Source: an uncultured Caulobacterales bacterium | GTDB lineage: Bacteria; Pseudomonadota; Alphaproteobacteria; Caulobacterales; Maricaulaceae | Reading direction: 5' to 3' | NCBI GenBank assembly: GCA_947503715.1 | Contig: CANNER010000002.1 | Location: 558,001-622,000 of the forward strand | Length of the DNA: 64,000 nt | Shown here: positions 1-64,000 of the stretch, piece after piece | Numbering within the stretch: the first letter of the stretch is position 1 | Layout: every line of letters starts with the position of its first letter | Notes under the pieces: generated by a model | Database searches by the model: none | What the model saw: the letters and a program-made list of their open reading frames with translations, nothing else | What the model was told of the DNA's origin: nothing | Program-made: the position numbers and the translations under genes

Positions 1-1
1 T

Positions 2-892
2 AGTCTACAGGCGCGGATGGAGCCCATTCTGCAATCGGTTGGATATACGCAAGGGACGGTCGGCGAACGGATGAGCGCATTGGGTGAAGATAAACGCTAT
101 CATTTCAAACCCGGCGACCCCGGTCGTGCGGAAATCATGACGTTTATTGAAGACACCGTTGCAGACATCCGCGGACGCATGCCGCAGGCTTTCGAGACGC
201 TCGTGCCGGGCTTCCTAGAAGTTACGCGGATTGACCCCGAAGTCGAAGCCGGCGCACCGGGCGCCTATGGCGGTGCAGGGTCCATTGACGGGACGAAGCC
301 GGGGCATTTCTGGATTAATCTACGCTCGACCGACCTTCATAATAAATTCAATCTCGCCGACCTGACCTATCACGAAGCCATTCCGGGCCATGTCTGGCAG
401 GGTGAATATGCGTTCAAACAATCGCTGATCCGGTCCATGTTGGCGTTCAATGCCTACTCAGAAGGTTGGGCGCTTTACGCGCAGCAGATTGCGGATGAGT
501 TGGGTGTTTATGACGAATTTCCCGTCGGTCGTCTCGGCTACTTACAATCATTGGCCTTCCGCGCTTGTCGCCTCGTAGTCGATACAGGGCTTCACGCAAA
601 GGGTTGGACGCGCGAGGAAGCCAATCAATGGTTCGTCACGAATAACGGCTCTAACCCCGAAGAAGTGCGCGGCGAAATCGACCGCTATTGCGCGTGGCCG
701 GGACAGGCGCTGGGCTACAAGGTCGGTCATTCCGCGATCAATCGCCTGCGGGATAAGGCGAAGGCGGAACTGGGTGCAAAATACGACTTCCGACGCTTCA
801 ATGACGCGGTCGTGCTCGGCGGCGCTGTGCCGATGACCGTGCTGGGTCGCGTGATCGACAGTTACATCGCGCGGGAGAAGGCCGCCTATTAG
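2..892 (+). CDS. DUF885 family protein, C-terminal part (5' end outside window)
   Basis: The frame is open from base 2, so the gene begins upstream; about 297 residues of a family usually near 600 are visible. The motif HEAIPGHVWQ (around residue 125 of the visible part) is the HExxPGH signature of DUF885 proteins, which are predicted zinc-dependent hydrolases/peptidases, often exported. The N-terminus and any signal peptide cannot be seen. It converges on the outer-membrane protein gene at 908, and its stop codon lies inside a terminator hairpin. The family call is firm; the substrate is unknown. Confidence 0.85.
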   Translation, partial: SLQARMEPILQSVGYTQGTVGERMSALGEDKRYHFKPGDPGRAEIMTFIEDTVADIRGRMPQAFETLVPGFLEVTRIDPEVEAGAPGAYGGAGSIDGTKPGHFWINLRSTDLHNKFNLADLTYHEAIPGHVWQGEYAFKQSLIRSMLAFNAYSEGWALYAQQIADELGVYDEFPVGRLGYLQSLAFRACRLVVDTGLHAKGWTREEANQWFVTNNGSNPEEVRGEIDRYCAWPGQALGYKVGHSAINRLRDKAKAELGAKYDFRRFNDAVVLGGAVPMTVLGRVIDSYIAREKAAY

Positions 893-905
893 GCGGCCTT
901 TATTG
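878..905. terminator. Hairpin terminator overlapping a stop codon
   Basis: A perfect 10-bp inverted repeat, AAGGCCGCCT / AGGCGGCCTT, has a 3-base loop and is followed by TATTGAG. The stem starts inside the last codons of the DUF885 gene and contains its TAG. Because the stem begins with AA and ends with TT, it could serve both converging genes. Confidence 0.6.
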
Positions 906-907
906 AG

Positions 908-1996
908 TTAAAACGCTTTCTGCCACCCGGCGGTGAAGACGCTATCCGTCTCCAATTGCGGACCGTTGAGATCGCGGTGGAGCGGCAGTCCGAACTCGAG
1001 CGCGAAGCGGTGGCCGCTCAACGCGCCGGATTGGACGGCGAAATTCATACCCGCCAATGCCCAGATCTCATCACCACCCGCATTATCCGGATCTGCGGTT
1101 TGCACGGGGGCGACGATGGCGGGATCTATCCCTCTCATCCGGCCCTGTGTCGTGGCTTTCAGGCGGCCTGAAAATGACACCCAATATGCGGGTTCATAGG
1201 ACAGCCAAGCCGTGCCTTCCGCACGATTGCCAAAGCGGTAGCCTTCATTATTTTTGCCGAGCGGAATACGGGCGGAGGCCTGTGCTCCCCATCCGATTTT
1301 GCCCGCCTTGTCGAACCACGTCACACCGGGTTTGAAATCGATCGTGCCCGTGCCGAGCTGCATCGGATAGGGCAGACGCGGAGACGGCGTGTCGCCCATC
1401 GGAGTCAGGATTTCATCCGTCTGTTCATTTGATCCGGTTGGAAGCGTGAGCAGGAGATTGGCATTGATCTGCCGCCCACGTTTCATCCCGTCATCCAGAC
1501 CGATGATCGCGCCGACCGTACTGTCGCCAAAGCCGTCAACTTTAGTGGTGAACTCGCCCCGTACAGTCTCGCCTATGCCGCCCATAAAAGTGATGTGGTC
1601 CATCTCTTTCGTGAGATAACTCCCCATAGCCATCAGGGTGACGCGGTCCGACAGACCATACATCCCGCCAACCATATACATGTCCATTGGCATGTTGGTC
1701 GGGACCACGCGCAGGGTCGGGGGTTGCATCGGTGTGCCGAAGAAACGATTCGGAACGGTCGTCGCGATCTCGGTCGGGGATAGGCTGTCTGTGCCGTCGC
1801 GATTGCCGTCCATATCCATATGCTTATAGCGGTAGGACAGCATCCATTCGCCTTTTTTATGACGATGATCGGCCATGACGCCGATGGGCGCGTGTTCGCT
1901 GGCATGGGGTCCGTCGCTGCCATCTTCATGGGCCTGCGCGGAAAAAGGACTGAGCGCAGCCAAAGCCGCCCCAGTCAGGAGGAATAAGTGTTTCAT
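908..1996 (-). CDS. Outer-membrane beta-barrel protein, transporter/Phenol_MetA_deg-like
   Basis: About 362 residues. The start is placed at the ATG giving MKHLFLLTGAALAAL, which heads a clear signal peptide ending near AQAHE; an upstream in-frame ATG six codons earlier is less likely. The mature protein is rich in His and Met at its start (DHRHKKGEW, KHMDMDG, NMPMDMYMVGG) and then shows alternating aromatic/polar strands and a C-terminal aromatic residue, as in barrels of the transporter/MetA-degradation type. It lies 45 bases after a DUF2946-like gene on the same strand, so the two are probably an operon. The His/Met-rich stretch and this neighbour suggest a metal (copper?) connection, which is inference. 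Confidence 0.65.
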   Translation of the reverse strand: MKHLFLLTGAALAALSPFSAQAHEDGSDGPHASEHAPIGVMADHRHKKGEWMLSYRYKHMDMDGNRDGTDSLSPTEIATTVPNRFFGTPMQPPTLRVVPTNMPMDMYMVGGMYGLSDRVTLMAMGSYLTKEMDHITFMGGIGETVRGEFTTKVDGFGDSTVGAIIGLDDGMKRGRQINANLLLTLPTGSNEQTDEILTPMGDTPSPRLPYPMQLGTGTIDFKPGVTWFDKAGKIGWGAQASARIPLGKNNEGYRFGNRAEGTAWLSYEPAYWVSFSGRLKATTQGRMRGIDPAIVAPVQTADPDNAGGDEIWALAGMNFAVQSGALSGHRFALEFGLPLHRDLNGPQLETDSVFTAGWQKAF

Positions 1997-2058
1997 AATG
2001 TGAAAATCTTTCAAATAGATCGTTTGCGCTCGATCGAACGCGGAGAGTGTGTCGGGAT

Positions 2059-2439
2059 CTAGGTGAAAGTCGGGGGTGCGCGTCCGCCCAGTGGCGGGCC
2101 TTGCGCGTCGTAAAACAAAGCGGTGGGGCAGGGTGAATTCGGGTTTTCCGCGTCAGCCCAAGCCAGATTTTGCGGCGCGACTGGCGCAGGCAAAGTCGCA
2201 AGGCCCGGCATAACACAATCCGCGCAATGCTCCGTCGCGTCCACATCCTCCGGCAGAGTTTTCCCCGCCGCCGCGAAGAGATCGCGGATTTGCGCGATGG
2301 TTTCCGCGCTTGGCGGTTGTCCGCCGGGGTTGCAGATATATTCGCCCGCCGCGTTTGTCCGCATTTGACCGGACCAGCCAAACTGCACCGCGATGATAAC
2401 GGCCAGGCAGAGGCGAAGGATATGTGAGCTCGGTTTCAC
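2059..2439 (-). CDS. DUF2946-like small exported protein
   Basis: 126 residues with an N-terminal hydrophobic segment (LRLCLAVIIAVQFGW), then a HCADC motif near residue 72 and a C-terminal GPPLGGRAPP tail. The CxxC centre and the short GPP tail are typical of DUF2946 proteins, which often accompany copper-related genes. The function is unknown. It is the first gene of a two-gene minus-strand unit with the barrel gene downstream, and is divergent from the DsbD-like gene with about 115 bp between the starts. Confidence 0.6.
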   Translation of the reverse strand: MKPSSHILRLCLAVIIAVQFGWSGQMRTNAAGEYICNPGGQPPSAETIAQIRDLFAAAGKTLPEDVDATEHCADCVMPGLATLPAPVAPQNLAWADAENPNSPCPTALFYDAQGPPLGGRAPPTFT

Positions 2440-2504
2440 GCGGGCGCTTTAATCCCGTTGCTGGTCTTTGCCAAGGCAGGACAAATGACTTGCGGGACTT
2501 TAGC

Positions 2505-2518
2505 GCACGAATTCGTGC
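2505..2518. promoter_or_regulatory. 14-bp perfect palindrome in a divergent promoter region
   Basis: GCACGAATTCGTGC is a perfect 14-bp palindrome in the 115-bp gap between the divergent DUF2946 and DsbD genes, 37 bases before the dsbD-like ATG. Its position suits an operator controlling one or both directions. No regulator can be assigned from the window. Confidence 0.4.
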
Positions 2519-2554
2519 ATCGCTTTGTTAAACCTCTGGCATTAGAAGGCGCGC

Positions 2555-4585
2555 ATGTTTCGGTTCCTACTGATAGTTCTTTTCCTTTGGTCCTGCGCGA
2601 TGTCTGTTTTCGCGCGGGAAACGCTGCCGCTGGATACGGGGCGGACGGAAATTTCGCTTATCTCAGATTATGATACGGTGGCCCCGGGGCAGGACTTTAC
2701 GGTTGTCCTGCGTATGCGGTTTGACCCCGACTGGTATACTTATTGGCGTAACCCCGGGGATAGCGGTGAACCCGTGATGATCCGCTGGGACCTGCCCGAA
2801 GGGTTCACAGCAGGCGATATCCAATGGCCCGTCCCGCACATCAAATGGACGGGGCCGATTGCATCCTATGCATTGGATGAAGAAGTTCTGCTGCCCGTCA
2901 CAATCTCGATCGCTGATACTGTCGATCCGAGCGTTCCCGTCACATTGGACGCTCATGCGCTCTTCCTCGTTTGTGCGGATGTCTGCGTGCCGGAAGACGG
3001 AAAACTGTCACTCGTCATGGGGCTGGGCGAGGCGGAGATTGACCCGGAAGGGTCGGACATCATTCAGGTTGCTCAAGCTGCCATCCCTAAGATTGTGTCC
3101 GCTAAAGGCGGCGTCGTCAGCCAAGGCGAAGCGCTTACATTTGACCTGATTGAATTGCCGGCCGGTTTTGAACCCCTCGAGATTTACCCCAATGTCAGAC
3201 CCGTTCTCGCCCATAGCGAAACTGTGACCCGCACCCTCGGCGAGGACGGCTTCCGCTTTTCCGGCACGTCCGGATATGGCTGGGAAGACGGTGCACCGGA
3301 GAGTTTCGCCGCCACATTGGTCGATGCAGACGGCGAGGGCGTTGTCGTCAATTTCGCGGTGGGTGAGAGCTTCAATATCGGGCCCGTCACGCAGCCTTCC
3401 GCGCAAGCCTCAATCGGATTTTTCGCGGCGGTCATTGGCGCTTTTATTGGCGGACTAATCCTCAATCTCATGCCTTGTGTTTTCCCGATTATCTCGCTGA
3501 AAGCCCTCTCTCTTGCGAAGACAGCTCACGGAGAACGGTCTGCGACGCGTCGTGCAGGATGGGCTTACACAACAGGTGTCTTGGTCAGTTTTGCGGTCTT
3601 CGCCTTGGTCTTGATTGGGCTGAAGGCTGCGGGGACTTCCGTGGGATGGGGCTTCCAATTGCAATCCCCATGGCTCGTTGGGTTGCTGGCGCTGCTCCTT
3701 TTTGCGATCGGCCTGAACCTACTCGGCGTCTATGAAATTGGCGGACGTTTGCAAAATATCGGCAATGATACGGTGTCCAAGTCCGGACCGTTCAGTTCTT
3801 TCCTCACGGGTGTCCTTGCGGTCATCGTCGCGACGCCTTGTACCGCGCCGTTCATGGCAGGCGCAGTGGGATATGCGCTCGCGAGTTCAGCCTTTATTAC
3901 GCTCGCCGTCTTCCTCGCATTGGGTCTGGGCTTTGCGCTGCCCTTCCTTCTCGTCGCCTATATGCCGGGCTTGCTCGCGCGTCTGCCAAAGCCGGGCACG
4001 TGGATGGACACATTCAAACAATTCCTCGCCTTTCCAATGTTCGCCGCCGCTATCTGGCTCGTCTGGGTTCTGAGCCTGCAAGCGGGCGCGGGGGGCGTGT
4101 TAAAATTACTATTGGGCGGCTTGGCGCTGACTTTCGGAATCTGGTTGCTGCGTCGCAAGGGCAATGTCGCAAAATTAATTGGCATTCTGGCCTTGGGGCT
4201 ATCTATCTATCTACCAGTCTCCGTTCGGGCCGTAGACGGCGAAGCCGTGTTAAGCTCTCAGGCTTGGTCGGCTGATCGCGTCGCGAACCTGCAAGCAGAA
4301 GGCCGCCCCGTCTTTGTCGATTTCACCGCCGCCTGGTGCGTGACTTGTAAGGTGAATGAAGGGCTCGTTCTGAATACTCGCAAGACGAAAGCGCTGTTAG
4401 AGCGCACGGACACGGCTTTCCTCGTCGCGGATTGGACGAATAAGGATGATGTGATTGCGGCGGAGTTGAAACGGTTCGGACGGGCGGGCGTGCCGCTCTA
4501 TCTGGTCTACACGCCGAACAGTGCGGATCCCGAAATCCTACCGCAAATTCTCACCTATGATATCCTCAAAGAGGCGCTGGAGTAA
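2555..4585 (+). CDS. DsbD/ScsB-type protein-disulfide reductase
   Basis: 676 residues in the standard three-part order. A signal peptide (to about residue 20) is followed by a periplasmic DsbD-alpha/DsbC_N-like domain with LVCADVCVPE near residue 135. The central membrane domain (about 285-555) carries NLMPCVFPI and VIVATPCTAPF, whose cysteines shuttle electrons across the inner membrane. A C-terminal thioredoxin domain has AAWCVTCK near residue 600. Such proteins pass cytoplasmic reducing power to periplasmic thiol partners, for example in metal tolerance, cytochrome maturation or disulfide isomerisation. The gene diverges from the DUF2946/barrel pair. Family firm; physiological partner unknown. 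Confidence 0.92.
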   Translation: MFRFLLIVLFLWSCAMSVFARETLPLDTGRTEISLISDYDTVAPGQDFTVVLRMRFDPDWYTYWRNPGDSGEPVMIRWDLPEGFTAGDIQWPVPHIKWTGPIASYALDEEVLLPVTISIADTVDPSVPVTLDAHALFLVCADVCVPEDGKLSLVMGLGEAEIDPEGSDIIQVAQAAIPKIVSAKGGVVSQGEALTFDLIELPAGFEPLEIYPNVRPVLAHSETVTRTLGEDGFRFSGTSGYGWEDGAPESFAATLVDADGEGVVVNFAVGESFNIGPVTQPSAQASIGFFAAVIGAFIGGLILNLMPCVFPIISLKALSLAKTAHGERSATRRAGWAYTTGVLVSFAVFALVLIGLKAAGTSVGWGFQLQSPWLVGLLALLLFAIGLNLLGVYEIGGRLQNIGNDTVSKSGPFSSFLTGVLAVIVATPCTAPFMAGAVGYALASSAFITLAVFLALGLGFALPFLLVAYMPGLLARLPKPGTWMDTFKQFLAFPMFAAAIWLVWVLSLQAGAGGVLKLLLGGLALTFGIWLLRRKGNVAKLIGILALGLSIYLPVSVRAVDGEAVLSSQAWSADRVANLQAEGRPVFVDFTAAWCVTCKVNEGLVLNTRKTKALLERTDTAFLVADWTNKDDVIAAELKRFGRAGVPLYLVYTPNSADPEILPQILTYDILKEALE

Positions 4586-4816
4586 TTATTCTGCGGCGAG
4601 TTTGACGTCCTCATCCGGCTCATAGACCAGAATATCCGCGGGCTGGCAGTCCAGTTCCCGACAGAGGGCATCGAGCGTCGAAAAACGAACAGCTCGCGCC
4701 TTCCCCGTTTTAAGAATGGACAAGTTCGCCAACGTTATCCCGACCTGTTCGGCCAGTTGCGTCAGCGACATTTTCCGGTCCAACAGGACGCGGTCGAGAT
4801 TGACCTTGATCGCCAT
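4586..4816 (-). CDS. Short XRE/Cro-family (YozG-like) transcriptional regulator
   Basis: 76 residues, almost all helix-turn-helix: MSLTQLAEQVGITLANLSIL is the HTH and RFSTLDALCRELDCQPADIL the following helix pair, typical of YozG-like regulators. The start ATG overlaps the stop of the preceding DUF2975 gene as TGATG, so the two are translationally coupled. DUF2975 + YozG-like HTH pairs are common in bacteria; the role is unknown, and the membrane partner may modulate the regulator. The gene converges on dsbD with no gap. Confidence 0.85.
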   Translation of the reverse strand: MAIKVNLDRVLLDRKMSLTQLAEQVGITLANLSILKTGKARAVRFSTLDALCRELDCQPADILVYEPDEDVKLAAE

Positions 4817-5367
4817 CAGATCGTCAATTCCTGTTCAGCCCGCAGCGCCGCCCCGTGACGGAAAGCCTCGGAAATGGCTGCGATGATAAAGATGAAGAAC
4901 CAGGTCCCGACGCGGATATCAAGGCGCGAGCCGTCCATCTCTCCGTTGGAACCGATGATGTAATATGCAAACATTCGGAAGACTTCCGTCGCCGCGATGA
5001 CGACCCATATATTGCGCAGACGCGCCACATTTTCCGGCAGGAACGGGTCGCCATGGATCACGGCTTTGACAACTTTGCGTAAGAGTTTGAGCACAAAAAA
5101 CCAACCTGCGGCGAGGACAGCCCCCGCCAGACAACGGCCCAATAGAATGGAAGGTTCCGGCGCGGTTTTGGCCTCTGCCAGAAGACTATCGCGAAACTCG
5201 CTCGGCACCGCCATGATGAGTGCCATGAGGAGCATCAGGACAAATCCGACAGCCATAACAATCTGGCCGACAATCAGCAGGATGGACAGCGCCCGCGTCA
5301 TGGGGGCGCTGCCTGCGGAACCGTCCATTGAGGTGGCTTGGTCTAAATCATCAATGATCATTTTCAT
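4816..5367 (-). CDS. DUF2975 membrane protein
   Basis: About 183 residues with four hydrophobic segments (ILLIVGQIVMAVGFVLMLLM, LAGAVLAAGWFFVLKLL, VVIAATEVFRMFAYYI, TWFFIFIIAAISEAF). The motif HGDPFLPENVARLR between the second and third segments is the usual DUF2975 signature (GdPF...n..RLR). The start is taken as the ATG at 5367; a TTG four codons upstream is also open. Coupled by TGATG to the downstream HTH gene, suggesting a membrane sensor/regulator pair. Biochemical role unknown. Confidence 0.8.
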   Translation of the reverse strand: MKMIIDDLDQATSMDGSAGSAPMTRALSILLIVGQIVMAVGFVLMLLMALIMAVPSEFRDSLLAEAKTAPEPSILLGRCLAGAVLAAGWFFVLKLLRKVVKAVIHGDPFLPENVARLRNIWVVIAATEVFRMFAYYIIGSNGEMDGSRLDIRVGTWFFIFIIAAISEAFRHGAALRAEQELTI

Positions 5368-5467
5368 ATTGATAAACAATAATGGCCGACTTGCAAGCCT
5401 TGCGTCGCAGTGTCCATCGCCCCGACTGCCCCTTGTCCATGCCCGTCACGGCGTCTAAGTCGCGCCC

Positions 5468-6106
5468 ATGTCAGATCAAAAACTCCAATCCGGTCAGAAA
5501 ATTGTCGTGGCCTCTCATAATGAAGGCAAGGTCCGCGAAATCCGGGACCTGCTGCGGCCGTTCGGTCTGGAAACCGTCAGCGCGATGGAATTGAACCTGC
5601 CCGAGCCGGAGGAGACTGAAACCACATTTTCCGGCAATGCGCGGTTGAAAGCGGTAGCGGCTGCGATGGCCTCCGGCCTGCCCGCTCTGTCTGATGATAG
5701 CGGTTTGGCGGTTGAGGCGTTGAATGGCGACCCCGGTATATACGCCGCGCGATGGGCGGAACTGCCGCGAATCGAGAAAGAGACTTACGGAAGTCGTCGC
5801 GATTTCGATATGGCGATGTGGCATGTGAATGACCGCTTACAGGGGCAGGATAATCGTCGGGCGCATTTCATCTGTGCGCTTTGTCTGGCGTGGCCGGGTG
5901 GCGAAACATCGGTCTATGAAGGCGTGGTCGCGGGCGACATGATCTGGCCGCCGCGGGGGGATAAAGGCTTCGGCTATGACCCGATGTTCCAGATGGTTGG
6001 CGACAGTCTGACCTTTGCAGAGATTGATCCGGCGGAGAAACACGCCAAGAGCCACCGCGCCGATGCCTTTGCGAAATTCCTGAAAGACCAGTTCCCCGAT
6101 GGCTGA
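5468..6106 (+). CDS. rdgB: RdgB/HAM1 dITP/XTP pyrophosphatase
   Basis: 212 residues. [17 protein letters not shown] near the N-terminus is the substrate-binding signature, [17 protein letters not shown] the metal-binding region, and GFGYDPMFQ with KSHRADAF the C-terminal signature. The enzyme hydrolyses ITP, dITP and XTP to monophosphates and so cleans the nucleotide pool. The end overlaps hemW by 8 bp; this rdgB-hemW order is common in alphaproteobacteria and indicates a shared transcript. Confidence 0.96.
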
Positions 6107-7238
6107 TCCACAGCCTTTGGCCGTCTATATTCATTGGCCCTATTGCGCGCGTATCTGCCCCTATTGCGATTTTAATGTCTATAAACGGCGAGAGGATACG
6201 ACGCTCCTCCCTGCCATTTTGAAGGACTTGGTACATTGGCGGAGCCTCTCCGGAGAGCGGGACATAACGTCCATTCACTTTGGCGGCGGTACACCATCCC
6301 TGATGACCCCCGCACAAGTCGGGGCCATGATTGAGCAGGTGGATGCGCTCTGGGGGCTGGGCGATGTTGAGATTGCACTGGAAGCCAATCCTCACGAAGC
6401 TGATGCGGAAAGCTGGCAAGGGTACCGCGCGGCGGGTCTGACGCGGATGTCTTTGGGGGTGCAGACGTTCAATAATGCGGCGCTGAAATTCTTGGGCCGG
6501 GACCATAACGGGGCGCAAGCGCGGGAAGCGCTCGATCTGGGAATGTCCATATTTCCGTCGGTGTCCGCAGATTTGATTTTCGGGTGGGCCGGACAGACGT
6601 CAGAAATGTTGGCGGACGACCTCGAGAAATTGCTTCAGGCTGGATCACAACATATCTCCACCTACCAACTTACCATTGAAGACGGCACGGCCTTCGCCAA
6701 AGCCGAGGGGCGGGGGCAGGACAGGGCGGTGGATGCTGACCTCTCTGCCGACTTTTATGATTTGGTGCGCGACAAATTAATTACCGCCGGTTTCAATCAC
6801 TACGAAGTTTCGAATTTCGCCAAACCCCGTCATCAGTCACAGCATAATCTCGCCTATTGGCGGGGCTTGGACTATGCGGGGGTTGGCCCAGGTGCGCATG
6901 GGCGCATGACCATTGACGGCGTGAAACATGCGAGCGTCGCGCAGATGCGCCCTGCTGCCTATGTAAAATCCGTTGGTGAAACAGGATCCGGAATTGAATC
7001 GAATGAGATTCTATCCGGCAAAGCACGGGCAGAGGAATATATCCTCATGGGCCTGCGCATTGATGAGGGCATTTCGCTTCGAAAATATAAGAAATTATCT
7101 CAAGGTAATTTAAATGAGGTCGTCATAAGAGATTTTGTAACTGACGGTCTTTTGAAGTTCGAAGGTGACCGTCTAAAGGCCACATTTGCCGGACGGTTGG
7201 TTTTAAATGCAATAATAGAGAGAATTTTATTGGGTTAG
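6099..7238 (+). CDS. hemW: HemW radical-SAM haem chaperone
   Basis: 379 residues. [11 protein letters not shown] near residue 15 is the CxxxCxxC cluster motif followed by F, as in the HemN/HemW family, and [10 protein letters not shown] is the glycine-rich SAM-binding segment. HemW proteins lack the extra N-terminal tyrosine-containing segment of true HemN and act in haem delivery rather than coproporphyrinogen oxidation. It overlaps rdgB by 8 bp. The last ~40 codons are more AT-rich than the rest, but the C-terminal winged-helix part looks complete. Confidence 0.93.
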
Positions 7239-7245
7239 TTTCGCT

Positions 7246-7268
7246 GTTCCCGTGCTTGACCCGGGAAC
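7246..7268. terminator. Hairpin between convergent hemW and bfr
   Basis: GTTCCCG (7246-7252) and CGGGAAC (7262-7268) form a 7-bp stem with a 9-base loop, in the 37-bp gap between the converging hemW and bfr genes. There is no T-tract, so it may be a weak bidirectional terminator or a short intergenic palindromic repeat. Confidence 0.4.
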
Positions 7269-7275
7269 ACGTCAC

Positions 7276-7761
7276 TTAACCTTCGTCTTCATCTCCGGCG
7301 CTTTGCGCCTGAATATAATTCTGGATGCCGACGAGACGGATTTGATCCTGTTGCGTTTCCAGATAATCCAGATGTTCTTCTTCACTAGTCAATATTTTCG
7401 CAAGCAGATCACGTGAGACATAGTCGCGGACCTCTTCACAATGCGTTATGCCTTCGCGCAACAGAGGTATCGCAATATGCTCAAGTTTGAGATCACATTC
7501 GATGATTTCTTCAACGGTCTCACCAATCATGATTTTCCCGAGATCCTGTAGATTGGGCAATCCGTTCAAGAAGAGGATACGCTCAATCAGCCAATCCGCA
7601 TGATGCATCTCATCAATGGACTCTTCATATTCTTTGGCCGCCAGTTTCAGAACACCCCAATCCTTGAGGATACGGGAATGTAGGAAATATTGGTTGATGG
7701 CGGTCAGCTCGTTCTTGAGCGCTTCATTCAAAATTTCTATCGTTTTCGGGTTTCCACGCAT
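7276..7761 (-). CDS. bfr: Bacterioferritin
   Basis: About 161 residues from MRGNPKTIEILNEAL; an ATG four codons upstream is possible but extends beyond the family. The protein follows E. coli Bfr almost throughout: NELTAINQYFLHSRI, EESIDEMHHAD with the haem-ligand Met near residue 52, RILFLNGLPNLQDLGK, DYVSRDLLAKIL and EEEHLDYLETQ. The diiron ligands (E18, E51, H54, E94 region, E127, H130) appear present. It stores iron as a 24-mer cage. It lies downstream of bfd on the same strand, with 21 bp between. Confidence 0.96.
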   Translation of the reverse strand: MRGNPKTIEILNEALKNELTAINQYFLHSRILKDWGVLKLAAKEYEESIDEMHHADWLIERILFLNGLPNLQDLGKIMIGETVEEIIECDLKLEHIAIPLLREGITHCEEVRDYVSRDLLAKILTSEEEHLDYLETQQDQIRLVGIQNYIQAQSAGDEDEG

Positions 7762-7782
7762 TTTAAGCTCCAATGAATTGGC

Positions 7783-7980
7783 CTATTCCGCAGCGAGAAG
7801 TTTGTCCTCACCCAGTGTTGGAATCACGGCCTGCAATCTGTCGTCTATAGAAGTCCGGCATTGTCCGCAATTAAAACGGGTGCCGCAGAACTTCATCACG
7901 CAATTGGCGGTCTTTGCGCCGCAAGAGGCGGCTTGGTCGACCTTGGCCGTGTTGATCTGTCTACATACGCAATGGATCAT
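7783..7980 (-). CDS. bfd: Bacterioferritin-associated ferredoxin (Bfd)
   Basis: About 65 residues from MIHCVCRQINTAKVDQ; ATG chosen over an upstream GTG because the [2Fe-2S] motif normally starts right after the initiator. The cysteines CVC near residue 4 and FNCGQC near residue 37 match the CxC...CxxC arrangement of BFD-like [2Fe-2S] proteins. Bfd reduces bacterioferritin to release stored iron. It precedes bfr in an operon and has a Fur-like box just upstream. The tail is longer than in enteric Bfd. Confidence 0.92.
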   Translation of the reverse strand: MIHCVCRQINTAKVDQAASCGAKTANCVMKFCGTRFNCGQCRTSIDDRLQAVIPTLGEDKLLAAE

Positions 7981-7999
7981 GTACTCCGTATGTTGCACA

Positions 8000-8020
8000 T
8001 GCGAATGATTGTCAATAACG
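8000..8020. promoter_or_regulatory. Fur-like iron box upstream of bfd-bfr
   Basis: Read on the minus strand, TTATTGACAATCATTCGCA lies about 20 bases upstream of the bfd ATG. It contains GACAATCATT, close to the Fur-box half pattern, and also a consensus -35 TTGACA. Overlap of the -35 with a Fur box would make bfd-bfr iron-repressed through Fur. The match was judged by eye. Confidence 0.45.
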
Positions 8021-8050
8021 ACTCTGCATAAAAATGAGACTTAGTCGCAA

Positions 8051-9427
8051 TTAGCTTCCGCCGAGCACATTTCGCGGCGCGGGGTCCAGCACGATGAAGC
8101 GCCCATTGCGGATTTGATAGACCGCCAAGCCGCGTTCGGGGCGACCATCGGAGTCAAAGCTGACGAGGCCGTCCACACCGTAAAAGCCTTGCGGATTTTC
8201 CGCGCGGTCATAGCGTCGCTTCGGGTCACCATCGGCGACATAGGCGCCCATCATGACGGCATCATAGGCGAGGCTGGCGAGACCCGTGGCTGTTTCGCCA
8301 TATGTCCGGTCATAGGTGTCGAGGAAGAGCTGCTGCGCGTCCTTATCCGGTCCGGCGAAGATACCGCGGCTCAGGGCGGGTTCGCGGACTGTGTCAGGGT
8401 CGGCCCAGCGGGACGTCCCCATAAATTGCACATCGGCCGGATCGACCTCGTAATAGGGTAAGAGCGGCGCGAGGGAGCGGAGCGCGGTTCCGCCTTCGGG
8501 AAGAAGGATCGCTTCAAAACTCATCGGCGTGGTCCCGCCACTGCGTTCGGCAAGCTCTTCGCCTTCTGCATGAAACGCCGCCAGTTTCTGCGCGGGTGTC
8601 TGCATCACGGAGATATCGTTACCCGTGTAGGATTCAGCTGCCGTGATCTCGCCGCCAATCTCCCTGACGCGATTATTATAGGCGTTGCGCACGCGGTCCC
8701 CATAGGCTCCATTTGGTCCTAAATAGGCAAAGCGTGTCGTGCCTGTACTGGCGACATAATCGACGATACGTTCAACCTCGGCTTCGGGCGGGAAGGACAT
8801 TAGATAGGTACCGTTACCCGCCACACGTTGGTCGTTCGAGAATGCAATGACGGGAATATTCGCCCGCCGGGCTTCGCGGGACGCCGCATCTACATTGGCC
8901 GCAATGATCGGGCCAAGAATGACATCCGCCCCAGCCGTAATCGCAGCCCGTGTGGCAGAGCGTGCGCCGTCTTCCGTGCCTTTGGTGTCCAATGCGATCA
9001 GAAGCACATCCGGTGAAGAACGCGAGAAAACGGCCAGTTCCGCCGCGCGGTACATGGATTGCGCTTCCTGCGCGAGACGGGAGGAGCTGGTCGAAAACGG
9101 CAGAAGCACGGCGAGGCGTTTCGTGTCACGTCCTTCCATGTGCGGCGGTGTCAGACCTTCGCGATTGTTGAAATAGGGGCCTGCATCGGCGACGTCCGGC
9201 TCTTTTTCCACTTCCTTAGGTTCGTCACGATCTTTGACGACCTCATCCGGCGTTTCGGTGTCCGTCGGCGTCGGGATAGCGGGCTGCGACGGATAGTCGA
9301 CAACCGGACCGCCGCCCTGATTGGTCGGCGCGGGCGGCTGCGTTGTCGTGCAGGCCGAGACCGCGATCACGCAAACGCTCATCAGCGCGAGTTTCAAGCT
9401 ATAGCCAAACGGTTTTAGGTCGGGCAT
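8051..9427 (-). CDS. Penicillin-binding-protein activator, LpoA-like lipoprotein
   Basis: About 458 residues from MPDLKPFGYSLKLALMSVC. The lipobox VSAC follows at about residue 26, then a Pro/Thr-rich linker and a periplasmic-binding fold of the Leu/Ile/Val-binding type (LAVLLPFSTSSSRLAQEAQS; ADVILGPIIAANVDAAS; VIAFSNDQRVAGNGTYLM). It is divergent from rsmI, the neighbour of E. coli lpoA, which supports an outer-membrane lipoprotein acting on peptidoglycan synthases. The alphaproteobacterial form lacks the N-terminal TPR part of enteric LpoA, so the PBP-activation role is by analogy. Confidence 0.8.
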   Translation of the reverse strand: MPDLKPFGYSLKLALMSVCVIAVSACTTTQPPAPTNQGGGPVVDYPSQPAIPTPTDTETPDEVVKDRDEPKEVEKEPDVADAGPYFNNREGLTPPHMEGRDTKRLAVLLPFSTSSSRLAQEAQSMYRAAELAVFSRSSPDVLLIALDTKGTEDGARSATRAAITAGADVILGPIIAANVDAASREARRANIPVIAFSNDQRVAGNGTYLMSFPPEAEVERIVDYVASTGTTRFAYLGPNGAYGDRVRNAYNNRVREIGGEITAAESYTGNDISVMQTPAQKLAAFHAEGEELAERSGGTTPMSFEAILLPEGGTALRSLAPLLPYYEVDPADVQFMGTSRWADPDTVREPALSRGIFAGPDKDAQQLFLDTYDRTYGETATGLASLAYDAVMMGAYVADGDPKRRYDRAENPQGFYGVDGLVSFDSDGRPERGLAVYQIRNGRFIVLDPAPRNVLGGS

Positions 9428-9471
9428 GTTTGCTCCAGTTTTCAATGCGCCGCAGCGCGAAAGGTTCACTC

Positions 9472-10350
9472 GTGTCTAAGCCGCCCGTCCGGTCCCCGCA
9501 ACACCCGATAGGGGAAACGCAGACCTCACTTGCACCTGCACTCTATGTTGTCGCGACGCCCATCGGGAACCTGCGCGACATCACCTTGCGGGCGCTGGAC
9601 GTGCTCTCGACTGCGGATCGCATCCTCGCCGAGGACACACGCCAGACCGGAAAGCTGCTGGACGCCTATGACATTTCGGCCAGATTGACAGCCTATCATG
9701 ACCACAATGCGGCGGCCCGTATTCCGCAGGTCCTCGGCTGGCTGACAGAGGGCCAGTCCGTGGCATTAGTCTCGGACGCAGGAACGCCGCTCGTGTCTGA
9801 TCCCGGTTTCAAGCTCGTACGCGCCGCCGTCGCAGCAGGCGTGGACGTCATCCCGCTACCGGGCGCCTCCGCGCCGCTGGCCGCCTTAGTCAAATCCGGC
9901 CTCCCCTCGGACCGCTTTCTCTTTGCGGGTTTCCTCCCGCCCAAACCCGCCGCGCGGACCAAAACCCTGCAAGAGCTCTCCGACATCCGTGCCACGCTCA
10001 TCCTGTTCGAGACAGGGCCGCGCATTAAAGCCTGCCTCACCGACATTGCCGCTACGCTGGGCGAGCGGAATCTCGTCCTGACGCGCGAGTTGACCAAGCG
10101 CTATGAGGAAGCTCGCCACGGCACGGCGTCCGAGCTCCTCCAATCGGTCACGGACGACCCGCCGCGCGGCGAGATCGTCCTGCTCATCGGGCCACCCGAT
10201 GGCACTGCCGAATGGGATGAGGCCCGTGTCACCACCGCCCTCCGTGACGCCATCCCCGACCAAGGCGTCAAACGCGCGAGTGCCGCGATCGCCGAGCAGT
10301 CCGGCTGGGCGAAGCGCGATGTTTATGCCCTCGCGCTCACACTCAAATGA
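9472..10350 (+). CDS. rsmI: 16S rRNA (cytidine1402-2'-O)-methyltransferase RsmI
   Basis: About 292 residues from a GTG at 9472 preceded by AAAGG at good spacing; an ATG at 9445 is an alternative. LYVVATPIGNLRDITLRAL, ILAEDTRQTGKLL, VSDAGTPLVSDPG and IPLPGASAPLAALVKSGLP are the RsmI/tetrapyrrole-methylase hallmarks. It uses SAM to 2'-O-methylate C1402 in the ribosomal P site. The stop overlaps the yraN start as ATGA. Divergent from the lpoA-like gene, matching enterobacterial synteny. Confidence 0.95.
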   Translation: MSKPPVRSPQHPIGETQTSLAPALYVVATPIGNLRDITLRALDVLSTADRILAEDTRQTGKLLDAYDISARLTAYHDHNAAARIPQVLGWLTEGQSVALVSDAGTPLVSDPGFKLVRAAVAAGVDVIPLPGASAPLAALVKSGLPSDRFLFAGFLPPKPAARTKTLQELSDIRATLILFETGPRIKACLTDIAATLGERNLVLTRELTKRYEEARHGTASELLQSVTDDPPRGEIVLLIGPPDGTAEWDEARVTTALRDAIPDQGVKRASAAIAEQSGWAKRDVYALALTLK

Positions 10351-10733
10351 CGACCCGCACGCGACAGGAACGCGAAGCCGAAGGCCGCAAGGCCGAGGAC
10401 CATGTCGCCCGCTACCTCAAACTTCGAGGCTGGAAACTCCTAGACCAACGGTTCAAAACGCCGGAGGGGGAGGTCGACCTCATCGCGATCAAGGGCAAAA
10501 TCATCGCCTTTGTCGAAGTCAAACAGCGCGAAAAACTCCCCACCCGCGACGATCTCGTCACCACCAGTAATGAACGCCGCCTCATGGCTGCCGCGGAAAT
10601 CTGGGTGAACCGCAACTTCACCGACCTGCCCACGGATTTCGAAATCCGTTTCGACCTCGCCGTGATTGAGGGGCGCGTGCGGCCCCTGTCCAAGGTTTCA
10701 TATTCTGCACACGCTTTTCGCGGGGATTGGTAA
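10347..10733 (+). CDS. yraN: YraN family (UPF0102) endonuclease-like protein
   Basis: 128 residues. GRKAEDHVARYLKLRGW, GEVDLIAIKGKIIAFVEVK and the RFDLAVIE segment form the restriction-endonuclease-like core of UPF0102, with the E-VD...EVK catalytic pattern retained. The exact role is unresolved; homologues are linked to DNA processing. Start overlaps the rsmI stop by 4 bp, so it is co-transcribed. Confidence 0.93.
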   Translation: MTTRTRQEREAEGRKAEDHVARYLKLRGWKLLDQRFKTPEGEVDLIAIKGKIIAFVEVKQREKLPTRDDLVTTSNERRLMAAAEIWVNRNFTDLPTDFEIRFDLAVIEGRVRPLSKVSYSAHAFRGDW

Positions 10734-10768
10734 CCCCTCGTTCACCATGTTTGGCTAAGTCAGCCCCC

Positions 10769-11692
10769 ATGACCAAGCTTCTTAAACTCACGACCACGCT
10801 CCTCCTCGCGACGACACTGACCGGATGCGCTGTCGCCACGGCAGGTTTCAAGAAAGGCGACGAACGCAGTTTCGCCGGCTCATTGCGCGATGTGAATGCC
10901 GGCCGCGTGATCGAGGCCCGCATGAACCGGGCCCATGATTTCAAACTTTCCGGCGTCGATGTGGAAGTGGCTGAGCGCGTCGTCCTCCTCTCCGGCAATG
11001 TCCCGACGCAGCAGGACAAGATCGAGGCCACGCGCATTGCCTGGTCCGCCCCGGGTGTGGAGCAGGTCGGCAATGAAATCCTGATCAAGGGCAAGCAATC
11101 CTTCATTCGCAATACGAAGGACGGCGTGTTGGAGAAGTCCGTCCGCACCCGCCTGACCGTCGATAAATATGTCAAAGCCCGCAATTTTAACGTCGAGACC
11201 CATGACGGCATCGTCTACCTGATGGGCGTCGCGCGGACCGAGGCCGAGCTGAAACGCGCGGCGGAAATCGCGGCGACGACACGCGGCACGCGGCAAGTGA
11301 TCTCCTATGCCCGCATCGCGGATATGCCCCAAACGACAGAGCAGTTGGCCTCTGCCCCGCCGCAACGCCAACTCCCCGACTTCCTGACCCGCGCCCCGCA
11401 GGCCGATGACCAGATCGCCGCGCCGATCCAAAACGCCCCGCTCTCACAACCCATCCCGTTCGAACTGCCCTCCGAGACCGTGGTCGCCGCGCCGAGCCAG
11501 CTCGATATGGGGGACCGCCTCGGCAAGGAATTGCCAACGGATGAAGAACTCGGTGCCTACCGCACGGGGCAGGCGGGGGACGCGATCTCGATCATCGAGA
11601 GCGCACCCTATTACGTGCATCCCGATACGGGCGAGGAGATTCCGATTAATTATGATGCCGATGGGAATTTGATTCCGCAGATTATTCGTTAG
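10769..11692 (+). CDS. BON-domain lipoprotein (DolP-like)
   Basis: About 307 residues from MTKLLKLTTTLLLATTLTGC, a lipoprotein signal with lipobox LTGC. Two BON domains follow: FKLSGVDVEVAERVVLLSGN and NFNVETHDGIVYLMGVARTE. BON proteins such as E. coli DolP associate with the outer membrane and preserve envelope integrity. The C-terminal ~110 residues (PQRQLPDFLTRAPQADD onward) are Pro/Gln-rich, look disordered, and are absent from enteric DolP. It completes the lpoA-rsmI-yraN-dolP order. Confidence 0.85.
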   Translation: MTKLLKLTTTLLLATTLTGCAVATAGFKKGDERSFAGSLRDVNAGRVIEARMNRAHDFKLSGVDVEVAERVVLLSGNVPTQQDKIEATRIAWSAPGVEQVGNEILIKGKQSFIRNTKDGVLEKSVRTRLTVDKYVKARNFNVETHDGIVYLMGVARTEAELKRAAEIAATTRGTRQVISYARIADMPQTTEQLASAPPQRQLPDFLTRAPQADDQIAAPIQNAPLSQPIPFELPSETVVAAPSQLDMGDRLGKELPTDEELGAYRTGQAGDAISIIESAPYYVHPDTGEEIPINYDADGNLIPQIIR

Positions 11693-11712
11693 CTCCTGCG
11701 CAACACAACAAA

Positions 11713-11821
11713 TGTCATCCCGCACAAGCCCGAAGGGCGCTGATGCGGGACCTGACGTCTATTTTCTCAAACGCGCGTTCTGTAAACGATAGGCCCCGCA
11801 TCCATTGGTGTCGGGGTGACA
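11713..11821 (+). repeat. Palindromic intergenic repeat, copy A
   Basis: A 109-bp element beginning TGTCATCCCGCACAAGCCCG and ending GGGGTGACA, with inner motifs GATGCGGGACCTG and GGCCCCGCATCC. The ends and the inner CCCGC/GCGGG blocks are inverted repeats, giving a long foldable palindrome. It matches, in opposite orientation, the element at 12504-12622. No coding capacity. Confidence 0.75.
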
Positions 11822-11918
11822 CCGAGAGAAAATTTACTGTTCAACCGAACCGCACGGCACCGCGCAAGCGTGTGCCCAGCGCTCCGCTGCAATCGACCCA
11901 CCAGGTCGATTGCGGACG

Positions 11919-12461
11919 CTATGCGACCCATTTCCCGCTCTCATACCGTTCCAACACAATCTCCAAATCCGCCACCCAATCCGGCACATCTTTCCGATGT
12001 CTGTAATCCTCGACAATCCGGCGCGTGGCCCAGCCGGGTACGTGGATTTTGAACTTCTCCTGCAGCAGGTACTGCCCGCATTCGTTCAAATCCGCCTCGC
12101 AGCCAATCGCGTCCCACACCTCCGGTCCGGCTTTCATGACTTTCTGTATAATGCGAATGCCGCGTTCCATGAACCAAATCCCGACATGATTGTCATAGGG
12201 CTCATAGCCCTCGACATAGGTTTTGACGAATTCCCGGCGGACAAAACCCTTATCCATATATTCACACATTTTCAGCTCATCCAGCGGCGAAAGCGGCTTC
12301 AAATCCCGCTCCAGATTGAAAAATTCTTCGTCCTCTTCTTCGGGACGCTCCGCCTCCAAACGAAGCGCCTCCCGCTCGGCCAATGCCGCTTCGCGTTTGA
12401 GTTTCTCGCGGGCGGATTGAAGGCGAATTTGTTCGAGGGTGGAGGGTGTATTGCGGGGCAT
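11919..12461 (-). CDS. Uncharacterised charged protein with N-terminal coiled coil
   Basis: About 180 residues from MPRNTPSTLEQIRLQSAREK; the frame extends upstream to 12554 but would run into the adjoining repeat, so this ATG is preferred. Residues ~8-45 are a Lys/Glu/Arg/Ala-rich coiled coil, then comes an acidic patch (PEEEDEEFFN). The folded part has WFMERGIRIIQKVMKAG, PEVWDAIGCEADLNECGQY and GWATRRIVEDYRHRKDVPDW. No family recognised. The gene stands alone between two inverted copies of a palindromic repeat. Confidence 0.75.
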   Translation of the reverse strand: MPRNTPSTLEQIRLQSAREKLKREAALAEREALRLEAERPEEEDEEFFNLERDLKPLSPLDELKMCEYMDKGFVRREFVKTYVEGYEPYDNHVGIWFMERGIRIIQKVMKAGPEVWDAIGCEADLNECGQYLLQEKFKIHVPGWATRRIVEDYRHRKDVPDWVADLEIVLERYESGKWVA

Positions 12462-12503
12462 GGTGGGTCTTTCGATTGTGTGTAATATGAGATTAGCTTT
12501 CGA

Positions 12504-12622
12504 TGTCATCCCGCACGCAGGCAAAGCCGGAGATGCGGGACCTACCGTTTGCAAAACGTAACTGGCGTCGTGTAGACGGCAGGTCCCGCATCAGCGCCCT
12601 GACGGGCTTGTGCGGGATGACA
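12504..12622 (-). repeat. Palindromic intergenic repeat, copy B (inverted)
   Basis: A 119-bp element. Its reverse complement begins TGTCATCCCGCACAAGCCCG and continues GGGCGCTGATGCGGGACCTG, matching copy A at 11713-11821 nearly base for base at that end, with a diverged middle. Terminal TGTCATCCCGCA / TGCGGGATGACA is a perfect inverted repeat. It resembles MITE-like palindromic elements of alphaproteobacterial intergenic DNA. Confidence 0.78.
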
Positions 12623-13000
12623 GTTTGTTATGAAGACAAGCGTCATCGCTCACAGCCGATCCAGCGACTGCCACCAATTACGTTTGTCCGGTAAAAGCAG
12701 GACGTCCGCGTGGTCGGTCCCCGCGATGGAGACCAAATGAGTTACTGTTTTTCGCGAGGATCAGCCACGCGGCAGTGCGTTCGGAAAGCGGCCGTACTTG
12801 AATGCTGTCGTTCCAGACAGATCAGCTCGCACCTTCCGGCCCCCGGACCCGGAGACTAACCCGAACCCATAGGCACACCGTCCCCCGGTATCAGAGAAGA
12901 GGTCGACTCTCTCCTGTCCCATATCCGAAGGAACGAGTTTGAATATAAGGGGGTTTGGATAAGTGGGGATTATGTTTTTTATAAATGTGAGGTTTGGACG
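12623..13000. other. Intergenic stretch without convincing ORF
   Basis: About 378 bp between repeat B and the AT-rich PIN gene. It holds the structured block described at 12700-12773. Outside that block, CTGTC/GACAG can form another small hairpin, and the last ~50 bp before 13000 become AT-rich, which marks the edge of the AAA/PIN cassette. No tRNA, RNase P (GAGGAAAGTC) or tmRNA hallmark was found by eye. Confidence 0.5.
12700..12773 (-). ncRNA. Candidate structured RNA block, copy 1
   Basis: Read on the minus strand, the block starts GCCGCGTGGC and ends CCACGCGGACGTCC. An outer 8-bp helix (CCGCGTGG/CCACGCGG) encloses a purine-rich strand (CCTCGCGAAAAACAG...AACTC) and a hairpin GGTCTCC-ATCGC-GGGGACC directly before the closing strand. 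The same arrangement with compensatory base changes occurs at 52388-52464 on the plus strand. The pairing differences support selection on structure. No known RNA class recognised; transcript ends undefined. Confidence 0.45.
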
Positions 13001-13405
13001 CTAAGTACAACATCCATCTAATACACTGGATGATCCCTGATGTTGATAAACTTTACATCTTGGTTTGTTGAAAAAAAGTGGATTTTTCAAATCATCAATA
13101 AGATTAGAGTCTTTAGTGCATACAACTCTGGTTGAAGAATTCGCAATCAAAGCAAGAATATGTGGATCGTCACTAGTCATATTATTTTTAATATTATTAG
13201 GTAATTTTTCATTTTGTATAAGAATACCTCGACCAACCTTCTTGAGATTCATTGCCAAGTTTACAAGTTTGTAAGGATACTCTTTAAGAAGACTTGCGTT
13301 AAACGCCATCTTTCCACCAGATTCAATATATTTTAAAATTGGTATTAAATATTCGTGCTCGGCAATATAGTCGCCAGCCATATTGTTATCGATCACTAGG
13401 CACAT
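13001..13405 (-). CDS. PIN-like nuclease partner of the AAA ATPase
   Basis: 134 residues. The N-terminal CLVIDNN places an Asp at the end of the first strand as in PIN domains. SDDPHILALIANSST and VVCTKDSNLIDDLK supply the later acidic residues in the usual spacing, so a PIN-like RNase is likely. The last ~20 residues contain several Cys. The start follows the ATPase stop by a single base (TGA T ATG), indicating coupling. AT-rich with rare-codon use unlike neighbours, suggesting acquisition. Whether it acts as toxin, defence effector or housekeeping RNase cannot be read from sequence. Confidence 0.65.
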   Translation of the reverse strand: MCLVIDNNMAGDYIAEHEYLIPILKYIESGGKMAFNASLLKEYPYKLVNLAMNLKKVGRGILIQNEKLPNNIKNNMTSDDPHILALIANSSTRVVCTKDSNLIDDLKNPLFFNKPRCKVYQHQGSSSVLDGCCT

Positions 13406-13406
13406 A

Positions 13407-14780
13407 TCACAAACCCAAAACAGCTAGACTTTCGTGTATGAAAAATGATCTATACTTATCAGGTGGATCTACCATTTCGCCTTCTTTATCAAGTTTGATA
13501 GATGTTATGCTTGTGTTGAAACGATCTTTTTCAAAAAACAGGATTTCGACGTCTTTATTAGAAATACTTCCTTTTCGGATGGCCATTCTAATTCTATCGA
13601 TGAAAAAGTCGCTGTGCGTCTCAATTACAAAAGATGGGCTTCTTCGAGAGGATGCTACATTAGTAATTACATCTCCCAATGCGGCTTGAGCCGATGGATG
13701 TAAGTGCACTTCGGGTTGTTGTAGCAACATGGTTGAACCATTCTTTAACTCAGAGATCATCATGAAAAATGGAAGAACCTGACTTATGCCGTATCCTACA
13801 TCAATAATATTGGACTCTCTTCCAGAATTTTTCACTAAAATTCTAAATGGGTCAGATTCACCCCTGCCTAACTTTTGAATTTTTATAGATTCAAATAATC
13901 CTGTAATTCTTCCATAATTTTCTAAGTTCGCTTTTACACCTTTCCAACCATCAGGATCGACTCTTGCAAGTCTACCAATCCTTGCAATAAGTTGGTCCCC
14001 CTCCGATGATTGCGATAATTGTGTTGGGTCATAGTTACGTAGAGGTTGGGTGCGAACTGGAGCTAGAGCAAAGACGTTAGATGTCTTTCTAGCGCTCAAT
14101 CTTCTAAACTTATCCCAAATTTCTTCTACAATTGCCGCCGATTTATCTATTGCTGACGGACTTGCTTTTTCTGAGTTGCTTTGTTTCTCTCTACCCGAAA
14201 AAACAAGATCTCGAAGGAAGTACTCCAAAGTGAGCATGTCGTTTCTTGATGTAATAAACAAAGATCTGCGACTTGATGTGAGTGTATGTTCAAACCCCTC
14301 TAGATTGTCGCAAACTAACGCTTTAATTTCAGAGTTTTCCTGAAAAATGGTTATCGACCTATCACCCAAAGCAATTTTGTATTGAGTTGGTTTGGCCTCC
14401 CCACTTACCTCAGTAAATATCATACTGAAGTTCAAGTCGGTATTTCGTCTTTTGTTAGTTTCAGATTTGGAAAACAATTCGAGATTAGTTTTGGTTGCTG
14501 ATCTTCTAGGGAAGTTCTGACTTATCCCAATTTTAAAACTTGTATCGCGGCCGTATTTTCCTCCACGGTAATGCGCCATATCTTTAAAACCGCCTAGATA
14601 AAAGGGGTCTTTGTTAAAAGTTGCGTCTGTATCTCGAGAAAGAAAATCTAATATGTATCGCAGGCCCGCTAGAAAAGAAGACTTACCCGTACTGTTCTCA
14701 CCGACAAGGATAGTGATGGGAGCTATTCGAGCAGTTTGTGTATCTCCGAAGCATCTAAACTTTTCTAAAAGCAGTTCCAT
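13407..14780 (-). CDS. AAA family ATPase (RecF/OLD-like, AAA_21/DUF3696 type)
   Basis: 457 residues. ITILVGENSTGKSS near residue 25 is the Walker A. MLLQQPEVHLHPSAQ near residue 355 carries the Walker B/signature region of SMC/RecF-like ABC ATPases, and VIETHSDFFIDRIRMA the following conserved His/Asp switch. The tail EMVDPPDKYRSFF resembles the DUF3696 ending. No TOPRIM nuclease domain follows, so it is not an OLD nuclease; the nuclease is supplied by the coupled PIN gene. It starts 16 bp after argF on the same strand and is AT-rich. ATPase + small nuclease pairs of this build are typical of anti-phage systems; that role is inference. Confidence 0.85.
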   Translation of the reverse strand: MELLLEKFRCFGDTQTARIAPITILVGENSTGKSSFLAGLRYILDFLSRDTDATFNKDPFYLGGFKDMAHYRGGKYGRDTSFKIGISQNFPRRSATKTNLELFSKSETNKRRNTDLNFSMIFTEVSGEAKPTQYKIALGDRSITIFQENSEIKALVCDNLEGFEHTLTSSRRSLFITSRNDMLTLEYFLRDLVFSGREKQSNSEKASPSAIDKSAAIVEEIWDKFRRLSARKTSNVFALAPVRTQPLRNYDPTQLSQSSEGDQLIARIGRLARVDPDGWKGVKANLENYGRITGLFESIKIQKLGRGESDPFRILVKNSGRESNIIDVGYGISQVLPFFMMISELKNGSTMLLQQPEVHLHPSAQAALGDVITNVASSRRSPSFVIETHSDFFIDRIRMAIRKGSISNKDVEILFFEKDRFNTSITSIKLDKEGEMVDPPDKYRSFFIHESLAVLGL

Positions 14781-14796
14781 GCTTGTCTCTCAATCG

Positions 14797-15747
14797 TTAG
14801 GTTTCTAAACACCACCTAACAATCGCCTTCTGTGCATGCAACCTGTTCTCCGCTTCGTCCCAGACCACGCTCTGCTCACCCTCCAACACTTCTGCCGTCA
14901 TTTCCTGTCCGCGATAGGCGGGGAGGCAGTGTAGGAATGCGGCGTCCTGTTTGGCTTTCCCGAGGATTGACGCGTCGATTTGGTAGGGGGTGAGGGCTTT
15001 GAGGCGCTCTTCTTTATCTGTATCGCCCATCGAGACCCAGCAATCCGTGATCAGGGCGTCTGCGCCGCTGGCGGCGTCCTGTGGGGAGAGGTCGGTGACG
15101 ATCTTGCCTTGGCGGTCTTGTGCGGCCTGAATGATGGCAGATGTTTTAGGGTTTGCGTCGAGGCTGTAACTGTCGGGGGAGCTGATCCGCAGCTCATAGC
15201 CAAAAGCGGGGGCGGCATTGACGAAACTGGCCAGCACATTATTCCCGTCGCCGATCCAGCTCAGCACCGCGCCGTTCAGTTTCGTGCCGCGTTCTTCTAT
15301 CGTCATGAGGTCCGCCAGTATCTGGCAGGGGTGATTGAAATCCGACAACCCGTTAATGACGGGCACATCGGAATGGGCCGCGAAATCCGTGATCGTGCTA
15401 TGCGCGTTAGAGCGGATCATGACCGCATCGACAAAGCGGGACAGCACGCGCGCCGTATCCGCCACGCTCTCCCCGCGGCCCAGCTGCATATCATTGGACG
15501 TCGCGGTAATGGACGTCCCGCCCAGTTGCCGCATGCCCATATCAAAAGAGAACCGCGTCCGGGTCGAGGATTTCTCGAATATCATCGCGAGCGTGTGGCC
15601 GTTGAGCGACGGCCCCTCTCCATTAAGACCAGGGTCCGTTGCGCCTTTGGGTAGACCCGTGCGCGCGGCCTTCATCGCATGGGCTTGGTTCAGAATGCTT
15701 CTGAGGTCCGCGGCGGAAATATCAGCGAGCGAGAGAAAATGCGGCAT
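14797..15747 (-). CDS. argF: Ornithine carbamoyltransferase
   Basis: 316 residues. [13 protein letters not shown] near residue 60 holds the carbamoyl-phosphate STRTR motif, and [14 protein letters not shown] near residue 273 the ornithine-side HCLP motif; HPCQILADL is also present. It makes citrulline in arginine biosynthesis. Downstream by 16 bp is the AAA/PIN cassette, so that cassette may be expressed by readthrough from argF. The P450 gene upstream is on the same strand. Confidence 0.97.
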
Positions 15748-15807
15748 GGTGTGAGGAGTCCCTAAAAAGACGAATTAGCCTATAGGCACGGTTTTGCCAA
15801 GTGGCGT

Positions 15808-17232
15808 CTAGCGCCGCTCCACCCGCATCAACATCGGCTTTTCGGGACGGGTTGTGATGCGCATGACGGGCCACGGCTCGGGCTGGCCGGGAGTCCAATT
15901 CAGGCGCAGCCGACGGAAGATCACGGCGATCATCACCGCCGCTTCCTGCATCGCGAAACGCTGCCCAATACACACGCGGTGGCCGAGGCCGAAGGGGAGA
16001 TAGGCAAAGCGGTCAATGCTCGCGCGGGCCTCGGGCAGGAACCGCGTCGGCACGAATGCGTCCGGCTGATGCCAATGTGCGCGGTGGCGGTGGAGTGACC
16101 AGAGATTGACGAGGATGCCCGCGCCTTTCGCAATCACTTTGCCCGCGACGGCGTCGGCTTCTACGGCTTGGCGGGAGATCAGTGGCGCGGGCGGGTAGAG
16201 GCGCATGGATTCCTCGAAACACGCGACGGCGAAGGGAATCTGTTTGATCCAGTCTTCCGGCGGCAGGGTCATGTCGAGCGCGTCCAGTTCCGCCTCCATC
16301 CGGTTGCGGGCCTCCGTGTCCTGGCTCAGGAGATATGCCATCCAGGTCAGCGCGCGGGAGGTCGTCTCGTGCCCAGCCGCGATGAAGGTGACGAGCTGAT
16401 CCTCGATCTGGTCATCGGAGAGCGGCTCTCCGTCCTCCGTTTCCGTCCGCAGCAACAGAGTCAGGAAATCATCCGGGACCTCTGTGCCCGCCTCAATCCG
16501 GGCCCGCCTGTCCTGCGCCAGCGCGAAGACCTGTCGGCGCAGCCCTTTCACCGCGCCGCGCCCGCCCAGTTTCGTCAGGCGAGGCAACCATTTCGGCGCC
16601 ATTAAAATATCCAACGGATCCGCTTTGCCCAGCGCCTCCATAAAGTCTGAGATATTGCGCAGGGCGGCATCGGATTGTCCGTCAATCTCGCCGGAAAATA
16701 ATGTCTCGGACAGAACGCCATAGGCGAGTTTCAAGAAGCTCTCGCCGATATCGACCGTCTTATTTGCGGGGAAAACGTCGTCCAGCATGCGGTCTGTCAC
16801 GCGCGCCATGGACGCTGCAAAATTCCGGGTGTTGCGGGGCACAAAAACCGGGGCGAGGGCGCGGCGGGCGGATTTCCATTCCGGTCCCTCCGCCGACACC
16901 AAGCCGTCTTTCAAGACAGGTTTCAGGATCGTCTGCCGGATGGGATGCATCCGGTAATTGGCGGCATTGTCGATAAACATGTGCCGCAGTGCTTCGGCGG
17001 AGGTCACGACCATGATCTCTTGGCCCAAGCCGAAAGCTTGAACATCCTCCAATGTCATAGACACTTCCGTCGACGCCGTGACAGGGTTGCGGCTCATGGC
17101 GAAGAGCGAGTCCAAATTTTCCAGCAGACTCCAATCCTTCGGATGTCGCGGGGCCGGGATGGGGGCGGGCGGAACAAACGCCCCGTCTTCCCATTTCGCC
17201 GCGGGACGGAACTTGTAATCATGACGCGCCAT
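15808..17232 (-). CDS. Cytochrome P450
   Basis: About 474 residues from MARHDYKFRPAAKW, with GGAGG four bases upstream of the ATG; an in-frame start 16 codons earlier lacks this. I-helix AAGHETTSRAL, the ExxR motif ESMRLYPP and the haem-thiolate loop FGLGHRVCIG are all intact. It resembles the soluble bacterial CYP group with eukaryote-like features (CYP4/CYP102-type I-helix) and has no membrane anchor. No redox partner lies beside it. Substrate unknown. Confidence 0.92.
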   Translation of the reverse strand: MARHDYKFRPAAKWEDGAFVPPAPIPAPRHPKDWSLLENLDSLFAMSRNPVTASTEVSMTLEDVQAFGLGQEIMVVTSAEALRHMFIDNAANYRMHPIRQTILKPVLKDGLVSAEGPEWKSARRALAPVFVPRNTRNFAASMARVTDRMLDDVFPANKTVDIGESFLKLAYGVLSETLFSGEIDGQSDAALRNISDFMEALGKADPLDILMAPKWLPRLTKLGGRGAVKGLRRQVFALAQDRRARIEAGTEVPDDFLTLLLRTETEDGEPLSDDQIEDQLVTFIAAGHETTSRALTWMAYLLSQDTEARNRMEAELDALDMTLPPEDWIKQIPFAVACFEESMRLYPPAPLISRQAVEADAVAGKVIAKGAGILVNLWSLHRHRAHWHQPDAFVPTRFLPEARASIDRFAYLPFGLGHRVCIGQRFAMQEAAVMIAVIFRRLRLNWTPGQPEPWPVMRITTRPEKPMLMRVERR

Positions 17233-17316
17233 AAGGCCTCCAATCGCAGAGACTTTGAGTGTGTGAAGCGCGACGGTCAATTCCGCAAATTCGCATAACG
17301 GGATTGCGGGTGGAGG

Positions 17317-17973
17317 CTAATGCGTATCTGTCAGGGGCATTTCAGTCGGCAGAAGATTAGCGCGTTCTGCTCGCTGGCCTTTCTTGCGAAAACGGCTCTG
17401 ATATTCACGTCTTTGCTTCGTAACCTCGTATAAGACGATGCCTGAACTCGTTCCGAGGTTCAGGCTTTCAATCATACCAAACATTGGCACGGCGACGCAC
17501 ATTTCACAACGCTCAACGGCTTCTTCGCTAATACCCGACCCTTCACTGCCAAACCAAACGGCAAGTTTAGGATATTGTGTAAAGTCGCCTTCGTGAAGGT
17601 AAAGGCTCTCTTTGCCTTTCCGATGAGGTGACGTGACAATTGAGGTAAAGCCGTTTTTCTCCAAGTGATCCAAACAATCCGTTGTGCTGTCGAAACGTTT
17701 GACAAAGGTCCATTTGACAGCGGACACCGATGTAGACGCTAATTTCCTACGATCCCGCATGTCTTGCCAATCGTCTGGAAGCTTATGCGTTGGGTCTACA
17801 ATATAGACTTTCTCAACGCCCATTGCATTCACGTTGCGAATAACTGTTCCAATGTTGAGAATATCCCTCGGACACTCCAGCACGGCAATCAAATGTTTGC
17901 ACAAATAGGGCTTGATGGCGTCGGCACGCTTCCTAACACCGGGTTTTGACTTTTTTGTTTCTTCCTGATCCAT
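17317..17973 (-). CDS. TrmH-like SpoU-family RNA 2'-O-methyltransferase
   Basis: 218 residues. Motif 1 (NIGTVIRNVNAMG), motif 2 (WFGSEGSGIS) and motif 3 (VPMFGMIESLNLGTSSGIVL) form the SPOUT knot and SAM pocket, with the conserved Asn-Arg and Ser residues. The C-terminal basic tail QRREYQSRFRKKGQRAE resembles TrmH, the tRNA Gm18 methylase; another RNA target is possible. Stands alone; more AT-rich than surrounding genes. Confidence 0.85.
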   Translation of the reverse strand: MDQEETKKSKPGVRKRADAIKPYLCKHLIAVLECPRDILNIGTVIRNVNAMGVEKVYIVDPTHKLPDDWQDMRDRRKLASTSVSAVKWTFVKRFDSTTDCLDHLEKNGFTSIVTSPHRKGKESLYLHEGDFTQYPKLAVWFGSEGSGISEEAVERCEMCVAVPMFGMIESLNLGTSSGIVLYEVTKQRREYQSRFRKKGQRAERANLLPTEMPLTDTH

Positions 17974-18086
17974 ACAGGCAACATAAAGCCGAGGCGCAAA
18001 GGTGCAAGCCGGGTTGAGCCGCCTTATCTGTGGACCGTCCCGCGCCCGCGCTTTCCATCTTCGCCCGCGCGGCCTATATCCCTCCC

Positions 18087-19841
18087 ATGAGCGACGCCCC
18101 TTCTATGTTTGGTGACCAGGAATCTTATCAGGTTCTGGCGCGGAAATACCGGCCTTCCACCTTTGAGGATATGATTGGGCAGGATGCGATGGTCACGACG
18201 CTGAAAAATGCGTTCGAGGCCAACCGCGTCGCCCATGCCTTCATGCTGACGGGCGTGCGCGGGATCGGCAAGACGACAACGGCGCGACTGCTGGCGCGGG
18301 CGCTGAATTATGAGACGGAAGACGTCAAAGGCCCGAGTGTGGATCTGTCCACGCGGGGTGAGCATTGCGAACTCATCATGGCCAGCTCCCACATGGATGT
18401 GCTGGAAATGGATGCCGCGTCGCGAACGGGTGTCGAGAATATGCGTGAGCTGCTGGATGGTGTGCGCTACGCGCCTGCCACGGCGCGTTATAAAGTCTAT
18501 ATCATCGATGAGGTGCACATGCTCTCGGCGGGTGCGTTTAATGCGTTGCTGAAAACGCTAGAAGAGCCGCCCGACCACGCGAAATTTATCTTCGCGACGA
18601 CGGAAATCCGTAAAGTGCCGATCACGGTTCTCTCCCGGTGTCAGCGGTTTGATTTGCGCCGTGTTGAGGCATCTGTGCTCTCCAATCACTTGCGCGGAAT
18701 TTCCGACAAGGAAGACGTGAAAATCTCCGATGAAGGTCTCGCCATGATCGCCCGCGCGGCGGAAGGCTCTGTGCGGGACGGCTTGTCCTTGCTCGACCAA
18801 GCGATTGTGCAGGCGGGCTTGTCCGGCGATGAAGTCACGGGTGAACAAGTCCGCACGATGTTAGGTCTCGCCGACCGCGTCCGCATTCTCGACCTCTTTG
18901 CGATGGCCGCATCTGGTGACACAAAAGGTGCATTGCTGGAAATGCGCGCGCAATATGATGACGGCGCGGATCCGGCGGTCGTGATGCGCGACCTGCTGGA
19001 TGTCTGTCACGAGGTCAGCCGCGCCAAGACGTTGGGCGACTTGGCTGAATTTGATATGGCGCCGGATCAGGCGACGCGGATGCGCGATCTATCTGCGACG
19101 CAATCCATCGGACAATTAACGCGCCTCTGGCAGGTCCTCAGTGCGGCCTATAATGATGTGCGCCAAGCGCCCGCACCCCTCGCCGCGGCGGAAATGGCGC
19201 TGTTGAAATTATCGCTGGCCGGGCAAATGCCGCCACCGGAACTCGCGGCTGCGATTATTGAACAGGCGCAGAAGATACAGGCCGATGGCGGGCCGGGCCT
19301 TCCGATTATGTCGCCCGTGGTTGGCGGCGGAACCGCGTCCACTTCCGTCTCTGGCTCCGGCGTGTCAACACAGGCTGTGGGATCAAGTGATGGCTCCGGC
19401 ACGGTCGCGGCATTGGAAGCGCCCAAACCCGTCACGCCGCCTAAGCCCGCGTTGGAGCTTGGCAGCTTCGCAGAATTTGTCGACGCGTTACCCGCGACGA
19501 AAATCAAACTGAAATATGATCTGGAGCGATATATCCGCCTCGTCAGTTTCAAACGCGGCGCGATAAAAATCAATATCACTGACCCGCGTCAGAACAGCTT
19601 GATCGGGAAAATCGTAGCAGAGCTGCAGGAGATGACGGGTGATCTCTGGATTGTCTCGCCTTCTGATGACGCGGGCGAACCGCCTCTGGCTGAGCAACGC
19701 AAAGCGAGCGTCGCCGCACAGAAGGAGAAGGATTTCTCCCATCCCGCCTTCCAACATCCAATGCTGAAAAATGCGAAACTTCTCGGGATTAAAGATCGTC
19801 CCACAAACGTCATCCACTCTGATTTCGACAAGGATAATTAG
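18087..19841 (+). CDS. dnaX: DNA polymerase III subunit gamma/tau
   Basis: About 584 residues from MSDAPSMFGDQESYQVLARK; the frame extends upstream but the ATG at 18087 fits the family. Walker A GVRGIGKTTTARLLA, Walker B VYIIDEVHML and sensor TTEIRKVPITVLSRCQRF identify the clamp-loader ATPase. The zinc module is degenerate: in GEHCELIMASSHMD only one of four cysteines remains, as in other alphaproteobacteria I recall. Residues ~420-480 are a Pro/Ala/Ser linker, then the C-terminal alpha-binding domain. The ybaB gene follows after 2 bp. Confidence 0.96.
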   Translation: MSDAPSMFGDQESYQVLARKYRPSTFEDMIGQDAMVTTLKNAFEANRVAHAFMLTGVRGIGKTTTARLLARALNYETEDVKGPSVDLSTRGEHCELIMASSHMDVLEMDAASRTGVENMRELLDGVRYAPATARYKVYIIDEVHMLSAGAFNALLKTLEEPPDHAKFIFATTEIRKVPITVLSRCQRFDLRRVEASVLSNHLRGISDKEDVKISDEGLAMIARAAEGSVRDGLSLLDQAIVQAGLSGDEVTGEQVRTMLGLADRVRILDLFAMAASGDTKGALLEMRAQYDDGADPAVVMRDLLDVCHEVSRAKTLGDLAEFDMAPDQATRMRDLSATQSIGQLTRLWQVLSAAYNDVRQAPAPLAAAEMALLKLSLAGQMPPPELAAAIIEQAQKIQADGGPGLPIMSPVVGGGTASTSVSGSGVSTQAVGSSDGSGTVAALEAPKPVTPPKPALELGSFAEFVDALPATKIKLKYDLERYIRLVSFKRGAIKINITDPRQNSLIGKIVAELQEMTGDLWIVSPSDDAGEPPLAEQRKASVAAQKEKDFSHPAFQHPMLKNAKLLGIKDRPTNVIHSDFDKDN

Positions 19842-19843
19842 AC

Positions 19844-20167
19844 ATGAAAGACCTGATGGGCCTGATGAAACAGGCCAAAGATATGCAGAAAAATATGCAA
19901 CTCGCGCAGGAACAGGTTGCGGATCTGACCGCGATTGGTCGTTCGGGCGGCGGCCTCGTGACTGTCACGCTGGCGGGTGGCGGCAATATGAAAGCGCTGG
20001 AAATAGACCCATCCCTGATGACGAGTGAAGATAAAGAAGTTGTCGAAGACCTCATCGTGGCGGCGTTCCAAGACGCCAAAGTCAAACTCGATCAGGCGCA
20101 GGCGGAAACGATGAAAGCCGCGATGGGGGATATCCAATTGCCGCCCGGCATGAAGATGCCGTTTTAA
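19844..20167 (+). CDS. YbaB/EbfC nucleoid-associated protein
   Basis: 107 residues. MKDLMGLMKQAKDMQKNMQ is the N-terminal helix, GRSGGGLVTVTLAGGGNMKA the central strands, and QLPPGMKMPF the typical tail. YbaB homologues form tweezer-like dimers that bind DNA. Two bases after dnaX, as usual; but recR, its normal next gene, is 4.5 kb away. Confidence 0.93.
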   Translation: MKDLMGLMKQAKDMQKNMQLAQEQVADLTAIGRSGGGLVTVTLAGGGNMKALEIDPSLMTSEDKEVVEDLIVAAFQDAKVKLDQAQAETMKAAMGDIQLPPGMKMPF

Positions 20168-20168
20168 T

Positions 20169-21053
20169 ATGAACAGACGCGGCGCAATGGGGTTGGGAAT
20201 AGCTGCGGGGCTTATTGCTTGCGTGCCAAAAACACCAAGAGGAGACAGCGTCATGACGGAAGACAGTCGCCGCGATCTCCTTTCCGGCTTCGCGCTAAAT
20301 GTGGAAAGTTGGTATGCTGACCTGCCCTTCGAGGCGCGGTTTGATAAGGCGGCCGCAGACGGTTTTTCTCACGTCGAATTTTGGTTCATTGACAGTTGGG
20401 ACCGTGACGCGGCGGAACTTGCCGGGCTCGCGAATGATGCGGGCGTGAAGGTTGCGCAGATTGTCGGTGATGCCCCCGAACTCGCACGGCCCAATGTCCA
20501 GGACAAATTTTTGGAAAATTGCAAACGCGCGGTCGAGAATGCGCGCATTCTCAATACAGATATTGTGACAGTTACAGGTCATCAGGATGTCGAGGGCATT
20601 TCAAAATCTGATAGCCTGAGCGCCTATCAGGACCATATGGCCGCCGCCGCGCCAATTTTCGAAGACGCCGAAGTCTTTGCCGCGATTGAGCCGTTTAACC
20701 CTTATGACCATCCTGGACATTTTATCTATGGCAGCGCCGAAGCGGTCGACATTGTCCGCGCCGTCAACTCGCCCTTCGTGAAATTGAATTGGGATCTGTT
20801 CCATATGCAACGGCATGAGGGCGAATTAATTGGCAATCTCAAACGGCACGCCGACACGATCTGTTATGTCCAACTTGCCGATACACCGGACCGGGGACAG
20901 CCCGGAACAGGTGATGTCAACTACGCCAATGTCATCCGGCAGGTCCGTTCGGGCGGTTATGACAAGCCGATCGGGCTGGAGTTCTGGGCGCAGGACGGCG
21001 ATTACGCGCGGGCGATCACAGATATTCTGGCATTGGCGACAGAGTTAGACTGA
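20169..21053 (+). CDS. TIM-barrel sugar isomerase, hydroxypyruvate isomerase-like, exported
   Basis: 294 residues. The N-terminus NRRGAMGLGIAAGLIACVPK has twin arginines and a lipobox-like LIAC, suggesting a Tat lipoprotein, although a later start (MTEDSRRDLLSG) would give a cytoplasmic protein. The rest follows the Hyi pattern: ADGFSHVEFWF, ARILNTDIVTVTGHQD, AAIEPFNPYDHPGHFI, VKLNWDLFHMQ and IGLEFWAQDG. Metal ligands (Glu, Asp, His, Glu) are in the expected places. One base after the ybaB stop, hence co-transcribed with dnaX-ybaB. Confidence 0.8.
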   Translation: MNRRGAMGLGIAAGLIACVPKTPRGDSVMTEDSRRDLLSGFALNVESWYADLPFEARFDKAAADGFSHVEFWFIDSWDRDAAELAGLANDAGVKVAQIVGDAPELARPNVQDKFLENCKRAVENARILNTDIVTVTGHQDVEGISKSDSLSAYQDHMAAAAPIFEDAEVFAAIEPFNPYDHPGHFIYGSAEAVDIVRAVNSPFVKLNWDLFHMQRHEGELIGNLKRHADTICYVQLADTPDRGQPGTGDVNYANVIRQVRSGGYDKPIGLEFWAQDGDYARAITDILALATELD

Positions 21054-21075
21054 AAATTTTGCTCCAGATATAGCT

Positions 21076-21480
21076 TTAATCCGGCGGCGATAATCTGCCT
21101 GACCAACCCAGCGCGTCTAAAAAACCCGCCTCATCTTTGGGGGAGATGAGGACCATTTTATTTGCGCCATATTTAATTTCTAATCTATCCAATGAAAAGG
21201 CGGGGCTGGACAGGGGGTTTCGACTTTTCCTGATGGATATAATCGAGTTTCGAGACATCTCGATTTTGAAAAGTCCGCCATGAATGATCAGGTCTGTTTC
21301 ACGGATTTCATACCGGGTCGCCAGATAGAGCCAGATGATAAACCCCGCCATCGGCGCGAGGATCACGATGATAAGCCATAACGGCCCGCCCAGAAATATA
21401 AACAGAATGAGAGGGAGGAGGATCGAACCGCCCAGAACCGCGATCAGCCAGAGGTCGATTTTTGATCTATAGATATTCAC
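21076..21480 (-). CDS. Small membrane protein with bacterial PH domain
   Basis: 134 residues. Two adjacent transmembrane segments (LWLIAVLGGSILLPLILFIF and WLIIVILAPMAGFIIWLYLA) are followed by a PH-like domain: TRYEIRETDLIIHGGLFKIE, IISIRKSRNPLSSPAFSLDR and VLISPKDEAGFLDAL, matching the short bPH_4 type. Role unknown. Convergent with the isomerase gene. Confidence 0.75.
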   Translation of the reverse strand: MNIYRSKIDLWLIAVLGGSILLPLILFIFLGGPLWLIIVILAPMAGFIIWLYLATRYEIRETDLIIHGGLFKIEMSRNSIISIRKSRNPLSSPAFSLDRLEIKYGANKMVLISPKDEAGFLDALGWSGRLSPPD

Positions 21481-21605
21481 GCGACTCTTCCTAACTTATC
21501 TTATATTTAGCTTATGGCGGGCGGCAGGGTGAAACTAAAGATATCTTGCTTTGTGCCGTCTTTCCGGGGCTTGCCTCTTCGTCAAAACATCGCAATGGTT
21601 ACGGC

Positions 21606-23360
21606 ATGATTATACGAAGCCTTATATCCTGTCTCGCGATATCTTTATTGACGCTACCCGCTCACGCCGCTGAGTCCAATGTCGGGGCGAACGCCGTTTT
21701 CGATTACGGGACGATCCACCATCCCGTCCTGTCCAAAGGCGGTATGGTCAGCACGCAGGAAGCGGTCGCGGCGCAGGTTGGGGCAGATATTCTCGGACGC
21801 GGCGGTAATGCCGTAGATGCGGCGGTGGCGACGGGCTTTGCGCTGGCCGTGACCCATCCGCAGGCGGGTAACCTCGGTGGTGGCGGGTTTATGCTCGTCC
21901 ATATGGGGGAGACCGACGTGACCATTGCGATAGATTTCCGCGAAATGGCACCCTCCCGTGCCAGCCGCGATATGTATCTGAACCGCACGGGCGAGGTGGA
22001 TAATGAGTTGGCGCAATTCAGCCGCGCCTCGGCCGGCGTCCCCGGAACCGTCATGGGTTTGCTGGACGCGTTAGAATCTTACGGCACGATGAGCCGTCGT
22101 CAGGTTATGGGTCCGGCCATACGGCTCGCCGCGGACGGGATAGAGGTCACACCTGCATTGGCGCAAAGCCTCGCCTCTGCACGGGAACAGTTCGAACTGG
22201 ACGAAAGCTCCGTAGACTATTTTCTGGGTCATCAGGCGGGGGATATCTGGAAACAGCCGGACCTCGCCAGGACCCTCCGCCGGATTTTGCGTCAAGGGGC
22301 GGACGGATTTTATGCCGGTCCGACAGCGGAATTAATTGTAGCCGAAATGGCGCAGGGGCAGGGACGGGCTATGGGTCTGATTTCAGCAGATGACCTCGCC
22401 AATTACGAGACGGTCACGCGCGAGCTCGTAAGGGGAACCTATCGCGGATATGAGATTGCAGCCATGTCTCCGCCGTCCTCGGGCGGGGTGCATATTGTCC
22501 AGATGCTGAACATTCTGGAGGGTTATGACCTGCAGGCGGATGGCCATAATTCCGCTGCCTATTTGCATAAATTAATTGAATCGATGCGGCGGGCCTATGC
22601 GGACCGCTCCAAATATCTGGGTGATCCGGATTTCGTTGAAGTACCCGTCGCGGAACTGACCGATAAGGCTTATGCGGACCGATTGCGGGACACGATTGAT
22701 TTGACGAAAGCCTCTCTCTCCTCGGATATTTTACCGGGGTCAGAGCTGATGCCCGAACCTGTCAACACCACCCATTATTCCGTCATGGATGCGGAGGGGA
22801 ACGCGGTGTCTGTGACCTATACGCTCAACTTTTCCTATGGCTCCGGTTTCTCCGTCGACGGGGCGGGGTTCCTGCTCAATAATGAAATGGATGATTTTTC
22901 GGCCAAGCCCGGCGCGCCCAATGGCTATGGATTGATTGGCGGGGAAGCGAATAAGATCGAGCCGCGTAAACGTCCGCTTTCCTCTATGACACCGATGATG
23001 GTGATGAAAGACGGCGACGTCGTTCTGGCCACGGGCTCGCCCGGCGGGTCGACCATTATCACCTCGGTCCTGCAAGTCGCGCTGAATGTGATGGAGTGGG
23101 AGATGAACCTCGCGGAAGCCACACATCGCGGGCGCATCCATCATCAATGGCTGCCGGATATGGTCGCCACGGAACCGACGATTAATATCGACACGCTTCG
23201 CTTGCTGGAAGCGATGGGGCATAACCTGCCAAAGGACGAGACGGGCGGATTTGCGCAGACAGTTCTGGGGCGTGTGAACTCGGTGGGCATGGCGGGGGAC
23301 GGTTATATCGCAGGCGCAGCCGACCCGCGCGGGCCGAAATCCGACGCGATTGGGAATTAA
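21606..23360 (+). CDS. ggt: Gamma-glutamyltransferase
   Basis: About 584 residues from MIIRSLISCLAISLLTLPAH, a signal peptide; an upstream in-frame start lacks support. The proenzyme features are present: GNAVDAAVATGFALAVTHPQ in the large subunit, and the autoprocessing Thr in PVNTTHYSVMDAEGN, which becomes the N-terminal nucleophile of the small subunit. SPGGSTIITSVLQ and HHQWLPD follow. It hydrolyses or transfers gamma-glutamyl groups of glutathione in the periplasm. Converges directly on the GH10 gene. Confidence 0.95.
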   Translation: MIIRSLISCLAISLLTLPAHAAESNVGANAVFDYGTIHHPVLSKGGMVSTQEAVAAQVGADILGRGGNAVDAAVATGFALAVTHPQAGNLGGGGFMLVHMGETDVTIAIDFREMAPSRASRDMYLNRTGEVDNELAQFSRASAGVPGTVMGLLDALESYGTMSRRQVMGPAIRLAADGIEVTPALAQSLASAREQFELDESSVDYFLGHQAGDIWKQPDLARTLRRILRQGADGFYAGPTAELIVAEMAQGQGRAMGLISADDLANYETVTRELVRGTYRGYEIAAMSPPSSGGVHIVQMLNILEGYDLQADGHNSAAYLHKLIESMRRAYADRSKYLGDPDFVEVPVAELTDKAYADRLRDTIDLTKASLSSDILPGSELMPEPVNTTHYSVMDAEGNAVSVTYTLNFSYGSGFSVDGAGFLLNNEMDDFSAKPGAPNGYGLIGGEANKIEPRKRPLSSMTPMMVMKDGDVVLATGSPGGSTIITSVLQVALNVMEWEMNLAEATHRGRIHHQWLPDMVATEPTINIDTLRLLEAMGHNLPKDETGGFAQTVLGRVNSVGMAGDGYIAGAADPRGPKSDAIGN

Positions 23361-24500
23361 CTACCTAGACGGGGCGTTTTTGAGAGCCTTCTGAACCGCA
23401 TAGTAAAGCGGTTTGGGCTGATATTTGTCATCATATAATCCGGGACGTTTAATCACGCCGTCCTCGCGCGGCCACCATGTTCGCAGCCAACTATGATGAT
23501 CCGCCATCCCCCAAGCGAGAATTTCGCTGACCTCTTTATAATCCAGCATCATGTCCAGAAAGGCGCCGCCATAATCAGCCATCATTTGATCGCGTGTTGC
23601 GATGTCTGCCGGAATGCGCGTGTCGTTCACGTCAAATTCTGATAAAATAAGATCATACCCCATGCTGACGATGTCATCGACGAAATCACGCCATTCACGG
23701 CGTTGCGGGTCCGGGTACGTATTTCGAACCGATCCATCCCCCGTACCGAGATGGGATTGAATCCCGAAGGCATCAATCGGCACATCGCGGCTGCGAAACC
23801 CTTCCAGCAATTTTAATATGCCCGTCCGGTGTTTCTCATTCCCCGGCTCCCAGATCATATAATCATTATAGACGAGTTGCGTGTCCGGCGCGACGGCGCG
23901 GGCTTTGCGGAACGCCCAGTCGACGACATCCGGTCCGAAAGTCTGTGTGAAGAGCGTTTCGCGCGGCAGGCCTGTTGCTGGATCAATGGTTTCATTCACG
24001 ACATCCCAACTCTTAATTGTGCCCTGATAATGAGTCAGCATTGCGGTGAGATAGTCGTCGAGATAAGCCTCCATCGCTGCGCGGGGATTGTCTCCAAAAT
24101 CCTTGTCTTTCATCCAGCCGGGCAGGAACTCATCGCGATTCCAGAGCAGGACATGACCACGCATCGCCATGTCATTGGCCTGTGCAAAATCGACAATCGC
24201 GTCACCGCGGTCAAATTGATACGGTCCTTCCTGTCCTTGGACGACATAAATCTTATGCTCATTCTCTGCGACAAGACTGCCGCAATCATGACGGATAATG
24301 TCGAGATAGCGCGGGTCTTTTAAGGCTGCGCTGCTGATGGCTGTCCCAAAACGTAGGCCTTTGGTTTTCGCAATCGCGTTCAGTCCTGGACCGGACAGAG
24401 TCGGGGCCTCTGATGTAACGGTTCCGCAGGCGGAGAGCAGCGCGGCACTTCCCCCTAAAGCAAGAGATCCAGCGAGAACTTGGCGACGGGTTGTGGACAT
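23361..24500 (-). CDS. GH10 endo-beta-1,4-xylanase, Tat-type lipoprotein
   Basis: About 379 residues from MSTTRRQVLAGSLALGG; an upstream ATG four codons earlier is also open. Twin arginines, a hydrophobic stretch and the lipobox LSAC suggest Tat export and lipid anchoring. GH10 hallmarks: GHVLLWNRDEFLPGW, SWDVVNETID with the acid/base Glu, and DLILSEFDVND with the nucleophile Glu. It should cut xylan backbones near the cell surface. A LacI-type palindrome lies about 46 bp upstream. Stop abuts ggt with no gap. Confidence 0.93.
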   Translation of the reverse strand: MSTTRRQVLAGSLALGGSAALLSACGTVTSEAPTLSGPGLNAIAKTKGLRFGTAISSAALKDPRYLDIIRHDCGSLVAENEHKIYVVQGQEGPYQFDRGDAIVDFAQANDMAMRGHVLLWNRDEFLPGWMKDKDFGDNPRAAMEAYLDDYLTAMLTHYQGTIKSWDVVNETIDPATGLPRETLFTQTFGPDVVDWAFRKARAVAPDTQLVYNDYMIWEPGNEKHRTGILKLLEGFRSRDVPIDAFGIQSHLGTGDGSVRNTYPDPQRREWRDFVDDIVSMGYDLILSEFDVNDTRIPADIATRDQMMADYGGAFLDMMLDYKEVSEILAWGMADHHSWLRTWWPREDGVIKRPGLYDDKYQPKPLYYAVQKALKNAPSR

Positions 24501-24545
24501 GGGGCGCTCCAAAATATGAAAATCTAGGTCGACATAGGCAAAAAA

Positions 24546-24557
24546 GACAACGTTGTC
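24546..24557. promoter_or_regulatory. LacI-family-type operator upstream of GH10 gene
   Basis: GACAACGTTGTC is a perfect 12-bp palindrome with central CG, extended to A-GACAACGTTGTC-A. This is the usual form of LacI/GalR-family operators. It lies between the divergent GH10 and recR genes, 46 bp from the GH10 start, and resembles the palindrome upstream of gap (38097). Confidence 0.5.
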
Positions 24558-24623
24558 ATTATAGAAATTCTTCGGTGTATCAGAATACTGGAAAACCGTC
24601 CCGACAGACTCTATAGCCGACCT

Positions 24624-25235
24624 ATGTCGAAATATTCCGTCAGCCCTGAAATCGACCGCTTGATCGGATTACTGGCGAAACTGCCGGGGTTGGGTCCGCG
24701 TTCCGCACGACGCGCCGCTCTGGCTCTGCTCAAGAAACCGGACGCGTTGATGAAACCGCTCTCTCTCGCGCTCGGGGAGGCGGCGGAGCGGATTACGGAA
24801 TGCGGGACTTGTGGGAATGTCGATTCTGCAAATCCTTGCCATATCTGTGCTGCGCCGAACAGGGACAAGACGACGATCTGCGTTGTGCAGGATGTATCGG
24901 ACCTCTGGGCGATGGAGCGCGCGAGCGCGTTTCGCGGGCAATATCATGTACTGGGTGGGACGCTCTCTGCTTTGGACGGTGTTCGACCTGAAGACTTGAA
25001 TATAGCCTCGCTCATCCGTCGTGCCGGAGGCGAGCAGGGCGATGTTGCGGAAGTCATTCTCGCCATGAATGCGACTGTGGACGGTCAAACGACGGCGCAT
25101 TACATCACCGATCATCTGGAACGCACGGGCGTCACGATTTCCCGTCTCGCGCATGGTGTTCCTGTAGGAGGAGAATTGGATTATCTGGATGACGGCACGA
25201 TAACAGCGGCCATGAAGAGCCGACGGCCCTTTTAA
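24624..25235 (+). CDS. recR: Recombination mediator RecR
   Basis: 203 residues. [17 protein letters not shown] is the helix-hairpin-helix, [16 protein letters not shown] the four-Cys zinc finger, and [19 protein letters not shown] with [19 protein letters not shown] the TOPRIM domain. With RecO it loads RecA at gaps. It is normally just after dnaX-ybaB; here four unrelated genes intervene. Confidence 0.96.
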
Positions 25236-25250
25236 CGGAGTGCGGGGCGC

Positions 25251-25979
25251 ATGTTAAAACTCATTAAAAATTTCCAATACACACCGGCCAGTCTGGCTCT
25301 CATCGCGATGAATCTAATCCCGCTAATCGGGGTTTTCTTTTTCGGCTGGGATGCGGGAACAATTATCTTCCTCTATTGGCTGGAGAATGTGGTGATTGGT
25401 GTCTTGAACATTCCGAAGCTTCTGTCCTGCCGTGGGGTAACACCGCGTCCGGGCGAAGAGACAAAAGCTATGAGAGACAGGTCTCAATCCCGGGGTAATT
25501 ATGAGGGCCATGTTAATGCCGGAAAACCCGCGCCATTGGCCGGCCTTATCTTTCTCGCCGTCTTCTTCTCCGTCCATTACGGCATTTTCTGCTACGGCCA
25601 TTACATGTTCATCCAGAGCTCGTTTAAAGCTATGCCGAAATTTTCAGATCTCCCCACGGCCTTGGCGGGTGGGTTATTGCTCTGGTCGTTATTGGGTCTC
25701 GCTCTGAGTCATTTCATTTCCATGCTCGTGAATTTTTACGGGAAGAAAGAATATCAAACACGGTCCGCCAATGTGCAGATGTTCATGCCCTATACGCGGA
25801 TTGTCGTGCTGCATGTCGTCATTATTTTTGGCGGATTTTTATCGCTCATCTTTAATGAAGGTCTCGGCACGCTTATCATGCTCGTCCTAATAAAAACCGT
25901 CGTGGACCTGTTCGCGCATCAAGTGGAACATTCCGATATTAAGAGCCTGATAAATCCGGGCGTGACGGATAAAGGTTAA
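25251..25979 (+). CDS. DUF6498 integral membrane protein
   Basis: 242 residues with about six hydrophobic segments, among them PASLALIAMNLIPLIGVFFF, LAGLIFLAVFFSVHYGIFCY and VVLHVVIIFGGFLSLIF. The motif FLYWLENVVIGVLNIPKLL is characteristic of DUF6498 proteins. Function unknown. It follows recR by 15 bp, and its last 4 bp overlap the convergent NAGS-like gene. Confidence 0.75.
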   Translation: MLKLIKNFQYTPASLALIAMNLIPLIGVFFFGWDAGTIIFLYWLENVVIGVLNIPKLLSCRGVTPRPGEETKAMRDRSQSRGNYEGHVNAGKPAPLAGLIFLAVFFSVHYGIFCYGHYMFIQSSFKAMPKFSDLPTALAGGLLLWSLLGLALSHFISMLVNFYGKKEYQTRSANVQMFMPYTRIVVLHVVIIFGGFLSLIFNEGLGTLIMLVLIKTVVDLFAHQVEHSDIKSLINPGVTDKG

Positions 25980-26311
25980 ATCTCTTCGAGAACAGACTGA
26001 CCCTTGGAATGGCTGCCACAGGTCCATTGCCAATCCTCATGTAAGCGTAACCGTCCGCTGTCCAAGACTTCCGGCGTGGTCAGGCAAACCCCTGTGCGGA
26101 GTTGCCCCATCCGGTCCATATGGTGGTAGCGCATATCAAGCTTTCCGTCTGGTCGAACCTGTCCAATCAGATGGCCATACCTGACCTGTCCACCCGAATA
26201 AGTTGCCGTGACCATATCCCCGACCTGTTCATATTTGAAAATTGTATCTGTTGTCGTCTCAGATGATTTAGAAGATTTGATCGGTCTGAATAAGCGTCCA
26301 CCATACCACAT
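25976..26311 (-). CDS. Small N-acetylglutamate synthase-like protein
   Basis: 111 residues. KYEQVGDMVTATYSGGQVRY, GKLDMRYHHMDRMGQLRTGV and RLRLHEDWQWTCGSHSKGQS match a widespread family of ~110-residue proteins carried in databases as n-acetylglutamate synthase. They are far too short to be ArgA and lack a GNAT fold signature, so the name should not be read as proof of activity. Its start overlaps the rmuC stop. Confidence 0.7.
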   Translation of the reverse strand: MWYGGRLFRPIKSSKSSETTTDTIFKYEQVGDMVTATYSGGQVRYGHLIGQVRPDGKLDMRYHHMDRMGQLRTGVCLTTPEVLDSGRLRLHEDWQWTCGSHSKGQSVLEEI

Positions 26312-27447
26312 CAGTTCTCTCCATCCGAGACGAGCTTAAGTTGCGGGAGTTCCTCTTCAATCGAGTCGAATTCCACATTGCCAATCTTCGATGCGCGAGA
26401 CGTGATCTTCCGCGTGGAAATCCGAATATCGCCAATGTCCTGTTCGGCTTGCCCGAAATGTTTTTGCAGCTTTGCAACCCGTTCATCCAGTCGCGCGACG
26501 TCCGCGGCCATCGTCGCGACTTCGCGTTTGATCAGTGCGGCATTTTTCTGAATATCCGCATCATTCATCACAGCCTGCATTGTGTGCAGCGTCGCCATGA
26601 AGGTCGTGGGCGAAACGATGACCACGCGCTGCGAAAACCCCTTATCAACCACGGTATCAAAGCGGGAATGAAGTTCCGCAAAAATCGCATCAGACGGGAG
26701 GAAGAGCAGCGCTAGTTCATAAGTCTCATCTTGAATTAAATATTTTCGCGAAATGTCCTTTATATGTTTCAACATATCATTGCGAAATGTGCGGTCGGCA
26801 CTCTCCGCCTCAAAAGTATTTTCCGCCTCTACCAATCGCCGCCAGCTTTCCATCGGGAATTTACTGTCCACGGCGACGTCGCCATGTCCGTCCGGCATAT
26901 GGATGAGGGCGTCGACGCGCGTATTATTTGACAGCGTATGTTGGAATGAGAACGCGCGCGCGGGCAGGAAAGCGCTGATCAGGTCCTGCATTTGCTTCTC
27001 GCCAAAGGCTCCCCGTGCCTGTTTATTGGACAGGACGGATTGCAGGCCGGAGACTTCGCCCGCCAGCGTCTTGATATTATTTTGCGCCGCATCGATCAGG
27101 CCGAGCCGCTCATTCAGCTTGGACAGGCTTTCGTGATTGCGGGTCTGAACCTGCGCCAGCGATTGCCCGACGCGGTCCGTTACATTGGCGAGACGTGTAT
27201 CGAGGACCTCGGCAAAGTTCGCATCGCGCCGCTCGCTATCCTCGGCAAATTGCGCGAGGCGGCCTTGAAGGCGCGATTGCTCGCCGCGCATCTCGGCCAG
27301 ATGTTTTTGCAATTCCCGCGCTTCAGAGGTCTGCCCGCGCCGCATCACGGCCCATGTCAGGATGATGGCGACGAGCACCAATATCGCAGCCAGCAAGATT
27401 TCTGTCACGGTGATCGACGCACCGGAAAAACGGATAACGGGTTCCAT
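26311..27447 (-). CDS. rmuC: RmuC-family DNA recombination protein
   Basis: 378 residues. One N-terminal membrane helix (VTEILLAAILVLVAIILTWA), a long coiled coil (about 40-150) and the RmuC nuclease-like domain with AFGEKQMQDLISAFLP, VDALIHMPDGHGDVAVDSKFP, YELALLFLPSDAIFAEL and VVIVSPTTFMATLHTM. RmuC limits DNA inversions at short inverted repeats in E. coli. Start overlaps nothing; the desaturase gene lies 12 bp upstream. Confidence 0.92.
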   Translation of the reverse strand: MEPVIRFSGASITVTEILLAAILVLVAIILTWAVMRRGQTSEARELQKHLAEMRGEQSRLQGRLAQFAEDSERRDANFAEVLDTRLANVTDRVGQSLAQVQTRNHESLSKLNERLGLIDAAQNNIKTLAGEVSGLQSVLSNKQARGAFGEKQMQDLISAFLPARAFSFQHTLSNNTRVDALIHMPDGHGDVAVDSKFPMESWRRLVEAENTFEAESADRTFRNDMLKHIKDISRKYLIQDETYELALLFLPSDAIFAELHSRFDTVVDKGFSQRVVIVSPTTFMATLHTMQAVMNDADIQKNAALIKREVATMAADVARLDERVAKLQKHFGQAEQDIGDIRISTRKITSRASKIGNVEFDSIEEELPQLKLVSDGEN

Positions 27448-27459
27448 CTTTGTTCTCCC

Positions 27460-28401
27460 TTACGGCAGGGATGTGGCACGTTTTTTCGGTGTTGGGAAGG
27501 TGGGTCGTAGGTCTGCCCTGTGAGGAATGTCTTCGGGTAGGACGAGATTTCTCACAAGACCAACCCGCTCCAGCGCCTTTAGCGCCCACCATCCCGGATC
27601 GACTTGCCCGCGCATAAGGCCGAGTTTTGCGCTCTCCGGAAAGGCGTGGTGATTATTGTGCCAGCACTCACCAAAGCTGATAAAGCCAAAGAGGGCGAGT
27701 GGGCCAGGCACATTATAGCCTTGAGTGGCATGTCCGTGGATATGCCAATCGCGCGGTCCGTGATTATGCGCAAACCAGCCGATCAGCCAATGGCCGGTAA
27801 TGGATATAATAATGCGTCCGCTCACGCCCCAAGCGACAAAACCCCATCCGCCGAGATAATAAAGCGCCAGTGCAATCGGGAGCTGCTGCAGCCAGACTGT
27901 CCGTTGCAACCAGATCATAACGGGGTCGCGCGTGAGCTTTTCCGGATAGACCATCTTGGGTCCATCCCGAAGACTCAGGGTCATATGCATTTGCCACAGC
28001 CAATCCCGTGCAATCGAGCTGTGTTGGGAAAAGAAGGGATGGCAATCGCTCTGACGCTGCGCCCAGTCGCGCATATCATGGGCGCGCATCATCGTGAAAG
28101 GCCCGCCTAATCCGACCAGCGTGCCGAGATAGACGCCAAACCGTTCCAGCCAGAGCGGGCAGTCAAAACTGTCATGGATGAGTTTGCGGTGCATACCCAG
28201 GCTATGTCCGCCGCAGAGAATGATGATGGAGAGCAGGAGAAAGGCGGCGACTGCACCCCAGCTGAAATAAAAACTGCCAAGAGTCAGCCAGATGATGGTG
28301 TGAAAACAATACCACAACGATTTGGCCGGTGCCCACACCATGCGCCCCGTCAGGGCGTCATTCCCTCTTGCGAGGTCAATCCTGTCCGTAATATCACGCA
28401 T
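27460..28401 (-). CDS. Acyl-CoA/fatty-acid desaturase
   Basis: About 313 residues from MRDITDRIDLARGNDALTGR; an upstream ATG overlaps the preceding gene more deeply. Four hydrophobic segments. His boxes: GGHSLGMHRKLIHDSF, MRAHDMRDWAQRQ (divergent second box) and ECWHNNHHAFP. The last is typical of membrane diiron delta-9-type desaturases. The second box, usually HRxHH, has few His here. Last gene of the GbsR-DUF4166-SRPBCC-like operon, pointing to membrane-lipid adjustment. Confidence 0.85.
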   Translation of the reverse strand: MRDITDRIDLARGNDALTGRMVWAPAKSLWYCFHTIIWLTLGSFYFSWGAVAAFLLLSIIILCGGHSLGMHRKLIHDSFDCPLWLERFGVYLGTLVGLGGPFTMMRAHDMRDWAQRQSDCHPFFSQHSSIARDWLWQMHMTLSLRDGPKMVYPEKLTRDPVMIWLQRTVWLQQLPIALALYYLGGWGFVAWGVSGRIIISITGHWLIGWFAHNHGPRDWHIHGHATQGYNVPGPLALFGFISFGECWHNNHHAFPESAKLGLMRGQVDPGWWALKALERVGLVRNLVLPEDIPHRADLRPTFPTPKKRATSLP

Positions 28402-29347
28402 CGTCGGCACCTTTTCCGATAACATGGGTCAGCAGATAATCCGCACTTTCGCGTATCGCCTTGCGCTGCATCGGGCCGAAATACCAGGCTGGGTCCAACT
28501 CGCGACGGTAGCGGATGGTCAGACTGACTTCCGTTGTGCCGTCAGTCTGTGGGACCATGTCGATCTGCGTGCCGTGCACGGTGAGGTAATGTGAGAAATA
28601 GCTCGTATCTTTCGTGACTTCCGTTTCGATTTTCAGCGGCTTGACGGTCTTCATACGCACCCAGGTTTCGCCCTTATGGACATTGGTGAAACCCCAACGC
28701 CGATAGGTGAAAAAGGCTTTATGGACCTCGCCTTGGGCAAAGCCGTTCGCTTCCACTTTTTCTGGCAGGGGGAAGAGGGAGAGAAACTTGCTGCGCTCAC
28801 CTTCCAAGTGAACGGGCTTGGCGAGATTGGCGTGTATCTGTTCCGACGTCAGGTTGAGGACCTGAGTTCGCGTGATGACTTCTTCGCGCGGGAAGCTGGT
28901 CTTATCCGTCATGCCTTCAATGGAAATAATCGCAATAATGACGGGTACGACGGAAACGCGAAACACGTCGCTGACGCGTTTCTCATCATAATTCGGATGA
29001 GACTGACCAAAGGCAAAGGTCAGACTCGCAAAGAAGAGATAGATCGGCGCGGCCATTAAGACGCAGAGAAATCCCTCAAACAGGATAGCCGAGCTCGCCA
29101 GCATGACGATAAGCGCCGCCAGCATATGCCGCGCAAACCGCTTGGGCTTGGACCACCCTTGCGGCTGCGGGATAAAAATATAGAGCACGACCCCGATGAG
29201 GTAGGGGATGAGGCAATAGAAGAGCGAGGTCTGCGCAAAGCGGGAATCGAGCCCCAGTCGCGTGAGCAGGGTAGCGGCCCCGATGATGAGGAGAAAACGA
29301 ATCCAGACGGGTTTTGGTCCGCCGACTAATAGGTCTTTGAAAGTCAT
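28394..29347 (-). CDS. Membrane protein with SRPBCC-like C-terminal domain
   Basis: 317 residues. About four to five membrane segments fill the first ~150 residues (RFLLIIGAATLLTRLG, TSLFYCLIPYLIGVVLYIF, MLAALIVMLASSAILFEGFL, VSVVPVIIAIISIEGM). The remaining ~165 residues look like a polyketide-cyclase/SRPBCC fold (KAFFTYRRWGFTNVHKGETW, TVHGTQIDMVPQTDGTTEVS). No named family. Start overlaps the DUF4166 stop by 4 bp; end overlaps the desaturase start by 8 bp. Confidence 0.7.
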   Translation of the reverse strand: MTFKDLLVGGPKPVWIRFLLIIGAATLLTRLGLDSRFAQTSLFYCLIPYLIGVVLYIFIPQPQGWSKPKRFARHMLAALIVMLASSAILFEGFLCVLMAAPIYLFFASLTFAFGQSHPNYDEKRVSDVFRVSVVPVIIAIISIEGMTDKTSFPREEVITRTQVLNLTSEQIHANLAKPVHLEGERSKFLSLFPLPEKVEANGFAQGEVHKAFFTYRRWGFTNVHKGETWVRMKTVKPLKIETEVTKDTSYFSHYLTVHGTQIDMVPQTDGTTEVSLTIRYRRELDPAWYFGPMQRKAIRESADYLLTHVIGKGADDA

Positions 29348-30027
29348 CTTTTCGCTCCCACATCATCCTGAAACCAAACGCGCTGATCCAACATTTTGCC
29401 GAACCATTTATGTTCCAGCCGGAGAGTGAAGACGAAGCAATCGTTTCCGACTTCTTCATGTCCGGCGCGGAGGACGGTTGGGCCCAGCCAGCGGGGGAGT
29501 TTCAGTCTGAGTTTTCCGATGTCCCAGAAAATATCTTCCGCGCGGAAGACAAGCTCGCGGTCCTCGACACAAGCGCGAAGGCTCATGCCGATGCCTTTGC
29601 CGATATGCTCTTCAATGCCCGTCGCGCCGGTAAAACGTTTCGCACTTTGGATGATTTGCGGAAAAGGTTTCCGGCTATCGCCCCGCGCATATTGGCGCAT
29701 CCAGATTTGGCCACCATCTGGGGCCTCTGTCACAGTTACGATGGCGGCGGCCCCCGCGTTTTGTGTGTCCAGCGGCAGCGGCGCGCCGATGAAACGCAGC
29801 GCTTTGTTTAAAATCCGGCCCCAACGATTAACGTGATTATATTTGACGTGACCGCGATAGATGAGGGCTTCGCCAATCGCGACGCGGCGTCCAAATCGTT
29901 CCCGCACGGCGGGCGGCAGGGCTTTCCAGTCCGCATCGCTAAAGAGTTGCCGAAACCGGAGATCCCCGATGGGGGCTGGCGGTCGGGGCGGTTCCCAGTT
30001 TTCATTTTCAAATTTAAACGCGACCAT
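29344..30027 (-). CDS. DUF4166 protein
   Basis: 227 residues. RFRQLFSDADWKALPPAVRE near the N-terminus and YNHVNRWGRILNKALRFIGAPLP are typical DUF4166 openings; WMRQYARG and EHKWFGKMLDQRVWFQDD complete the fold. DUF4166 proteins are unstudied and often found near lipid or NAD-dependent oxidoreductase genes. Second gene of the GbsR operon. Confidence 0.8.
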   Translation of the reverse strand: MVAFKFENENWEPPRPPAPIGDLRFRQLFSDADWKALPPAVRERFGRRVAIGEALIYRGHVKYNHVNRWGRILNKALRFIGAPLPLDTQNAGAAAIVTVTEAPDGGQIWMRQYARGDSRKPFPQIIQSAKRFTGATGIEEHIGKGIGMSLRACVEDRELVFRAEDIFWDIGKLRLKLPRWLGPTVLRAGHEEVGNDCFVFTLRLEHKWFGKMLDQRVWFQDDVGAKR

Positions 30028-30048
30028 TTTGCCGCTCCTCTATGTTCT

Positions 30049-30603
30049 CTATTTTCGTCCCAAGTTCAAAACCTTCACCACCGTGTCGCCCATGGCGACA
30101 AGGCGGGAGAGGGTCGTGGAGGGAAGTGAGGACATCTTCACGTACCAACGGTCCATCGTGGCCGTGAATTCCTGCATCTCGCGCAGGCGTTTGATTTGTT
30201 CATCGGTCACGCGGTTATCGCCTGCCGCGGCAGCGAGGCAGTCATTGAGTGTGTCCAAGGCCGGATCAATTTCGCGGGCCTTCCTGACGGCGGCAATGTG
30301 TTTGGCGACCTGCCAGACATCGGTTTCAGCAACAAAGTGATCGCGACGATCGCCCGGAATGGGGTGTTTGCGAATGACCTTATAGGTCAGAAGTTCTTTG
30401 AGGCTGTTGCTGACATTGCTCCGCGCCACGCCGAGTTGGGTTTGGATGTCCTCGGCATTGAGCGGTGCTTCACTGAGGTAAAGCAAAGCGTGAATTTGAG
30501 CGACGGTGCGGTTCACGCCCCACGTTCCGCCCATATCCCCCCAATGAAGGACGAAACGCTCGACGGCGGCAGGTAGTGCTTTATTATCAGTAATTTCTGT
30601 CAT
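30049..30603 (-). CDS. GbsR/MarR-family transcriptional regulator
   Basis: About 184 residues from MTEITDNKALPAAVERFVLH; upstream in-frame codons exist but this ATG sits inside the operator palindrome and fits the family. VERFVLHWGDMGGTWGVNRT is the GbsR-type opening, and LNAEDIQTQLGVARSNVSNS with HPIPGDRRDHFVAE the winged HTH. It heads a minus-strand operon with DUF4166, the SRPBCC-like protein and a desaturase, and probably represses itself and them. Inducer unknown. Confidence 0.88.
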   Translation of the reverse strand: MTEITDNKALPAAVERFVLHWGDMGGTWGVNRTVAQIHALLYLSEAPLNAEDIQTQLGVARSNVSNSLKELLTYKVIRKHPIPGDRRDHFVAETDVWQVAKHIAAVRKAREIDPALDTLNDCLAAAAGDNRVTDEQIKRLREMQEFTATMDRWYVKMSSLPSTTLSRLVAMGDTVVKVLNLGRK

Positions 30604-30612
30604 GACAGAAAT
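30593..30612. promoter_or_regulatory. 20-bp perfect palindrome across the GbsR start codon
   Basis: ATTTCTGTCATGACAGAAAT is a perfect 20-bp palindrome whose centre includes the ATG of the regulator gene. Length and symmetry suit a dimeric MarR/GbsR operator, so autoregulation is likely; binding here would block initiation of the operon's transcription or elongation. Confidence 0.65.
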
Positions 30613-30809
30613 ATAAGTAACGGGAGGTGTTTTGTAAAGGGCCGGAGAGATTATTTCGAGAGACGGCTTCGCGCTGACTCTCCTTGAAACGCTCATACCC
30701 GTCTTTGCGACACTTGCAGCTTTCAGATTTTAAGGCGTTGTTAACCGAAGCTCTTAGGTGAAGGTTCAATCAATTCTCTTATGGGCTCTTCATGGGTTGG
30801 GAATACCAC

Positions 30810-31685
30810 ATGAGACGTAAGGCGCTTGGTGCCGTTGCGGCACTCGGACTGAGTGCGGCTGTCGCTACAGTTGCGTCTGCTTCTGTTCTCGATAAACCGT
30901 TCTTCCGTGCCCATGCCGTTGTCATCGTCTTTGGCGCATCGGATTTTTCAGAAAATGGCGGTGTCGCGCCGGTGGTCTATGATTTCCATCTCTTGGATGA
31001 CGCGACATCCGGAGAAGCCGCGCCGGATATCATTGGCGTGAACGGACGCACGATTAACTACAATTCCGGGCGCTATAACCCGATTTCCAGCGGCGAGGGG
31101 TCCGGCTGGGAATTGCAGGTCAATGGCGCGACTTTTGGCGGACAATTCACATCCGCAGGGCCGCATCAAACACTGGATGCCAATGACAGCTATAACGCGT
31201 TCGGGTTGGATGACGGCACGGATATCGACCTTTTGGGTGGCGGCGCGCGGGCATCACGGTTTTATGTCACATCCAACGTTGCGTTCGATATTTTCGGTGA
31301 AGCGTCAGCCTTGCAAGCCACCGGGGATTTTAGCGCCTTAGATTATTCGAATATCCGATATAGATTCCAATATGACGTCACGGGCGGTGGCGGTGCGAAC
31401 CGATGGGGTCGAAATGCACAAGATCCCGGGGTTGGCGGCGACGGCGTCACATTTGGGGCGGGTCCGGGATTGCAAACGCTGGCTGGCTTGACCGGCGGCC
31501 CTGTCAAAGTATTTGATGGCGGACGTCGGACGGCCCGTAATAACGGCTCGATCATGACGCAAGCCGTCGGGTTCAGGTCGCGTTACAACCTGCGAGGTGC
31601 GGGCATTAATGGGAATAATTATGATTTTTCCCAAGGTGTCGGGACCTTGGCCGCCGATGTGACCTATACAATCTACACGCCTTAG
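30810..31685 (+). CDS. Secreted glycine-rich protein of unknown function
   Basis: About 291 residues from MRRKALGAVAALGLSAAVAT, a signal peptide cleaved near ASASVL; a GTG/ATG six codons upstream is an alternative. The mature part is rich in Gly, Asn, Asp and aromatic residues (VVIVFGASDFSENGGVAP, INYNSGRYNPISSGEGSGWE, YDVTGGGGANRWGRNAQDPG), suggesting a beta-sandwich or surface protein. No family recognised. It lies between the GbsR operon and the ECF sigma gene. Confidence 0.7.
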   Translation: MRRKALGAVAALGLSAAVATVASASVLDKPFFRAHAVVIVFGASDFSENGGVAPVVYDFHLLDDATSGEAAPDIIGVNGRTINYNSGRYNPISSGEGSGWELQVNGATFGGQFTSAGPHQTLDANDSYNAFGLDDGTDIDLLGGGARASRFYVTSNVAFDIFGEASALQATGDFSALDYSNIRYRFQYDVTGGGGANRWGRNAQDPGVGGDGVTFGAGPGLQTLAGLTGGPVKVFDGGRRTARNNGSIMTQAVGFRSRYNLRGAGINGNNYDFSQGVGTLAADVTYTIYTP

Positions 31686-31866
31686 CGTCCTAAACCTTAC
31701 ATTTTGTCCAGCCTAGGTTTCAAGCAACCCAAGCCCCAGTCTTAACCGTAATCAAAAAATACTTGATATATCATTCTTTTTTGAAAATGACTGGTTTTGG
31801 AACATGACACTCGCTTTTGCAGAGACTATAGATTTTGGAATGCCTCACCAGACACAGGAGAGTGCG

Positions 31867-32496
31867 ATGACGACTGAACAGAGTCAGACTAAACGCCCAT
31901 TAGGGTTTACCCCGTCCAAGAAATCTCTTAGTGCGGCAAAGCGAGATGCTCTATGGCTGGCTGCAATTGCAGAAAAGCAGGATGCCAAGGCTCTATCAGA
32001 CCTCTTCGAAATCTATGGTCCCAAGCTGAAAGGCTGGCTGATGGCCCGCGGTGTTGGAAATGGCACGGCTGAAGATATTGTCCAGGACGTGATGATCAAA
32101 GTTTGGACAAAGGCGGAAATGTTCGATCCTGCCAAAGCCAGTTTTGCGACCTGGGTCTACCGGATGACCCGCAATAAATGGATAGATCATAAGCGTAAGC
32201 ACGGTCGCATGGATGTGCGCGATCCGGAATTGATGAAGGTCATCGCGGATGACGAAGTTCCGTCGGCCGAAGCAAATTTCATGAGCCAAGAGAGCACGGA
32301 TATTCTTCGCGCCCAGATCGCGCTCCTGACCGAAGCCCAGCAAATGGCCATCCGTATGGCTTTTATCGAATTTAAAACCCACAAGCAGATAAGCGCCGAA
32401 ACCGGCCTGCCGCTTGGCACTGTCAAAACCCGCATACGATCCGCGATACAGGCCCTCAAGGTCAACATGGCGCGTCAGCGGGAGAAAGTGTTGTGA
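31867..32496 (+). CDS. ECF RNA polymerase sigma factor (ECF11/RpoE-like)
   Basis: About 209 residues from MTTEQSQTKRPLGFTPSKKS, with AGGAG at good spacing; an ATG at 31804 is a weaker start. Region 2 (YGPKLKGWLMARGVGNGTAE, DIVQDVMIKVWTKAEMFDPA, FATWVYRMTRNKWIDHKRK) and region 4 (FIEFKTHKQISAETGLPLGT) are complete. The overlap with a ChrR-type anti-sigma gene identifies the ECF11 group, which in Rhodobacter answers singlet oxygen. Confidence 0.92.
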   Translation: MTTEQSQTKRPLGFTPSKKSLSAAKRDALWLAAIAEKQDAKALSDLFEIYGPKLKGWLMARGVGNGTAEDIVQDVMIKVWTKAEMFDPAKASFATWVYRMTRNKWIDHKRKHGRMDVRDPELMKVIADDEVPSAEANFMSQESTDILRAQIALLTEAQQMAIRMAFIEFKTHKQISAETGLPLGTVKTRIRSAIQALKVNMARQREKVL

Positions 32497-33203
32497 GCGC
32501 GCCGATCCGGATTTCCCAAGACCTCCTGTTTCGGACAATAAATGATCGCGATGACGCGATCACGGATTATGCCGCCGGAAACCTCTCGCCTGCTCGTTAC
32601 GCGTTGATGTCCTGCGCCGTAGAGCTCAATCCTGATTTAGCAGAGTCTGCGATGTTTCAAACGGAATTAGCGGCCTGTCTCATCAATGAGATACGTCCTG
32701 TCCCGCTATCTCCACTTCTGATTGGCGAAACGCTTGCAAAGCTTTCATATCGGGAGGCGGATGAGGTGCAAAACGTGGCTGCGAATGATCATGTTTCGCG
32801 CCAAACACGCGTGGCGCCCAGACCCCTTCGTGACTTGATGGGGGGAACCGGGCTGCGAGATATTCAGTGGAAATCCCTCATTCCCGGCATGGCCATTCAT
32901 GACGTACTCGGGAATCGCCGTACTGAAGAAGGTGACCGCCTTTACCTGTTAAAAGCCAAAGGCGGCATGCGCATGCCGGAACATTCGCATAATGGTGAAG
33001 AATGGACGCTTATTCTCAACGGGGCCTACACGGTCGAAGGCCGCACGTTCAGACGTGGTGATCTTCATATTGAAGACGAGACCAAAACACATTCCCCGAC
33101 CATTGAGGAAGGCGAAGATTGTATCTGTCTCGTGATGACAGAGGGCCCGTTAGTGATGAAAAGCTGGCTGCCTAAACTAATACAGAAGGTTGTCGGAATT
33201 TAA
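32493..33203 (+). CDS. ChrR-like anti-sigma factor with cupin domain, zinc site degenerate
   Basis: 236 residues; GTG start overlaps the sigma stop (GTGA). The N-terminal part DAITDYAAGNLSPARYALMS matches ChrR, but the zinc motif H...HxxxCxxC is not there: the expected place reads MSCAVELNPDLAE. The C-terminal cupin is intact, with MPEHSHNGEEWTLILNGAY holding two His and a Glu of the metal site. In Rhodobacter ChrR the zinc site is needed to hold the sigma factor, so this protein must bind differently. Confidence 0.85.
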   Translation: MSAPIRISQDLLFRTINDRDDAITDYAAGNLSPARYALMSCAVELNPDLAESAMFQTELAACLINEIRPVPLSPLLIGETLAKLSYREADEVQNVAANDHVSRQTRVAPRPLRDLMGGTGLRDIQWKSLIPGMAIHDVLGNRRTEEGDRLYLLKAKGGMRMPEHSHNGEEWTLILNGAYTVEGRTFRRGDLHIEDETKTHSPTIEEGEDCICLVMTEGPLVMKSWLPKLIQKVVGI

Positions 33204-33231
33204 AATGCGGCGCGTTAATCGCGTCGTTTTG
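33202..33231 (+). terminator. Probable terminator after the chrR-like gene
   Basis: AAAATGCGGCGCG-TTAAT-CGCGTCGTTTT forms an imperfect GC-rich stem ending in a T4 run, directly after the TAA of the anti-sigma gene. Confidence 0.45.
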
Positions 33232-33325
33232 GAAATGACCTAGACAAAGCTCTGTTTTACCGCTTAAGTTGTATCTATAGCTTAGGAAATCTAAGCTAAA
33301 TTGGTAAGCACGGGGCGCGTGTAAC

Positions 33326-34205
33326 ATGACACTTATATATAAAGAGGACCTCCCGCAGGTTATACTTGCAGGACTAGGTCCATTAATCCTCATGGCGGCT
33401 GCGATATTGGAGCAGTTTAGTTCCCTGAATTCATTTTTAATATGGGGGGCGTCTGGATTCTTATTTGTCGAAATAACTATGTTCTGCATAATCACGTGCA
33501 TCATCCGATGTTTGTGAAAAGAAGCTGGAATAGGGTCTTCAATATTATATTCGGCCTGAGCGCCGGTATGCCGGCGGGAAATTGGAAGATCATGCATGTG
33601 CACGGTCACCATGTTGAACATAAGAAACAGGCCCTAAAGGGTAGGCCTTATATTGAGAGATTTATTATACCGATAATACGCAGGACGATTTATGGGCTTT
33701 TATTAAATACGCGATACGTAACACTATTCCCCAAATGACGATTCCAATCTGTGAATTAATCAGAATGAGTTTTGGTTCGGGACCGCGGCGGCAATATGGA
33801 CGATACTATCTTTTGGATTATTTCGTCATTTTGATGTTCTTGACGGGGATCGCGATTCTCTCTCTTAAGAGCGCCATTATTATCCTGTCACTCTACGTCA
33901 TCATTGCCTTCTTTTCCCTGCGAACCGATTACTCCACCCATATTGGCGAGAAATCCAATGGTGACATAGCTTTTGCCAATAATTGTCGGGATAAAGTTTT
34001 CAACCGGTTTTTCTGGAATTTTGGCTACCATGTCGGGCATCATATAAAGCCGTCCACGCATTGGACAGAACTGCCCGCCTATGAAGCGTCTTTGGGTGTG
34101 ACTTTGCAAGACGATAATATCCAGACGAATAGTTTCAACTTCTTCGGTCTCTTGATGCCGCCATTTCTGAACTGGAGTTCGGCCAAGTTCGCTAAATGCC
34201 CCTGA
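33326..34205 (+). pseudogene. Frameshifted fatty-acid-desaturase-like gene
   Basis: Three consecutive plus-strand frames together give one membrane desaturase: 33326-~33490 (membrane segment ILAGLGPLILMAAAIL), ~33470-33738 (NYVLHNHVHH and MHVHGHHVEH) and 33735-34205 (DYFVILMFLTGIAILSL, then GYHVGHHIKPSTHW). All three His clusters exist but no single frame covers them; indels are needed near 33480 and near 33730. The second and third frames overlap as ATGA, so a split gene is conceivable there. Either a decaying gene or assembly error. AT-rich compared with flanks. Confidence 0.7.
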
Positions 34206-34210
34206 GAGGA

Positions 34211-37033
34211 TCAGCCAAACGCATCATAATGATGCGTAATGGCGATCGTGATTTGACGCACGAGATCTTTGGCACGGTCGAGCGGTTTGATGACTTCATC
34301 CGCGATATGTTCGAACCCACCGCCCGAGACGGGCTCGCCGGTTTTCTCCGATAGGGCCTTTGTCCATTCCAGCGGCGCGGTCTTGGCGGGATAGCGTTCG
34401 CGCAGATCCTCAATAATCTCATTAATCTGGAACGTCTGCATCCGCTGCAGCGCGGAGAGACGGGATGTGGCTTCATCAGAAACAACCGGCAGTTCCGTCA
34501 TGAGGATCATCATCTTCATAATGACGGCCAAGCGCAGCGCATGGAGAATCATAAGGGAGTCGTCAGGTGTAAAGTCTGCCTCCGGGTCACATTGTTTCAG
34601 GAAGCGCAGACTGTCATACATGTCCAACCGCAGACGGTTGGACAGGTCCACAATTTGCGACCGCCATGTCGAGCTCTCCAACGTTTCCGCCACGACCAGT
34701 GATTTATGCGCAAGCATTGGCTCCGCACCGGATAGGGCGCGGGAAATCCAGAACCCTGGATCGAAGAGGCGACCATAGCCCGTTAGAACGGACAGGTTCG
34801 TCCGACCCATTGTCGTCATAACAAGGCCGAAAATAGATTTTGCCCGCGCAGACTCTTTATAAAGCGCTTCAAACTTTTCGGGATCAATCCCGGCGGCTCG
34901 ACCCACGCCGTAGAAGATATTCGCGGGCGTGCCAAATTGCTGCAGGATCGCATTATGCGGAATGGCCCGCAGGAGGCGCGGGTTGAACATATCCGCCCCC
35001 GATCCCGGCTTGGCGCGTTTCGCGGCGCGACTGCCCGTCGGGATGAGCATATTTTGCCCCAACCCGCCCAAAAGTCCGACATAATTCGGATCGGAATAGA
35101 GGGCGTCCTGCTCTGACCCAATCGTGCGGTAGACGTCCCACGAGAAATCTTTTTCCGTATAGAACGGGTCATTCGCGACATCTGACCTGTCTGCATAGCG
35201 TCCGCCAATGAGGGAGAAAACGGTCGCATTCGCGAGAGCTTCCGTCTGGAACCAAAGATAACCATCCCCGCCCTGAAAACTCGTCTCATGGCAGAGGTGC
35301 AGGTCACGCTTTTCAAATTGCGCAATGGCCCAGGGGCTCATCGCGTAGTCGAGGCGTTGTTCAATCGTGCCGGGATGACCGCCGCGCCCCAAACCTTCGC
35401 CATGGGTGTTAAAGACGAGTGCTGTCACATCATCCATCTCGTAACGCGCCATCTCGCGGGCAAAATGGGATTGCAGCCGCTCAATCGCGAGGGTCGCTGG
35501 AATCTGTCCCATGAACCGACCCGCATCGGAAAAGCCTGTTTGTATAGCGAAGACACCGCGCGCGCGGATGTAATCGCGATAGACATCATTTTCGAGCATC
35601 TTCCCGATAATCCGGCCACCATTATTCAACGCGTCTGCCGTTTCAAAGAGCGGCGATATATCCAACTTATCCGCAACCCCGTAACGGCGTGCGAGATAGA
35701 GCACGGAGAGCGGGACGAGCGCGTCTTCGGTTTCCGCAATCAAGAGGCGGATGGGGGCGGCCCCATCAATATATTTCTGCATCTGCGCGATGAGGATCAT
35801 CTTCTCATGCGCGGTGGAGCTTTCGAGGGCGAGGGAGGCAAAGTTAACGGTTTGCGGTTTGACATTTTGCGTCATCTCCGTCGCGCGTTTCAAAACTGTG
35901 CGCGTGTCAGAGGAGCTTTCCGTCAGGCCGAATATCCCCTTGACGCCGGACATGACGTGACGGGCATTGAGGCGGAAATGGATGCGCGCCGTGCCGAGGC
36001 CGAAGGCTTCCATAGACGCGCGGAGGCAGAGCAGGTCGCGACGAACAGAATCATCTGGTGCGCCCTTGATGACGGTTTCCAACAGCGGTTGGAGGGTGGA
36101 GAGATCGGTGAAGCGACGCGGGGATTGACGCGTCAGATTATTCGCGGCCGCGACGAGATTATCGGGATTATCTAGGTCTTTCTCAAACAGTTTCAAATCA
36201 CGTTCGGCAGAAGCCAAACCGTCCTTGATCCGGTCAACCATCTTGTCCAGTGCGGACTCAGACTCTGATTTGAAATTCCCACCAGAGGCAATATTCGCCG
36301 CCAGCTCAGCGTAACGCGCAAGTTGGTCGCGTTTCTCGGACAGGCGTAAACGCAGCGCGTCACCCCAAGAAATATCGGTCCGTCCGTCAATATCATACCC
36401 GACCCAGCTATAAGCATCGACGAGATGTGGTGTCAGAGTCGTCCAGTGTTTCGGAAAATGTTTCGCGGCCACGTCCAGAACGGTCGCGTTCAGCGCATCC
36501 ATTGCGGATTGAATGCGGGTCAGGGTTGCTTGCGTGTCCTCATGCTCCTCGATCAGGGTCGGCGCGCGTTTTGGCAGGTAAGGATGCGTTTTGAGCGTAT
36601 CTTCCGCCGTGCTAAAATCTCTGTCAGCCGACGCGATTTCACCGAGCGTATTCCGGATATCACGGGACAGGGAGAAGGTCGGATGCGCCGTCAGCACAAT
36701 GCCCTGGCCGGGCGTTTCCGCCCATGTCTTGAAGGCTTCGAACCCTTTCGCGGCCTGAGCTTCCGCAATCTCTGTAATACGAGACTTCAGCGCGTCAAAC
36801 CGGTCCGCGCCCGCCCGTTGGCGCAGTCGCCGGATGCGAGAAATCGCGCCTCGATCAGACGCGGTTTTGACAAGCATTGTGATATCACCAAAGGAAATAC
36901 TGCGCTCTTCCACAGCCTTTGAAATATCATAGGCGAGGAGTTTGACGGGATTGGCCTGCGGGTCGGAAGCGACCGCCTGCTTATGCCCGTCTAACAATGT
37001 TTCGAGTCTGCTTTGCAGCTCTTCTGTGCTCAT
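34211..37033 (-). CDS. Phosphoenolpyruvate carboxylase-like protein with altered active-site motifs
   Basis: 940 residues, slightly longer than E. coli Ppc. GIVLTAHPTFSLSRDI near residue 112 corresponds to the TAHPTE motif with Glu replaced by Phe. TGFSDAGRFMGQ near 510 corresponds to GYSDSxKD, with Arg for the Lys. NTHGEGLGRGGHPGT near 555 corresponds to FHGRGGxxGRGG, where HGR has become HGE and two residues are missing. The usual C-terminal QNTG is absent (HHYDAFG). Overall alignment and length indicate PF00311 kinship, but whether it carboxylates PEP is doubtful. Sits 21 bp after gap on the same strand. Confidence 0.7.
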   Translation of the reverse strand: MSTEELQSRLETLLDGHKQAVASDPQANPVKLLAYDISKAVEERSISFGDITMLVKTASDRGAISRIRRLRQRAGADRFDALKSRITEIAEAQAAKGFEAFKTWAETPGQGIVLTAHPTFSLSRDIRNTLGEIASADRDFSTAEDTLKTHPYLPKRAPTLIEEHEDTQATLTRIQSAMDALNATVLDVAAKHFPKHWTTLTPHLVDAYSWVGYDIDGRTDISWGDALRLRLSEKRDQLARYAELAANIASGGNFKSESESALDKMVDRIKDGLASAERDLKLFEKDLDNPDNLVAAANNLTRQSPRRFTDLSTLQPLLETVIKGAPDDSVRRDLLCLRASMEAFGLGTARIHFRLNARHVMSGVKGIFGLTESSSDTRTVLKRATEMTQNVKPQTVNFASLALESSTAHEKMILIAQMQKYIDGAAPIRLLIAETEDALVPLSVLYLARRYGVADKLDISPLFETADALNNGGRIIGKMLENDVYRDYIRARGVFAIQTGFSDAGRFMGQIPATLAIERLQSHFAREMARYEMDDVTALVFNTHGEGLGRGGHPGTIEQRLDYAMSPWAIAQFEKRDLHLCHETSFQGGDGYLWFQTEALANATVFSLIGGRYADRSDVANDPFYTEKDFSWDVYRTIGSEQDALYSDPNYVGLLGGLGQNMLIPTGSRAAKRAKPGSGADMFNPRLLRAIPHNAILQQFGTPANIFYGVGRAAGIDPEKFEALYKESARAKSIFGLVMTTMGRTNLSVLTGYGRLFDPGFWISRALSGAEPMLAHKSLVVAETLESSTWRSQIVDLSNRLRLDMYDSLRFLKQCDPEADFTPDDSLMILHALRLAVIMKMMILMTELPVVSDEATSRLSALQRMQTFQINEIIEDLRERYPAKTAPLEWTKALSEKTGEPVSGGGFEHIADEVIKPLDRAKDLVRQITIAITHHYDAFG

Positions 37034-37054
37034 CCGTTTGATGTGACTATCTCC

Positions 37055-38065
37055 TTAGAGGAATTTCGCCATGACCGCCGCCGTGTCCAGCATCCGGTTG
37101 GAGAAACCCCATTCATTGTCATACCAGCTCAACACGCGGACCATCTTCTCGCCCATGACAACGGTCTCGCCCAAAACAAGGGACGAGGAGTGCGGGTCAT
37201 GGTTGAAATCGATTGAGACGGTTTTGTCGTGAACGACCTGCAGCACGCCCTTCAGAGGACCGTCAGCGGCCTTTTGGAAAGCGGCGTTGATGGCTTCGAC
37301 AGATGCGGTTTTTTCCGAATTGATAACGAGATCAACGACGGACACATTCGGCGTCGGGACGCGAATAGCCTTGCCGTCCAGCTTCCCTTTGAGCTCCGGC
37401 AGGACGAGGCCAATGGCTTTCGCTGCACCGGTCGAGGTCGGGATCATGGAGAGCGCAGCCGCGCGACCCCGGTTGAAATCTTTGCGGTGGACGCCGTCCA
37501 AAGTTGGCTGATCGCCCGTATAGGCGTGAACTGTCGTCATGAAACCCGTCTCGATCCCGAGGAGATCGTTTAGGACTTTCGCGACGGGGGCGAGGGCATT
37601 GGTTGTGCAGGATCCGTTGGAGACGACAATATCGTCTTTCGTCAACTCGTCATGGTTCACACCGTAAACGATTGTCTTATCCGCATTTGCGCCGGGCGCG
37701 GAAATTAAGACGCGTTTCGCGCCCGCTGCCAGATGTTTCGCCGCCGCCTCGCGCGCTGTGAAAATACCCGTACATTCCAGCACGATATCGACGTTATTGT
37801 CGGCCCAGTTCTGGTCTTCCAGATTGCGAATGGCAGTGACTTCGATATCGTTCCCGCCGAGATTGAGGCTGGTCTCCGTGAAGCTGATCTTTCCGGGAAA
37901 GCGCCCATGAACGGAATCATATTTTAAAAGGTGGGCGAGGTTCTCTGTGGAGGACAGGTCATTGATCGCCACAACTTCCATGTCGTCTCGGCCCTGCTCA
38001 ATCAGCGCACGTAATACATTGCGGCCAATGCGCCCAAATCCATTGATGGCTAGTCTCGTGGTCAT
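37055..38065 (-). CDS. gap: Type I glyceraldehyde-3-phosphate dehydrogenase
   Basis: 336 residues. INGFGRIGRNVLRALIE is the NAD-binding N-terminus, VSNGSCTTNALAPVAKVL holds the catalytic Cys, and TTVHAYTGDQPTLDG and SWYDNEWGFSNRM follow. AAGG at good spacing precedes the ATG. The promoter region carries a LacI-type palindrome 32 bp upstream of the start, so sugar-dependent control is likely. Followed by the PEP carboxylase-like gene. Confidence 0.97.
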   Translation of the reverse strand: MTTRLAINGFGRIGRNVLRALIEQGRDDMEVVAINDLSSTENLAHLLKYDSVHGRFPGKISFTETSLNLGGNDIEVTAIRNLEDQNWADNNVDIVLECTGIFTAREAAAKHLAAGAKRVLISAPGANADKTIVYGVNHDELTKDDIVVSNGSCTTNALAPVAKVLNDLLGIETGFMTTVHAYTGDQPTLDGVHRKDFNRGRAAALSMIPTSTGAAKAIGLVLPELKGKLDGKAIRVPTPNVSVVDLVINSEKTASVEAINAAFQKAADGPLKGVLQVVHDKTVSIDFNHDPHSSSLVLGETVVMGEKMVRVLSWYDNEWGFSNRMLDTAAVMAKFL

Positions 38066-38096
38066 CGTTTCACTTCCTTGAAATGCTGCTATTTTA

Positions 38097-38110
38097 TGAC
38101 AGCGCTGTCA
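38097..38110. promoter_or_regulatory. LacI-family-type operator in the gap promoter region
   Basis: TGACAGCGCTGTCA is a perfect 14-bp palindrome with central CG, as in LacI/GalR-family operators. On the gap strand it is followed by TAAAAT, a plausible -10, so a bound regulator would cover the promoter. A similar site is upstream of the GH10 gene. Confidence 0.55.
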
Positions 38111-38116
38111 GTTCGC

Positions 38117-38145
38117 TTGCACTTAGCAGTCGTTCAGCATTAGAT
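38117..38145 (+). promoter_or_regulatory. Sigma70-type promoter for the split-photolyase operon
   Basis: TTGCAC (38117-38122), a 17-base spacer and TTAGAT (38140-38145) form a good promoter on the plus strand. The expected transcript start, about 38152, falls right at the Shine-Dalgarno of the 20-codon ORF and upstream of the FAD-domain gene. Confidence 0.5.
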
Positions 38146-38162
38146 AAAGACAGGAGTTCATT

Positions 38163-38225
38163 ATGGCTAGGTCTATTGTTTCGAGAACTCCAAATTTGAG
38201 ACTGCAAAAGAAATTGTTCCTCTAA
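38163..38225 (+). CDS. Possible 20-residue leader peptide
   Basis: A 20-codon ORF starts with ATG six bases after AGGAG, directly downstream of a good promoter, and reads MARSIVSRTPNLRLQKKLFL. It is basic and ends 47 bp before the FAD-domain gene. No family is known; it may be a leader peptide or chance. Confidence 0.3.
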   Translation: MARSIVSRTPNLRLQKKLFL

Positions 38226-38272
38226 AAGCCGCGAATTTGTGCACTTTGCCTTGTTTCGTGCGTAGCTATGAT

Positions 38273-39070
38273 ATGCGTGACGCAACCCAACAGATACCGA
38301 CCGATAGAGCTTCCCTCATTGCGGAGGTCAGGCAGCTTTCCCCGAATCTGTCCGCGGACGACACGACAGTCTCCTCCATTAGGGGCGGACGGGCGGCGGC
38401 GAAGGCTCGATTGAAGACATTGGACCCCGCGGAATATGGAAAGACCCGCAATCATCTGGACGGGGCGGTGACGCAGCTCTCCCCCTATATCCGTCACGGC
38501 GTGATGGGCGCGGATGAAGTCCGCGATCAAGCGCTGGAACTGGCTTCCTGCAAGACGGCGGAAAAATTTGTCCAGCAATTGACGTGGCGGGACTATTGGC
38601 AGCGTCTTTACCGGGAATATCCGGACCATATCTGGAATGATGTCGAGGATTATAAGACAGGGTTCGGGCCGGAGGATTATGCCGATGACTTGCCCGAGGA
38701 TATAGCAGCGGGCGAAACGGGCGTTGCCTGTATCGACCAATTTATCGATCAGCTCCTCACGACGGGCTATCTGCACAACCATGCGCGGCTCTATCTGGCA
38801 GGATATATCTGTCACTGGCGACGCGTGAAGTGGCAGGCAGGCGCGGCGTGGTTCCTCTCGCACCTACTTGACGGAGACCCCGCCTCGAATAATCTGTCAT
38901 GGCAATGGGTCGCCAGCACATTCTCGCACAAGCCTTATTACTACAATCTCGACAATGTCGAAAAATTCAGCGGTCCGGATATTGATACGGCCTTCAAGCG
39001 CAATAAACCGTTGGCCGGCACATATGAAGATTTGCGCAAGCGGCTTTTCCCGAATGGAGATTTCCAATGA
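38273..39070 (+). CDS. Photolyase/cryptochrome FAD-binding domain as a stand-alone protein
   Basis: About 265 residues from MRDATQQIPTDRASLIAEVR. It holds only the helical FAD domain of the photolyase family: GGRAAAKARLKTLDPAEYGK, TQLSPYIRHGVMGADEVRDQ, QLTWRDYWQRLYREYP, HNHARLYLAGYICHWRRVKW and HLLDGDPASNNLSWQWVAST. The N-terminal alpha/beta antenna domain is missing and instead appears to be encoded by the next gene. Overlaps that gene by 4 bp. DNA repair or light sensing are both possible; part of a likely ECF/ChrR-type photo-oxidative set. Confidence 0.85.
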   Translation: MRDATQQIPTDRASLIAEVRQLSPNLSADDTTVSSIRGGRAAAKARLKTLDPAEYGKTRNHLDGAVTQLSPYIRHGVMGADEVRDQALELASCKTAEKFVQQLTWRDYWQRLYREYPDHIWNDVEDYKTGFGPEDYADDLPEDIAAGETGVACIDQFIDQLLTTGYLHNHARLYLAGYICHWRRVKWQAGAAWFLSHLLDGDPASNNLSWQWVASTFSHKPYYYNLDNVEKFSGPDIDTAFKRNKPLAGTYEDLRKRLFPNGDFQ

Positions 39071-39504
39071 GCGTCATTTGGATACATGAGGACGCGATAA
39101 CGCTGGACCATCCGGCTGTGACGATGGCGGGCGAGGGAGCGGAGATCATATTCATCTGGGATACGGAAAGACATGATGAAAAAGCCTATTCTCTGAAGCG
39201 GCGCGTCTTTATTTATGAATGCGCATTGGACCTCGGCGTGAAAATCATGGCGGGTCATCCTTATAATGTCTTGCGCGAATTGGTTGGCGAACAGACTATT
39301 TATACCGCGTGGTCACCTGACCCTGATTACCGCGAGATTATTGCCGATCTCCGCGATACGCATGAGGTCAAGGTCATCGAAGCCCCAGGCCTCGTGAGTG
39401 TACCGGATGATGTCGATACAAAACGGTTCTTCCGCTTCTGGAACCGCGCCAAGAAATCCGCCATGACGCCGTCCCATCAGGTTCTGGAGTCGGAAACAGC
39501 ATGA
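39067..39504 (+). CDS. Photolyase N-terminal-domain-like protein (split partner)
   Basis: 145 residues. MSVIWIHEDAITLDHPAVTM resembles the start of photolyases (xxxWFRxDLRLxDNPAL), and EIIFIWDTERHDEKAYSLKR, LGVKIMAGHPYNVLRELVG and TIYTAWSPDPDYREI follow the Rossmann-like antenna domain in shortened form. With the upstream FAD-domain gene it would rebuild a whole photolyase/cryptochrome in reversed order. Overlaps both neighbours by 4 bp, consistent with stoichiometric expression. Assignment rests on motif reading. Confidence 0.65.
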   Translation: MSVIWIHEDAITLDHPAVTMAGEGAEIIFIWDTERHDEKAYSLKRRVFIYECALDLGVKIMAGHPYNVLRELVGEQTIYTAWSPDPDYREIIADLRDTHEVKVIEAPGLVSVPDDVDTKRFFRFWNRAKKSAMTPSHQVLESETA

Positions 39505-40457
39505 CAATTGCGATTATCGGCGCTGGCGTGGCGGGACTCTCGGCGGCACGTGAACTCCGCGCGAACGGTATTGATGTCCGCCTCTTCGATAAATCACGCG
39601 GGGTCAGCGGGCGCATGTCCACGCGCTATGCTGGCGCGTGGGAGTTTGATCACGGCGCGCAATATTTAACCGTGCAGGACGAAGATTTCCGCGCCGAAAT
39701 TGACCGCACGATAGAGGCGGGATCGTGCGCCCCTTGGGCTGCCCGTGCGCTCTATCTGAAAACGGGAGAATTAAGTTCTGACACGGGTCGCGACCGCTAT
39801 GTCGGAACACCGCGCATGAACAGCCTGCCGAAATTCTGGGCAGAGGGTCTCAATATAGAGCTCAGCCGTCGCGTTAGTAAAGTCACACGGGGTGAAACTT
39901 GGACATTAGAATTTGAAGACGGGTCGGTCGAAACGGGTTTTGATGGCGTTATCTCGACATTGCCGCCTGCGCAGGCTCAACTGGTTTTACCTGATGACTT
40001 CAAACAAATGGAGACCGTGAAATCCGCAGAGATGAATGTCTGTTTCACCCTGATGATCGGGTTAAATGCGCCCGTTGATCCGGGTTGGGACACACTTCGC
40101 GTGAAAGACCTGCCGATTGACTGGATTAGTATGAACCATGCCAAGCCCGGACGATCACAGGATGTCGGCACAGTTGTTGTGACGAGCGAGCCGGACTGGT
40201 CCAACACGCATCAGGATGCGGACCGCGAATGGGTGCAGGACGTGATGTTGAAATCCGCGTCGGCCCTGATCGGGATGCCGTTACAGGACTCGCCTCATCT
40301 CGCGCTCCATCGCTGGCTCTATGCCTCGAATAAAACCTCACCCGACGTGGACTGTCTCATCGGGGACGGGATTGTGGCTTGCGGCGATTGGTGCCTTGGC
40401 GGTCGCGTGCAGGGTGCATGGTTATCAGGTCGGGCGGCTGCGCGCGTTTTTGTGTAA
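39501..40457 (+). CDS. Renalase-like FAD/NAD(P)-dependent oxidoreductase
   Basis: 318 residues. IAIIGAGVAGLSAARELRAN is the dinucleotide fold; VRLFDKSRGVSGRMSTRYAG and FDHGAQYLTVQDEDF are typical of renalase/small amine-oxidase-like flavoproteins. IVACGDWCLGGRVQGAWLSG is the C-terminal FAD motif. Similar genes are in the singlet-oxygen regulon of Rhodobacter. Overlaps the photolyase-domain gene by 4 bp. Confidence 0.85.
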   Translation: MTIAIIGAGVAGLSAARELRANGIDVRLFDKSRGVSGRMSTRYAGAWEFDHGAQYLTVQDEDFRAEIDRTIEAGSCAPWAARALYLKTGELSSDTGRDRYVGTPRMNSLPKFWAEGLNIELSRRVSKVTRGETWTLEFEDGSVETGFDGVISTLPPAQAQLVLPDDFKQMETVKSAEMNVCFTLMIGLNAPVDPGWDTLRVKDLPIDWISMNHAKPGRSQDVGTVVVTSEPDWSNTHQDADREWVQDVMLKSASALIGMPLQDSPHLALHRWLYASNKTSPDVDCLIGDGIVACGDWCLGGRVQGAWLSGRAAARVFV

Positions 40458-40501
40458 TGCTGGCGGTGGACGATGGGTCTGACCTGCCCTATATCGCCGC
40501 C

Positions 40502-40963
40502 ATGACTAAGACCGAAATATATGCCCAAACTGCCCGCGAGATTGAGGCGGTATTAGAGGGTGAAACGAATGTCGTCGCGCGTATGGCGACCGTCTCCTGT
40601 CTCCTCCATCAGGCTTTTGATGATTATTTCTGGACGGGATTTTATGTCGTTGATCCGGAAAAATCCGAAGAACTCGTAGTCGGTCCCTATCAGGGCACGC
40701 TAGGCTGTCTGCGCATTCCCTTCAGCCGCGGAGTCTGCGGTGCGGCGGCGCGGACGGGCGAGGTCCAGATTGTCCAAGACGTCCACGCCTTCCCCGGTCA
40801 TATCGCCTGTGACGCCCGCAGCCAGAGCGAGATCGTCGTGCCGGTCTACGCGCCGGACGGAAAGCTCTTCGCCGTTTTTGACGTGGACTCGACGGAGGTC
40901 GGCAGCTTTGACGCGGCGGACGCGGAAGGTTTGAAGACGATTTTAGATAAGGTGATTATTTAA
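40502..40963 (+). CDS. msrC: Free methionine-(R)-sulfoxide reductase (GAF domain)
   Basis: About 153 residues from MTKTEIYAQTAREIEAVLE; the longer frame overlaps the upstream gene and is not used. LGCLRIPFSRGVCGAAARTG and HIACDARSQSEIVVPVY hold the three conserved cysteines of fRMsr enzymes. It repairs free Met-R-SO using thioredoxin. Its place after photolyase-like and FAD genes fits an oxidative-damage unit. Confidence 0.93.
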   Translation: MTKTEIYAQTAREIEAVLEGETNVVARMATVSCLLHQAFDDYFWTGFYVVDPEKSEELVVGPYQGTLGCLRIPFSRGVCGAAARTGEVQIVQDVHAFPGHIACDARSQSEIVVPVYAPDGKLFAVFDVDSTEVGSFDAADAEGLKTILDKVII

Positions 40964-40989
40964 TATCTCTCTTCAAAGAGGGGAAACTC

Positions 40990-41604
40990 TCAGACCAAAT
41001 CCGCGATCTTATCCAGTTTCCCGCCGAGGGGCTGGGACTTGCGGCCTTCTTTCAGGCGGCGCGAAATCGTCTCAAATACTGCGTCGATACTGGAGTCGGA
41101 CTCAATATCATCATGCAGTGTTTCCGGTGCGAATCCGGCCTTGATCATGTCGTCCAAAACCTCGACCAGTTTGTCCCAGAACCCTGTATCACTCAGGAAA
41201 ACAATGGGTTTGTCGTGTAGGTTCAGCCGTTGCCAACTCATGACCTCAATGACTTCTTCCAATGTGCCGACGCCACCCGGTAGGACGACAAACGCATCGG
41301 CCAGATCAAACATACGGATTTTACGCGCATGCATATCATCGACAAATTCATGCTCAATATCCGGAATCGTCCGCTCAATCGCATTGAGAAAATGCGGGAT
41401 GACGCCAATGACGTTCGCGCCACCATCCCGCGCTGCGCGGGCCGTCGCCCCCATCAGGCCCAGTCCGCCGCCGCCATAAACGAGCTTGTGCCCGCGTGCG
41501 GCTATGGCTGTGCCCAGCTCAGTCGCGAGCGCCAAATGCGCGGGATCTTCGCCCGGTGAGGAGCCACAAAAAACACAAATCGTCAGGGAAGCTGTTTCAG
41601 TCAT
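40990..41604 (-). CDS. LOG family protein (nucleoside 5'-monophosphate phosphoribohydrolase-like)
   Basis: 204 residues. CVFCGSSPGEDPAHLALA, LVYGGGGLGLMGATARAA and VVLPGGVGTLEEVIEVMSWQ (PGGxGTxxE) are the LOG signatures; the Arg and Glu of the active site are present. LOG enzymes release bases from nucleotide monophosphates. The bacterial role is often purine turnover. Convergent with msrC. Confidence 0.9.
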   Translation of the reverse strand: MTETASLTICVFCGSSPGEDPAHLALATELGTAIAARGHKLVYGGGGLGLMGATARAARDGGANVIGVIPHFLNAIERTIPDIEHEFVDDMHARKIRMFDLADAFVVLPGGVGTLEEVIEVMSWQRLNLHDKPIVFLSDTGFWDKLVEVLDDMIKAGFAPETLHDDIESDSSIDAVFETISRRLKEGRKSQPLGGKLDKIADLV

Positions 41605-41671
41605 GAGCGGGATTTCATTTGAAGAGAAGATATCTGGTGTTACACCCTGTCCTTAGGAGAGATTTCACGTC

Positions 41672-42646
41672 GTGCAAATACCCGCAAAAGAAAGATTAAA
41701 ACGTCGTCAGCGTAAACGGCTGATTTGGATCGCGATTGCGGGGATTGCGCTGGCGGCTATTCTCCTCCTCGCTATACAGATTAGCGGGGCGCTGGGCCCA
41801 GATTCTGGTGAAATCGTGGATAATCCTGTGACGTCGCAGACTGAACGCATTGGCGTCCGCCCCGCCAGTTTTCGCCAGATCAGTGAGTTCCGTGAAAATG
41901 GTGTCGCGCGACTGCGCGTCGCCGGTGAAGCGGAACCCGGTTCAGTCGTTGTCATAACAAATAGAGGCGAACGCCTACGGCAGGTCCGCACGAATGAACT
42001 GGGCCAGTGGGGTCTAACCGTGAATGTCGGGGCCGAGCCCGTTGTCTTGGAAGCTCAACTTTATACAACAGAAGACGCCCCCGGTATCCGGTCAGAGGAA
42101 GCCGTATTCCGTCTGCCCGTCCCGACCGGCGATGATGTGGCAACTGCGAATTTTATCACACCCGCCCTCATCATGGTAACGGCCCCCGGCAGTCCGACAC
42201 GGATTATTCAATCCCCTTTTGGCGGCGCGCCGACCTCCGGCCCGCTCTCGCTTTCTGTGATTGATTATGATGATGCGGGCGGCGTTATTATTACGGGGAC
42301 GAGTTCTGTGCCGGGACGTGTCCGGTTTTACGCGCAAAATAATGTGATTGGGGAAACGGGCATCGGTGTGGGCGGCCGTTGGAATTATATTGCCGGACGG
42401 ATGCTGCCGCGCGGACAATGGGAAATCCGGGCCGAGCTCATCCCCGCGGTCGGAGCTCCGGATGCACCTTTGGAAACCGCGAGTGTGTCCGTGCCCTTCG
42501 CGCTGTTGCCACCTCTGCGTAATGCGGATGATGAGAGCGGAGCGCTGTCTGTAAATTTTCAGCCGCTTTACTGGCAGGTCCGCCGGACACTGATTGGCGG
42601 CGGCGGGCAATCCACTGTCGTCTTTTCGCCGGACGCGACGGAGTAG
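41672..42646 (+). CDS. Membrane-anchored protein with Ig-like domains
   Basis: 324 residues; GTG start with AGGAGA upstream. A basic N-terminus (KERLKRRQRKR) and one membrane helix (LIWIAIAGIALAAILLLAIQ) are followed by two predicted Ig-like beta-sandwich repeats (VARLRVAGEAEPGSVVVITN; GVIITGTSSVPGRVRFYAQN). The closing LYWQVRRTLIGGGGQSTVVF segment resembles the end of envelope proteins that carry LysM elsewhere. No catalytic motif. Possibly a cell-wall or secretion accessory. Confidence 0.65.
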   Translation: MQIPAKERLKRRQRKRLIWIAIAGIALAAILLLAIQISGALGPDSGEIVDNPVTSQTERIGVRPASFRQISEFRENGVARLRVAGEAEPGSVVVITNRGERLRQVRTNELGQWGLTVNVGAEPVVLEAQLYTTEDAPGIRSEEAVFRLPVPTGDDVATANFITPALIMVTAPGSPTRIIQSPFGGAPTSGPLSLSVIDYDDAGGVIITGTSSVPGRVRFYAQNNVIGETGIGVGGRWNYIAGRMLPRGQWEIRAELIPAVGAPDAPLETASVSVPFALLPPLRNADDESGALSVNFQPLYWQVRRTLIGGGGQSTVVFSPDATE

Positions 42647-42650
42647 ATTT

Positions 42651-45600
42651 TTATTCTGCAGGGTCGGGAATGCGGTTCGTTTTTCTCGAAGCGAATTTGC
42701 GTTTTATCCAGGCCCATAAGCGCGTCGCTTGATCTTTAATAACAGTCGGCATGGCCAACATGACGGGTGTCACGACCAGTGTCAGGATCGTCGCAAAACC
42801 CAGACCGCTGGCGACAACAAATGAAATCGGCGCCCAGATCTCTGACGTGCTGGAACCCTTGGTCGAAAACTCGCCCGTGAAAATATTGGCCTGCCAGCCG
42901 AGGATGAGCGGCATCAGACCCACAACTGTTGTCAGCGTCGTCAGGAAGACGGGCCGCAATCGCTGCGCGGCTGTCCGAACGGCGGCATCCACGGCATCAA
43001 AACCATGTTCACGCAGCCGCTGATAGGCGTCGATCAGGACGATATTATTATTCACAACAATCCCCGCCAGCGCGATGACCCCCGTCAGGGACAGGATCAG
43101 CGAGACATAGGGATAGAAGGCAAGGCCCAACAGGACGCCAAACACACTCATGATGACCGCCAAGAGGGTCAGGAAGACGTGATAAAAGCTATTAAATTGC
43201 AAGAGCAGGATAACACTCATCATGAAGAGAATGGCCAGGCCTGCGCCTTGGAAAAAAATGAGCGCATCCGCGTTCTCTTCCTGTTGGCCCAGAAATTTCG
43301 TCTGGACACCGGGCGGGAAATTGGCCTCTTCGGCTTTCCAACGCACGAGCTCTTCAACCTGAATCTGCGTCGCATAATCCTTGGCCGTATTCGCCTGCAC
43401 GATGTAATAGGGCAGGAGGTCTTTGCGCTCAATCTTGTCTTGGCGGGGGCGCGCAATACGGGTTGTCACAGCTGAGAGCGGTAGTGCACCCTGTGGCGTT
43501 TGAATGCGCAAGCGGTCAAGCTCTGCCAGTGTCCGTGCTTCAGACGGATAGCGGATGCGGATATCGACTTCCTCATCAGCATCCAGCGGACGGTAGCGTC
43601 CGACCAATGCGCCTTCGGTTGCGAATTGCAGAGCCGAACCGATGCGTCCGACATTCAGGCCGAGCCGTCCGGCCTCTGACCGGTCAACGACGAATTCCCA
43701 TTCAATCCCGGGGAGGGGAGTCGAGTCTTCAATATCAATGATCCCTTCCATAGAGGCCAGTTTCGCGCGCACGGCGGCTGTGGCAGCACGAAGGTCTTCC
43801 GGATTTTCACTGCTGATTTGCAGGCCGATATCTTTCCCAATAGGCGGTCCTTGGTCGACAGCGGTGACTTCCGTGATGACGCCCGGAATACCCGCAACAG
43901 CGGTTTCCAGATCGTTGAGAATGGCTTGCGTTCCGCGGCGTTCTGCGAAGGGCAGCAATTCTGTATAGATTTTGACAACCGTATCCGAGGGCACATTGGC
44001 CGGACCGCTTAACTGTCCACCGCCCGCGGCCCCGTCGCCTGTGACCGTGTAGACCGATTCAATGCCGTTAATATCGGCGATCCGGTTCTCCAGATCAGTC
44101 GCAATGCGGAGATATTGTTCCGGCGTCGTGTTTCCGCGTGATCGCGCGAGGACATAGAGCTGTTCACTGGGTGATTGGGTAAAGAACTCGACGGGTTTGG
44201 GCGGTGGCCCCGCCATTTGAGCGCCGAATATTTTTACAATTGCAAAGGCCAAGATGACCATGCCAATCATTACGAGGATCGGGAATTTCACTAAAACCTG
44301 AATCATGCGGACATAGACGCCAATGAACCCCGTAACTTGTGAGGGATCACCGTCTCCGGCGGAGAGCTTGGCGATATTATCGCTGGTCACTTTCTTAGGT
44401 CGGAACCCGATTTTTGCACCGAGCGTGGGAAGAAAGATCAGCGCCATGAGGGTCGAGGCCGAGAGCACATAGATCATGGTGCGCGGGAAATAGCTCATGA
44501 ATTTCCCCGTCGTGGATTCCCAAAACAGCAGCGGCAAGAAGGCGGCCAAGGTCGTCGCGGTCGAGCTCATGATCGGCCAAAACATCCGTTCACCGGCCTG
44601 TTTAAAGGCTTCCAGACGGGGTTTGCCTTCTTCCATTTTGCGGTCGGCAAATTCGACAATCACAATGGCACTGTCGACTAAGACCCCCACAGAGAGGATG
44701 AGGCCGAACAGGATCATCATATTGATCGTCTCGCCCGCAATCAGAAAGCCGAAAAAGGCGATGAGGAAACTGGCGGGAATGGCCCACCCGACAAAGATAG
44801 CGGAGCGCCACCCCAGCGCGGCAATACAGACGATAAAGACGAGGACGACCGCATTAATGATGGAGGCCGACAATTCCGACATCATATCGCGAATATAAAC
44901 AGATCGGGACTGGCTATAGGTGACATTAATCGTGGCGGGCCATTCGGGTTTGGCGATTTCGGCATCGACCAAATCTTCGACCATCTGGCTGGCCTCCAGA
45001 ATATTGACGCCTTGTCTCTTGCTGATTTCCAGACTGACACTATTGCGTCCGTTAAACCGCGCCAGCGTCGTCGCGTCCTTATAACCGCGCCGAACATCCG
45101 CAATATCACCGAGCTTGAGAATAGACCCGTCCGCCCCGCGCCGCACGACGAGCTCGCTCATATCCTCCGGATTCTCGATCAGCCCCGGGAGCTTAATGTT
45201 AAATCGGCCGCTGCCCGTTTCCAAGGCCCCCGCCGGGACGAGCGCATTATTCTGAGACACGGCTGCGGCGATTTCATCAAATGTGACGCCAAGACTTTCC
45301 GTGCGGGCGGGATCTATAATGGCTTCTAAAACATCGGTCCGTTCGCCACTAATATTAGCTTCGAGGATGAGGGGAATGGCTTCCACTTTGCGCTGCAATT
45401 CCTTGGCGCGCCGTTGTAATTCCCGTTCCGGCGCATCGCCCCATAGGTTGACTGTCAGGATGGGCAGCGCGGAGAAGCTGACCTCCTCGATGATCGGTTG
45501 TCTTGCGTCTTCCGGAAATTCGGCGCGGGCGCGGTCAACTTTTTCCAAAACGTCCGCCATGGCGACATCTTTATCGACGCTGAGTTCAAATTCGAGTGTG

Positions 45601-45965
45601 ACGATCGCCACATTATTGGCCGCAACGCCGCTGATTTCTTTCAGACCCTCAATCGCTTTTAACTCAGTTTCCAGAGGCCGGACGAGAAGCCGTTCCGCAT
45701 CTTCGGGCGAGACACCGGGCAGCAGGACTTGAATATTGATAAAAGGAACGGGGACATCCGGTTCGGCGTCCATGGGCAGGCGGCTCATCGCGGCGAGGCC
45801 GCCCAAGACGCAAAACAGCATTATGCCGATTGTCATCCGCCAATTGCGGACCGCAAAGCCGACAATCCCGGGCAGGCCGGGGGCGCTCTCTATATCAGAT
45901 CGCTTAGCCGTTAAATCATCCGCGTCAATTGGAGTTGCGGACATATTGCTGTCAGAGTCCGGCAC
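42651..45965 (-). CDS. RND efflux transporter permease (AcrB/HAE1-type)
   Basis: 1104 residues; GTG start at 45965, with an ATG seven codons later. Twelve membrane segments in two halves with large periplasmic loops. LPMDAEPDVPVPFINIQVLL, LPGVSPEDAERLLVRPLETE and ILSVGVLVDSAIVIVE (TM4, single relay Asp where AcrB has two) identify the family. It follows the adaptor gene by 3 bp; no outer-membrane channel gene is here. Substrates unknown. Confidence 0.93.
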   Translation of the reverse strand: MPDSDSNMSATPIDADDLTAKRSDIESAPGLPGIVGFAVRNWRMTIGIMLFCVLGGLAAMSRLPMDAEPDVPVPFINIQVLLPGVSPEDAERLLVRPLETELKAIEGLKEISGVAANNVAIVTLEFELSVDKDVAMADVLEKVDRARAEFPEDARQPIIEEVSFSALPILTVNLWGDAPERELQRRAKELQRKVEAIPLILEANISGERTDVLEAIIDPARTESLGVTFDEIAAAVSQNNALVPAGALETGSGRFNIKLPGLIENPEDMSELVVRRGADGSILKLGDIADVRRGYKDATTLARFNGRNSVSLEISKRQGVNILEASQMVEDLVDAEIAKPEWPATINVTYSQSRSVYIRDMMSELSASIINAVVLVFIVCIAALGWRSAIFVGWAIPASFLIAFFGFLIAGETINMMILFGLILSVGVLVDSAIVIVEFADRKMEEGKPRLEAFKQAGERMFWPIMSSTATTLAAFLPLLFWESTTGKFMSYFPRTMIYVLSASTLMALIFLPTLGAKIGFRPKKVTSDNIAKLSAGDGDPSQVTGFIGVYVRMIQVLVKFPILVMIGMVILAFAIVKIFGAQMAGPPPKPVEFFTQSPSEQLYVLARSRGNTTPEQYLRIATDLENRIADINGIESVYTVTGDGAAGGGQLSGPANVPSDTVVKIYTELLPFAERRGTQAILNDLETAVAGIPGVITEVTAVDQGPPIGKDIGLQISSENPEDLRAATAAVRAKLASMEGIIDIEDSTPLPGIEWEFVVDRSEAGRLGLNVGRIGSALQFATEGALVGRYRPLDADEEVDIRIRYPSEARTLAELDRLRIQTPQGALPLSAVTTRIARPRQDKIERKDLLPYYIVQANTAKDYATQIQVEELVRWKAEEANFPPGVQTKFLGQQEENADALIFFQGAGLAILFMMSVILLLQFNSFYHVFLTLLAVIMSVFGVLLGLAFYPYVSLILSLTGVIALAGIVVNNNIVLIDAYQRLREHGFDAVDAAVRTAAQRLRPVFLTTLTTVVGLMPLILGWQANIFTGEFSTKGSSTSEIWAPISFVVASGLGFATILTLVVTPVMLAMPTVIKDQATRLWAWIKRKFASRKTNRIPDPAE

Positions 45966-45968
45966 GGA

Positions 45969-47111
45969 TTAATTCCCTGCTGATTGAGAAGACGGATTTC
46001 CGCCGGACCGCGCAACATTTTGTGTGCGACCATCATCATAGGTCTCGTCGGCGATGACCTGCTGACCCACGGCGACGAAATCCTGTCCCGTCGTAATCAG
46101 GCGTGCGCCGTCCGGAAGGCCCGTGACCCAAGCGCCATCTGCCTCTTCATCAATTGTGCGCGTTGGCGTGAACCGGACAATATCTGCCGCATCCACATAA
46201 CGCAGACCAACATTCCCCGCATCATCCAGCGAGAGCACATTGGTCGGAACTTTCGATGCCAGTGTCAGACCTGATGTCAGGCGCACCGTCGCGGTGACAC
46301 CTGCGCGTAATTCATAATCCGCATTTGGCACGTGCAATTCGGCGCGGAAGGTCCGCGTGGATGGATCGGCTTTGGCTTCGATAAAGGCGACTTCCCCCGT
46401 CACGGTTTCCCCCGTGGCGAGCGCGATTTCTGCGGATGTCCCGCGTTCCACGAGACCCAACTGGCCTTCCGTCAGTTCCACATCCACTTCCAGCGGGGAG
46501 AGATCGACGAGCAAGCCGCAGGACATCCCGGGCGAGAGATAATCTCCGACTTCCGCATCCTGCTGTTCCCAGACACCGTTAAAGGGCGCACGGATATTCA
46601 CATTATCGGCTTCGATTTCGGCCTGTTTCAGCGCTGCTCTCGCGCCGTCCAATTGCGCTTCAAATGCGGTGACACGGGTTTGCGATTGATAGCCCTTATC
46701 CGCCAGCACGCGGGCGGCGTTCAGGTCGGTTTCCACAGAGCGCAGATTGGCCTTGGCCTGATCGACAAGGGCTTGCCGGGCATTCATGTCCTGACGGCAG
46801 AGGGTTTGCCCCTTTTTAACACGTGCGCCTTCAACGACACCGATGGCGGCAACGAGGCCGGGCGTTTCCGCCTTGACGGAAACTTCGCGGGCGGCGCGGG
46901 TCTGACCGTAAAGTTCCAGCACATTGGGATGTTCCTGCGCGGCGATCCGGCGGACCTGTACGGTCGGAATGGATTTCCGGGCTTCGGCCTTGACCGTTGC
47001 AGGTGTGGAGACGGTCAGCGGAGTTTCCTCGCCAAGATTATTGACGAAAAACCAGACGGCGCCGAGGACGAGCAAACTGCCGGCGATAATATAGGACGTG
47101 TTGAATTTCAT
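45969..47111 (-). CDS. RND efflux periplasmic adaptor (membrane fusion protein)
   Basis: 380 residues. An N-terminal anchor helix (SYIIAGSLLVLGAVWFFVNN), a barrel-sandwich/lipoyl half (VSVKAETPGLVAAIGVVEGA), a coiled-coil hairpin (about 110-165) and the return half (NIRAPFNGVWEQQDAEVGDY) are in the order of HlyD/AcrA proteins. It pairs with the downstream permease. The 234-bp gap to the divergent pccB holds the promoter. Confidence 0.92.
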   Translation of the reverse strand: MKFNTSYIIAGSLLVLGAVWFFVNNLGEETPLTVSTPATVKAEARKSIPTVQVRRIAAQEHPNVLELYGQTRAAREVSVKAETPGLVAAIGVVEGARVKKGQTLCRQDMNARQALVDQAKANLRSVETDLNAARVLADKGYQSQTRVTAFEAQLDGARAALKQAEIEADNVNIRAPFNGVWEQQDAEVGDYLSPGMSCGLLVDLSPLEVDVELTEGQLGLVERGTSAEIALATGETVTGEVAFIEAKADPSTRTFRAELHVPNADYELRAGVTATVRLTSGLTLASKVPTNVLSLDDAGNVGLRYVDAADIVRFTPTRTIDEEADGAWVTGLPDGARLITTGQDFVAVGQQVIADETYDDGRTQNVARSGGNPSSQSAGN

Positions 47112-47345
47112 GGTCTATCTACGGTTTAGGGGGCGAAAGTGACTGCATGGCACCCGTTCACATCCGCACATGCGCTTTTGGGCGGGTCTTGCGCAACTTA
47201 TAATGCCGCAAGGCTGCCCGTCATGAATGTATGTGCTCGAAAAATGAACCATATTCACCCCGGATTAGGCCGAAATCAGGCTTGAACTGCCCCGCCCCGT
47301 CAGTAGGGTGCAACGTTTAATATCGAGCTAAAACGGGGGTTTACC

Positions 47346-48878
47346 TTGAGCGATATTCTAGACCAGTTACAGGCCCGTCGTGATGAAGCGCGGATGGGCG
47401 GCGGACAACGCCGCATCGATGCGCAGCATGCCAAGGGCAAGCTGACCGCGCGGGAGCGGTTGGAACTCCTGCTCGACCCCGGTTCTTTCGAAGAATTTGA
47501 CATGTTCGTCACGCATCGTTCCACCGATTTCGGGATGGAAAAGAATAAGATGGCGGGGGACGGCGTCGTCACGGGCTGGGGCACGATTAATGGCCGCAAG
47601 ACTTTTGTCTTCGCGCAGGACTTTACCGTCTTTGGTGGCTCGCTGTCTGAAACCCATGCCAAGAAAATCAACAAGGTGCAGGAAATGGCCATGCGTCACG
47701 GCGCGCCGATTATTGGCTTGCAAGATTCCGGCGGCGCCCGCATTCAGGAAGGCGTTTCTGCGCTGGCGGGTTATTCCTCGGTCTTCCAAAATAATATTCT
47801 GGCCAGTGGGGTCGTCCCGCAGATTTCTGTGATTATGGGACCGAGCGCGGGCGGGGCCGTCTATTCCCCCGCACTGACCGATTTTATCTTCATGGTCCGC
47901 GACAGTTCTTTCATGTTCCTGACGGGACCGGATGTCCTCAAGACGGTCACGAATGAAATCGTGACGTCCGAGGAATTGGGCGGGGCGAAGACCCATACGA
48001 CGAAGTCCTCCGTCGCGGACGGGGCCTATGACAATGATATGCAGGCGCTGTCTGAAATCCGTCGCCTGTTTGATTTCCTGCCGCTGAATAATCGCAGCGG
48101 CGTGCCCGTGCGGACATTTTACGACAGCCATGACCGCGAAGATAAATCGCTGGATACGCTCGTGCCCGATAATCCGAACCTGCCCTATGATATGAAGGAA
48201 CTGGTCGAGAAGCTCGCGGATGAGGGTGACTTTTTCGAAATTCAGGAAGACTTCGCCAAGAACATCCTGTGCGGCTTCATCCGCCTCGAAGGCCAAACCG
48301 TCGGCGTCGTCGCGAACCAGCCCATGGTGCTGGCCGGCTGTCTCGACAGTGATGCCTCGCGCAAAGCCGCGCGCTTTATCCGTTTCTGCGATTGTTTCGA
48401 AATCCCGATCCTCTCCCTCGTCGACGTTCCCGGCTTCCTGCCCGGGACAGATCAGGAATATGGCGGCGTCATTAAACATGGTGCGAAACTGCTCTATGCT
48501 TACGGCGAAGCGACGGTCCCGAAAGTCACCGTCATCACGCGCAAAGCCTATGGCGGCGCCTATTGCGTGATGAGCCCGAAACACCTCCGCAATGACATCA
48601 ACTACGCCTGGCCCACGGCGCAGATCGCCGTGATGGGCGCAAAGGGCGCGGTGGAAATTCTGCACCGCAAAGATTTGGACGATGCCGAGAAAACAGCGGA
48701 ACATGTCGCGGATTATGAGGAGAAGTTCCTCTCGCCTTTCAGGGCCGCAGAGCGCGGGTATATTGACGAGGTGATACAGCCGCGCTCGACACGGAAACGG
48801 ATATGTCGGGCCTTGGCGCTGGCGAAGGATAAGAAGCTCGAGAACCCTTGGAAGAAACATGGGAACTTGCCGCTTTAA
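47346..48878 (+). CDS. pccB: Propionyl-CoA carboxylase beta subunit
   Basis: 510 residues; TTG start with a G-rich ribosome site (ACGGGGG). [59 protein letters not shown] and [20 protein letters not shown] are the carboxyltransferase motifs. With PccA it forms methylmalonyl-CoA from propionyl-CoA. pccA follows only after an unrelated 945-bp gene. Confidence 0.95.
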
Positions 48879-48893
48879 GCGGGCATACTTTTC

Positions 48894-49838
48894 ATGGAAT
48901 TGCCAACAAATCGATCTGTAGCGTGGAGTGCAAAACACACTCGCTTGAGATATCAGCTTGTTATTACAGCTTTGATTTTTTGTGCAGTTACTTCATTGCC
49001 TATTCAATCGATTTCAATTCCAGGGTTTTTCAAGTTTAGTGAGAAACCAGATTATCTTGTGATATGGATAGTTATTGTAGTATTTCTTTTCTTCACAATG
49101 CTTTCTTTTTGGGTGCAAACGAAATTTGAAAAAGAGACCAATAATCGAGGGTTTTCACAGTCTATAAAGGAATTCGAACTTCTTATTGAAAAGAGAATTG
49201 AAGACATTTCGAGTTACGTCCCAGTATTTGACCTCGTGAAGGTAGGAACTGCCATTGGTGACAACCTAGGCCTTAAGAATACGCAAGTTAAAAACTTTGA
49301 AGAAACTGAATTTGGGAAAAACTCTGAGATTATTACTACGTGTTGTAGTGAATTAAAGAACTTTGAAACGCGATACTCAAGCGACTTAGATTTCATCAAA
49401 ACTGACATTTCTTCTTTAGCACCTGATATTTACATTATTTGTGGTGAAGCGTTTTTAGACCTGCGGAAAATTATGATTATCGTTGATAAATCGGAAAGCG
49501 CTCTTTCTGAATTCACTTCTGCTTTAGGTTACGTACGTCTATACAAAACTTCTTTTGTAAGTCTTACAAGAGAAGTTGATCAGGCTTTTACATATGACTC
49601 ACTTGGAGAAAATTTAGTTCTTATTGGACAAAATTTAGAAATTCTGAAGCGTTCTGGTGAACTACTAAATATTTATTCAAATAAGGTTTTGTTGAACATT
49701 GATGAGAATCACTCAATTCACAACTTTAACTCTAAGTTCCTTGGTACTTACGCTCCTATTATTGCTTCTGGCTTTCTTGCACTCATTGGCATGATTTTTT
49801 CTTTTATGAATCTCTTAAAATATTGGGAGTTGATTTGA
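48894..49838 (+). CDS. AT-rich orphan membrane protein inserted between pccB and pccA
   Basis: 314 residues. Two N-terminal membrane segments (LVITALIFCAVTSLPIQSIS; YLVIWIVIVVFLFFTMLSFW), a long, mostly helical soluble region (about 80-285) with many Ser, Lys, Glu and Asn, and one C-terminal segment (IIASGFLALIGMIFSFMNLL). No family recognised. Codon use is strongly AT-biased against both pcc genes, like the AAA/PIN cassette. Its stop overlaps the pccA start as TGATG, so pccA translation now depends on it. Role unknown; an acquired gene is likely. Confidence 0.8.
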   Translation: MELPTNRSVAWSAKHTRLRYQLVITALIFCAVTSLPIQSISIPGFFKFSEKPDYLVIWIVIVVFLFFTMLSFWVQTKFEKETNNRGFSQSIKEFELLIEKRIEDISSYVPVFDLVKVGTAIGDNLGLKNTQVKNFEETEFGKNSEIITTCCSELKNFETRYSSDLDFIKTDISSLAPDIYIICGEAFLDLRKIMIIVDKSESALSEFTSALGYVRLYKTSFVSLTREVDQAFTYDSLGENLVLIGQNLEILKRSGELLNIYSNKVLLNIDENHSIHNFNSKFLGTYAPIIASGFLALIGMIFSFMNLLKYWELI

Positions 49839-51880
49839 TGCTCAAAAAAATCCTAATCGCCAATCGAGGCGAAATTGCCTGCCGCGTTATTAAAACCGCG
49901 CGTCGCATGGGCATTTCCACCGTCGCCGTTTATTCCGATGCCGATAAAAACGCCCTCCATGTCGAGATGGCGGATGAGGCGGTTCATCTTGGCCCTCCTG
50001 CTGTCAATCAGTCCTATCTCGTCATGGATAAAATCCTCGCCGCGATTGAAGCGACGGGTGCGGATGCTGTCCATCCCGGTTATGGGTTTCTCTCGGAAAA
50101 TCCTGAATTTGCGAAATTGCTCAAAGAAAAAGGCGTCAGTTTTATCGGGCCGAACCCGCATGCGATTGTGTCCATGGGCGATAAGATCACGTCCAAAAAA
50201 TTGGCGCAGGACGCGGGCGTGTCCTGCGTGCCGGGCCATATGGGTTTGATCGAGGACGCCGAAGAAGCCGTCAAAATTTCAACCCAAATCGGCTATCCCG
50301 TCATGATCAAGGCCTCCGCCGGCGGCGGCGGCAAGGGCATGCGCATTGCCTGGAATGATGAGGAAGCCCGCGAGGGATTCCAGTCCTCTAAAAACGAAGC
50401 TAAAACCAGTTTCGGCGATGACCGTATCTTTATCGAAAAATTCGTCACGCAACCCCGCCATATCGAAATTCAGGTCCTCGGCGACAAACACGGCAACTGC
50501 ATCTATCTCGGCGAGCGAGAATGTTCCATCCAGCGCCGCAACCAGAAAGTCATTGAGGAAGCCCCGTCGCCTTTCCTCGACGAGGCCACCCGCAAAGCCA
50601 TGGGCGACGAAGCCGTCGCCCTCGCGAAAGCCGTGGATTACGACTCGGCGGGCACGGTCGAGTTTATCGTGGATGGGGACAAGAATTTCTACTTCCTCGA
50701 GATGAACACCCGCCTACAGGTCGAACATCCGGTGACGGAATTAATTACGGGCGTCGATTTGGTCGAGCAGATGATCCGCTCCGCACAGGGCGAAAAGCTG
50801 TCCATGACGCAGGACGATGTGAAACTGAACGGCTGGGCGATTGAGAGCCGTATCTATGCCGAAGACCCGTATCGCAATTTCCTCCCCTCCATCGGACGCC
50901 TGAAACGCTACCGCCCGCCTGCGGAACGGGTGACGGAGACGGGCGCGATCATTCGCAATGATACGGGCGTCTATGAGGGCGGCGAAATCTCCATGTTCTA
51001 CGACCCGATGATCGCCAAGCTCTGCACATGGGGCGAAGATCGCGGCGTTGCGCTGACGGCCATGAAAGAGGCGTTGGATAATTTCGAACTGGACGGGATC
51101 GGGCATAATATTCCCTTCCTGCAAGCGGTCTATGACCATGACAGGTTCGAACGCGGCGATATCACGACCGCCTTTATCGCCGAGGAATATCCGGACGGCT
51201 TCATTGGCGCGCCGGAAAATTCCGGCCATACACGCAAAATCGCGGCCATCTGTGCGCTGCTCCACGACATCCGCCAACACCGCGCCGCGCAAATTTCGGG
51301 CAGCCTGCCCAATCATGCGCGTCACATTCCAGATGAATGGTCCGTCGCCGTCAAATCCCCCACGGGAGAGGACCGCATCTACACCGCTGATATTAACGGC
51401 GAAACGGGCCTGCGCACGATTGTCATGAATGATGATAGCGACAAGGCCGCGCTAGAACTGGAAGTCGGTTTGAACTGGCGTCCGGGTGAGGAAACGGTGA
51501 AAGCCTTTGTCGACAGCAAGCCTTTCGTGATGAAGGCGCGGAAAATTCCCTGCGGATTCCGCGTCTGGCATCGCGGCGTGACATTTGATGTGCAGGTCCG
51601 AAATCCCCGCGCGGCGGAACTCGCTATACACATGCCGATCAAGGTTGCGGCCGATACCTCCAACCTATTGCTTTGCCCGATGCCGGGCGTCGTTGTGAGC
51701 ATCCTCGTGGAAGAGGGGCAGGAAGTGCAGGACGGGCAGGCTCTGGCCGTTGTCGAAGCCATGAAGATGGAAAACACCCTCCGCGCCGAGAGTAAATGTG
51801 TTGTCTCGAAAATCAACGCAGCGGCGGGAGACAACCTTGCCGTGGATGAAGTGATTATGGAATTCTCGAAGGACGCGTAA
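49838..51880 (+). CDS. pccA: Propionyl-CoA carboxylase alpha subunit (biotin carboxylase + BCCP)
   Basis: About 680 residues from MLKKILIANRGEIACRVIKT. Biotin carboxylase: HPGYGFLSENPEFA, KASAGGGGKGMRIAW (ATP grasp), FLEMNTRLQVEHPVTE. C-terminal carrier domain: VVEAMKMENTLRAE with the biotinyl Lys. It carboxylates biotin for PccB. ATG overlaps the stop of the AT-rich upstream gene; GGGAG inside that gene is the ribosome site. Confidence 0.96.
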   Translation: MLKKILIANRGEIACRVIKTARRMGISTVAVYSDADKNALHVEMADEAVHLGPPAVNQSYLVMDKILAAIEATGADAVHPGYGFLSENPEFAKLLKEKGVSFIGPNPHAIVSMGDKITSKKLAQDAGVSCVPGHMGLIEDAEEAVKISTQIGYPVMIKASAGGGGKGMRIAWNDEEAREGFQSSKNEAKTSFGDDRIFIEKFVTQPRHIEIQVLGDKHGNCIYLGERECSIQRRNQKVIEEAPSPFLDEATRKAMGDEAVALAKAVDYDSAGTVEFIVDGDKNFYFLEMNTRLQVEHPVTELITGVDLVEQMIRSAQGEKLSMTQDDVKLNGWAIESRIYAEDPYRNFLPSIGRLKRYRPPAERVTETGAIIRNDTGVYEGGEISMFYDPMIAKLCTWGEDRGVALTAMKEALDNFELDGIGHNIPFLQAVYDHDRFERGDITTAFIAEEYPDGFIGAPENSGHTRKIAAICALLHDIRQHRAAQISGSLPNHARHIPDEWSVAVKSPTGEDRIYTADINGETGLRTIVMNDDSDKAALELEVGLNWRPGEETVKAFVDSKPFVMKARKIPCGFRVWHRGVTFDVQVRNPRAAELAIHMPIKVAADTSNLLLCPMPGVVVSILVEEGQEVQDGQALAVVEAMKMENTLRAESKCVVSKINAAAGDNLAVDEVIMEFSKDA

Positions 51881-51964
51881 GCTTCGTCCAACAGAATGCG
51901 GAAGTTTATCCGCGGTTAAGTCAGTCTCACTCTGGACGTGAAACTTCCCAATCCCTCACCTCCA

Positions 51965-52080
51965 TTTCCGTTTACCCCAGCGAAAGCTGGGGTCCAGAGC
52001 GGGGTTCGTTTTCAGGGCGTTACGGGACGGACGGCTCATTGACGCTCTGGACCCCAAATCAAGTTTGGGGTGAACGGAAT
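51965..52080. repeat. Double-hairpin palindromic repeat
   Basis: About 116 bp with terminal inverted repeats (TTCCGTTTACCCCA / TGGGGTGAACGGAA) and two inner hairpins, CCCCAGCGAAAGCTGGGG and CCCCAAATCAAGTTTGGGG, each followed or preceded by GTCCAGAGCG / CGCTCTGGAC. Design is like repeats A and B, but sequence is different, so it is a second intergenic repeat family. Confidence 0.75.
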
Positions 52081-52387
52081 ATGGGGAGAGGTTGCGTACC
52101 CAATCCCCGTTTAAGAACAATCGTATCCCCGCTTTTGCGCCCCGCGCTATGTTTCATCTGTTCCGATGAGATGGACAGGCAATCGATCGTGGTTTGTTGC
52201 TCATGGGACGGCGGGACTGAGCAATTGACTATCGAGGTCGATCTGTGCCGGGTCTTTCATGGCGAGCGTTGACCGCCGGGCCTCGAACGAAAGTTCCTCT
52301 CACGGGAGGACTAGGCGGAGGCGCGACTGCGGGACCCGGTGCATTTCGCGAACGCGAATTGCACGGACCGTTATGTCTACAACCGTC

Positions 52388-52464
52388 GCCGCGTGGCCTA
52401 GCCTCTGCGAAATAAAATAAAACTCTCGGTACTCCGGCAGGGGTGCCGGCCACGCGGGCGGTCC
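52388..52464 (+). ncRNA. Candidate structured RNA block, copy 2
   Basis: Plus-strand block starting GCCGCGTGGCC and closing GGCCACGCGGGCGGTCC. The outer helix CCGCGTGGCC/GGCCACGCGG has 10 pairs. The inner hairpin is GGTACTCC-GGCA-GGGGTGCC. Between them lies the conserved strand CCTCTGCGAAA...AAAACTC. Against copy 1 (12700-12773, minus strand) the single-stranded motif CCTC-GCGAAA-AACTC is kept while both helices vary in a paired fashion. No known class recognised. Confidence 0.5.
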
Positions 52465-52625
52465 ATCCTCCCCAAACTGAACACTCCGGCAGACCCCGCG
52501 ACGGGCTGCGAGCGCTTCAGCTTGCCTGACTGTCAGACATGCCCCCGAAAGATAATCCCCACAAAAAGCTGAATCATTTCAGGCGGAACGGTTGACTTGT
52601 CCTTCATTACGATTGCGCAAAAATC

Positions 52626-52654
52626 TTGACAGATTTGTTAAGGTTTGATAAAGA
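52626..52654 (+). promoter_or_regulatory. Sigma70-type promoter
   Basis: TTGACA (52626-52631), 17-base spacer, TAAAGA (52649-52654). The expected start near 52661 leaves a 140-base leader before the ATG at 52801, long enough for leader control. Confidence 0.6.
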
Positions 52655-52800
52655 TTTTTTTATGCCAATAAAACGGACATGCCTAAAACCGCCTGATCCC
52701 AAGAGTTTAGATTCATAATTTTTACCATGTCTGTCCGTTCGCTTTGCGCGTCCCGGACATTTTCGGCTAACCCACGCAGACAGAACCTATAAAGGACGCC

Positions 52801-53424
52801 ATGCTTTACCTTGATAATCGCCCCCTTAATCCCACCCGCCGCGCCGCTGCCAATGGTCCCGACAGGTTTTTTCAATGGCGCGGCTTTTTTGACGACACCT
52901 CTGACCTCGATGATATTGTGCAAGTCGTGGAGAAGGAATTCGAGACACAGGGTGAGTCCGACCATATTGACCGCTATTTCCTGCTGCCGGGTCGCTCTAA
53001 CACCATCACAACGCTCTGCGATAATGAAACATTGGAAGTCCACACCATGGTGTCGACAGACGGTCCGATTGAAAAGTGGGAACGCTCGGTCAAAACGACC
53101 TTTCCAATGAAGCGGACCACGGCGTCCATCATCGGCACCTATGTTCCGAAATTCCGCGGATCCTGCTCCTCTGTTGCCAGTGCGGAAACACTGACAGACG
53201 CGCTGTCCAAGAAGTCCCGCTATTACGAGGCAAAAGTTGCCCGTCGCCACTTTGAACGTAACGGTGTCACGGCGGAAGTCGAAACTGTTGACGTTGCGGG
53301 TAAGTCCAAAATTTCCATCGTCCTGCGCGGCGATTGCCCGAATAAGGTCAAGAGCGAAGTCGACTCCCTCGGGCTTCAAGCGGGAGAGAACACGCATTTC
53401 GGGGCCTATCTGAACGATCTTTAG
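52801..53424 (+). CDS. Uncharacterised protein, possibly CYTH-like
   Basis: 207 residues; AAGGA precedes the ATG. The pattern DHIDRYFLLPGRSNTITTLC followed by LEVHTMVSTDGPIEKWERS resembles the first strands of CYTH/triphosphate-tunnel-like proteins, but key motifs are weak. A 273-codon antisense frame covers the same DNA, yet promoter, ribosome site and terminator all support the plus strand. Function unknown. Confidence 0.7.
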   Translation: MLYLDNRPLNPTRRAAANGPDRFFQWRGFFDDTSDLDDIVQVVEKEFETQGESDHIDRYFLLPGRSNTITTLCDNETLEVHTMVSTDGPIEKWERSVKTTFPMKRTTASIIGTYVPKFRGSCSSVASAETLTDALSKKSRYYEAKVARRHFERNGVTAEVETVDVAGKSKISIVLRGDCPNKVKSEVDSLGLQAGENTHFGAYLNDL

Positions 53425-53458
53425 GTCAACCGGCTTAAATCTAACCACGATTACATTT

Positions 53459-53497
53459 AAAACGCGGCCTGCATCTTGCACGGTCGCGTTTTATGTT
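53459..53497 (+). terminator. Rho-independent terminator
   Basis: AAAACGCGGCC (53459-53469) pairs with GGTCGCGTTTT (53482-53492), 10 of 11 positions, followed by ATGTTTTT. It ends the 52801 gene; it also makes a translation start at 53493 for the next gene doubtful. Confidence 0.65.
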
Positions 53498-53513
53498 TTT
53501 GAATACAAAATCA

Positions 53514-54539
53514 ATGACGGTTCCCGCCCCACAACTTCAAGATAAGACCGAGACAGGCTTGCCGCCTCTGCCGGCCGATGTCGCGCCGTTTATCCCGCCG
53601 TGGTGGATGCGCCATCATATGGTGCAGACCATTCTCGCCAGTCTGAAATTCCGCAAACGCGGCCCCAATCCTATGGCAGAGGCCGCCGAAGACCGGATTA
53701 TAACCTGCGAAGACGGTGTGCGGTTAAAGGGCAGCTATTCCCGACATCCCGATAACAAAGCTCTCGTTATCTTCCTCCATGGTTGGGAAGGCTCGCAAGA
53801 GAGCGTTTATGTAATGAGTGGCGGGAAACGCGTGTTCGAACGCGGCGCGTCCGTTTTCCGCTTGAACTGCCGCGATCATGGGGAGAGCCATGACCTGAAT
53901 GAGGGCTTGTTCTACTCGACACTGTTCAATGAAGTCTTTGACGCCGTGAAACAGGCGGCGAAACTCGCAGAAGGTGCTCCCGTCTATATTGTCGGCTTCT
54001 CGCTGGGCGGGAATTTCGCGCTGCGCATCGCGCGGTCCCTGCGCGATCTTTCCATTCGAAACTTGCAGCATATTTTTGCGATCAGTCCTGTCGTCGATCC
54101 TTGGGGCGCCGCGCCGCTCGTGGATGAGAACTATCTCTTTCGGCGTTATTTCATGAAGAAATGGACCCGGTCCATGCGGCTGAAGCAAAAGCATTTTCCG
54201 CATCTCTATGACTTTACGGATATCCTGAAAGAACGGTCTGTTCTTGGCATGACGCAGAAACTCCTGCCCGCCTATTCCGAATATCAAACGATGGAATCCT
54301 ATTTCAACGCTTACCGCGTTGACCCGCATGATCTGGCCTATTGTCCCGTGCCCGTCTCCCTGATCACGGCCGCGGATGACGGGATGATCCCGGTGGAAGA
54401 TGTCATGAGCCTGACTCTCAATGACAATGCCAAACGTATCGTACACGCGCATGGCGGCCATAATGGATTCTTCCAATCACTATTCGGGCCGACCTGGTAT
54501 GACGATTATATAAAACAGGTCATGGAGCAGACCGCATGA
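53514..54539 (+). CDS. Alpha/beta hydrolase, YheT-like
   Basis: About 341 residues from MTVPAPQLQDKTETGLPPLP; a start at 53493 lies in the terminator's T-tract. LVIFLHGWEGSQESVYVMSG is the oxyanion region, VYIVGFSLGGNFALRIARSL the nucleophile elbow (GFSLGG), AADDGMIPVEDV and HAHGGHNGF the Asp and His. Cytoplasmic, substrate unknown; YheT-type family with N-terminal PPWWMRHHMVQTIL. Overlaps the DUF1499 gene by 4 bp. Confidence 0.85.
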   Translation: MTVPAPQLQDKTETGLPPLPADVAPFIPPWWMRHHMVQTILASLKFRKRGPNPMAEAAEDRIITCEDGVRLKGSYSRHPDNKALVIFLHGWEGSQESVYVMSGGKRVFERGASVFRLNCRDHGESHDLNEGLFYSTLFNEVFDAVKQAAKLAEGAPVYIVGFSLGGNFALRIARSLRDLSIRNLQHIFAISPVVDPWGAAPLVDENYLFRRYFMKKWTRSMRLKQKHFPHLYDFTDILKERSVLGMTQKLLPAYSEYQTMESYFNAYRVDPHDLAYCPVPVSLITAADDGMIPVEDVMSLTLNDNAKRIVHAHGGHNGFFQSLFGPTWYDDYIKQVMEQTA

Positions 54540-54973
54540 CGACTCTCTTACTCATCCTCGGAGGATTTATCGTGGTATTCATCGGACTCGGCCTGTTAAG
54601 CCAAAAGGGCGAAGCCCCGGGATTGATCGACGGAAAACTGAAAGAGCCCGGTAGCAAACCGAATGTTGTCTGCTCTGAAGAAGGTGTCCAATCCGAGCGC
54701 TATGTCGCGCCGCTCAACGCGTCACTGGACGAGGTCGCGACTGTCATTGAGGAGCTTGGCGGGACGATTACTTCCCGTTCCAAAACCTATCTCTCCGCCA
54801 CTTTTATGAGCCGTCTCTTCAAATTTGTTGATGATGTCGAATTACGCCAAGACGGGAGCATTTGTCACATTCGCTCAGCCAGCCGCGTCGGCCATTCGGA
54901 TATGAGCGCGAATAAAAAACGCGTGGAACACATTCGCCGCATCCTGCAATCGGAAGATGCTGCGGAGACGTAA
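54536..54973 (+). CDS. DUF1499 membrane-anchored protein
   Basis: 145 residues with an N-terminal membrane helix (LLLILGGFIVVFIGLGLLS). FVDDVELRQDGSICHIRSAS and RVGHSDMSANKKRVEHIRRI are the DUF1499 signature. Function unknown. Coupled to the hydrolase by ATGA. Confidence 0.85.
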   Translation: MTTLLLILGGFIVVFIGLGLLSQKGEAPGLIDGKLKEPGSKPNVVCSEEGVQSERYVAPLNASLDEVATVIEELGGTITSRSKTYLSATFMSRLFKFVDDVELRQDGSICHIRSASRVGHSDMSANKKRVEHIRRILQSEDAAET

Positions 54974-55018
54974 ATATTAAATAAGATCAACGCGTCAGAC
55001 GATCAAAGAAAGAATTTC

Positions 55019-55606
55019 ATGCCCGAACAACACTTAAAACCCAAAAAAGTCGACCATGCGCGGATGAAAGAACTTGTCCGGGAAATGCTGATTGCTTTGG
55101 GTGAAAACCCTGATCGCGAGGGCCTACTCGAAACGCCGCGCCGTATCGCGAATTTCTGGCGTGATTTTATTGAATATGACGCGGGCAAATTGGACACGAC
55201 ATTTGCATCCGTGCGCCATAACCAAATGGTGGCCGTGACGGGCATGCGCGTTTGGTCCATGTGCGAACATCATATGTTACCGTTCTGGTGTGATGTCTCG
55301 GTTGCCTATATCGCCGAAGATAAAGTTCTCGGCCTCTCCAAATTCGCGCGTATCGCGCATAAGAACGCCCATGCCTTGTCTTTACAGGAAAAACTCGTCG
55401 CCGATATCTCTGATGATTTGAAAAATTATCTGGAAACAGAAAATATCGCGGTCATGGCAAAGGGCGAACATCTTTGTATGACGATGCGCGGTATTCGGAC
55501 GCCCCACCGCATGATTTCCTCCGCCCTCAATGGTCAGTTCCTGCAGCCGGAGACGCGTGCAGAATTCATGCAACTCGTCAATGCGAGCGATTCTGTCTCC
55601 CGCTAG
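55019..55606 (+). CDS. folE: GTP cyclohydrolase I (FolE)
   Basis: 195 residues. GENPDREGLLETPRRIANFW is the N-terminal signature, MCEHHMLPFWCDVSVAYI holds the zinc Cys and His residues, LGLSKFARIAHKNAHALSLQ follows and EHLCMTMRGIRTPH the last zinc Cys. First step of tetrahydrofolate/pterin synthesis. Slightly short and with an unusual WCDV after the LPF. Confidence 0.93.
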   Translation: MPEQHLKPKKVDHARMKELVREMLIALGENPDREGLLETPRRIANFWRDFIEYDAGKLDTTFASVRHNQMVAVTGMRVWSMCEHHMLPFWCDVSVAYIAEDKVLGLSKFARIAHKNAHALSLQEKLVADISDDLKNYLETENIAVMAKGEHLCMTMRGIRTPHRMISSALNGQFLQPETRAEFMQLVNASDSVSR

Positions 55607-55698
55607 CGCAAACTCATGTAAAAAATTACACTGCTGAAAATTGCAGCTAAACCGTATTGAATCTTGACGTTTAAAGCGTTTGGGTCCCAATGTGATGC

Positions 55699-57309
55699 AT
55701 GGTTTTGCAAAGATTTTACATAGCTTTCTTCGCTCTGAGTCTGACGGCTTGCGGTGGGGGTGGCGGTTCATCAACACCCACAATAGCTGTTGCAGGCCCT
55801 GCGCCGACACCACCTCCCGCTGCGGCGCAACCCACGCTTTCGTTTAAGGATACGACGCCGACGGGACTGGGTTTTGGAATCGTTTTTCCGTCCGATTACA
55901 CAGAAATGCCCTCACAATTCGCAGGCGGCGCGGCGACCGGCGATATTGACGGCGATGGTGATCTGGACCTGATTATTCCGCGCGGTCCGGGCAATGGCGG
56001 CGTCGGTGTTTTCTGGAATAATAGCGGTAATTTTCCGGACGTTACCGGTACGGCAAACATCCGCGTCAATACGATGGTGTCCGGCCCGACCTTGGCAGAT
56101 ATGGACGAGGATGGGGATTTGGATATCTTCCTCGGGGGGCTAAATGATGAGCCGTCTTTTCTCTTTGAAAATGATGGATCGGGTGTGTTCACAGATGTCA
56201 CCGCCACATCGGGCTTTGCTGATATGACGTCAAAAAATACGATTTCCGCCGCCTTTGGTGACATTGATGGCGACGGGGACTTGGATATGGCGATGGCGCA
56301 TTGGGGCACCCCGCGTCTGGCGACGGATCCAGGAGAGACGGAAACACTCTGGCGGAATGAGAGCGGTTCGAGCGGTATTCGCTTTGTACCGATTGGCGAA
56401 AGCTCAGGCATTTCGGCAGCCTTGAATGTGAGTTCGGCTTCAGGTGTTCTCGGTCCCGATCATGATTACGGCTTTGCACCGAATTTCTCTGATTTCGACA
56501 ATGATGGAGATTTAGACCTGCTCTATGTCTCTGATTTTCTAACAACCCAAGTCTTTCGGAATGACGGCAATAATCAATTCACGGACATAACCGACACGTC
56601 CCAGATCACGGATCGGAACGGGATGGGGGCCAGTGTTGGGGATGTTGACAATGACGGTGATCTGGATTGGTTCGTCACTTCAATTGACGGCAACCGCCTC
56701 TATCTCTCTGACCGCGGGGCGTTCGTGAATGACAGCGCCGCCGCAGGTATAGAACAGGGCGGTTGGGGCTGGGGCGCTTGTCTCGCCGATTTTGACGCGG
56801 ATGGTTGGCTCGATATTTATCATACGAATGGCTGGATCAATAATGCGGGCGGTAACCCGCAATTACCTTATACCGAGGACCGGTCTCGTTTTTTCCGAAA
56901 TAATCAGGATGGGACGTTTGGAGAAATGTCCGAGGAAGTTGGCTTGGACGATGCCGATCAGGGACGCGGTGTTATCTGCGCAGATTTTGACGGCGATCAG
57001 GATATCGATATTCTGCAATCCCTGTCAGATGAAACACGTGGCGTGCGGCTTTGGGTGAACGAGACGGAAGGGCTGAACGCGCTCACAGTAGATGTCGCCA
57101 CAGTCGGGGCGCGGGTTTCTGTCACGGCGGCGGGCCAAACGCAGATGCGCGAGGTCCGGATTGGCAGTAACTTTACCGCACATGACCCCTTGCGCCAGAC
57201 CTTTGGTCTGGGCGATGTGACAACCGGCGATGTAACTGTCACGTTTCCGGATGGCCGCATTGAAACCCGCAACGGCGTCGCTGCGGGTCAAATAATCACG
57301 ATCAATTAA
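55699..57309 (+). CDS. FG-GAP/VCBS-repeat lipoprotein with ASPIC/UnbV C-terminus (CRTAC1-like)
   Basis: 536 residues. Lipoprotein signal with SLTACGGGG and a Pro/Ala linker. Seven calcium-loop repeats of the type DIDGDGDLDL, DMDEDGDLDI, DFDNDGDLDL, DVDNDGDLDW, DFDADGWLDI and DFDGDQDIDI indicate a beta-propeller. The tail (VTVTFPDGRIETRNGVAAGQ) is the ASPIC/UnbV module. Probably a surface adhesion or carbohydrate-associated protein. Ends one base before the convergent GH13 gene. Confidence 0.9.
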   Translation: MVLQRFYIAFFALSLTACGGGGGSSTPTIAVAGPAPTPPPAAAQPTLSFKDTTPTGLGFGIVFPSDYTEMPSQFAGGAATGDIDGDGDLDLIIPRGPGNGGVGVFWNNSGNFPDVTGTANIRVNTMVSGPTLADMDEDGDLDIFLGGLNDEPSFLFENDGSGVFTDVTATSGFADMTSKNTISAAFGDIDGDGDLDMAMAHWGTPRLATDPGETETLWRNESGSSGIRFVPIGESSGISAALNVSSASGVLGPDHDYGFAPNFSDFDNDGDLDLLYVSDFLTTQVFRNDGNNQFTDITDTSQITDRNGMGASVGDVDNDGDLDWFVTSIDGNRLYLSDRGAFVNDSAAAGIEQGGWGWGACLADFDADGWLDIYHTNGWINNAGGNPQLPYTEDRSRFFRNNQDGTFGEMSEEVGLDDADQGRGVICADFDGDQDIDILQSLSDETRGVRLWVNETEGLNALTVDVATVGARVSVTAAGQTQMREVRIGSNFTAHDPLRQTFGLGDVTTGDVTVTFPDGRIETRNGVAAGQIITIN

Positions 57310-58683
57310 TTATCGGCTATAGAGACGATATTCCCACGGTCCAAGAGTCATACGAGTGTATGTTGCAATCTCGACAAAGCGCTCATTGGGAAATTGTGTG
57401 TAACGTCCTTGGGGTAATTCATCTGTGAAACTGACAGATTGTTCAGCGTCCGATAGATTGAAAATACCCAAGACAGTATTGTCCCCAGTCTCGCGGATGA
57501 AGCTAAAGACCGCTTGCGAATTGTCATTTCTAATTTCGGTCATAGGCGTTCCCCAAGACCCGTTCCAGAGCACAGGGTTATCCGTTTTGAACTGCGCAAA
57601 GTCTTTGAAGAGTTGATTGAGGGGGCTGTTCAAATTCCAATTAATTTCGTCCTTTTCGAAAAACTTCAGCCGTTTATCATTCGCACCCTCTTGTCCGTTA
57701 TAAATCAGTGGAAGACCTTGGCCGGTAAAAGAGAGGGCTATGGCGGCTTCATAGGCATCGCCATAAATCTCGAAAGGTGTGCCGTCCCATGTGTTCTGGT
57801 CATGGTTGGAGGTGTAAGTCATGCGCATAGCCTCTACGGGCCAATCGCTTTGATAGGTCTTATAGTAAGCCGCAATATCCGTCGCGTCCGCTTTATCATT
57901 GACGAGATCCTGAAAGGCTTCCTTCCATTTCCAGGCATAGGTGGCATCGAAAGCCTGCTCATGCAGTTCCGGCTCTTCCCATTCGGCCAACATGAATACG
58001 GGTTTGATTGCATCCAGTTTCGGTCGCACCGCATTCCAGAAATCGGTCGGCACCATGCCCGCCACATCGCAGCGATAGCCATCAATGCTGACATCCCGCA
58101 CCCAATAGAGCAGGGACTCCGTCATATAGTCTCGCAAACCCGCTTTCGAATAATCCAGATCGGCCACATCCAGCCAGTCCGTATCGGGCGGGTGTTGCAT
58201 CTCTCCAGCGTCGTTGCGCGTGTACCAATCTGGATGTTCCGTGATGAGATGATTATCCCACGCCGTATGATTGGCGACCCAGTCGATGATGACTTTCATC
58301 CCCATGTCTTGCGCGGTTTGGACAAGGGTTTTGAAATCTTCCAACGTGCCGAGTTCGGGATTGACGGCCTGAAAATCTTTCACCGCATAGGGGCTGCCCA
58401 TGGGACCCTTTCGCTTGGCTTCCCCGATCGGATGGATGGGCATGAGCCAGAGAATGTCGACGCCGAGCTCTTTGATGCGGGGCAGGTCCTTGCGCACCGC
58501 GTCAAATGTTCCGGCTTCGGAATATTGACGCGTATTGATCTGATAAATCACCGCATCTTTTGACCAGTCGGGATTTTGAACTTGGACGGCCGGTTTGGGT
58601 GCTGGCGTTTTGGATTCAGACGGTGCTTCTGCGCAGGCTGAAAGAACAAGTGCGGTGCCCGCTAACAAACTTATGAATTTCAT
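57310..58683 (-). CDS. GH13 alpha-amylase-family lipoprotein
   Basis: 457 residues. Lipobox LSAC at residue 16. GH13 regions: DWVANHT (I), GYRCDVAGMV (II, nucleophile Asp), MLAEWEEPE (III, acid/base Glu) and YTSNHDQNTWDG (IV). Region II/III show it is catalytically complete; likely a maltodextrin/alpha-glucan hydrolase at the cell surface or periplasm. Overlaps the esterase gene by 4 bp. Confidence 0.93.
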   Translation of the reverse strand: MKFISLLAGTALVLSACAEAPSESKTPAPKPAVQVQNPDWSKDAVIYQINTRQYSEAGTFDAVRKDLPRIKELGVDILWLMPIHPIGEAKRKGPMGSPYAVKDFQAVNPELGTLEDFKTLVQTAQDMGMKVIIDWVANHTAWDNHLITEHPDWYTRNDAGEMQHPPDTDWLDVADLDYSKAGLRDYMTESLLYWVRDVSIDGYRCDVAGMVPTDFWNAVRPKLDAIKPVFMLAEWEEPELHEQAFDATYAWKWKEAFQDLVNDKADATDIAAYYKTYQSDWPVEAMRMTYTSNHDQNTWDGTPFEIYGDAYEAAIALSFTGQGLPLIYNGQEGANDKRLKFFEKDEINWNLNSPLNQLFKDFAQFKTDNPVLWNGSWGTPMTEIRNDNSQAVFSFIRETGDNTVLGIFNLSDAEQSVSFTDELPQGRYTQFPNERFVEIATYTRMTLGPWEYRLYSR

Positions 58684-59633
58684 CTCTGCTCTCCACCTTC
58701 AACATTTTCACCCGCCAAAAGAAACATGAGCGGGACATGGACGCGGTTGCGCCATGCGCGTTCCGAATGGTCATGGCCTTCGAATTTCCGCGTCGTCCAA
58801 TTATCGCCGCGCGCATATCCGGCGGCTTCAACAGCGATGTCCATCTTGTCCTGATAGGGTTCATAATTGTGGTCGAGCGTTTTTGTGCCGAAATCGAAAT
58901 AGAGGCGATGCGTTTTTGGATCAGGCAGATTATCGGCAAAGTAATTGACGAGAACACCGTCGCCCGGTGGGAAATGCGTGGACACCATCGCGGCGCCGCC
59001 GAAGACATCCGGATACTCATTGATCGCATAAAGCGAGATCAGGCCACCCATGGAGGAACCCATGATAAAGGTCGTGTCGCGCTCTGGTAAAGTTCGAAAA
59101 GTGCTGTCTATCTCGGTTTTAACCTCCTCAATTAGAAACGAAAGATAATTATCCGCATTCAGTTCATCCGGATCGAAGAGGCCGAAATCCTGACGAAAGG
59201 CTTCGGCATAGTCCAGCCCTGCGCCTTGCGGGAAATAGTCGATGTTTCTCGTACTTTCATCGCTGTGAACACCGACGACTATGACGTCTAATTCCAATGC
59301 TGTCATAGCTTCATCAATGCCCCAATCCCAACCTGCATATTTCGACTGTTCAGGATCGAATAGGTTCTGCCCGTCATGCATATAGAGAACGGGATAATGC
59401 TTGTCCGGCGCGCTCTCATAAGAAGGCGGTAGCCAGATTTCGACCTCTCGGTCCGTTACGAGATCGGACGAAAAACTCAGCCGCCTGACATCGCCCGTGA
59501 TGCCGCGATAATCTCCCGCGACAGAATCAGCATCGACTTCAGTTCTATAGGACCAATCGATTTCTGCGTCTTGCGCCTGTGGCGCACAGCTTGTTCCTAG
59601 AAATGCGATTGAGAGGACAAGAGCCCTATTCAT
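58680..59633 (-). CDS. Esterase of the enterochelin-esterase/EstD family, lipoprotein
   Basis: 317 residues. Lipobox GTSC at about residue 15. REVEIWLPPSYESAPDKHYP and VLYMHDGQNLFDPEQSKYAG are typical of the PF00756 group. TTFIMGSSMGGLISLYAINE holds the nucleophile Ser, and FEGHDHSERAWRNRV the His. Placed between GH97 and GH13 genes with overlaps of 4 and 8 bp, it may remove acyl groups from glucans or act on another ester. Confidence 0.88.
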   Translation of the reverse strand: MNRALVLSIAFLGTSCAPQAQDAEIDWSYRTEVDADSVAGDYRGITGDVRRLSFSSDLVTDREVEIWLPPSYESAPDKHYPVLYMHDGQNLFDPEQSKYAGWDWGIDEAMTALELDVIVVGVHSDESTRNIDYFPQGAGLDYAEAFRQDFGLFDPDELNADNYLSFLIEEVKTEIDSTFRTLPERDTTFIMGSSMGGLISLYAINEYPDVFGGAAMVSTHFPPGDGVLVNYFADNLPDPKTHRLYFDFGTKTLDHNYEPYQDKMDIAVEAAGYARGDNWTTRKFEGHDHSERAWRNRVHVPLMFLLAGENVEGGEQR

Positions 59634-61749
59634 TGTCTAGTTTTAGGAATCGAATGGCTGCACCGCCTGAACGGCCCAAAGACAATTCCATCTTATCCGC
59701 GGATGACACCGTTCGATTTTCAATCACGATATCATATGGGTCAGATTCGTAATCTGCCTCCGCACCATCGCGGTAGATTTGAGCTTCATAGTCGCCGTCA
59801 CCGAGGAAGCTGAGGTCAATCGAGACATCCCGTGCAGTAGCATCGGTCAGTGCCGCAAGATACCAGTCCTCGCTATTCCGGTCCCTGCGCGCAATCACGG
59901 CAAAATCTCCGACCTCACCATCCAGCGCAAGAGACTCTTCCCAATCCGTTGGCACATCCAGAATGAATTGAAAGGCGTCAGGCCGGGCTTCATAATTCCG
60001 TTCCAAATCCATCACCATCTGGATCGGGGAATAAAGCGCGACATAGAGGGAGAGCTCCTTGGCCAGTGTATGCTCAATGCGGGATGCGGGACTGTTGCGG
60101 AGAAGGTCTTCCCCGACGGGTTCCATCTCGTTCGGGCGGAGGTTGAACGCGCCTGCCGTGTAATCCATCGGTCCCGAGAGCATACGCGTATAGATCAGGT
60201 CAAGCGCATGGTCCGGCCCGTTGGGCGGCACACCCCAGGCGTTGAATTCCTGCCCCCGCGCGCCCTCACGGCTGACCCAATTGGGATAGGTCCGGCGCAG
60301 GCCGGTATCTTTGACGGGCTCATGCGCATTAATCGCGATCTGTCGCTTGGCGGCTTCTTTGACGACTTTTAAATGGTGATCGACCAGCGCTTGACTGTCG
60401 TGATATTCGTAATGGGCGACGCCGTTTTCATCGACGCGTTTGATGTTGCCTGCATCGGCGACATAGCCGGTCTTGATCGCGCGGACGCCGGAGGATTCCA
60501 TCAGGTCGAGCGCATCCGCCAATTGATTTTCATAATTTGTGATATTGCCGGATGTTTCGTGATGACCAATCAGACGTGTGCCCTTGTCCCGCGCATATTG
60601 GGCGAGGGTAGGCATGTCGTAATCGTCATAGGTTTCGGTGAAGGAAAACACGTCGCCATTATTAAACCAGTCGCCGTCCCAGCCCGTATTCCAACCCTCG
60701 ACCAAGACGCCGTTAAAGCCGTATTTCGCGGCAAAATCGATCTTGGCTTTCGTCGCTTCCGTTGTGGCCGCATGGCGGTTCGGGGCGGGGGTGTTGCCCC
60801 ATGTGCCTTCGCGAATGTGCTGTTCCCACCAAATACCCGCATATTTTCCGGGTTCGACCCAACTGACATCGCCGAGTTTATTTGGCTCATTCAGGTTCAG
60901 GATAAGATCGGAATTGACCAGACCCGCCGCATCATCTGAAATTTGAATGGTCCGCCACGGCGTGAGGATATCGCCGTCCAGCCGGACCTTCACGCCGTCA
61001 CTGCGTGGCGAGAGATCGGCCTCCAAAACACCTTCGCGGTTTTGTTCCAGGCTCATGGCTGAGTAATTGACGAGGGCGGCCTCATGAATCGAGAGATGGA
61101 CACTGCTCTCCTTCTCGAACGTCGCAGGCGTATGGACGAGCTGCAACTGCCCGACGGGCTTTTCCGCATAGAGATATTCATAGCGGTTATACATGCGGGC
61201 CGGGATGGTCCAGCTATTGGTCTCGGGCCCGATATTGAATTCGGTCAATTCGTCAATGACGGCGACATCGCCGGAATTTGGAACACGGTAACGAAAGCCG
61301 AGACCGTCATCGAACATCTTGATGTCGATAAATCCGCGACGACCCGTATCAATCCGTTCCACCTCAACCGTCAGGGCTTTGTGCGTATCCCGAACGACAC
61401 GGCGTTCACCCCAAGGCTGCTCCCATGTGCTGTCAGTCTCAGAGCGGGACTCGCCCACAATTTTCAGATTCGCGTCCAGCGAATGTTCGCCGAGAAAGCG
61501 CAGACCGAGGCGAGAGGAACCGACAATCTCTTCGCCATTGCGCGACACCGTATAACGCAATTGCCCGCCTTCATCGCTCAGGCTGAAACTGTTCCGGCCA
61601 TCAGGGGAGGCGACGTCGAGCGTTGTTGCCATGTCCGGCGCGAGGACATCTGCCGTGCCGGAACTGGATGCCGTTTGAGCGGTGGATTGCGCGGTGCAGG
61701 CGGATAGGACCAGCATGGACGCGGTGGCAAGAGCGACGTGAAAGCGCAT
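59626..61749 (-). CDS. GH97 alpha-glucosidase (SusB-like), lipoprotein
   Basis: 707 residues. Lipobox LSAC near residue 18. An N-terminal beta-sandwich (RNSFSLSDEGGQLRYTVSRN), then a barrel with YAGIWWEQHIREGTWG, YGFNGVLVEGWNTGWDGDWF, GVRAIKTGYVADAG, INAHEPVKDTGLRRTYPNW and VSREGARGQEFNAWG. The Glu-containing EGARGQE matches the inverting SusB type. It should trim alpha-glucan oligosaccharides to glucose. First gene of the three-gene lipoprotein operon. Confidence 0.94.
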   Translation of the reverse strand: MRFHVALATASMLVLSACTAQSTAQTASSSGTADVLAPDMATTLDVASPDGRNSFSLSDEGGQLRYTVSRNGEEIVGSSRLGLRFLGEHSLDANLKIVGESRSETDSTWEQPWGERRVVRDTHKALTVEVERIDTGRRGFIDIKMFDDGLGFRYRVPNSGDVAVIDELTEFNIGPETNSWTIPARMYNRYEYLYAEKPVGQLQLVHTPATFEKESSVHLSIHEAALVNYSAMSLEQNREGVLEADLSPRSDGVKVRLDGDILTPWRTIQISDDAAGLVNSDLILNLNEPNKLGDVSWVEPGKYAGIWWEQHIREGTWGNTPAPNRHAATTEATKAKIDFAAKYGFNGVLVEGWNTGWDGDWFNNGDVFSFTETYDDYDMPTLAQYARDKGTRLIGHHETSGNITNYENQLADALDLMESSGVRAIKTGYVADAGNIKRVDENGVAHYEYHDSQALVDHHLKVVKEAAKRQIAINAHEPVKDTGLRRTYPNWVSREGARGQEFNAWGVPPNGPDHALDLIYTRMLSGPMDYTAGAFNLRPNEMEPVGEDLLRNSPASRIEHTLAKELSLYVALYSPIQMVMDLERNYEARPDAFQFILDVPTDWEESLALDGEVGDFAVIARRDRNSEDWYLAALTDATARDVSIDLSFLGDGDYEAQIYRDGAEADYESDPYDIVIENRTVSSADKMELSLGRSGGAAIRFLKLDNE

Positions 61750-61799
61750 GGCGGAATTCCCCTTTGTTCTTTGTTTGCCGTGAGGTTATGCTAAGACGC

Positions 61800-61837
61800 A
61801 TTGTAAAAAAATGAAAAAATATACAAATATTTACAAT
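61800..61837. promoter_or_regulatory. AT-rich divergent promoter with inverted repeat
   Basis: ATTGTAAA (61800-61807) and TTTACAAT (61830-61837) form an 8-bp inverted repeat with a 22-base AT-rich spacer, in the gap between the divergent GH97 operon and the halogenase gene. The TACAAT ends look like -10 elements pointing outward. Shared control is possible. Confidence 0.35.
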
Positions 61838-61883
61838 ATTCGCACGAATACCAATGCAAATTTATGAAAGTCTGCTGTTGAAG

Positions 61884-63380
61884 ATGAATAAGCGCCTAGA
61901 ACATATCGCGATTATTGGCGGCGGCTCCGCCGGTTGGATGAGCGCCGCTGCGCTCGCGAATGCGGTGGGGTCCGGGTGCAAAATTACATTGGTGGAGTCG
62001 GAATCAATTGCGCCTGTCGGGGTGGGTGAAGCCACGATTCCGCCTATTCGCCATTTCAATGCGCGGCTCGGAATAGATGAAGCGACTTTTATCCGCGAGA
62101 CCAAGGGCAGTTTCAAACTCGGGATTGAATTCGCAGATTGGCGTGTGAAGGGCGAAAGCTATTTCCATCCTTTCGGAAATTACGGCGCAGAATTTGATAG
62201 CGTGCCTTTCTATCAATATTGGATTCGCGAGCATTTGGCGGGTAATGTGAAGTCACTGGATGAGTTTACATTGGCTTGGATCGCCGCTCGTGAGGGCCGT
62301 TATGAGCCGCCAATGCGGGACCCGCGTAATATCCGGTCGCGGCATGATTACGCCTATCACTTTGACGCCGGACTCTATGCGCAATTCCTGCGGCGCTATT
62401 CCGAAGCGCGTGGTGTGACACGGATTGAAGGGAGAGTTTCCGGCGCCAATTTTCGTCCGACTGATGGTCATATCGAAAGCGTCAAGCTGGATGATGGGCA
62501 GGAGATTTCTGCTGATCTCTTTATCGACTGCACGGGGTTTTATGGATTGCTGACCGAAAAATATCTGGAAACAGGATATGAGGCTTGGTCGCATTGGTTG
62601 CCCTGCAACCGCGCGGTCGCTGCGCCCTGCCATCGGGATGAAACCCCGATCAAGCCTTATACAATTTCAACGGCGAAGACGGCGGGTTGGCAATGGCGTA
62701 TCCCGCTGCAACACCGGATTGGCAATGGTTATGTTTATTGCGATCAGTTCCTTTCGCCGGAAGAAGCGGAAGCGGAATTGATTGAGAGTTTGGAAGCGGA
62801 GCCTGCCGCACCGCCGAAACACCTGAAATTCACCACGGGTATGCGGAAGAAATTCTGGCATAAAAACTGCGTTGCGATTGGGCTCTCTGCGGGGTTCATG
62901 GAACCACTGGAATCGACCTCACTCCATCTTATCCAATATGGTGTCATGCGCCTCGTCGCGATGTTGCCGGATCGGGATATGTCGCCACTCCTGGCGGAGG
63001 AATATAATAAACTCACCCGCGCGGAATATGAGCGTATTCGCGACTTCCTCGTCCTGCATTATCACGCGACAGAACGCGACGACACGCCGTTCTGGCGGCA
63101 CTGTCAGCAGATCGAAATTCCGGACAGTCTGGCTTACAAAATCGCGCAGTTCCGGGAGAACGGCATGATCGTTTCCGATGAACGGGAGTTGTTTCACAAT
63201 CCAAGCTGGATCGCCGTTTATATCGGTCAGGGAATTGTTCCAAAGCGCGCCCCGACGGGCTCAACATTGCGCGATGATGTACCCGTGGCGCAGCGTCTGG
63301 ATCAGATTCATGCGGCGATACGAGAAGGTGCAGCCGCCATGCCGGAGCATGAGGATTATATCCAGCAATTAATTAACTAG
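61884..63380 (+). CDS. Tryptophan-halogenase-like flavoprotein
   Basis: About 498 residues from MNKRLEHIAIIGGGSAGWMS; an ATG ten codons upstream is possible. IIGGGSAGWMSA is the FAD fold, PVGVGEATIPPIRHF and ETKGSFKLGIEFADW hold the conserved catalytic Lys, GWQWRIPLQHR is the GWxWxIP motif of these enzymes, and FMEPLESTSLHLIQ holds the conserved Glu. Such genes in this bacterial group often accompany TonB-dependent glycan uptake; the halogenation substrate is unknown. Tail-to-tail overlap of 8 bp with a second copy. Confidence 0.9.
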   Translation: MNKRLEHIAIIGGGSAGWMSAAALANAVGSGCKITLVESESIAPVGVGEATIPPIRHFNARLGIDEATFIRETKGSFKLGIEFADWRVKGESYFHPFGNYGAEFDSVPFYQYWIREHLAGNVKSLDEFTLAWIAAREGRYEPPMRDPRNIRSRHDYAYHFDAGLYAQFLRRYSEARGVTRIEGRVSGANFRPTDGHIESVKLDDGQEISADLFIDCTGFYGLLTEKYLETGYEAWSHWLPCNRAVAAPCHRDETPIKPYTISTAKTAGWQWRIPLQHRIGNGYVYCDQFLSPEEAEAELIESLEAEPAAPPKHLKFTTGMRKKFWHKNCVAIGLSAGFMEPLESTSLHLIQYGVMRLVAMLPDRDMSPLLAEEYNKLTRAEYERIRDFLVLHYHATERDDTPFWRHCQQIEIPDSLAYKIAQFRENGMIVSDERELFHNPSWIAVYIGQGIVPKRAPTGSTLRDDVPVAQRLDQIHAAIREGAAAMPEHEDYIQQLIN

Positions 63381-64000
63381 GCCGCACCGCCGCCGCGACA
63401 TAATCCTGATGCGCAGGCAGGGGTGTCACACTCTTATCAATAATTGTTTTCACGCTGCCGAGAAAGTCTGAAAGCTGCTTCTCATCCAAGCGGTCTGCCA
63501 TGGGGTGATAGCCTGACGGCATTAGGTTTTGCCCGAGCATGACCTGCACCCAACTGCTCTCGCGGAATAGATCCTCGGGATCATGATAGATTGTGCCGTT
63601 CTGCGCAAAGAGGTCCATCTTCGCCGTGAGACTGTCCGGCACATCCATATGGCGGCAGTAGCGCCAGAACTCTGTATCATCCCGCTGGGTCAGTTTGTAA
63701 TGCAGGATCAGGAAGTCCCGCACCGTGTCATATTCTTTCCCAATGAGGCGGTTATATTCATCAATCTGAGCCTGTGCGAAATCACGGTTCGGGAAGAGTT
63801 GGATGAGACGCGAGACATTGGATTGAATCAGGTGAATCGAGGTGGATTCGAGGGGTTCCAGGAATCCGCTGGCGAGGCCTAGAGACACACAATTCTTATG
63901 CCAAAATTCTTTCCGCCGTCCGGTGGTGAATCGCAGATGTTTCGGGTCGGCCGTTGGCGCACCGTCCAGATTATCCAATAAGGTTTGTGTGGCGCTCTCT
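63373..64000 (-). CDS. Second tryptophan-halogenase-like protein (N-terminus outside window)
   Basis: The frame stays open to the window end. About 208 C-terminal residues are visible: DPKHLRFTTGRRKEFWHKNC, GLASGFLEPLESTSIHLIQS and EFWRYCRHMDVPDSLTAKMD. It is a paralogue of the neighbouring enzyme (compare HKNCVAIGLSAGFMEPLEST). Converges with it, overlapping the last 8 bp. FAD-binding half not visible. Confidence 0.9.
   Translation of the reverse strand, partial: ESATQTLLDNLDGAPTADPKHLRFTTGRRKEFWHKNCVSLGLASGFLEPLESTSIHLIQSNVSRLIQLFPNRDFAQAQIDEYNRLIGKEYDTVRDFLILHYKLTQRDDTEFWRYCRHMDVPDSLTAKMDLFAQNGTIYHDPEDLFRESSWVQVMLGQNLMPSGYHPMADRLDEKQLSDFLGSVKTIIDKSVTPLPAHQDYVAAAVRPS

Follow-up and report, generated by a model that had tools for sequence, protein, structure and literature searches.

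A previously undescribed family of multi-copy intergenic elements with a pseudoknotted core in Litorimonas

The 64,000-nucleotide stretch of Litorimonas DNA analysed here (the window) contains two copies of a new family of intergenic elements that fold into a 5′ helix, a pseudoknotted 3′ core, and a tail, whether in the form of RNA or of single-stranded DNA. Many Litorimonas species carry about 45 copies per genome, and the element occurs patchily in seven other sampled genera of the same taxonomic family. It is a structured RNA element of about 300–450 bases, its RNA nature, transcription, and function being inferred, and a literature search found no description of it. An initial annotation of the window had described two paired intergenic blocks as a candidate new RNA family. 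Beyond that description, the element is larger, pseudoknotted, and dispersed in the genome; its copies evolve in concert, and it has a link to a small protein.

Inspection of the sequence located both blocks as annotated, at 12706–12772 on the minus strand (copy 1) and 52389–52457 on the plus strand (copy 2). The outer helices, CCGCGTGG...CCACGCGG in copy 1 and CCGCGTGGCC...GGCCACGCGG in copy 2, comprise 8 and 10 base pairs, respectively, and the inner hairpin is present in each block. The blocks themselves are real, but as annotated they take in no more than the 3′ core of a larger element (Table 1): similarity among the aligned copies extends several hundred bases upstream of the core and, in many of them, about 60–80 bases downstream. 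Both blocks score far beyond chance. A covariance model of the core built from 20 cores, hereafter called R1, matched them in a whole-genome search with E-values of 4.4e-19 (copy 1) and 5.6e-16 (copy 2), both copies being members of its training set, and BLASTN with copy 1 alone matched other genomes at 6e-16.

Table 1. Features of the two copies in the window (positions within the 64,000-nucleotide stretch)
Feature	Position	Strand	Basis
Copy 1, full conserved RNA-like body, from 5′ helix through tail	12635..12934	-	aligned to copies in other genomes
Copy 1, conserved upstream box AAAACATAATCCCCACTTATCC, promoter-/operator-like by inference	12957..12978	-	ATCCCC box upstream of most copies
Copy 1, 5′ strands: 5′ helix 12925-12932, closing helix 12916-12920	12913..12934	-	covariation counts, 24 copies
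Copy 1, 3′ strand of 5′ helix, then GACGGTG	12876..12892	-	covariation
Copy 1, core: outer helix 12765-12772/12706-12713	12706..12772	-	covariation on 39 cores; BLASTN and model matches
Copy 1, core: pseudoknot strand 12753-12757; hairpin 12728-12734/12716-12722		-	covariation on 39 cores
Copy 1, tail GCAGTCGCTGGATCGGCTGTGAGCGATGACGCTTGTC	12635..12671	-	fits tail consensus of many copies
180-aa ORF MPRNTPSTLEQIRLQS..., downstream of copy 1	11919..12461	-	translation; other copies also precede similar ORFs
Copy 2, full conserved RNA-like body, from 5′ helix through tail	52158..52526	+	alignment of copies
Copy 2, stretch 91% shared with paralogue at G000:C1:201014	51887..52526	+	pairwise alignment; BLASTN
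Copy 2, conserved upstream box CAATCGTATCCCCGC...	52118..52139	+	box conserved upstream of most copies
Copy 2, 5′ strands of 5′ helix and closing helix (GATGGAC; partner GTCCATC 52461-52467)	52158..52179	+	covariation
Copy 2, 3′ strand of 5′ helix	52198..52214	+	covariation
Copy 2, core: outer helix 52389-52398/52448-52457	52389..52457	+	R1 match; covariation
Copy 2, core: pseudoknot 52403-52408/52437-52442; hairpin 52428-52435/52440-52447		+	covariation
Copy 2, tail CGGCAGACCCCGCGACGGGCTGCGAGCGCTTCAGCTTGCC	52487..52526	+	tail consensus
Possible remnant of MPR-type ORF MPPKDNPHKKLNHFRRNG, then stop	52539..52595	+	by-eye reading only

How is the core folded? The CCTC(T)GCG strand, previously called unpaired, pairs with the loop of the hairpin to form a pseudoknot (CTCTGC/GCAGGG in copy 2). 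The AACTC motif, called conserved in the same annotation, is not conserved across the wider family, unlike the run of A that follows the GCG strand. In 39 diverse cores, including those from other genera, 95% of the cells pair (outer helix, 99%; pseudoknot, 96%; hairpin, 85%), and two-sided changes occur at 13 of the 19 pairs, including every pair of the pseudoknot. The outer helix of the initial annotation shows strong covariation, as exemplified by one pair at which GC is replaced by AU in 17 sequences. The two-sided changed cells number 91, as compared to 32 in shuffles and at most 17 when the partners were slid. The slide control is favourable because the structures were drawn from the very alignments tested and each copy's sequence was assembled from three segments; we place more weight on how many two-sided changes there are. 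The covariation records compensatory changes beyond chance, but it cannot separate RNA from folded single-stranded DNA.

Upstream of the core, the 5′ helix formed by UCUUUCGGAC with GUUUGAGAGA shows two-sided changes at six of its eight pairs in 24 copies. The closing helix GGGAC/GUCCC, which reads GAUGGAC/GUCCAUC in copy 2, is 87% paired with a two-sided change at one pair only, and we consider it plausible but weakly supported. RNAalifold on the complete alignment told little about the 5′ half, where inserts vary, and extra hairpins lie within the body or tail of many copies. The body lacks coding sequence and ends in a tail, roughly GATGGGCTGYRAGCG....CGCWTGSC. In most copies it is preceded by an ATCCCC(G) box, inferred to be promoter- or operator-like, and an AAAACC.GTG..A..TTA stretch. 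Since the pseudoknot and a full-length hairpin share the bases just 3′ of the hairpin loop, the two may exchange, and this exchange would be a possible functional switch.

The covariance search that had been suggested as a check recovered many homologues with further compensatory changes. In the window's own Litorimonas genome (3.15 Mb), R1 finds 43 copies at E ≤ 0.01 and 46 matches at E ≤ 0.1, one of which is the reverse strand of copy 1. Among the congeners, it finds 22–53 copies in each of nine, 1–9 in three, and none in five; the counts across the genus are 53 in G008, 45 in G013, 31–40 in seven others listed, 22 in an incomplete genome, nine in G003, eight in G015, and one in G007. BLASTN with copy 1 detects 13 sites in its own genome, matches 10 of 17 congeners, and finds nothing in those genomes of other families that were sampled. 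In the NCBI taxonomy, Litorimonas belongs to Robiginitomaculaceae, Maricaulales. With stricter filters, which lose weak hits, the RNA was found in 24 of the 99 genomes sampled from the family, representing 8 of 19 genera, and no match was listed outside the family in an order-wide sample of 150 genomes. A DNA pattern of the core matched, among the matches listed, only genomes of uncultured Caulobacterales and of Litorimonas cladophorae; viral contigs gave no match to it. A single genome can carry several sequence types that differ considerably from one another. At G000:C1:629492-629692 (L092), two cores of like orientation are separated by about 140 bp, which suggests one element in or next to another.

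A small ORF starting with MPR or a similar sequence lies downstream of some copies, in Litorimonas and in other genera. Its product is marked by a KLxIExxKLxKLE helix and, in one subgroup, by PxYTxYEDLPPPxPED. In the own genome, about one copy in seven is followed by such an ORF (six copies by inspection, including copy 1). The structure model of the 180-aa ORF of copy 1 has a confident N-terminal helix and a low-confidence remainder, and this ORF is assigned to the MPR group by that helix only. A profile of the MPR subgroup matched 22 of the 99 family genomes, 16 of them among the 24 RNA-positive genomes (Fisher p=2.7e-8, uncorrected for shared ancestry), and most of the top-scoring hits are located immediately 3′ of, and on the same strand as, an RNA copy. 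Searches of the MPR ORFs against Pfam, PHROGs, and NCBIfam gave nothing convincing and no known domain; two weak PHROG hits (E about 1e-4) appear to reflect coiled-coil similarity.

Next, we consider how the copies are related to each other. Copy 2 is flanked by a biotin carboxylase gene and a 207-aa ORF. Seven other species have a copy at this site, also on that strand, while in G015 and G003 the site is empty. Other copy sites are likewise common to several species, beside the same gene. Nevertheless, copies at shared sites have a median identity of 71%, as compared to 73% for random between-genome pairs, while the best paralogue within the same genome reaches 86%. For 60 of 76 copies, the nearest neighbour lies in that copy's own genome, whereas shuffled labels predict 20. 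The positions are shared but the closest likeness is within each genome, and the copies therefore evolve in concert. A paralogue of copy 2 upstream of pyrB is 91% identical over about 630 bp, and in G003 four bodies are nearly identical and diverge just upstream. Gene conversion at old positions would be consistent with this pattern, as would repeated replacement.

Taking these observations together, we favour, with somewhat less than even confidence, a mobile or semi-domesticated RNA-encoding repeat that is homogenised by recombination and has an MPR partner; transcription, RNA–protein binding, and mobility are all inferred. Each copy would be a transcription unit with its own promoter-like box. 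The complete form would consist of the RNA and the small helical MPR protein, which may bind it, and the commoner RNA-only copies would be derivatives. Copies would spread and lodge mostly just upstream of host genes, reading towards them, and recombination or gene conversion would keep them alike within a genome. This proposal is favoured by the copy number and range, the covariation, the patchy occurrence, the concerted evolution, and the near-identical copies with different flanks. The adjacency and co-occurrence of the MPR ORF, the upstream box, the co-directional downstream gene, and the non-coding body also speak for it. Against it, many positions are common to species, which is not predicted for an active transposon, and the empty copy 2 sites in G015 and G003 could reflect loss of the element. 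Flank comparisons in search of MITE features gave approximate ends only, without a target duplication, terminal repeat, or proven insertion end, and we know of no mobilising enzyme for the element.

The same shared positions and within-genome homogenisation would be expected of a host multi-gene family of trans-acting, dose-dependent non-coding RNAs kept alike by gene conversion, as rRNA genes are. The homogenised stretch in G003, which stops near the body start, also suits such a family, as does the self-avoiding spacing of the R1-detected copies. In G000 these are more even than random (CV 0.54 versus 0.94; 0/5000 simulations), most clearly on contig C1 among the contigs C1–C5 examined (CV 0.24), while G013 and G008 show only a weak effect (p about 0.035 in each). 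However, five congeners have no detected copies and others only 1–9, so the element is not a genus-wide essential, and quite different sequence types coexist in one genome; we regard this explanation as rather unlikely. Alternatively, the box and RNA could be cis-acting leaders controlling the next downstream gene. By ORF-based gene guesses with the species pooled, the downstream neighbour is co-directional in 83 of 116 cases (72%; p=4e-6) and the upstream neighbour is unbiased, and the downstream neighbour is more often common to species than the upstream one (21 versus 2, with a distance limit that disfavours upstream genes). Yet 28% of the downstream neighbours are convergent, and the downstream genes appear functionally unrelated by eye, so that no common ligand or regulon is evident. 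A riboswitch or cis leader should stand regularly ahead of genes with related functions, which the copies do not, and control of this kind seems improbable to us. Both the trans-acting RNA family and the cis-acting leaders nevertheless remain live rivals of the mobile repeat.

Could the element instead be a known repeat type, such as REP/RAYT, an IS200-like hairpin, or a group II intron or retron RNA? Those systems are likewise multi-copy, structured, and intergenic, but this identification is very hard to sustain. The Y1 transposase (PF01797, Y1_Tnp) is absent from all 18 congeners, with control genomes positive, and REP/RAYT and IS200/IS605 mobilisation was therefore rejected. The reverse transcriptase domain PF00078 (RVT_1) occurs in 6 of 18 genomes but does not track copy number, being absent from G013 with its 45 copies and present in G001 with none; spread of a group II intron or retron by a resident reverse transcriptase is thus not supported. 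Rfam 15 gave no match at its gathering scores in the window or in seven copy-holding loci, and a relaxed search gave only weak miRNA and snoRNA hits, none credible. Together with the covariance search and the covariation, this supports the initial reading as a candidate new RNA family, with transcription inferred. No tRNA or tmRNA was found in the window, and searches for a phage, plasmid, or viral-contig origin gave no matches.

Several described systems bear partial likenesses. The HEARO or omega RNA of IscB-type elements is a structured RNA of a few hundred bases that occurs many times in a genome, frequently unaccompanied by its protein gene. The Litorimonas element resembles it in all these respects, but has no match to the Rfam HEARO model, and its partner, a small helical ORF located downstream, matches no IscB/TnpB-type family and has no recognised nuclease domain. 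BIME/REP, RIME, BOX, and Correia repeats are intergenic mosaic elements whose dozens of modular copies carry hairpin inserts, as here; in contrast, our element is longer, pseudoknotted, covarying, and protein-linked, in a genus without the Y1 transposase. OLE, ROOL, and GOLLD are large ornate RNAs of several hundred bases with obscure roles. The present element shares this size and obscurity, but differs in its copy number of about 45 per genome and its lack of an Rfam match.

One speculation, to which we would give only little weight, is a bacterial selfish ribonucleoprotein element of a new kind, in which the pseudoknotted RNA and the MPR protein would overwrite existing copies with the RNA body and also place it at new intergenic sites, needing neither a transposase nor a resident reverse transcriptase. 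This would yield dozens of homogenised, self-avoiding copies. It is unusual for a structured RNA at dozens of genomic sites to be absent from Rfam. Because the copies evolve in concert at shared positions and have a protein link, two questions become tractable: how bacterial non-coding repeats spread when no enzyme for this is obvious, and whether such repeats become host regulators. These questions are testable, since the cultivated Litorimonas cladophorae KCTC 23968 carries 45 copies.

Other sequences were observed around the copies. A palindromic repeat, GTCATCCCGCAC...GCGGGATGAC, lies at about 12492–12623 between copy 1 and the downstream ORF, and similar repeats flank other copies in the own genome. 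A second type of dispersed palindrome, CCCCAGCGAAAGCTGGGGTCCAGAGC..., lies at about 51940–52090, upstream of copy 2 and of other copies. Finally, a small ORF that appears GIY-YIG-like by eye is located just upstream of the copy at G000:C1 356726 (L088).

Follow-up and report, generated by a model that had tools for sequence, protein, structure and literature searches.

Normal photolyases are one chain with the antenna domain in front of the FAD domain. Then what is encoded by two adjacent genes that hold these domains separately and in the opposite order? The question arises from a stretch of 64,000 nucleotides from an uncultured Caulobacterales bacterium (contig CANNER010000002.1), which is called the window below. 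An original prediction, made from the letters of the window, described a photolyase or cryptochrome split into two genes, followed by a renalase-like enzyme and MsrC, the four of which might form a light- or oxidation-responsive complex. Our analysis makes it probable that the two genes encode a two-subunit photolyase of the Fe-S-less Phr4/Phr5 (SPL) type, and its job is most likely the light-driven repair of cyclobutane pyrimidine dimers (CPD).

Two genes for the two domains of a photolyase

Both genes lie on the forward strand. P0001 (38273-39070, 265 aa) encodes a stand-alone photolyase FAD-binding, or catalytic, domain of the Fe-S-less Phr4/SPL type, and P0002 (39067-39504, 145 aa) a stand-alone alpha/beta domain of the antenna type (PF00875-like, Phr5-type). 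The order is as claimed, the gene of the FAD domain preceding that of the antenna-domain protein, and the claimed 4-bp overlap is found in the sequence as an ATGA stop/start at 39067-39070. A simple scan for a LexA-type box (GTTC/GAAC half-sites 7 bases apart) upstream of the pair gave none, and a promoter and terminator scan gave nothing above shuffles.

The sole Pfam domain of P0001 is PF03441 (FAD_binding_7), at residues 99-231 with E 9.1e-25, and among solved structures it is closest to class I photolyases (1tez and 1owl, E ~1e-17). Both results bear out the view that the first gene carries the catalytic part of a split photolyase. P0001 stays under every cut-off of NCBIfam, and among PHROGs it falls in a family of unknown function, where P0002 has no match. 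The AF2 model of P0001, built on 8 alignment rows, is poor (pLDDT 53).

For P0002, the Pfam score is sub-threshold (PF00875, E 0.013, 15.9 bits against a gathering cut-off of 26.6), and NCBIfam has no fitting name. The profile of its family aligns with the N-terminal domain of full-length photolyases at an hhalign value of 98.1% (E 9.7e-14, 164 columns); this was never equalled in 100 column shuffles, and the reversed alignment gave 0.4%. The same profile matches the start of photolyase frames of 465-487 aa in 5 genomes (E 8e-8 to 5e-7). An AF2 model was obtained with pLDDT 76.4 and pTM 0.69; the zone below pLDDT 50 (residues 108-113 and 127-145) takes up much of the C-terminal third and includes part of the conserved RFFRFW region. 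When the model was searched with Foldseek, photolyases and cryptochromes were the top solved matches (best E 4.2e-4), and VIA-align superposed its residues 1-116 on 1iqr with Z 12.6 and rmsd 2.5 over 112 residues. The original prediction would have failed on a second protein folded unlike the photolyase N-domain. The modelled P0002 clearly has the alpha/beta Rossmann-like fold of these N-domains, photolyases being its best matches.

Occurrence of the pair in other genomes

Is the arrangement a chance event in one genome? Genome contigs of 84,980 species were scanned with peptide patterns of P0001 only, and 7 relatives were found, six in alphaproteobacterial records and one in Botrimarina (Planctomycetota). 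In all 7 a P0002 relative comes right after the P0001 relative. In a set of 385 genomes of Alphaproteobacteria, the P0002 profile has matches in 11, and the identical 11 match the P0001 profile at E 3.5e-104 or better, the next-best FAD match being at E 9e-48; each of these carriers has the two genes side by side on the same strand. Of the 99 genomes in the window's own family, 13 have a match to P0002; 11 of these matches adjoin P0001, one (L021) is cut by the contig end and one (L022) is the N-domain of an ordinary photolyase. A phylum sample of 398 genomes gave 7 matches at E 1e-6, which are the window, one true relative and five N-domains of ordinary photolyases. The planctomycete sample, 246 genomes centred on Botrimarina, gave no match besides Botrimarina itself. 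A search with A2 gave no viral copies, and phage records gave only matches of at most 30% identity.

In total, 27 distinct pairs with adjacent genes come from genomes, that of the window included, and one from a Deinococcus plasmid, which gives 28 split pairs at 22-69% identity to the window proteins. The FAD gene is followed by the adjacent antenna gene in all of them, so the survey of gene order in relatives agrees with the original prediction, and the recurrence in 28 loci excludes chance. With start codons as picked in this analysis, the overlap is -4 in 18 of the 28. Three loci of a small-genome alphaproteobacterial genus (L046, L048 and L050) were flagged as having one TGA inside. A recoded TGA was considered for them and rejected: the sequence of L046 has an ATGA stop/start overlap, and in L048 and L050 the overlap is likewise -4.

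Relation to Phr4/Phr5 and loss of the Fe-S cysteines

The layout is not without precedent. Haney et al. 2022 (PMC9426592) describe phr4/phr5 (split) and phr6 (fused), both in reverse order, in marine Synechococcus/Cyanobium, and an inverted topology is described for NewPHL/SPL (PMC13274461). Besides Haney et al. 2022, our literature search on split or reversed photolyases gave no report of such a pair. According to the sections of PMC9426592 used here, all Phr4/Phr6 have four Fe-S cysteines, which in Phr4 of Synechococcus RS9916 are C169, C254, C257 and C263 (spacing 85, 3, 6), and phr4/phr5 improved the light-dependent survival of E. coli after UV-C.

Four cysteines of this type are present in 6 of the relatives, three from Alphaproteobacteria (L028, L029, L045) and three from Deinococcus (L034, L035, L036). 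Their spacing is 85 and then 3 in all six with a last gap of 4 to 8, and in L029 and L045 it is 85, 3, 6, identical to the published Phr4. This identity makes it very probable that the pair family is Phr4/Phr5 and that the window, judged by layout and cysteine spacing, is an Fe-S-less branch of it. The window protein and its clade have lost cysteines two to four (C-x2-C...C); the first, in TGVACID, is present in the window and often kept across the clade. Because the defining Fe-S feature is lacking and the kinship is one of layout and cysteine spacing, we rank the window as a variant of Phr4/Phr5 and not as a member. The layout is thus already known, and what is new here is the loss of the Fe-S site together with two changed lesion-contact residues. 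The two-subunit reverse-order photolyase is no cyanobacterial oddity, as it spans Alphaproteobacteria, a planctomycete and Deinococcus, and it occurs with and without the Fe-S cysteines, split and fused.

Natural fusions and the integrity of the split genes

Do the two proteins act together? Four Deinococcus plasmids carry a relative, and in three of them (AJ005, wulumuqiensis and psychrotolerans) the FAD and antenna domains are in a single ORF; these fusion ORFs lie at 2866-4236 of L034, 2378-3796 of L035 and 501-1874 of L100. The AJ005 fusion shows PF03441 and then a weak PF00875. The fourth plasmid (QL22) has the split form with a 4-bp ATGA overlap. The P0002 family also aligns with the C-terminal part of an ORF on a Persicobacter plasmid (Bacteroidota; hhalign 81.8%, E 1.1e-5), and this ORF too looks like a FAD-antenna fusion. 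On that plasmid (L037) the reverse-order photolyase-like ORF stands beside a second photolyase-like ORF, the stop-to-stop frames being 2348-3559 and 3441-5015. In the FAD tree, whose support is moderate (91/86 for the pair clade, with a long-branch warning), the split form surrounds the Deinococcus fusions on all sides, so the Deinococcus fusion looks derived from the split form. The fusions are good indirect evidence that P0001 and P0002 act as one unit.

Could the two frames of the window nevertheless be the remains of one gene, or the source of one protein? An ordinary photolyase broken by a frameshift or an assembly error would leave two short frames where most genomes have one, as is seen here, but no frameshift of a normal gene could reverse the domain order, and 28 split pairs with varied overlaps and with the range of identities given above have this layout. 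Reversed order and recurrence rule this reading out, and we give it practically no credence. Ribosomal frameshifting across the overlap, raised for phr4/phr5 by Haney et al. (PMC9426592), would yield a single fused protein, for which the natural fusions could be cited as a parallel. The spacing varies among the relatives, however (-8, -4, -1, +14, +64), so that different shifts would be needed; the ATGA of the window would require a shift of -1 or +2, and in every case a start codon for P0002 is present close to the stop of the FAD gene. A programmed frameshift is therefore very unlikely.

Active-site residues and likely function

Is the pair still a repair enzyme? To this end, residue positions were mapped onto the A. 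nidulans photolyase by profile alignment and counted in 24 rows without and 6 rows with the Fe-S cysteines; the count excludes the Persicobacter rows as well as the photolyases on the minus strand of L005-L007. R232, W286, R287, N349, R352, W367, D380, D382, N386 and W392 (A. nidulans numbering) are identical in all 30 pair rows and W390 is kept in 27 of them, while the outer tryptophan W314 is mostly replaced by F or Y. We take the mapped positions to be the known sites of FAD binding, the Trp-chain and lesion contact. Asparagine at 349 with M or L at 353 is presumably the CPD-type pattern; (6-4) enzymes have His-His at the N349/M353 site. From the Fe-S site, Haney et al. predict (6-4) activity and not CPD activity for Phr4/5 (PMC9426592, in the part drawn on here), and the CPD-type pattern of the pair rows counts against this prediction.

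Two positions set the window's subclade apart. E283 is changed to Q and M353 to L in all 12 of its rows, and the subclade is supported at 98/96 in the FAD tree. In P0001 the two residues are Q102 and L173. Elsewhere in the pair clade E283 is kept except in L036, and M353 is present in every row; Q at the E283 position is also seen in 2 of 7 ordinary photolyases sampled. Read from the alignment, Q and L together are one coordinated change at what is predicted to be the lesion-facing surface, and they may weaken CPD repair or shift the substrate. The conserved pattern points to CPD repair as the likeliest job of the pair, with an altered efficiency or substrate possible.

We picture the two proteins working as a likely P0001-P0002 heterodimer. 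P0001 would bind FAD and hold both the tryptophans for electron transfer and the cleft for the lesion. P0002 would be supplied in trans, its level matched to that of P0001 through the ATGA overlap, and would dock on P0001, where it would cap the FAD domain or make it complete; it may or may not carry an antenna pigment. The complex would then repair cyclobutane pyrimidine dimers in the light, beside the one full-length photolyase of the source genome (G000), which is encoded on a different contig. We infer the heterodimer, the FAD occupancy, the CPD repair and the task of P0002, be it cap or antenna; what the analysis itself shows is the domain identities, the consistent adjacency, the natural fusions, the loss of Fe-S cysteines and the conserved catalytic residues. 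As the antenna-type domain is here a separate protein, its effect on FAD binding and repair can be tested by adding or omitting P0002.

Would a sensor fit as well? A cryptochrome-like light or redox sensor in place of a repair enzyme might explain the Q and L in every row of a subclade so well supported, the missing Fe-S site of that subclade and the renalase-like oxidoreductase gene directly downstream in all of its members, and the full-length photolyase of G000 could take care of repair. Yet the other FAD and lesion residues are invariant, W286, W392, N349 and R232 among them, ordinary photolyases can also have the Q, and Pfam finds no signalling domain or effector in P0001 or P0002. We regard a sensor as unlikely. 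A different question is whether P0002 only closes the FAD site as a structural lid, a sealing role that Emmerich in 2020 reportedly found for the C-terminal domain of NewPHL. This does not exclude two-subunit CPD repair, and we put it a little short of an even chance. The P0002 family does align, over nearly the full length of P0002, with the C-terminal domain of 21 proteins (hhalign 49%, E 1.7e-4, 0 of 100 shuffles as good) that we term NewPHL-type by their layout alone, a FAD domain and then about 150-200 aa, and not by comparison with a named NewPHL. Moreover, CofG for the synthesis of 8-HDF has no match in the genome, which makes 8-HDF unlikely as an antenna pigment here. On the other side, folate, FMN and DMRL are further candidate antennae, and canonical antenna domains resemble P0002 much more closely than they do the NewPHL-type domain, for which the comparison with canonical N-domains gives only 0.1%.

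Renalase and MsrC neighbours

The unit does continue as predicted. A second ATGA overlap, at 39501-39504, leads from P0002 into P0003 (39501-40457, forward strand, 318 aa), a bacterial renalase-like FAD/NAD(P) oxidoreductase that matches the solved renalase 4zcc over nearly its whole length (E 4e-52). About 45 bp past P0003 starts the gene of MsrC/YebR, a free methionine-R-sulfoxide reductase of the GAF fold (40502-40963, forward strand; 1vhm YebR E 2e-39, 3mmh MsrC E 3e-36, GAF_2 E 6.7e-12). Farther on, an ordinary LOG-type (TIGR00730) Rossmann protein is encoded directly downstream on the opposite strand (40990-41604), and the forward strand at 41672-42646 encodes a predicted 324-aa protein with a hydrophobic stretch at its N-terminus and no curated NCBIfam family above cut-off.

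How firmly do these neighbours belong to the pair? Renalase lies downstream of the pair at the window, L003, L011-L020 and the cut L021, and it is absent behind the pair in all of L004-L009. In the window's family each of the 12 pair loci has it next (one is cut at the contig end), and so does every member of the subclade; it is a conserved neighbour in this family only. There, 52 of 99 genomes have renalase. Among the 30 of these 52 renalase loci that were inspected, 12 are beside the pair, 2 have an ordinary photolyase in the flank and 16 have neither. In a class sample of 142 genomes, 18 have renalase, at 19 places in all; 3 of the 19 have a photolyase-type gene within the flanks covered (the window; G194, a pair member; G210, an ordinary photolyase). 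The link of renalase to the pair within one family is thus supported, and since 16 of the 30 inspected family loci lack a photolyase in the flank, renalase is a neighbour and not an obligate subunit. MsrC comes after renalase at 5 of 13 renalase loci, most of the loci searched ending about 0.5 kb past renalase, and it is no conserved part of the unit. The proposed light- or oxidation-responsive complex of four gene products is therefore not conserved, and we do not retain it. Renalase-like genes recur near three kinds of photolyase, the reverse-order pair, the ordinary and the NewPHL-type (39501-40457 of the window; L022, L038, L084, L091, L127, L128). No paper that treats renalase together with a photolyase was found in our literature search.

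Comparison with known systems

The free antenna subunit is linked in sequence both to canonical antenna domains and to the C-terminal domain of NewPHL, and this link is relevant to the origin of two-domain photolyases. In the C-terminal 150-200 aa of L051-L069, the NewPHL-type end GFF-x-F resembles the RFFRFW end of P0002, which suggests descent from an antenna domain. If the alignment of the NewPHL-type domain with P0002 holds, a single comparison with a modest score, the Z-domain of NewPHL would descend from the antenna domain. One may go further and suppose that in the window's family the pair shed the Fe-S cluster, altered its lesion contacts and became coupled to renalase, turning to another substrate or to light or redox sensing, with P0002 as a sequence intermediate and the NewPHL Z-domain as a worn-down antenna domain. 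Such a scenario seems to us rather unlikely as a whole.

Among known systems, Phr4/Phr5 has the same adjacent genes with the FAD-domain gene first and the antenna-domain gene second, and a fused form exists in both. The window differs in three of the four Fe-S cysteines, which are missing, in its renalase neighbour, in Q and L at two lesion-contact positions, and in a 4-bp overlap of the genes as against a gap of 7 bp. NewPHL and Phr7, single-strand DNA photolyases with a C-terminal Z-domain in the accounts of PMC9426592 and PMC13274461 consulted here, share the inverted topology, but they have the catalytic domain and a far more divergent C-terminal domain on one chain, whereas here there are two genes. 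In the FAD tree the NewPHL-type proteins form a separate sister clade (99/99), with P0001 outside it. P0001 fits the SPL class as a FAD_binding_7 protein without an N-terminal alpha/beta domain. The pertinent parts of PMC9649867, PMC9178010 and PMC9498864 describe SPL as a FAD domain similar to class I photolyases that lacks the alpha/beta domain, while here this domain is present as a separate adjoining gene. Class I CPD photolyases (1owl, 1tez) have the same catalytic residues in the FAD domain and the fold of P0002, but they are one chain with the antenna first, which the pair is not. P0003, finally, is alike in sequence to the bacterial renalase 4zcc, with a predicted activity, and differs in being encoded beside a photolyase pair.
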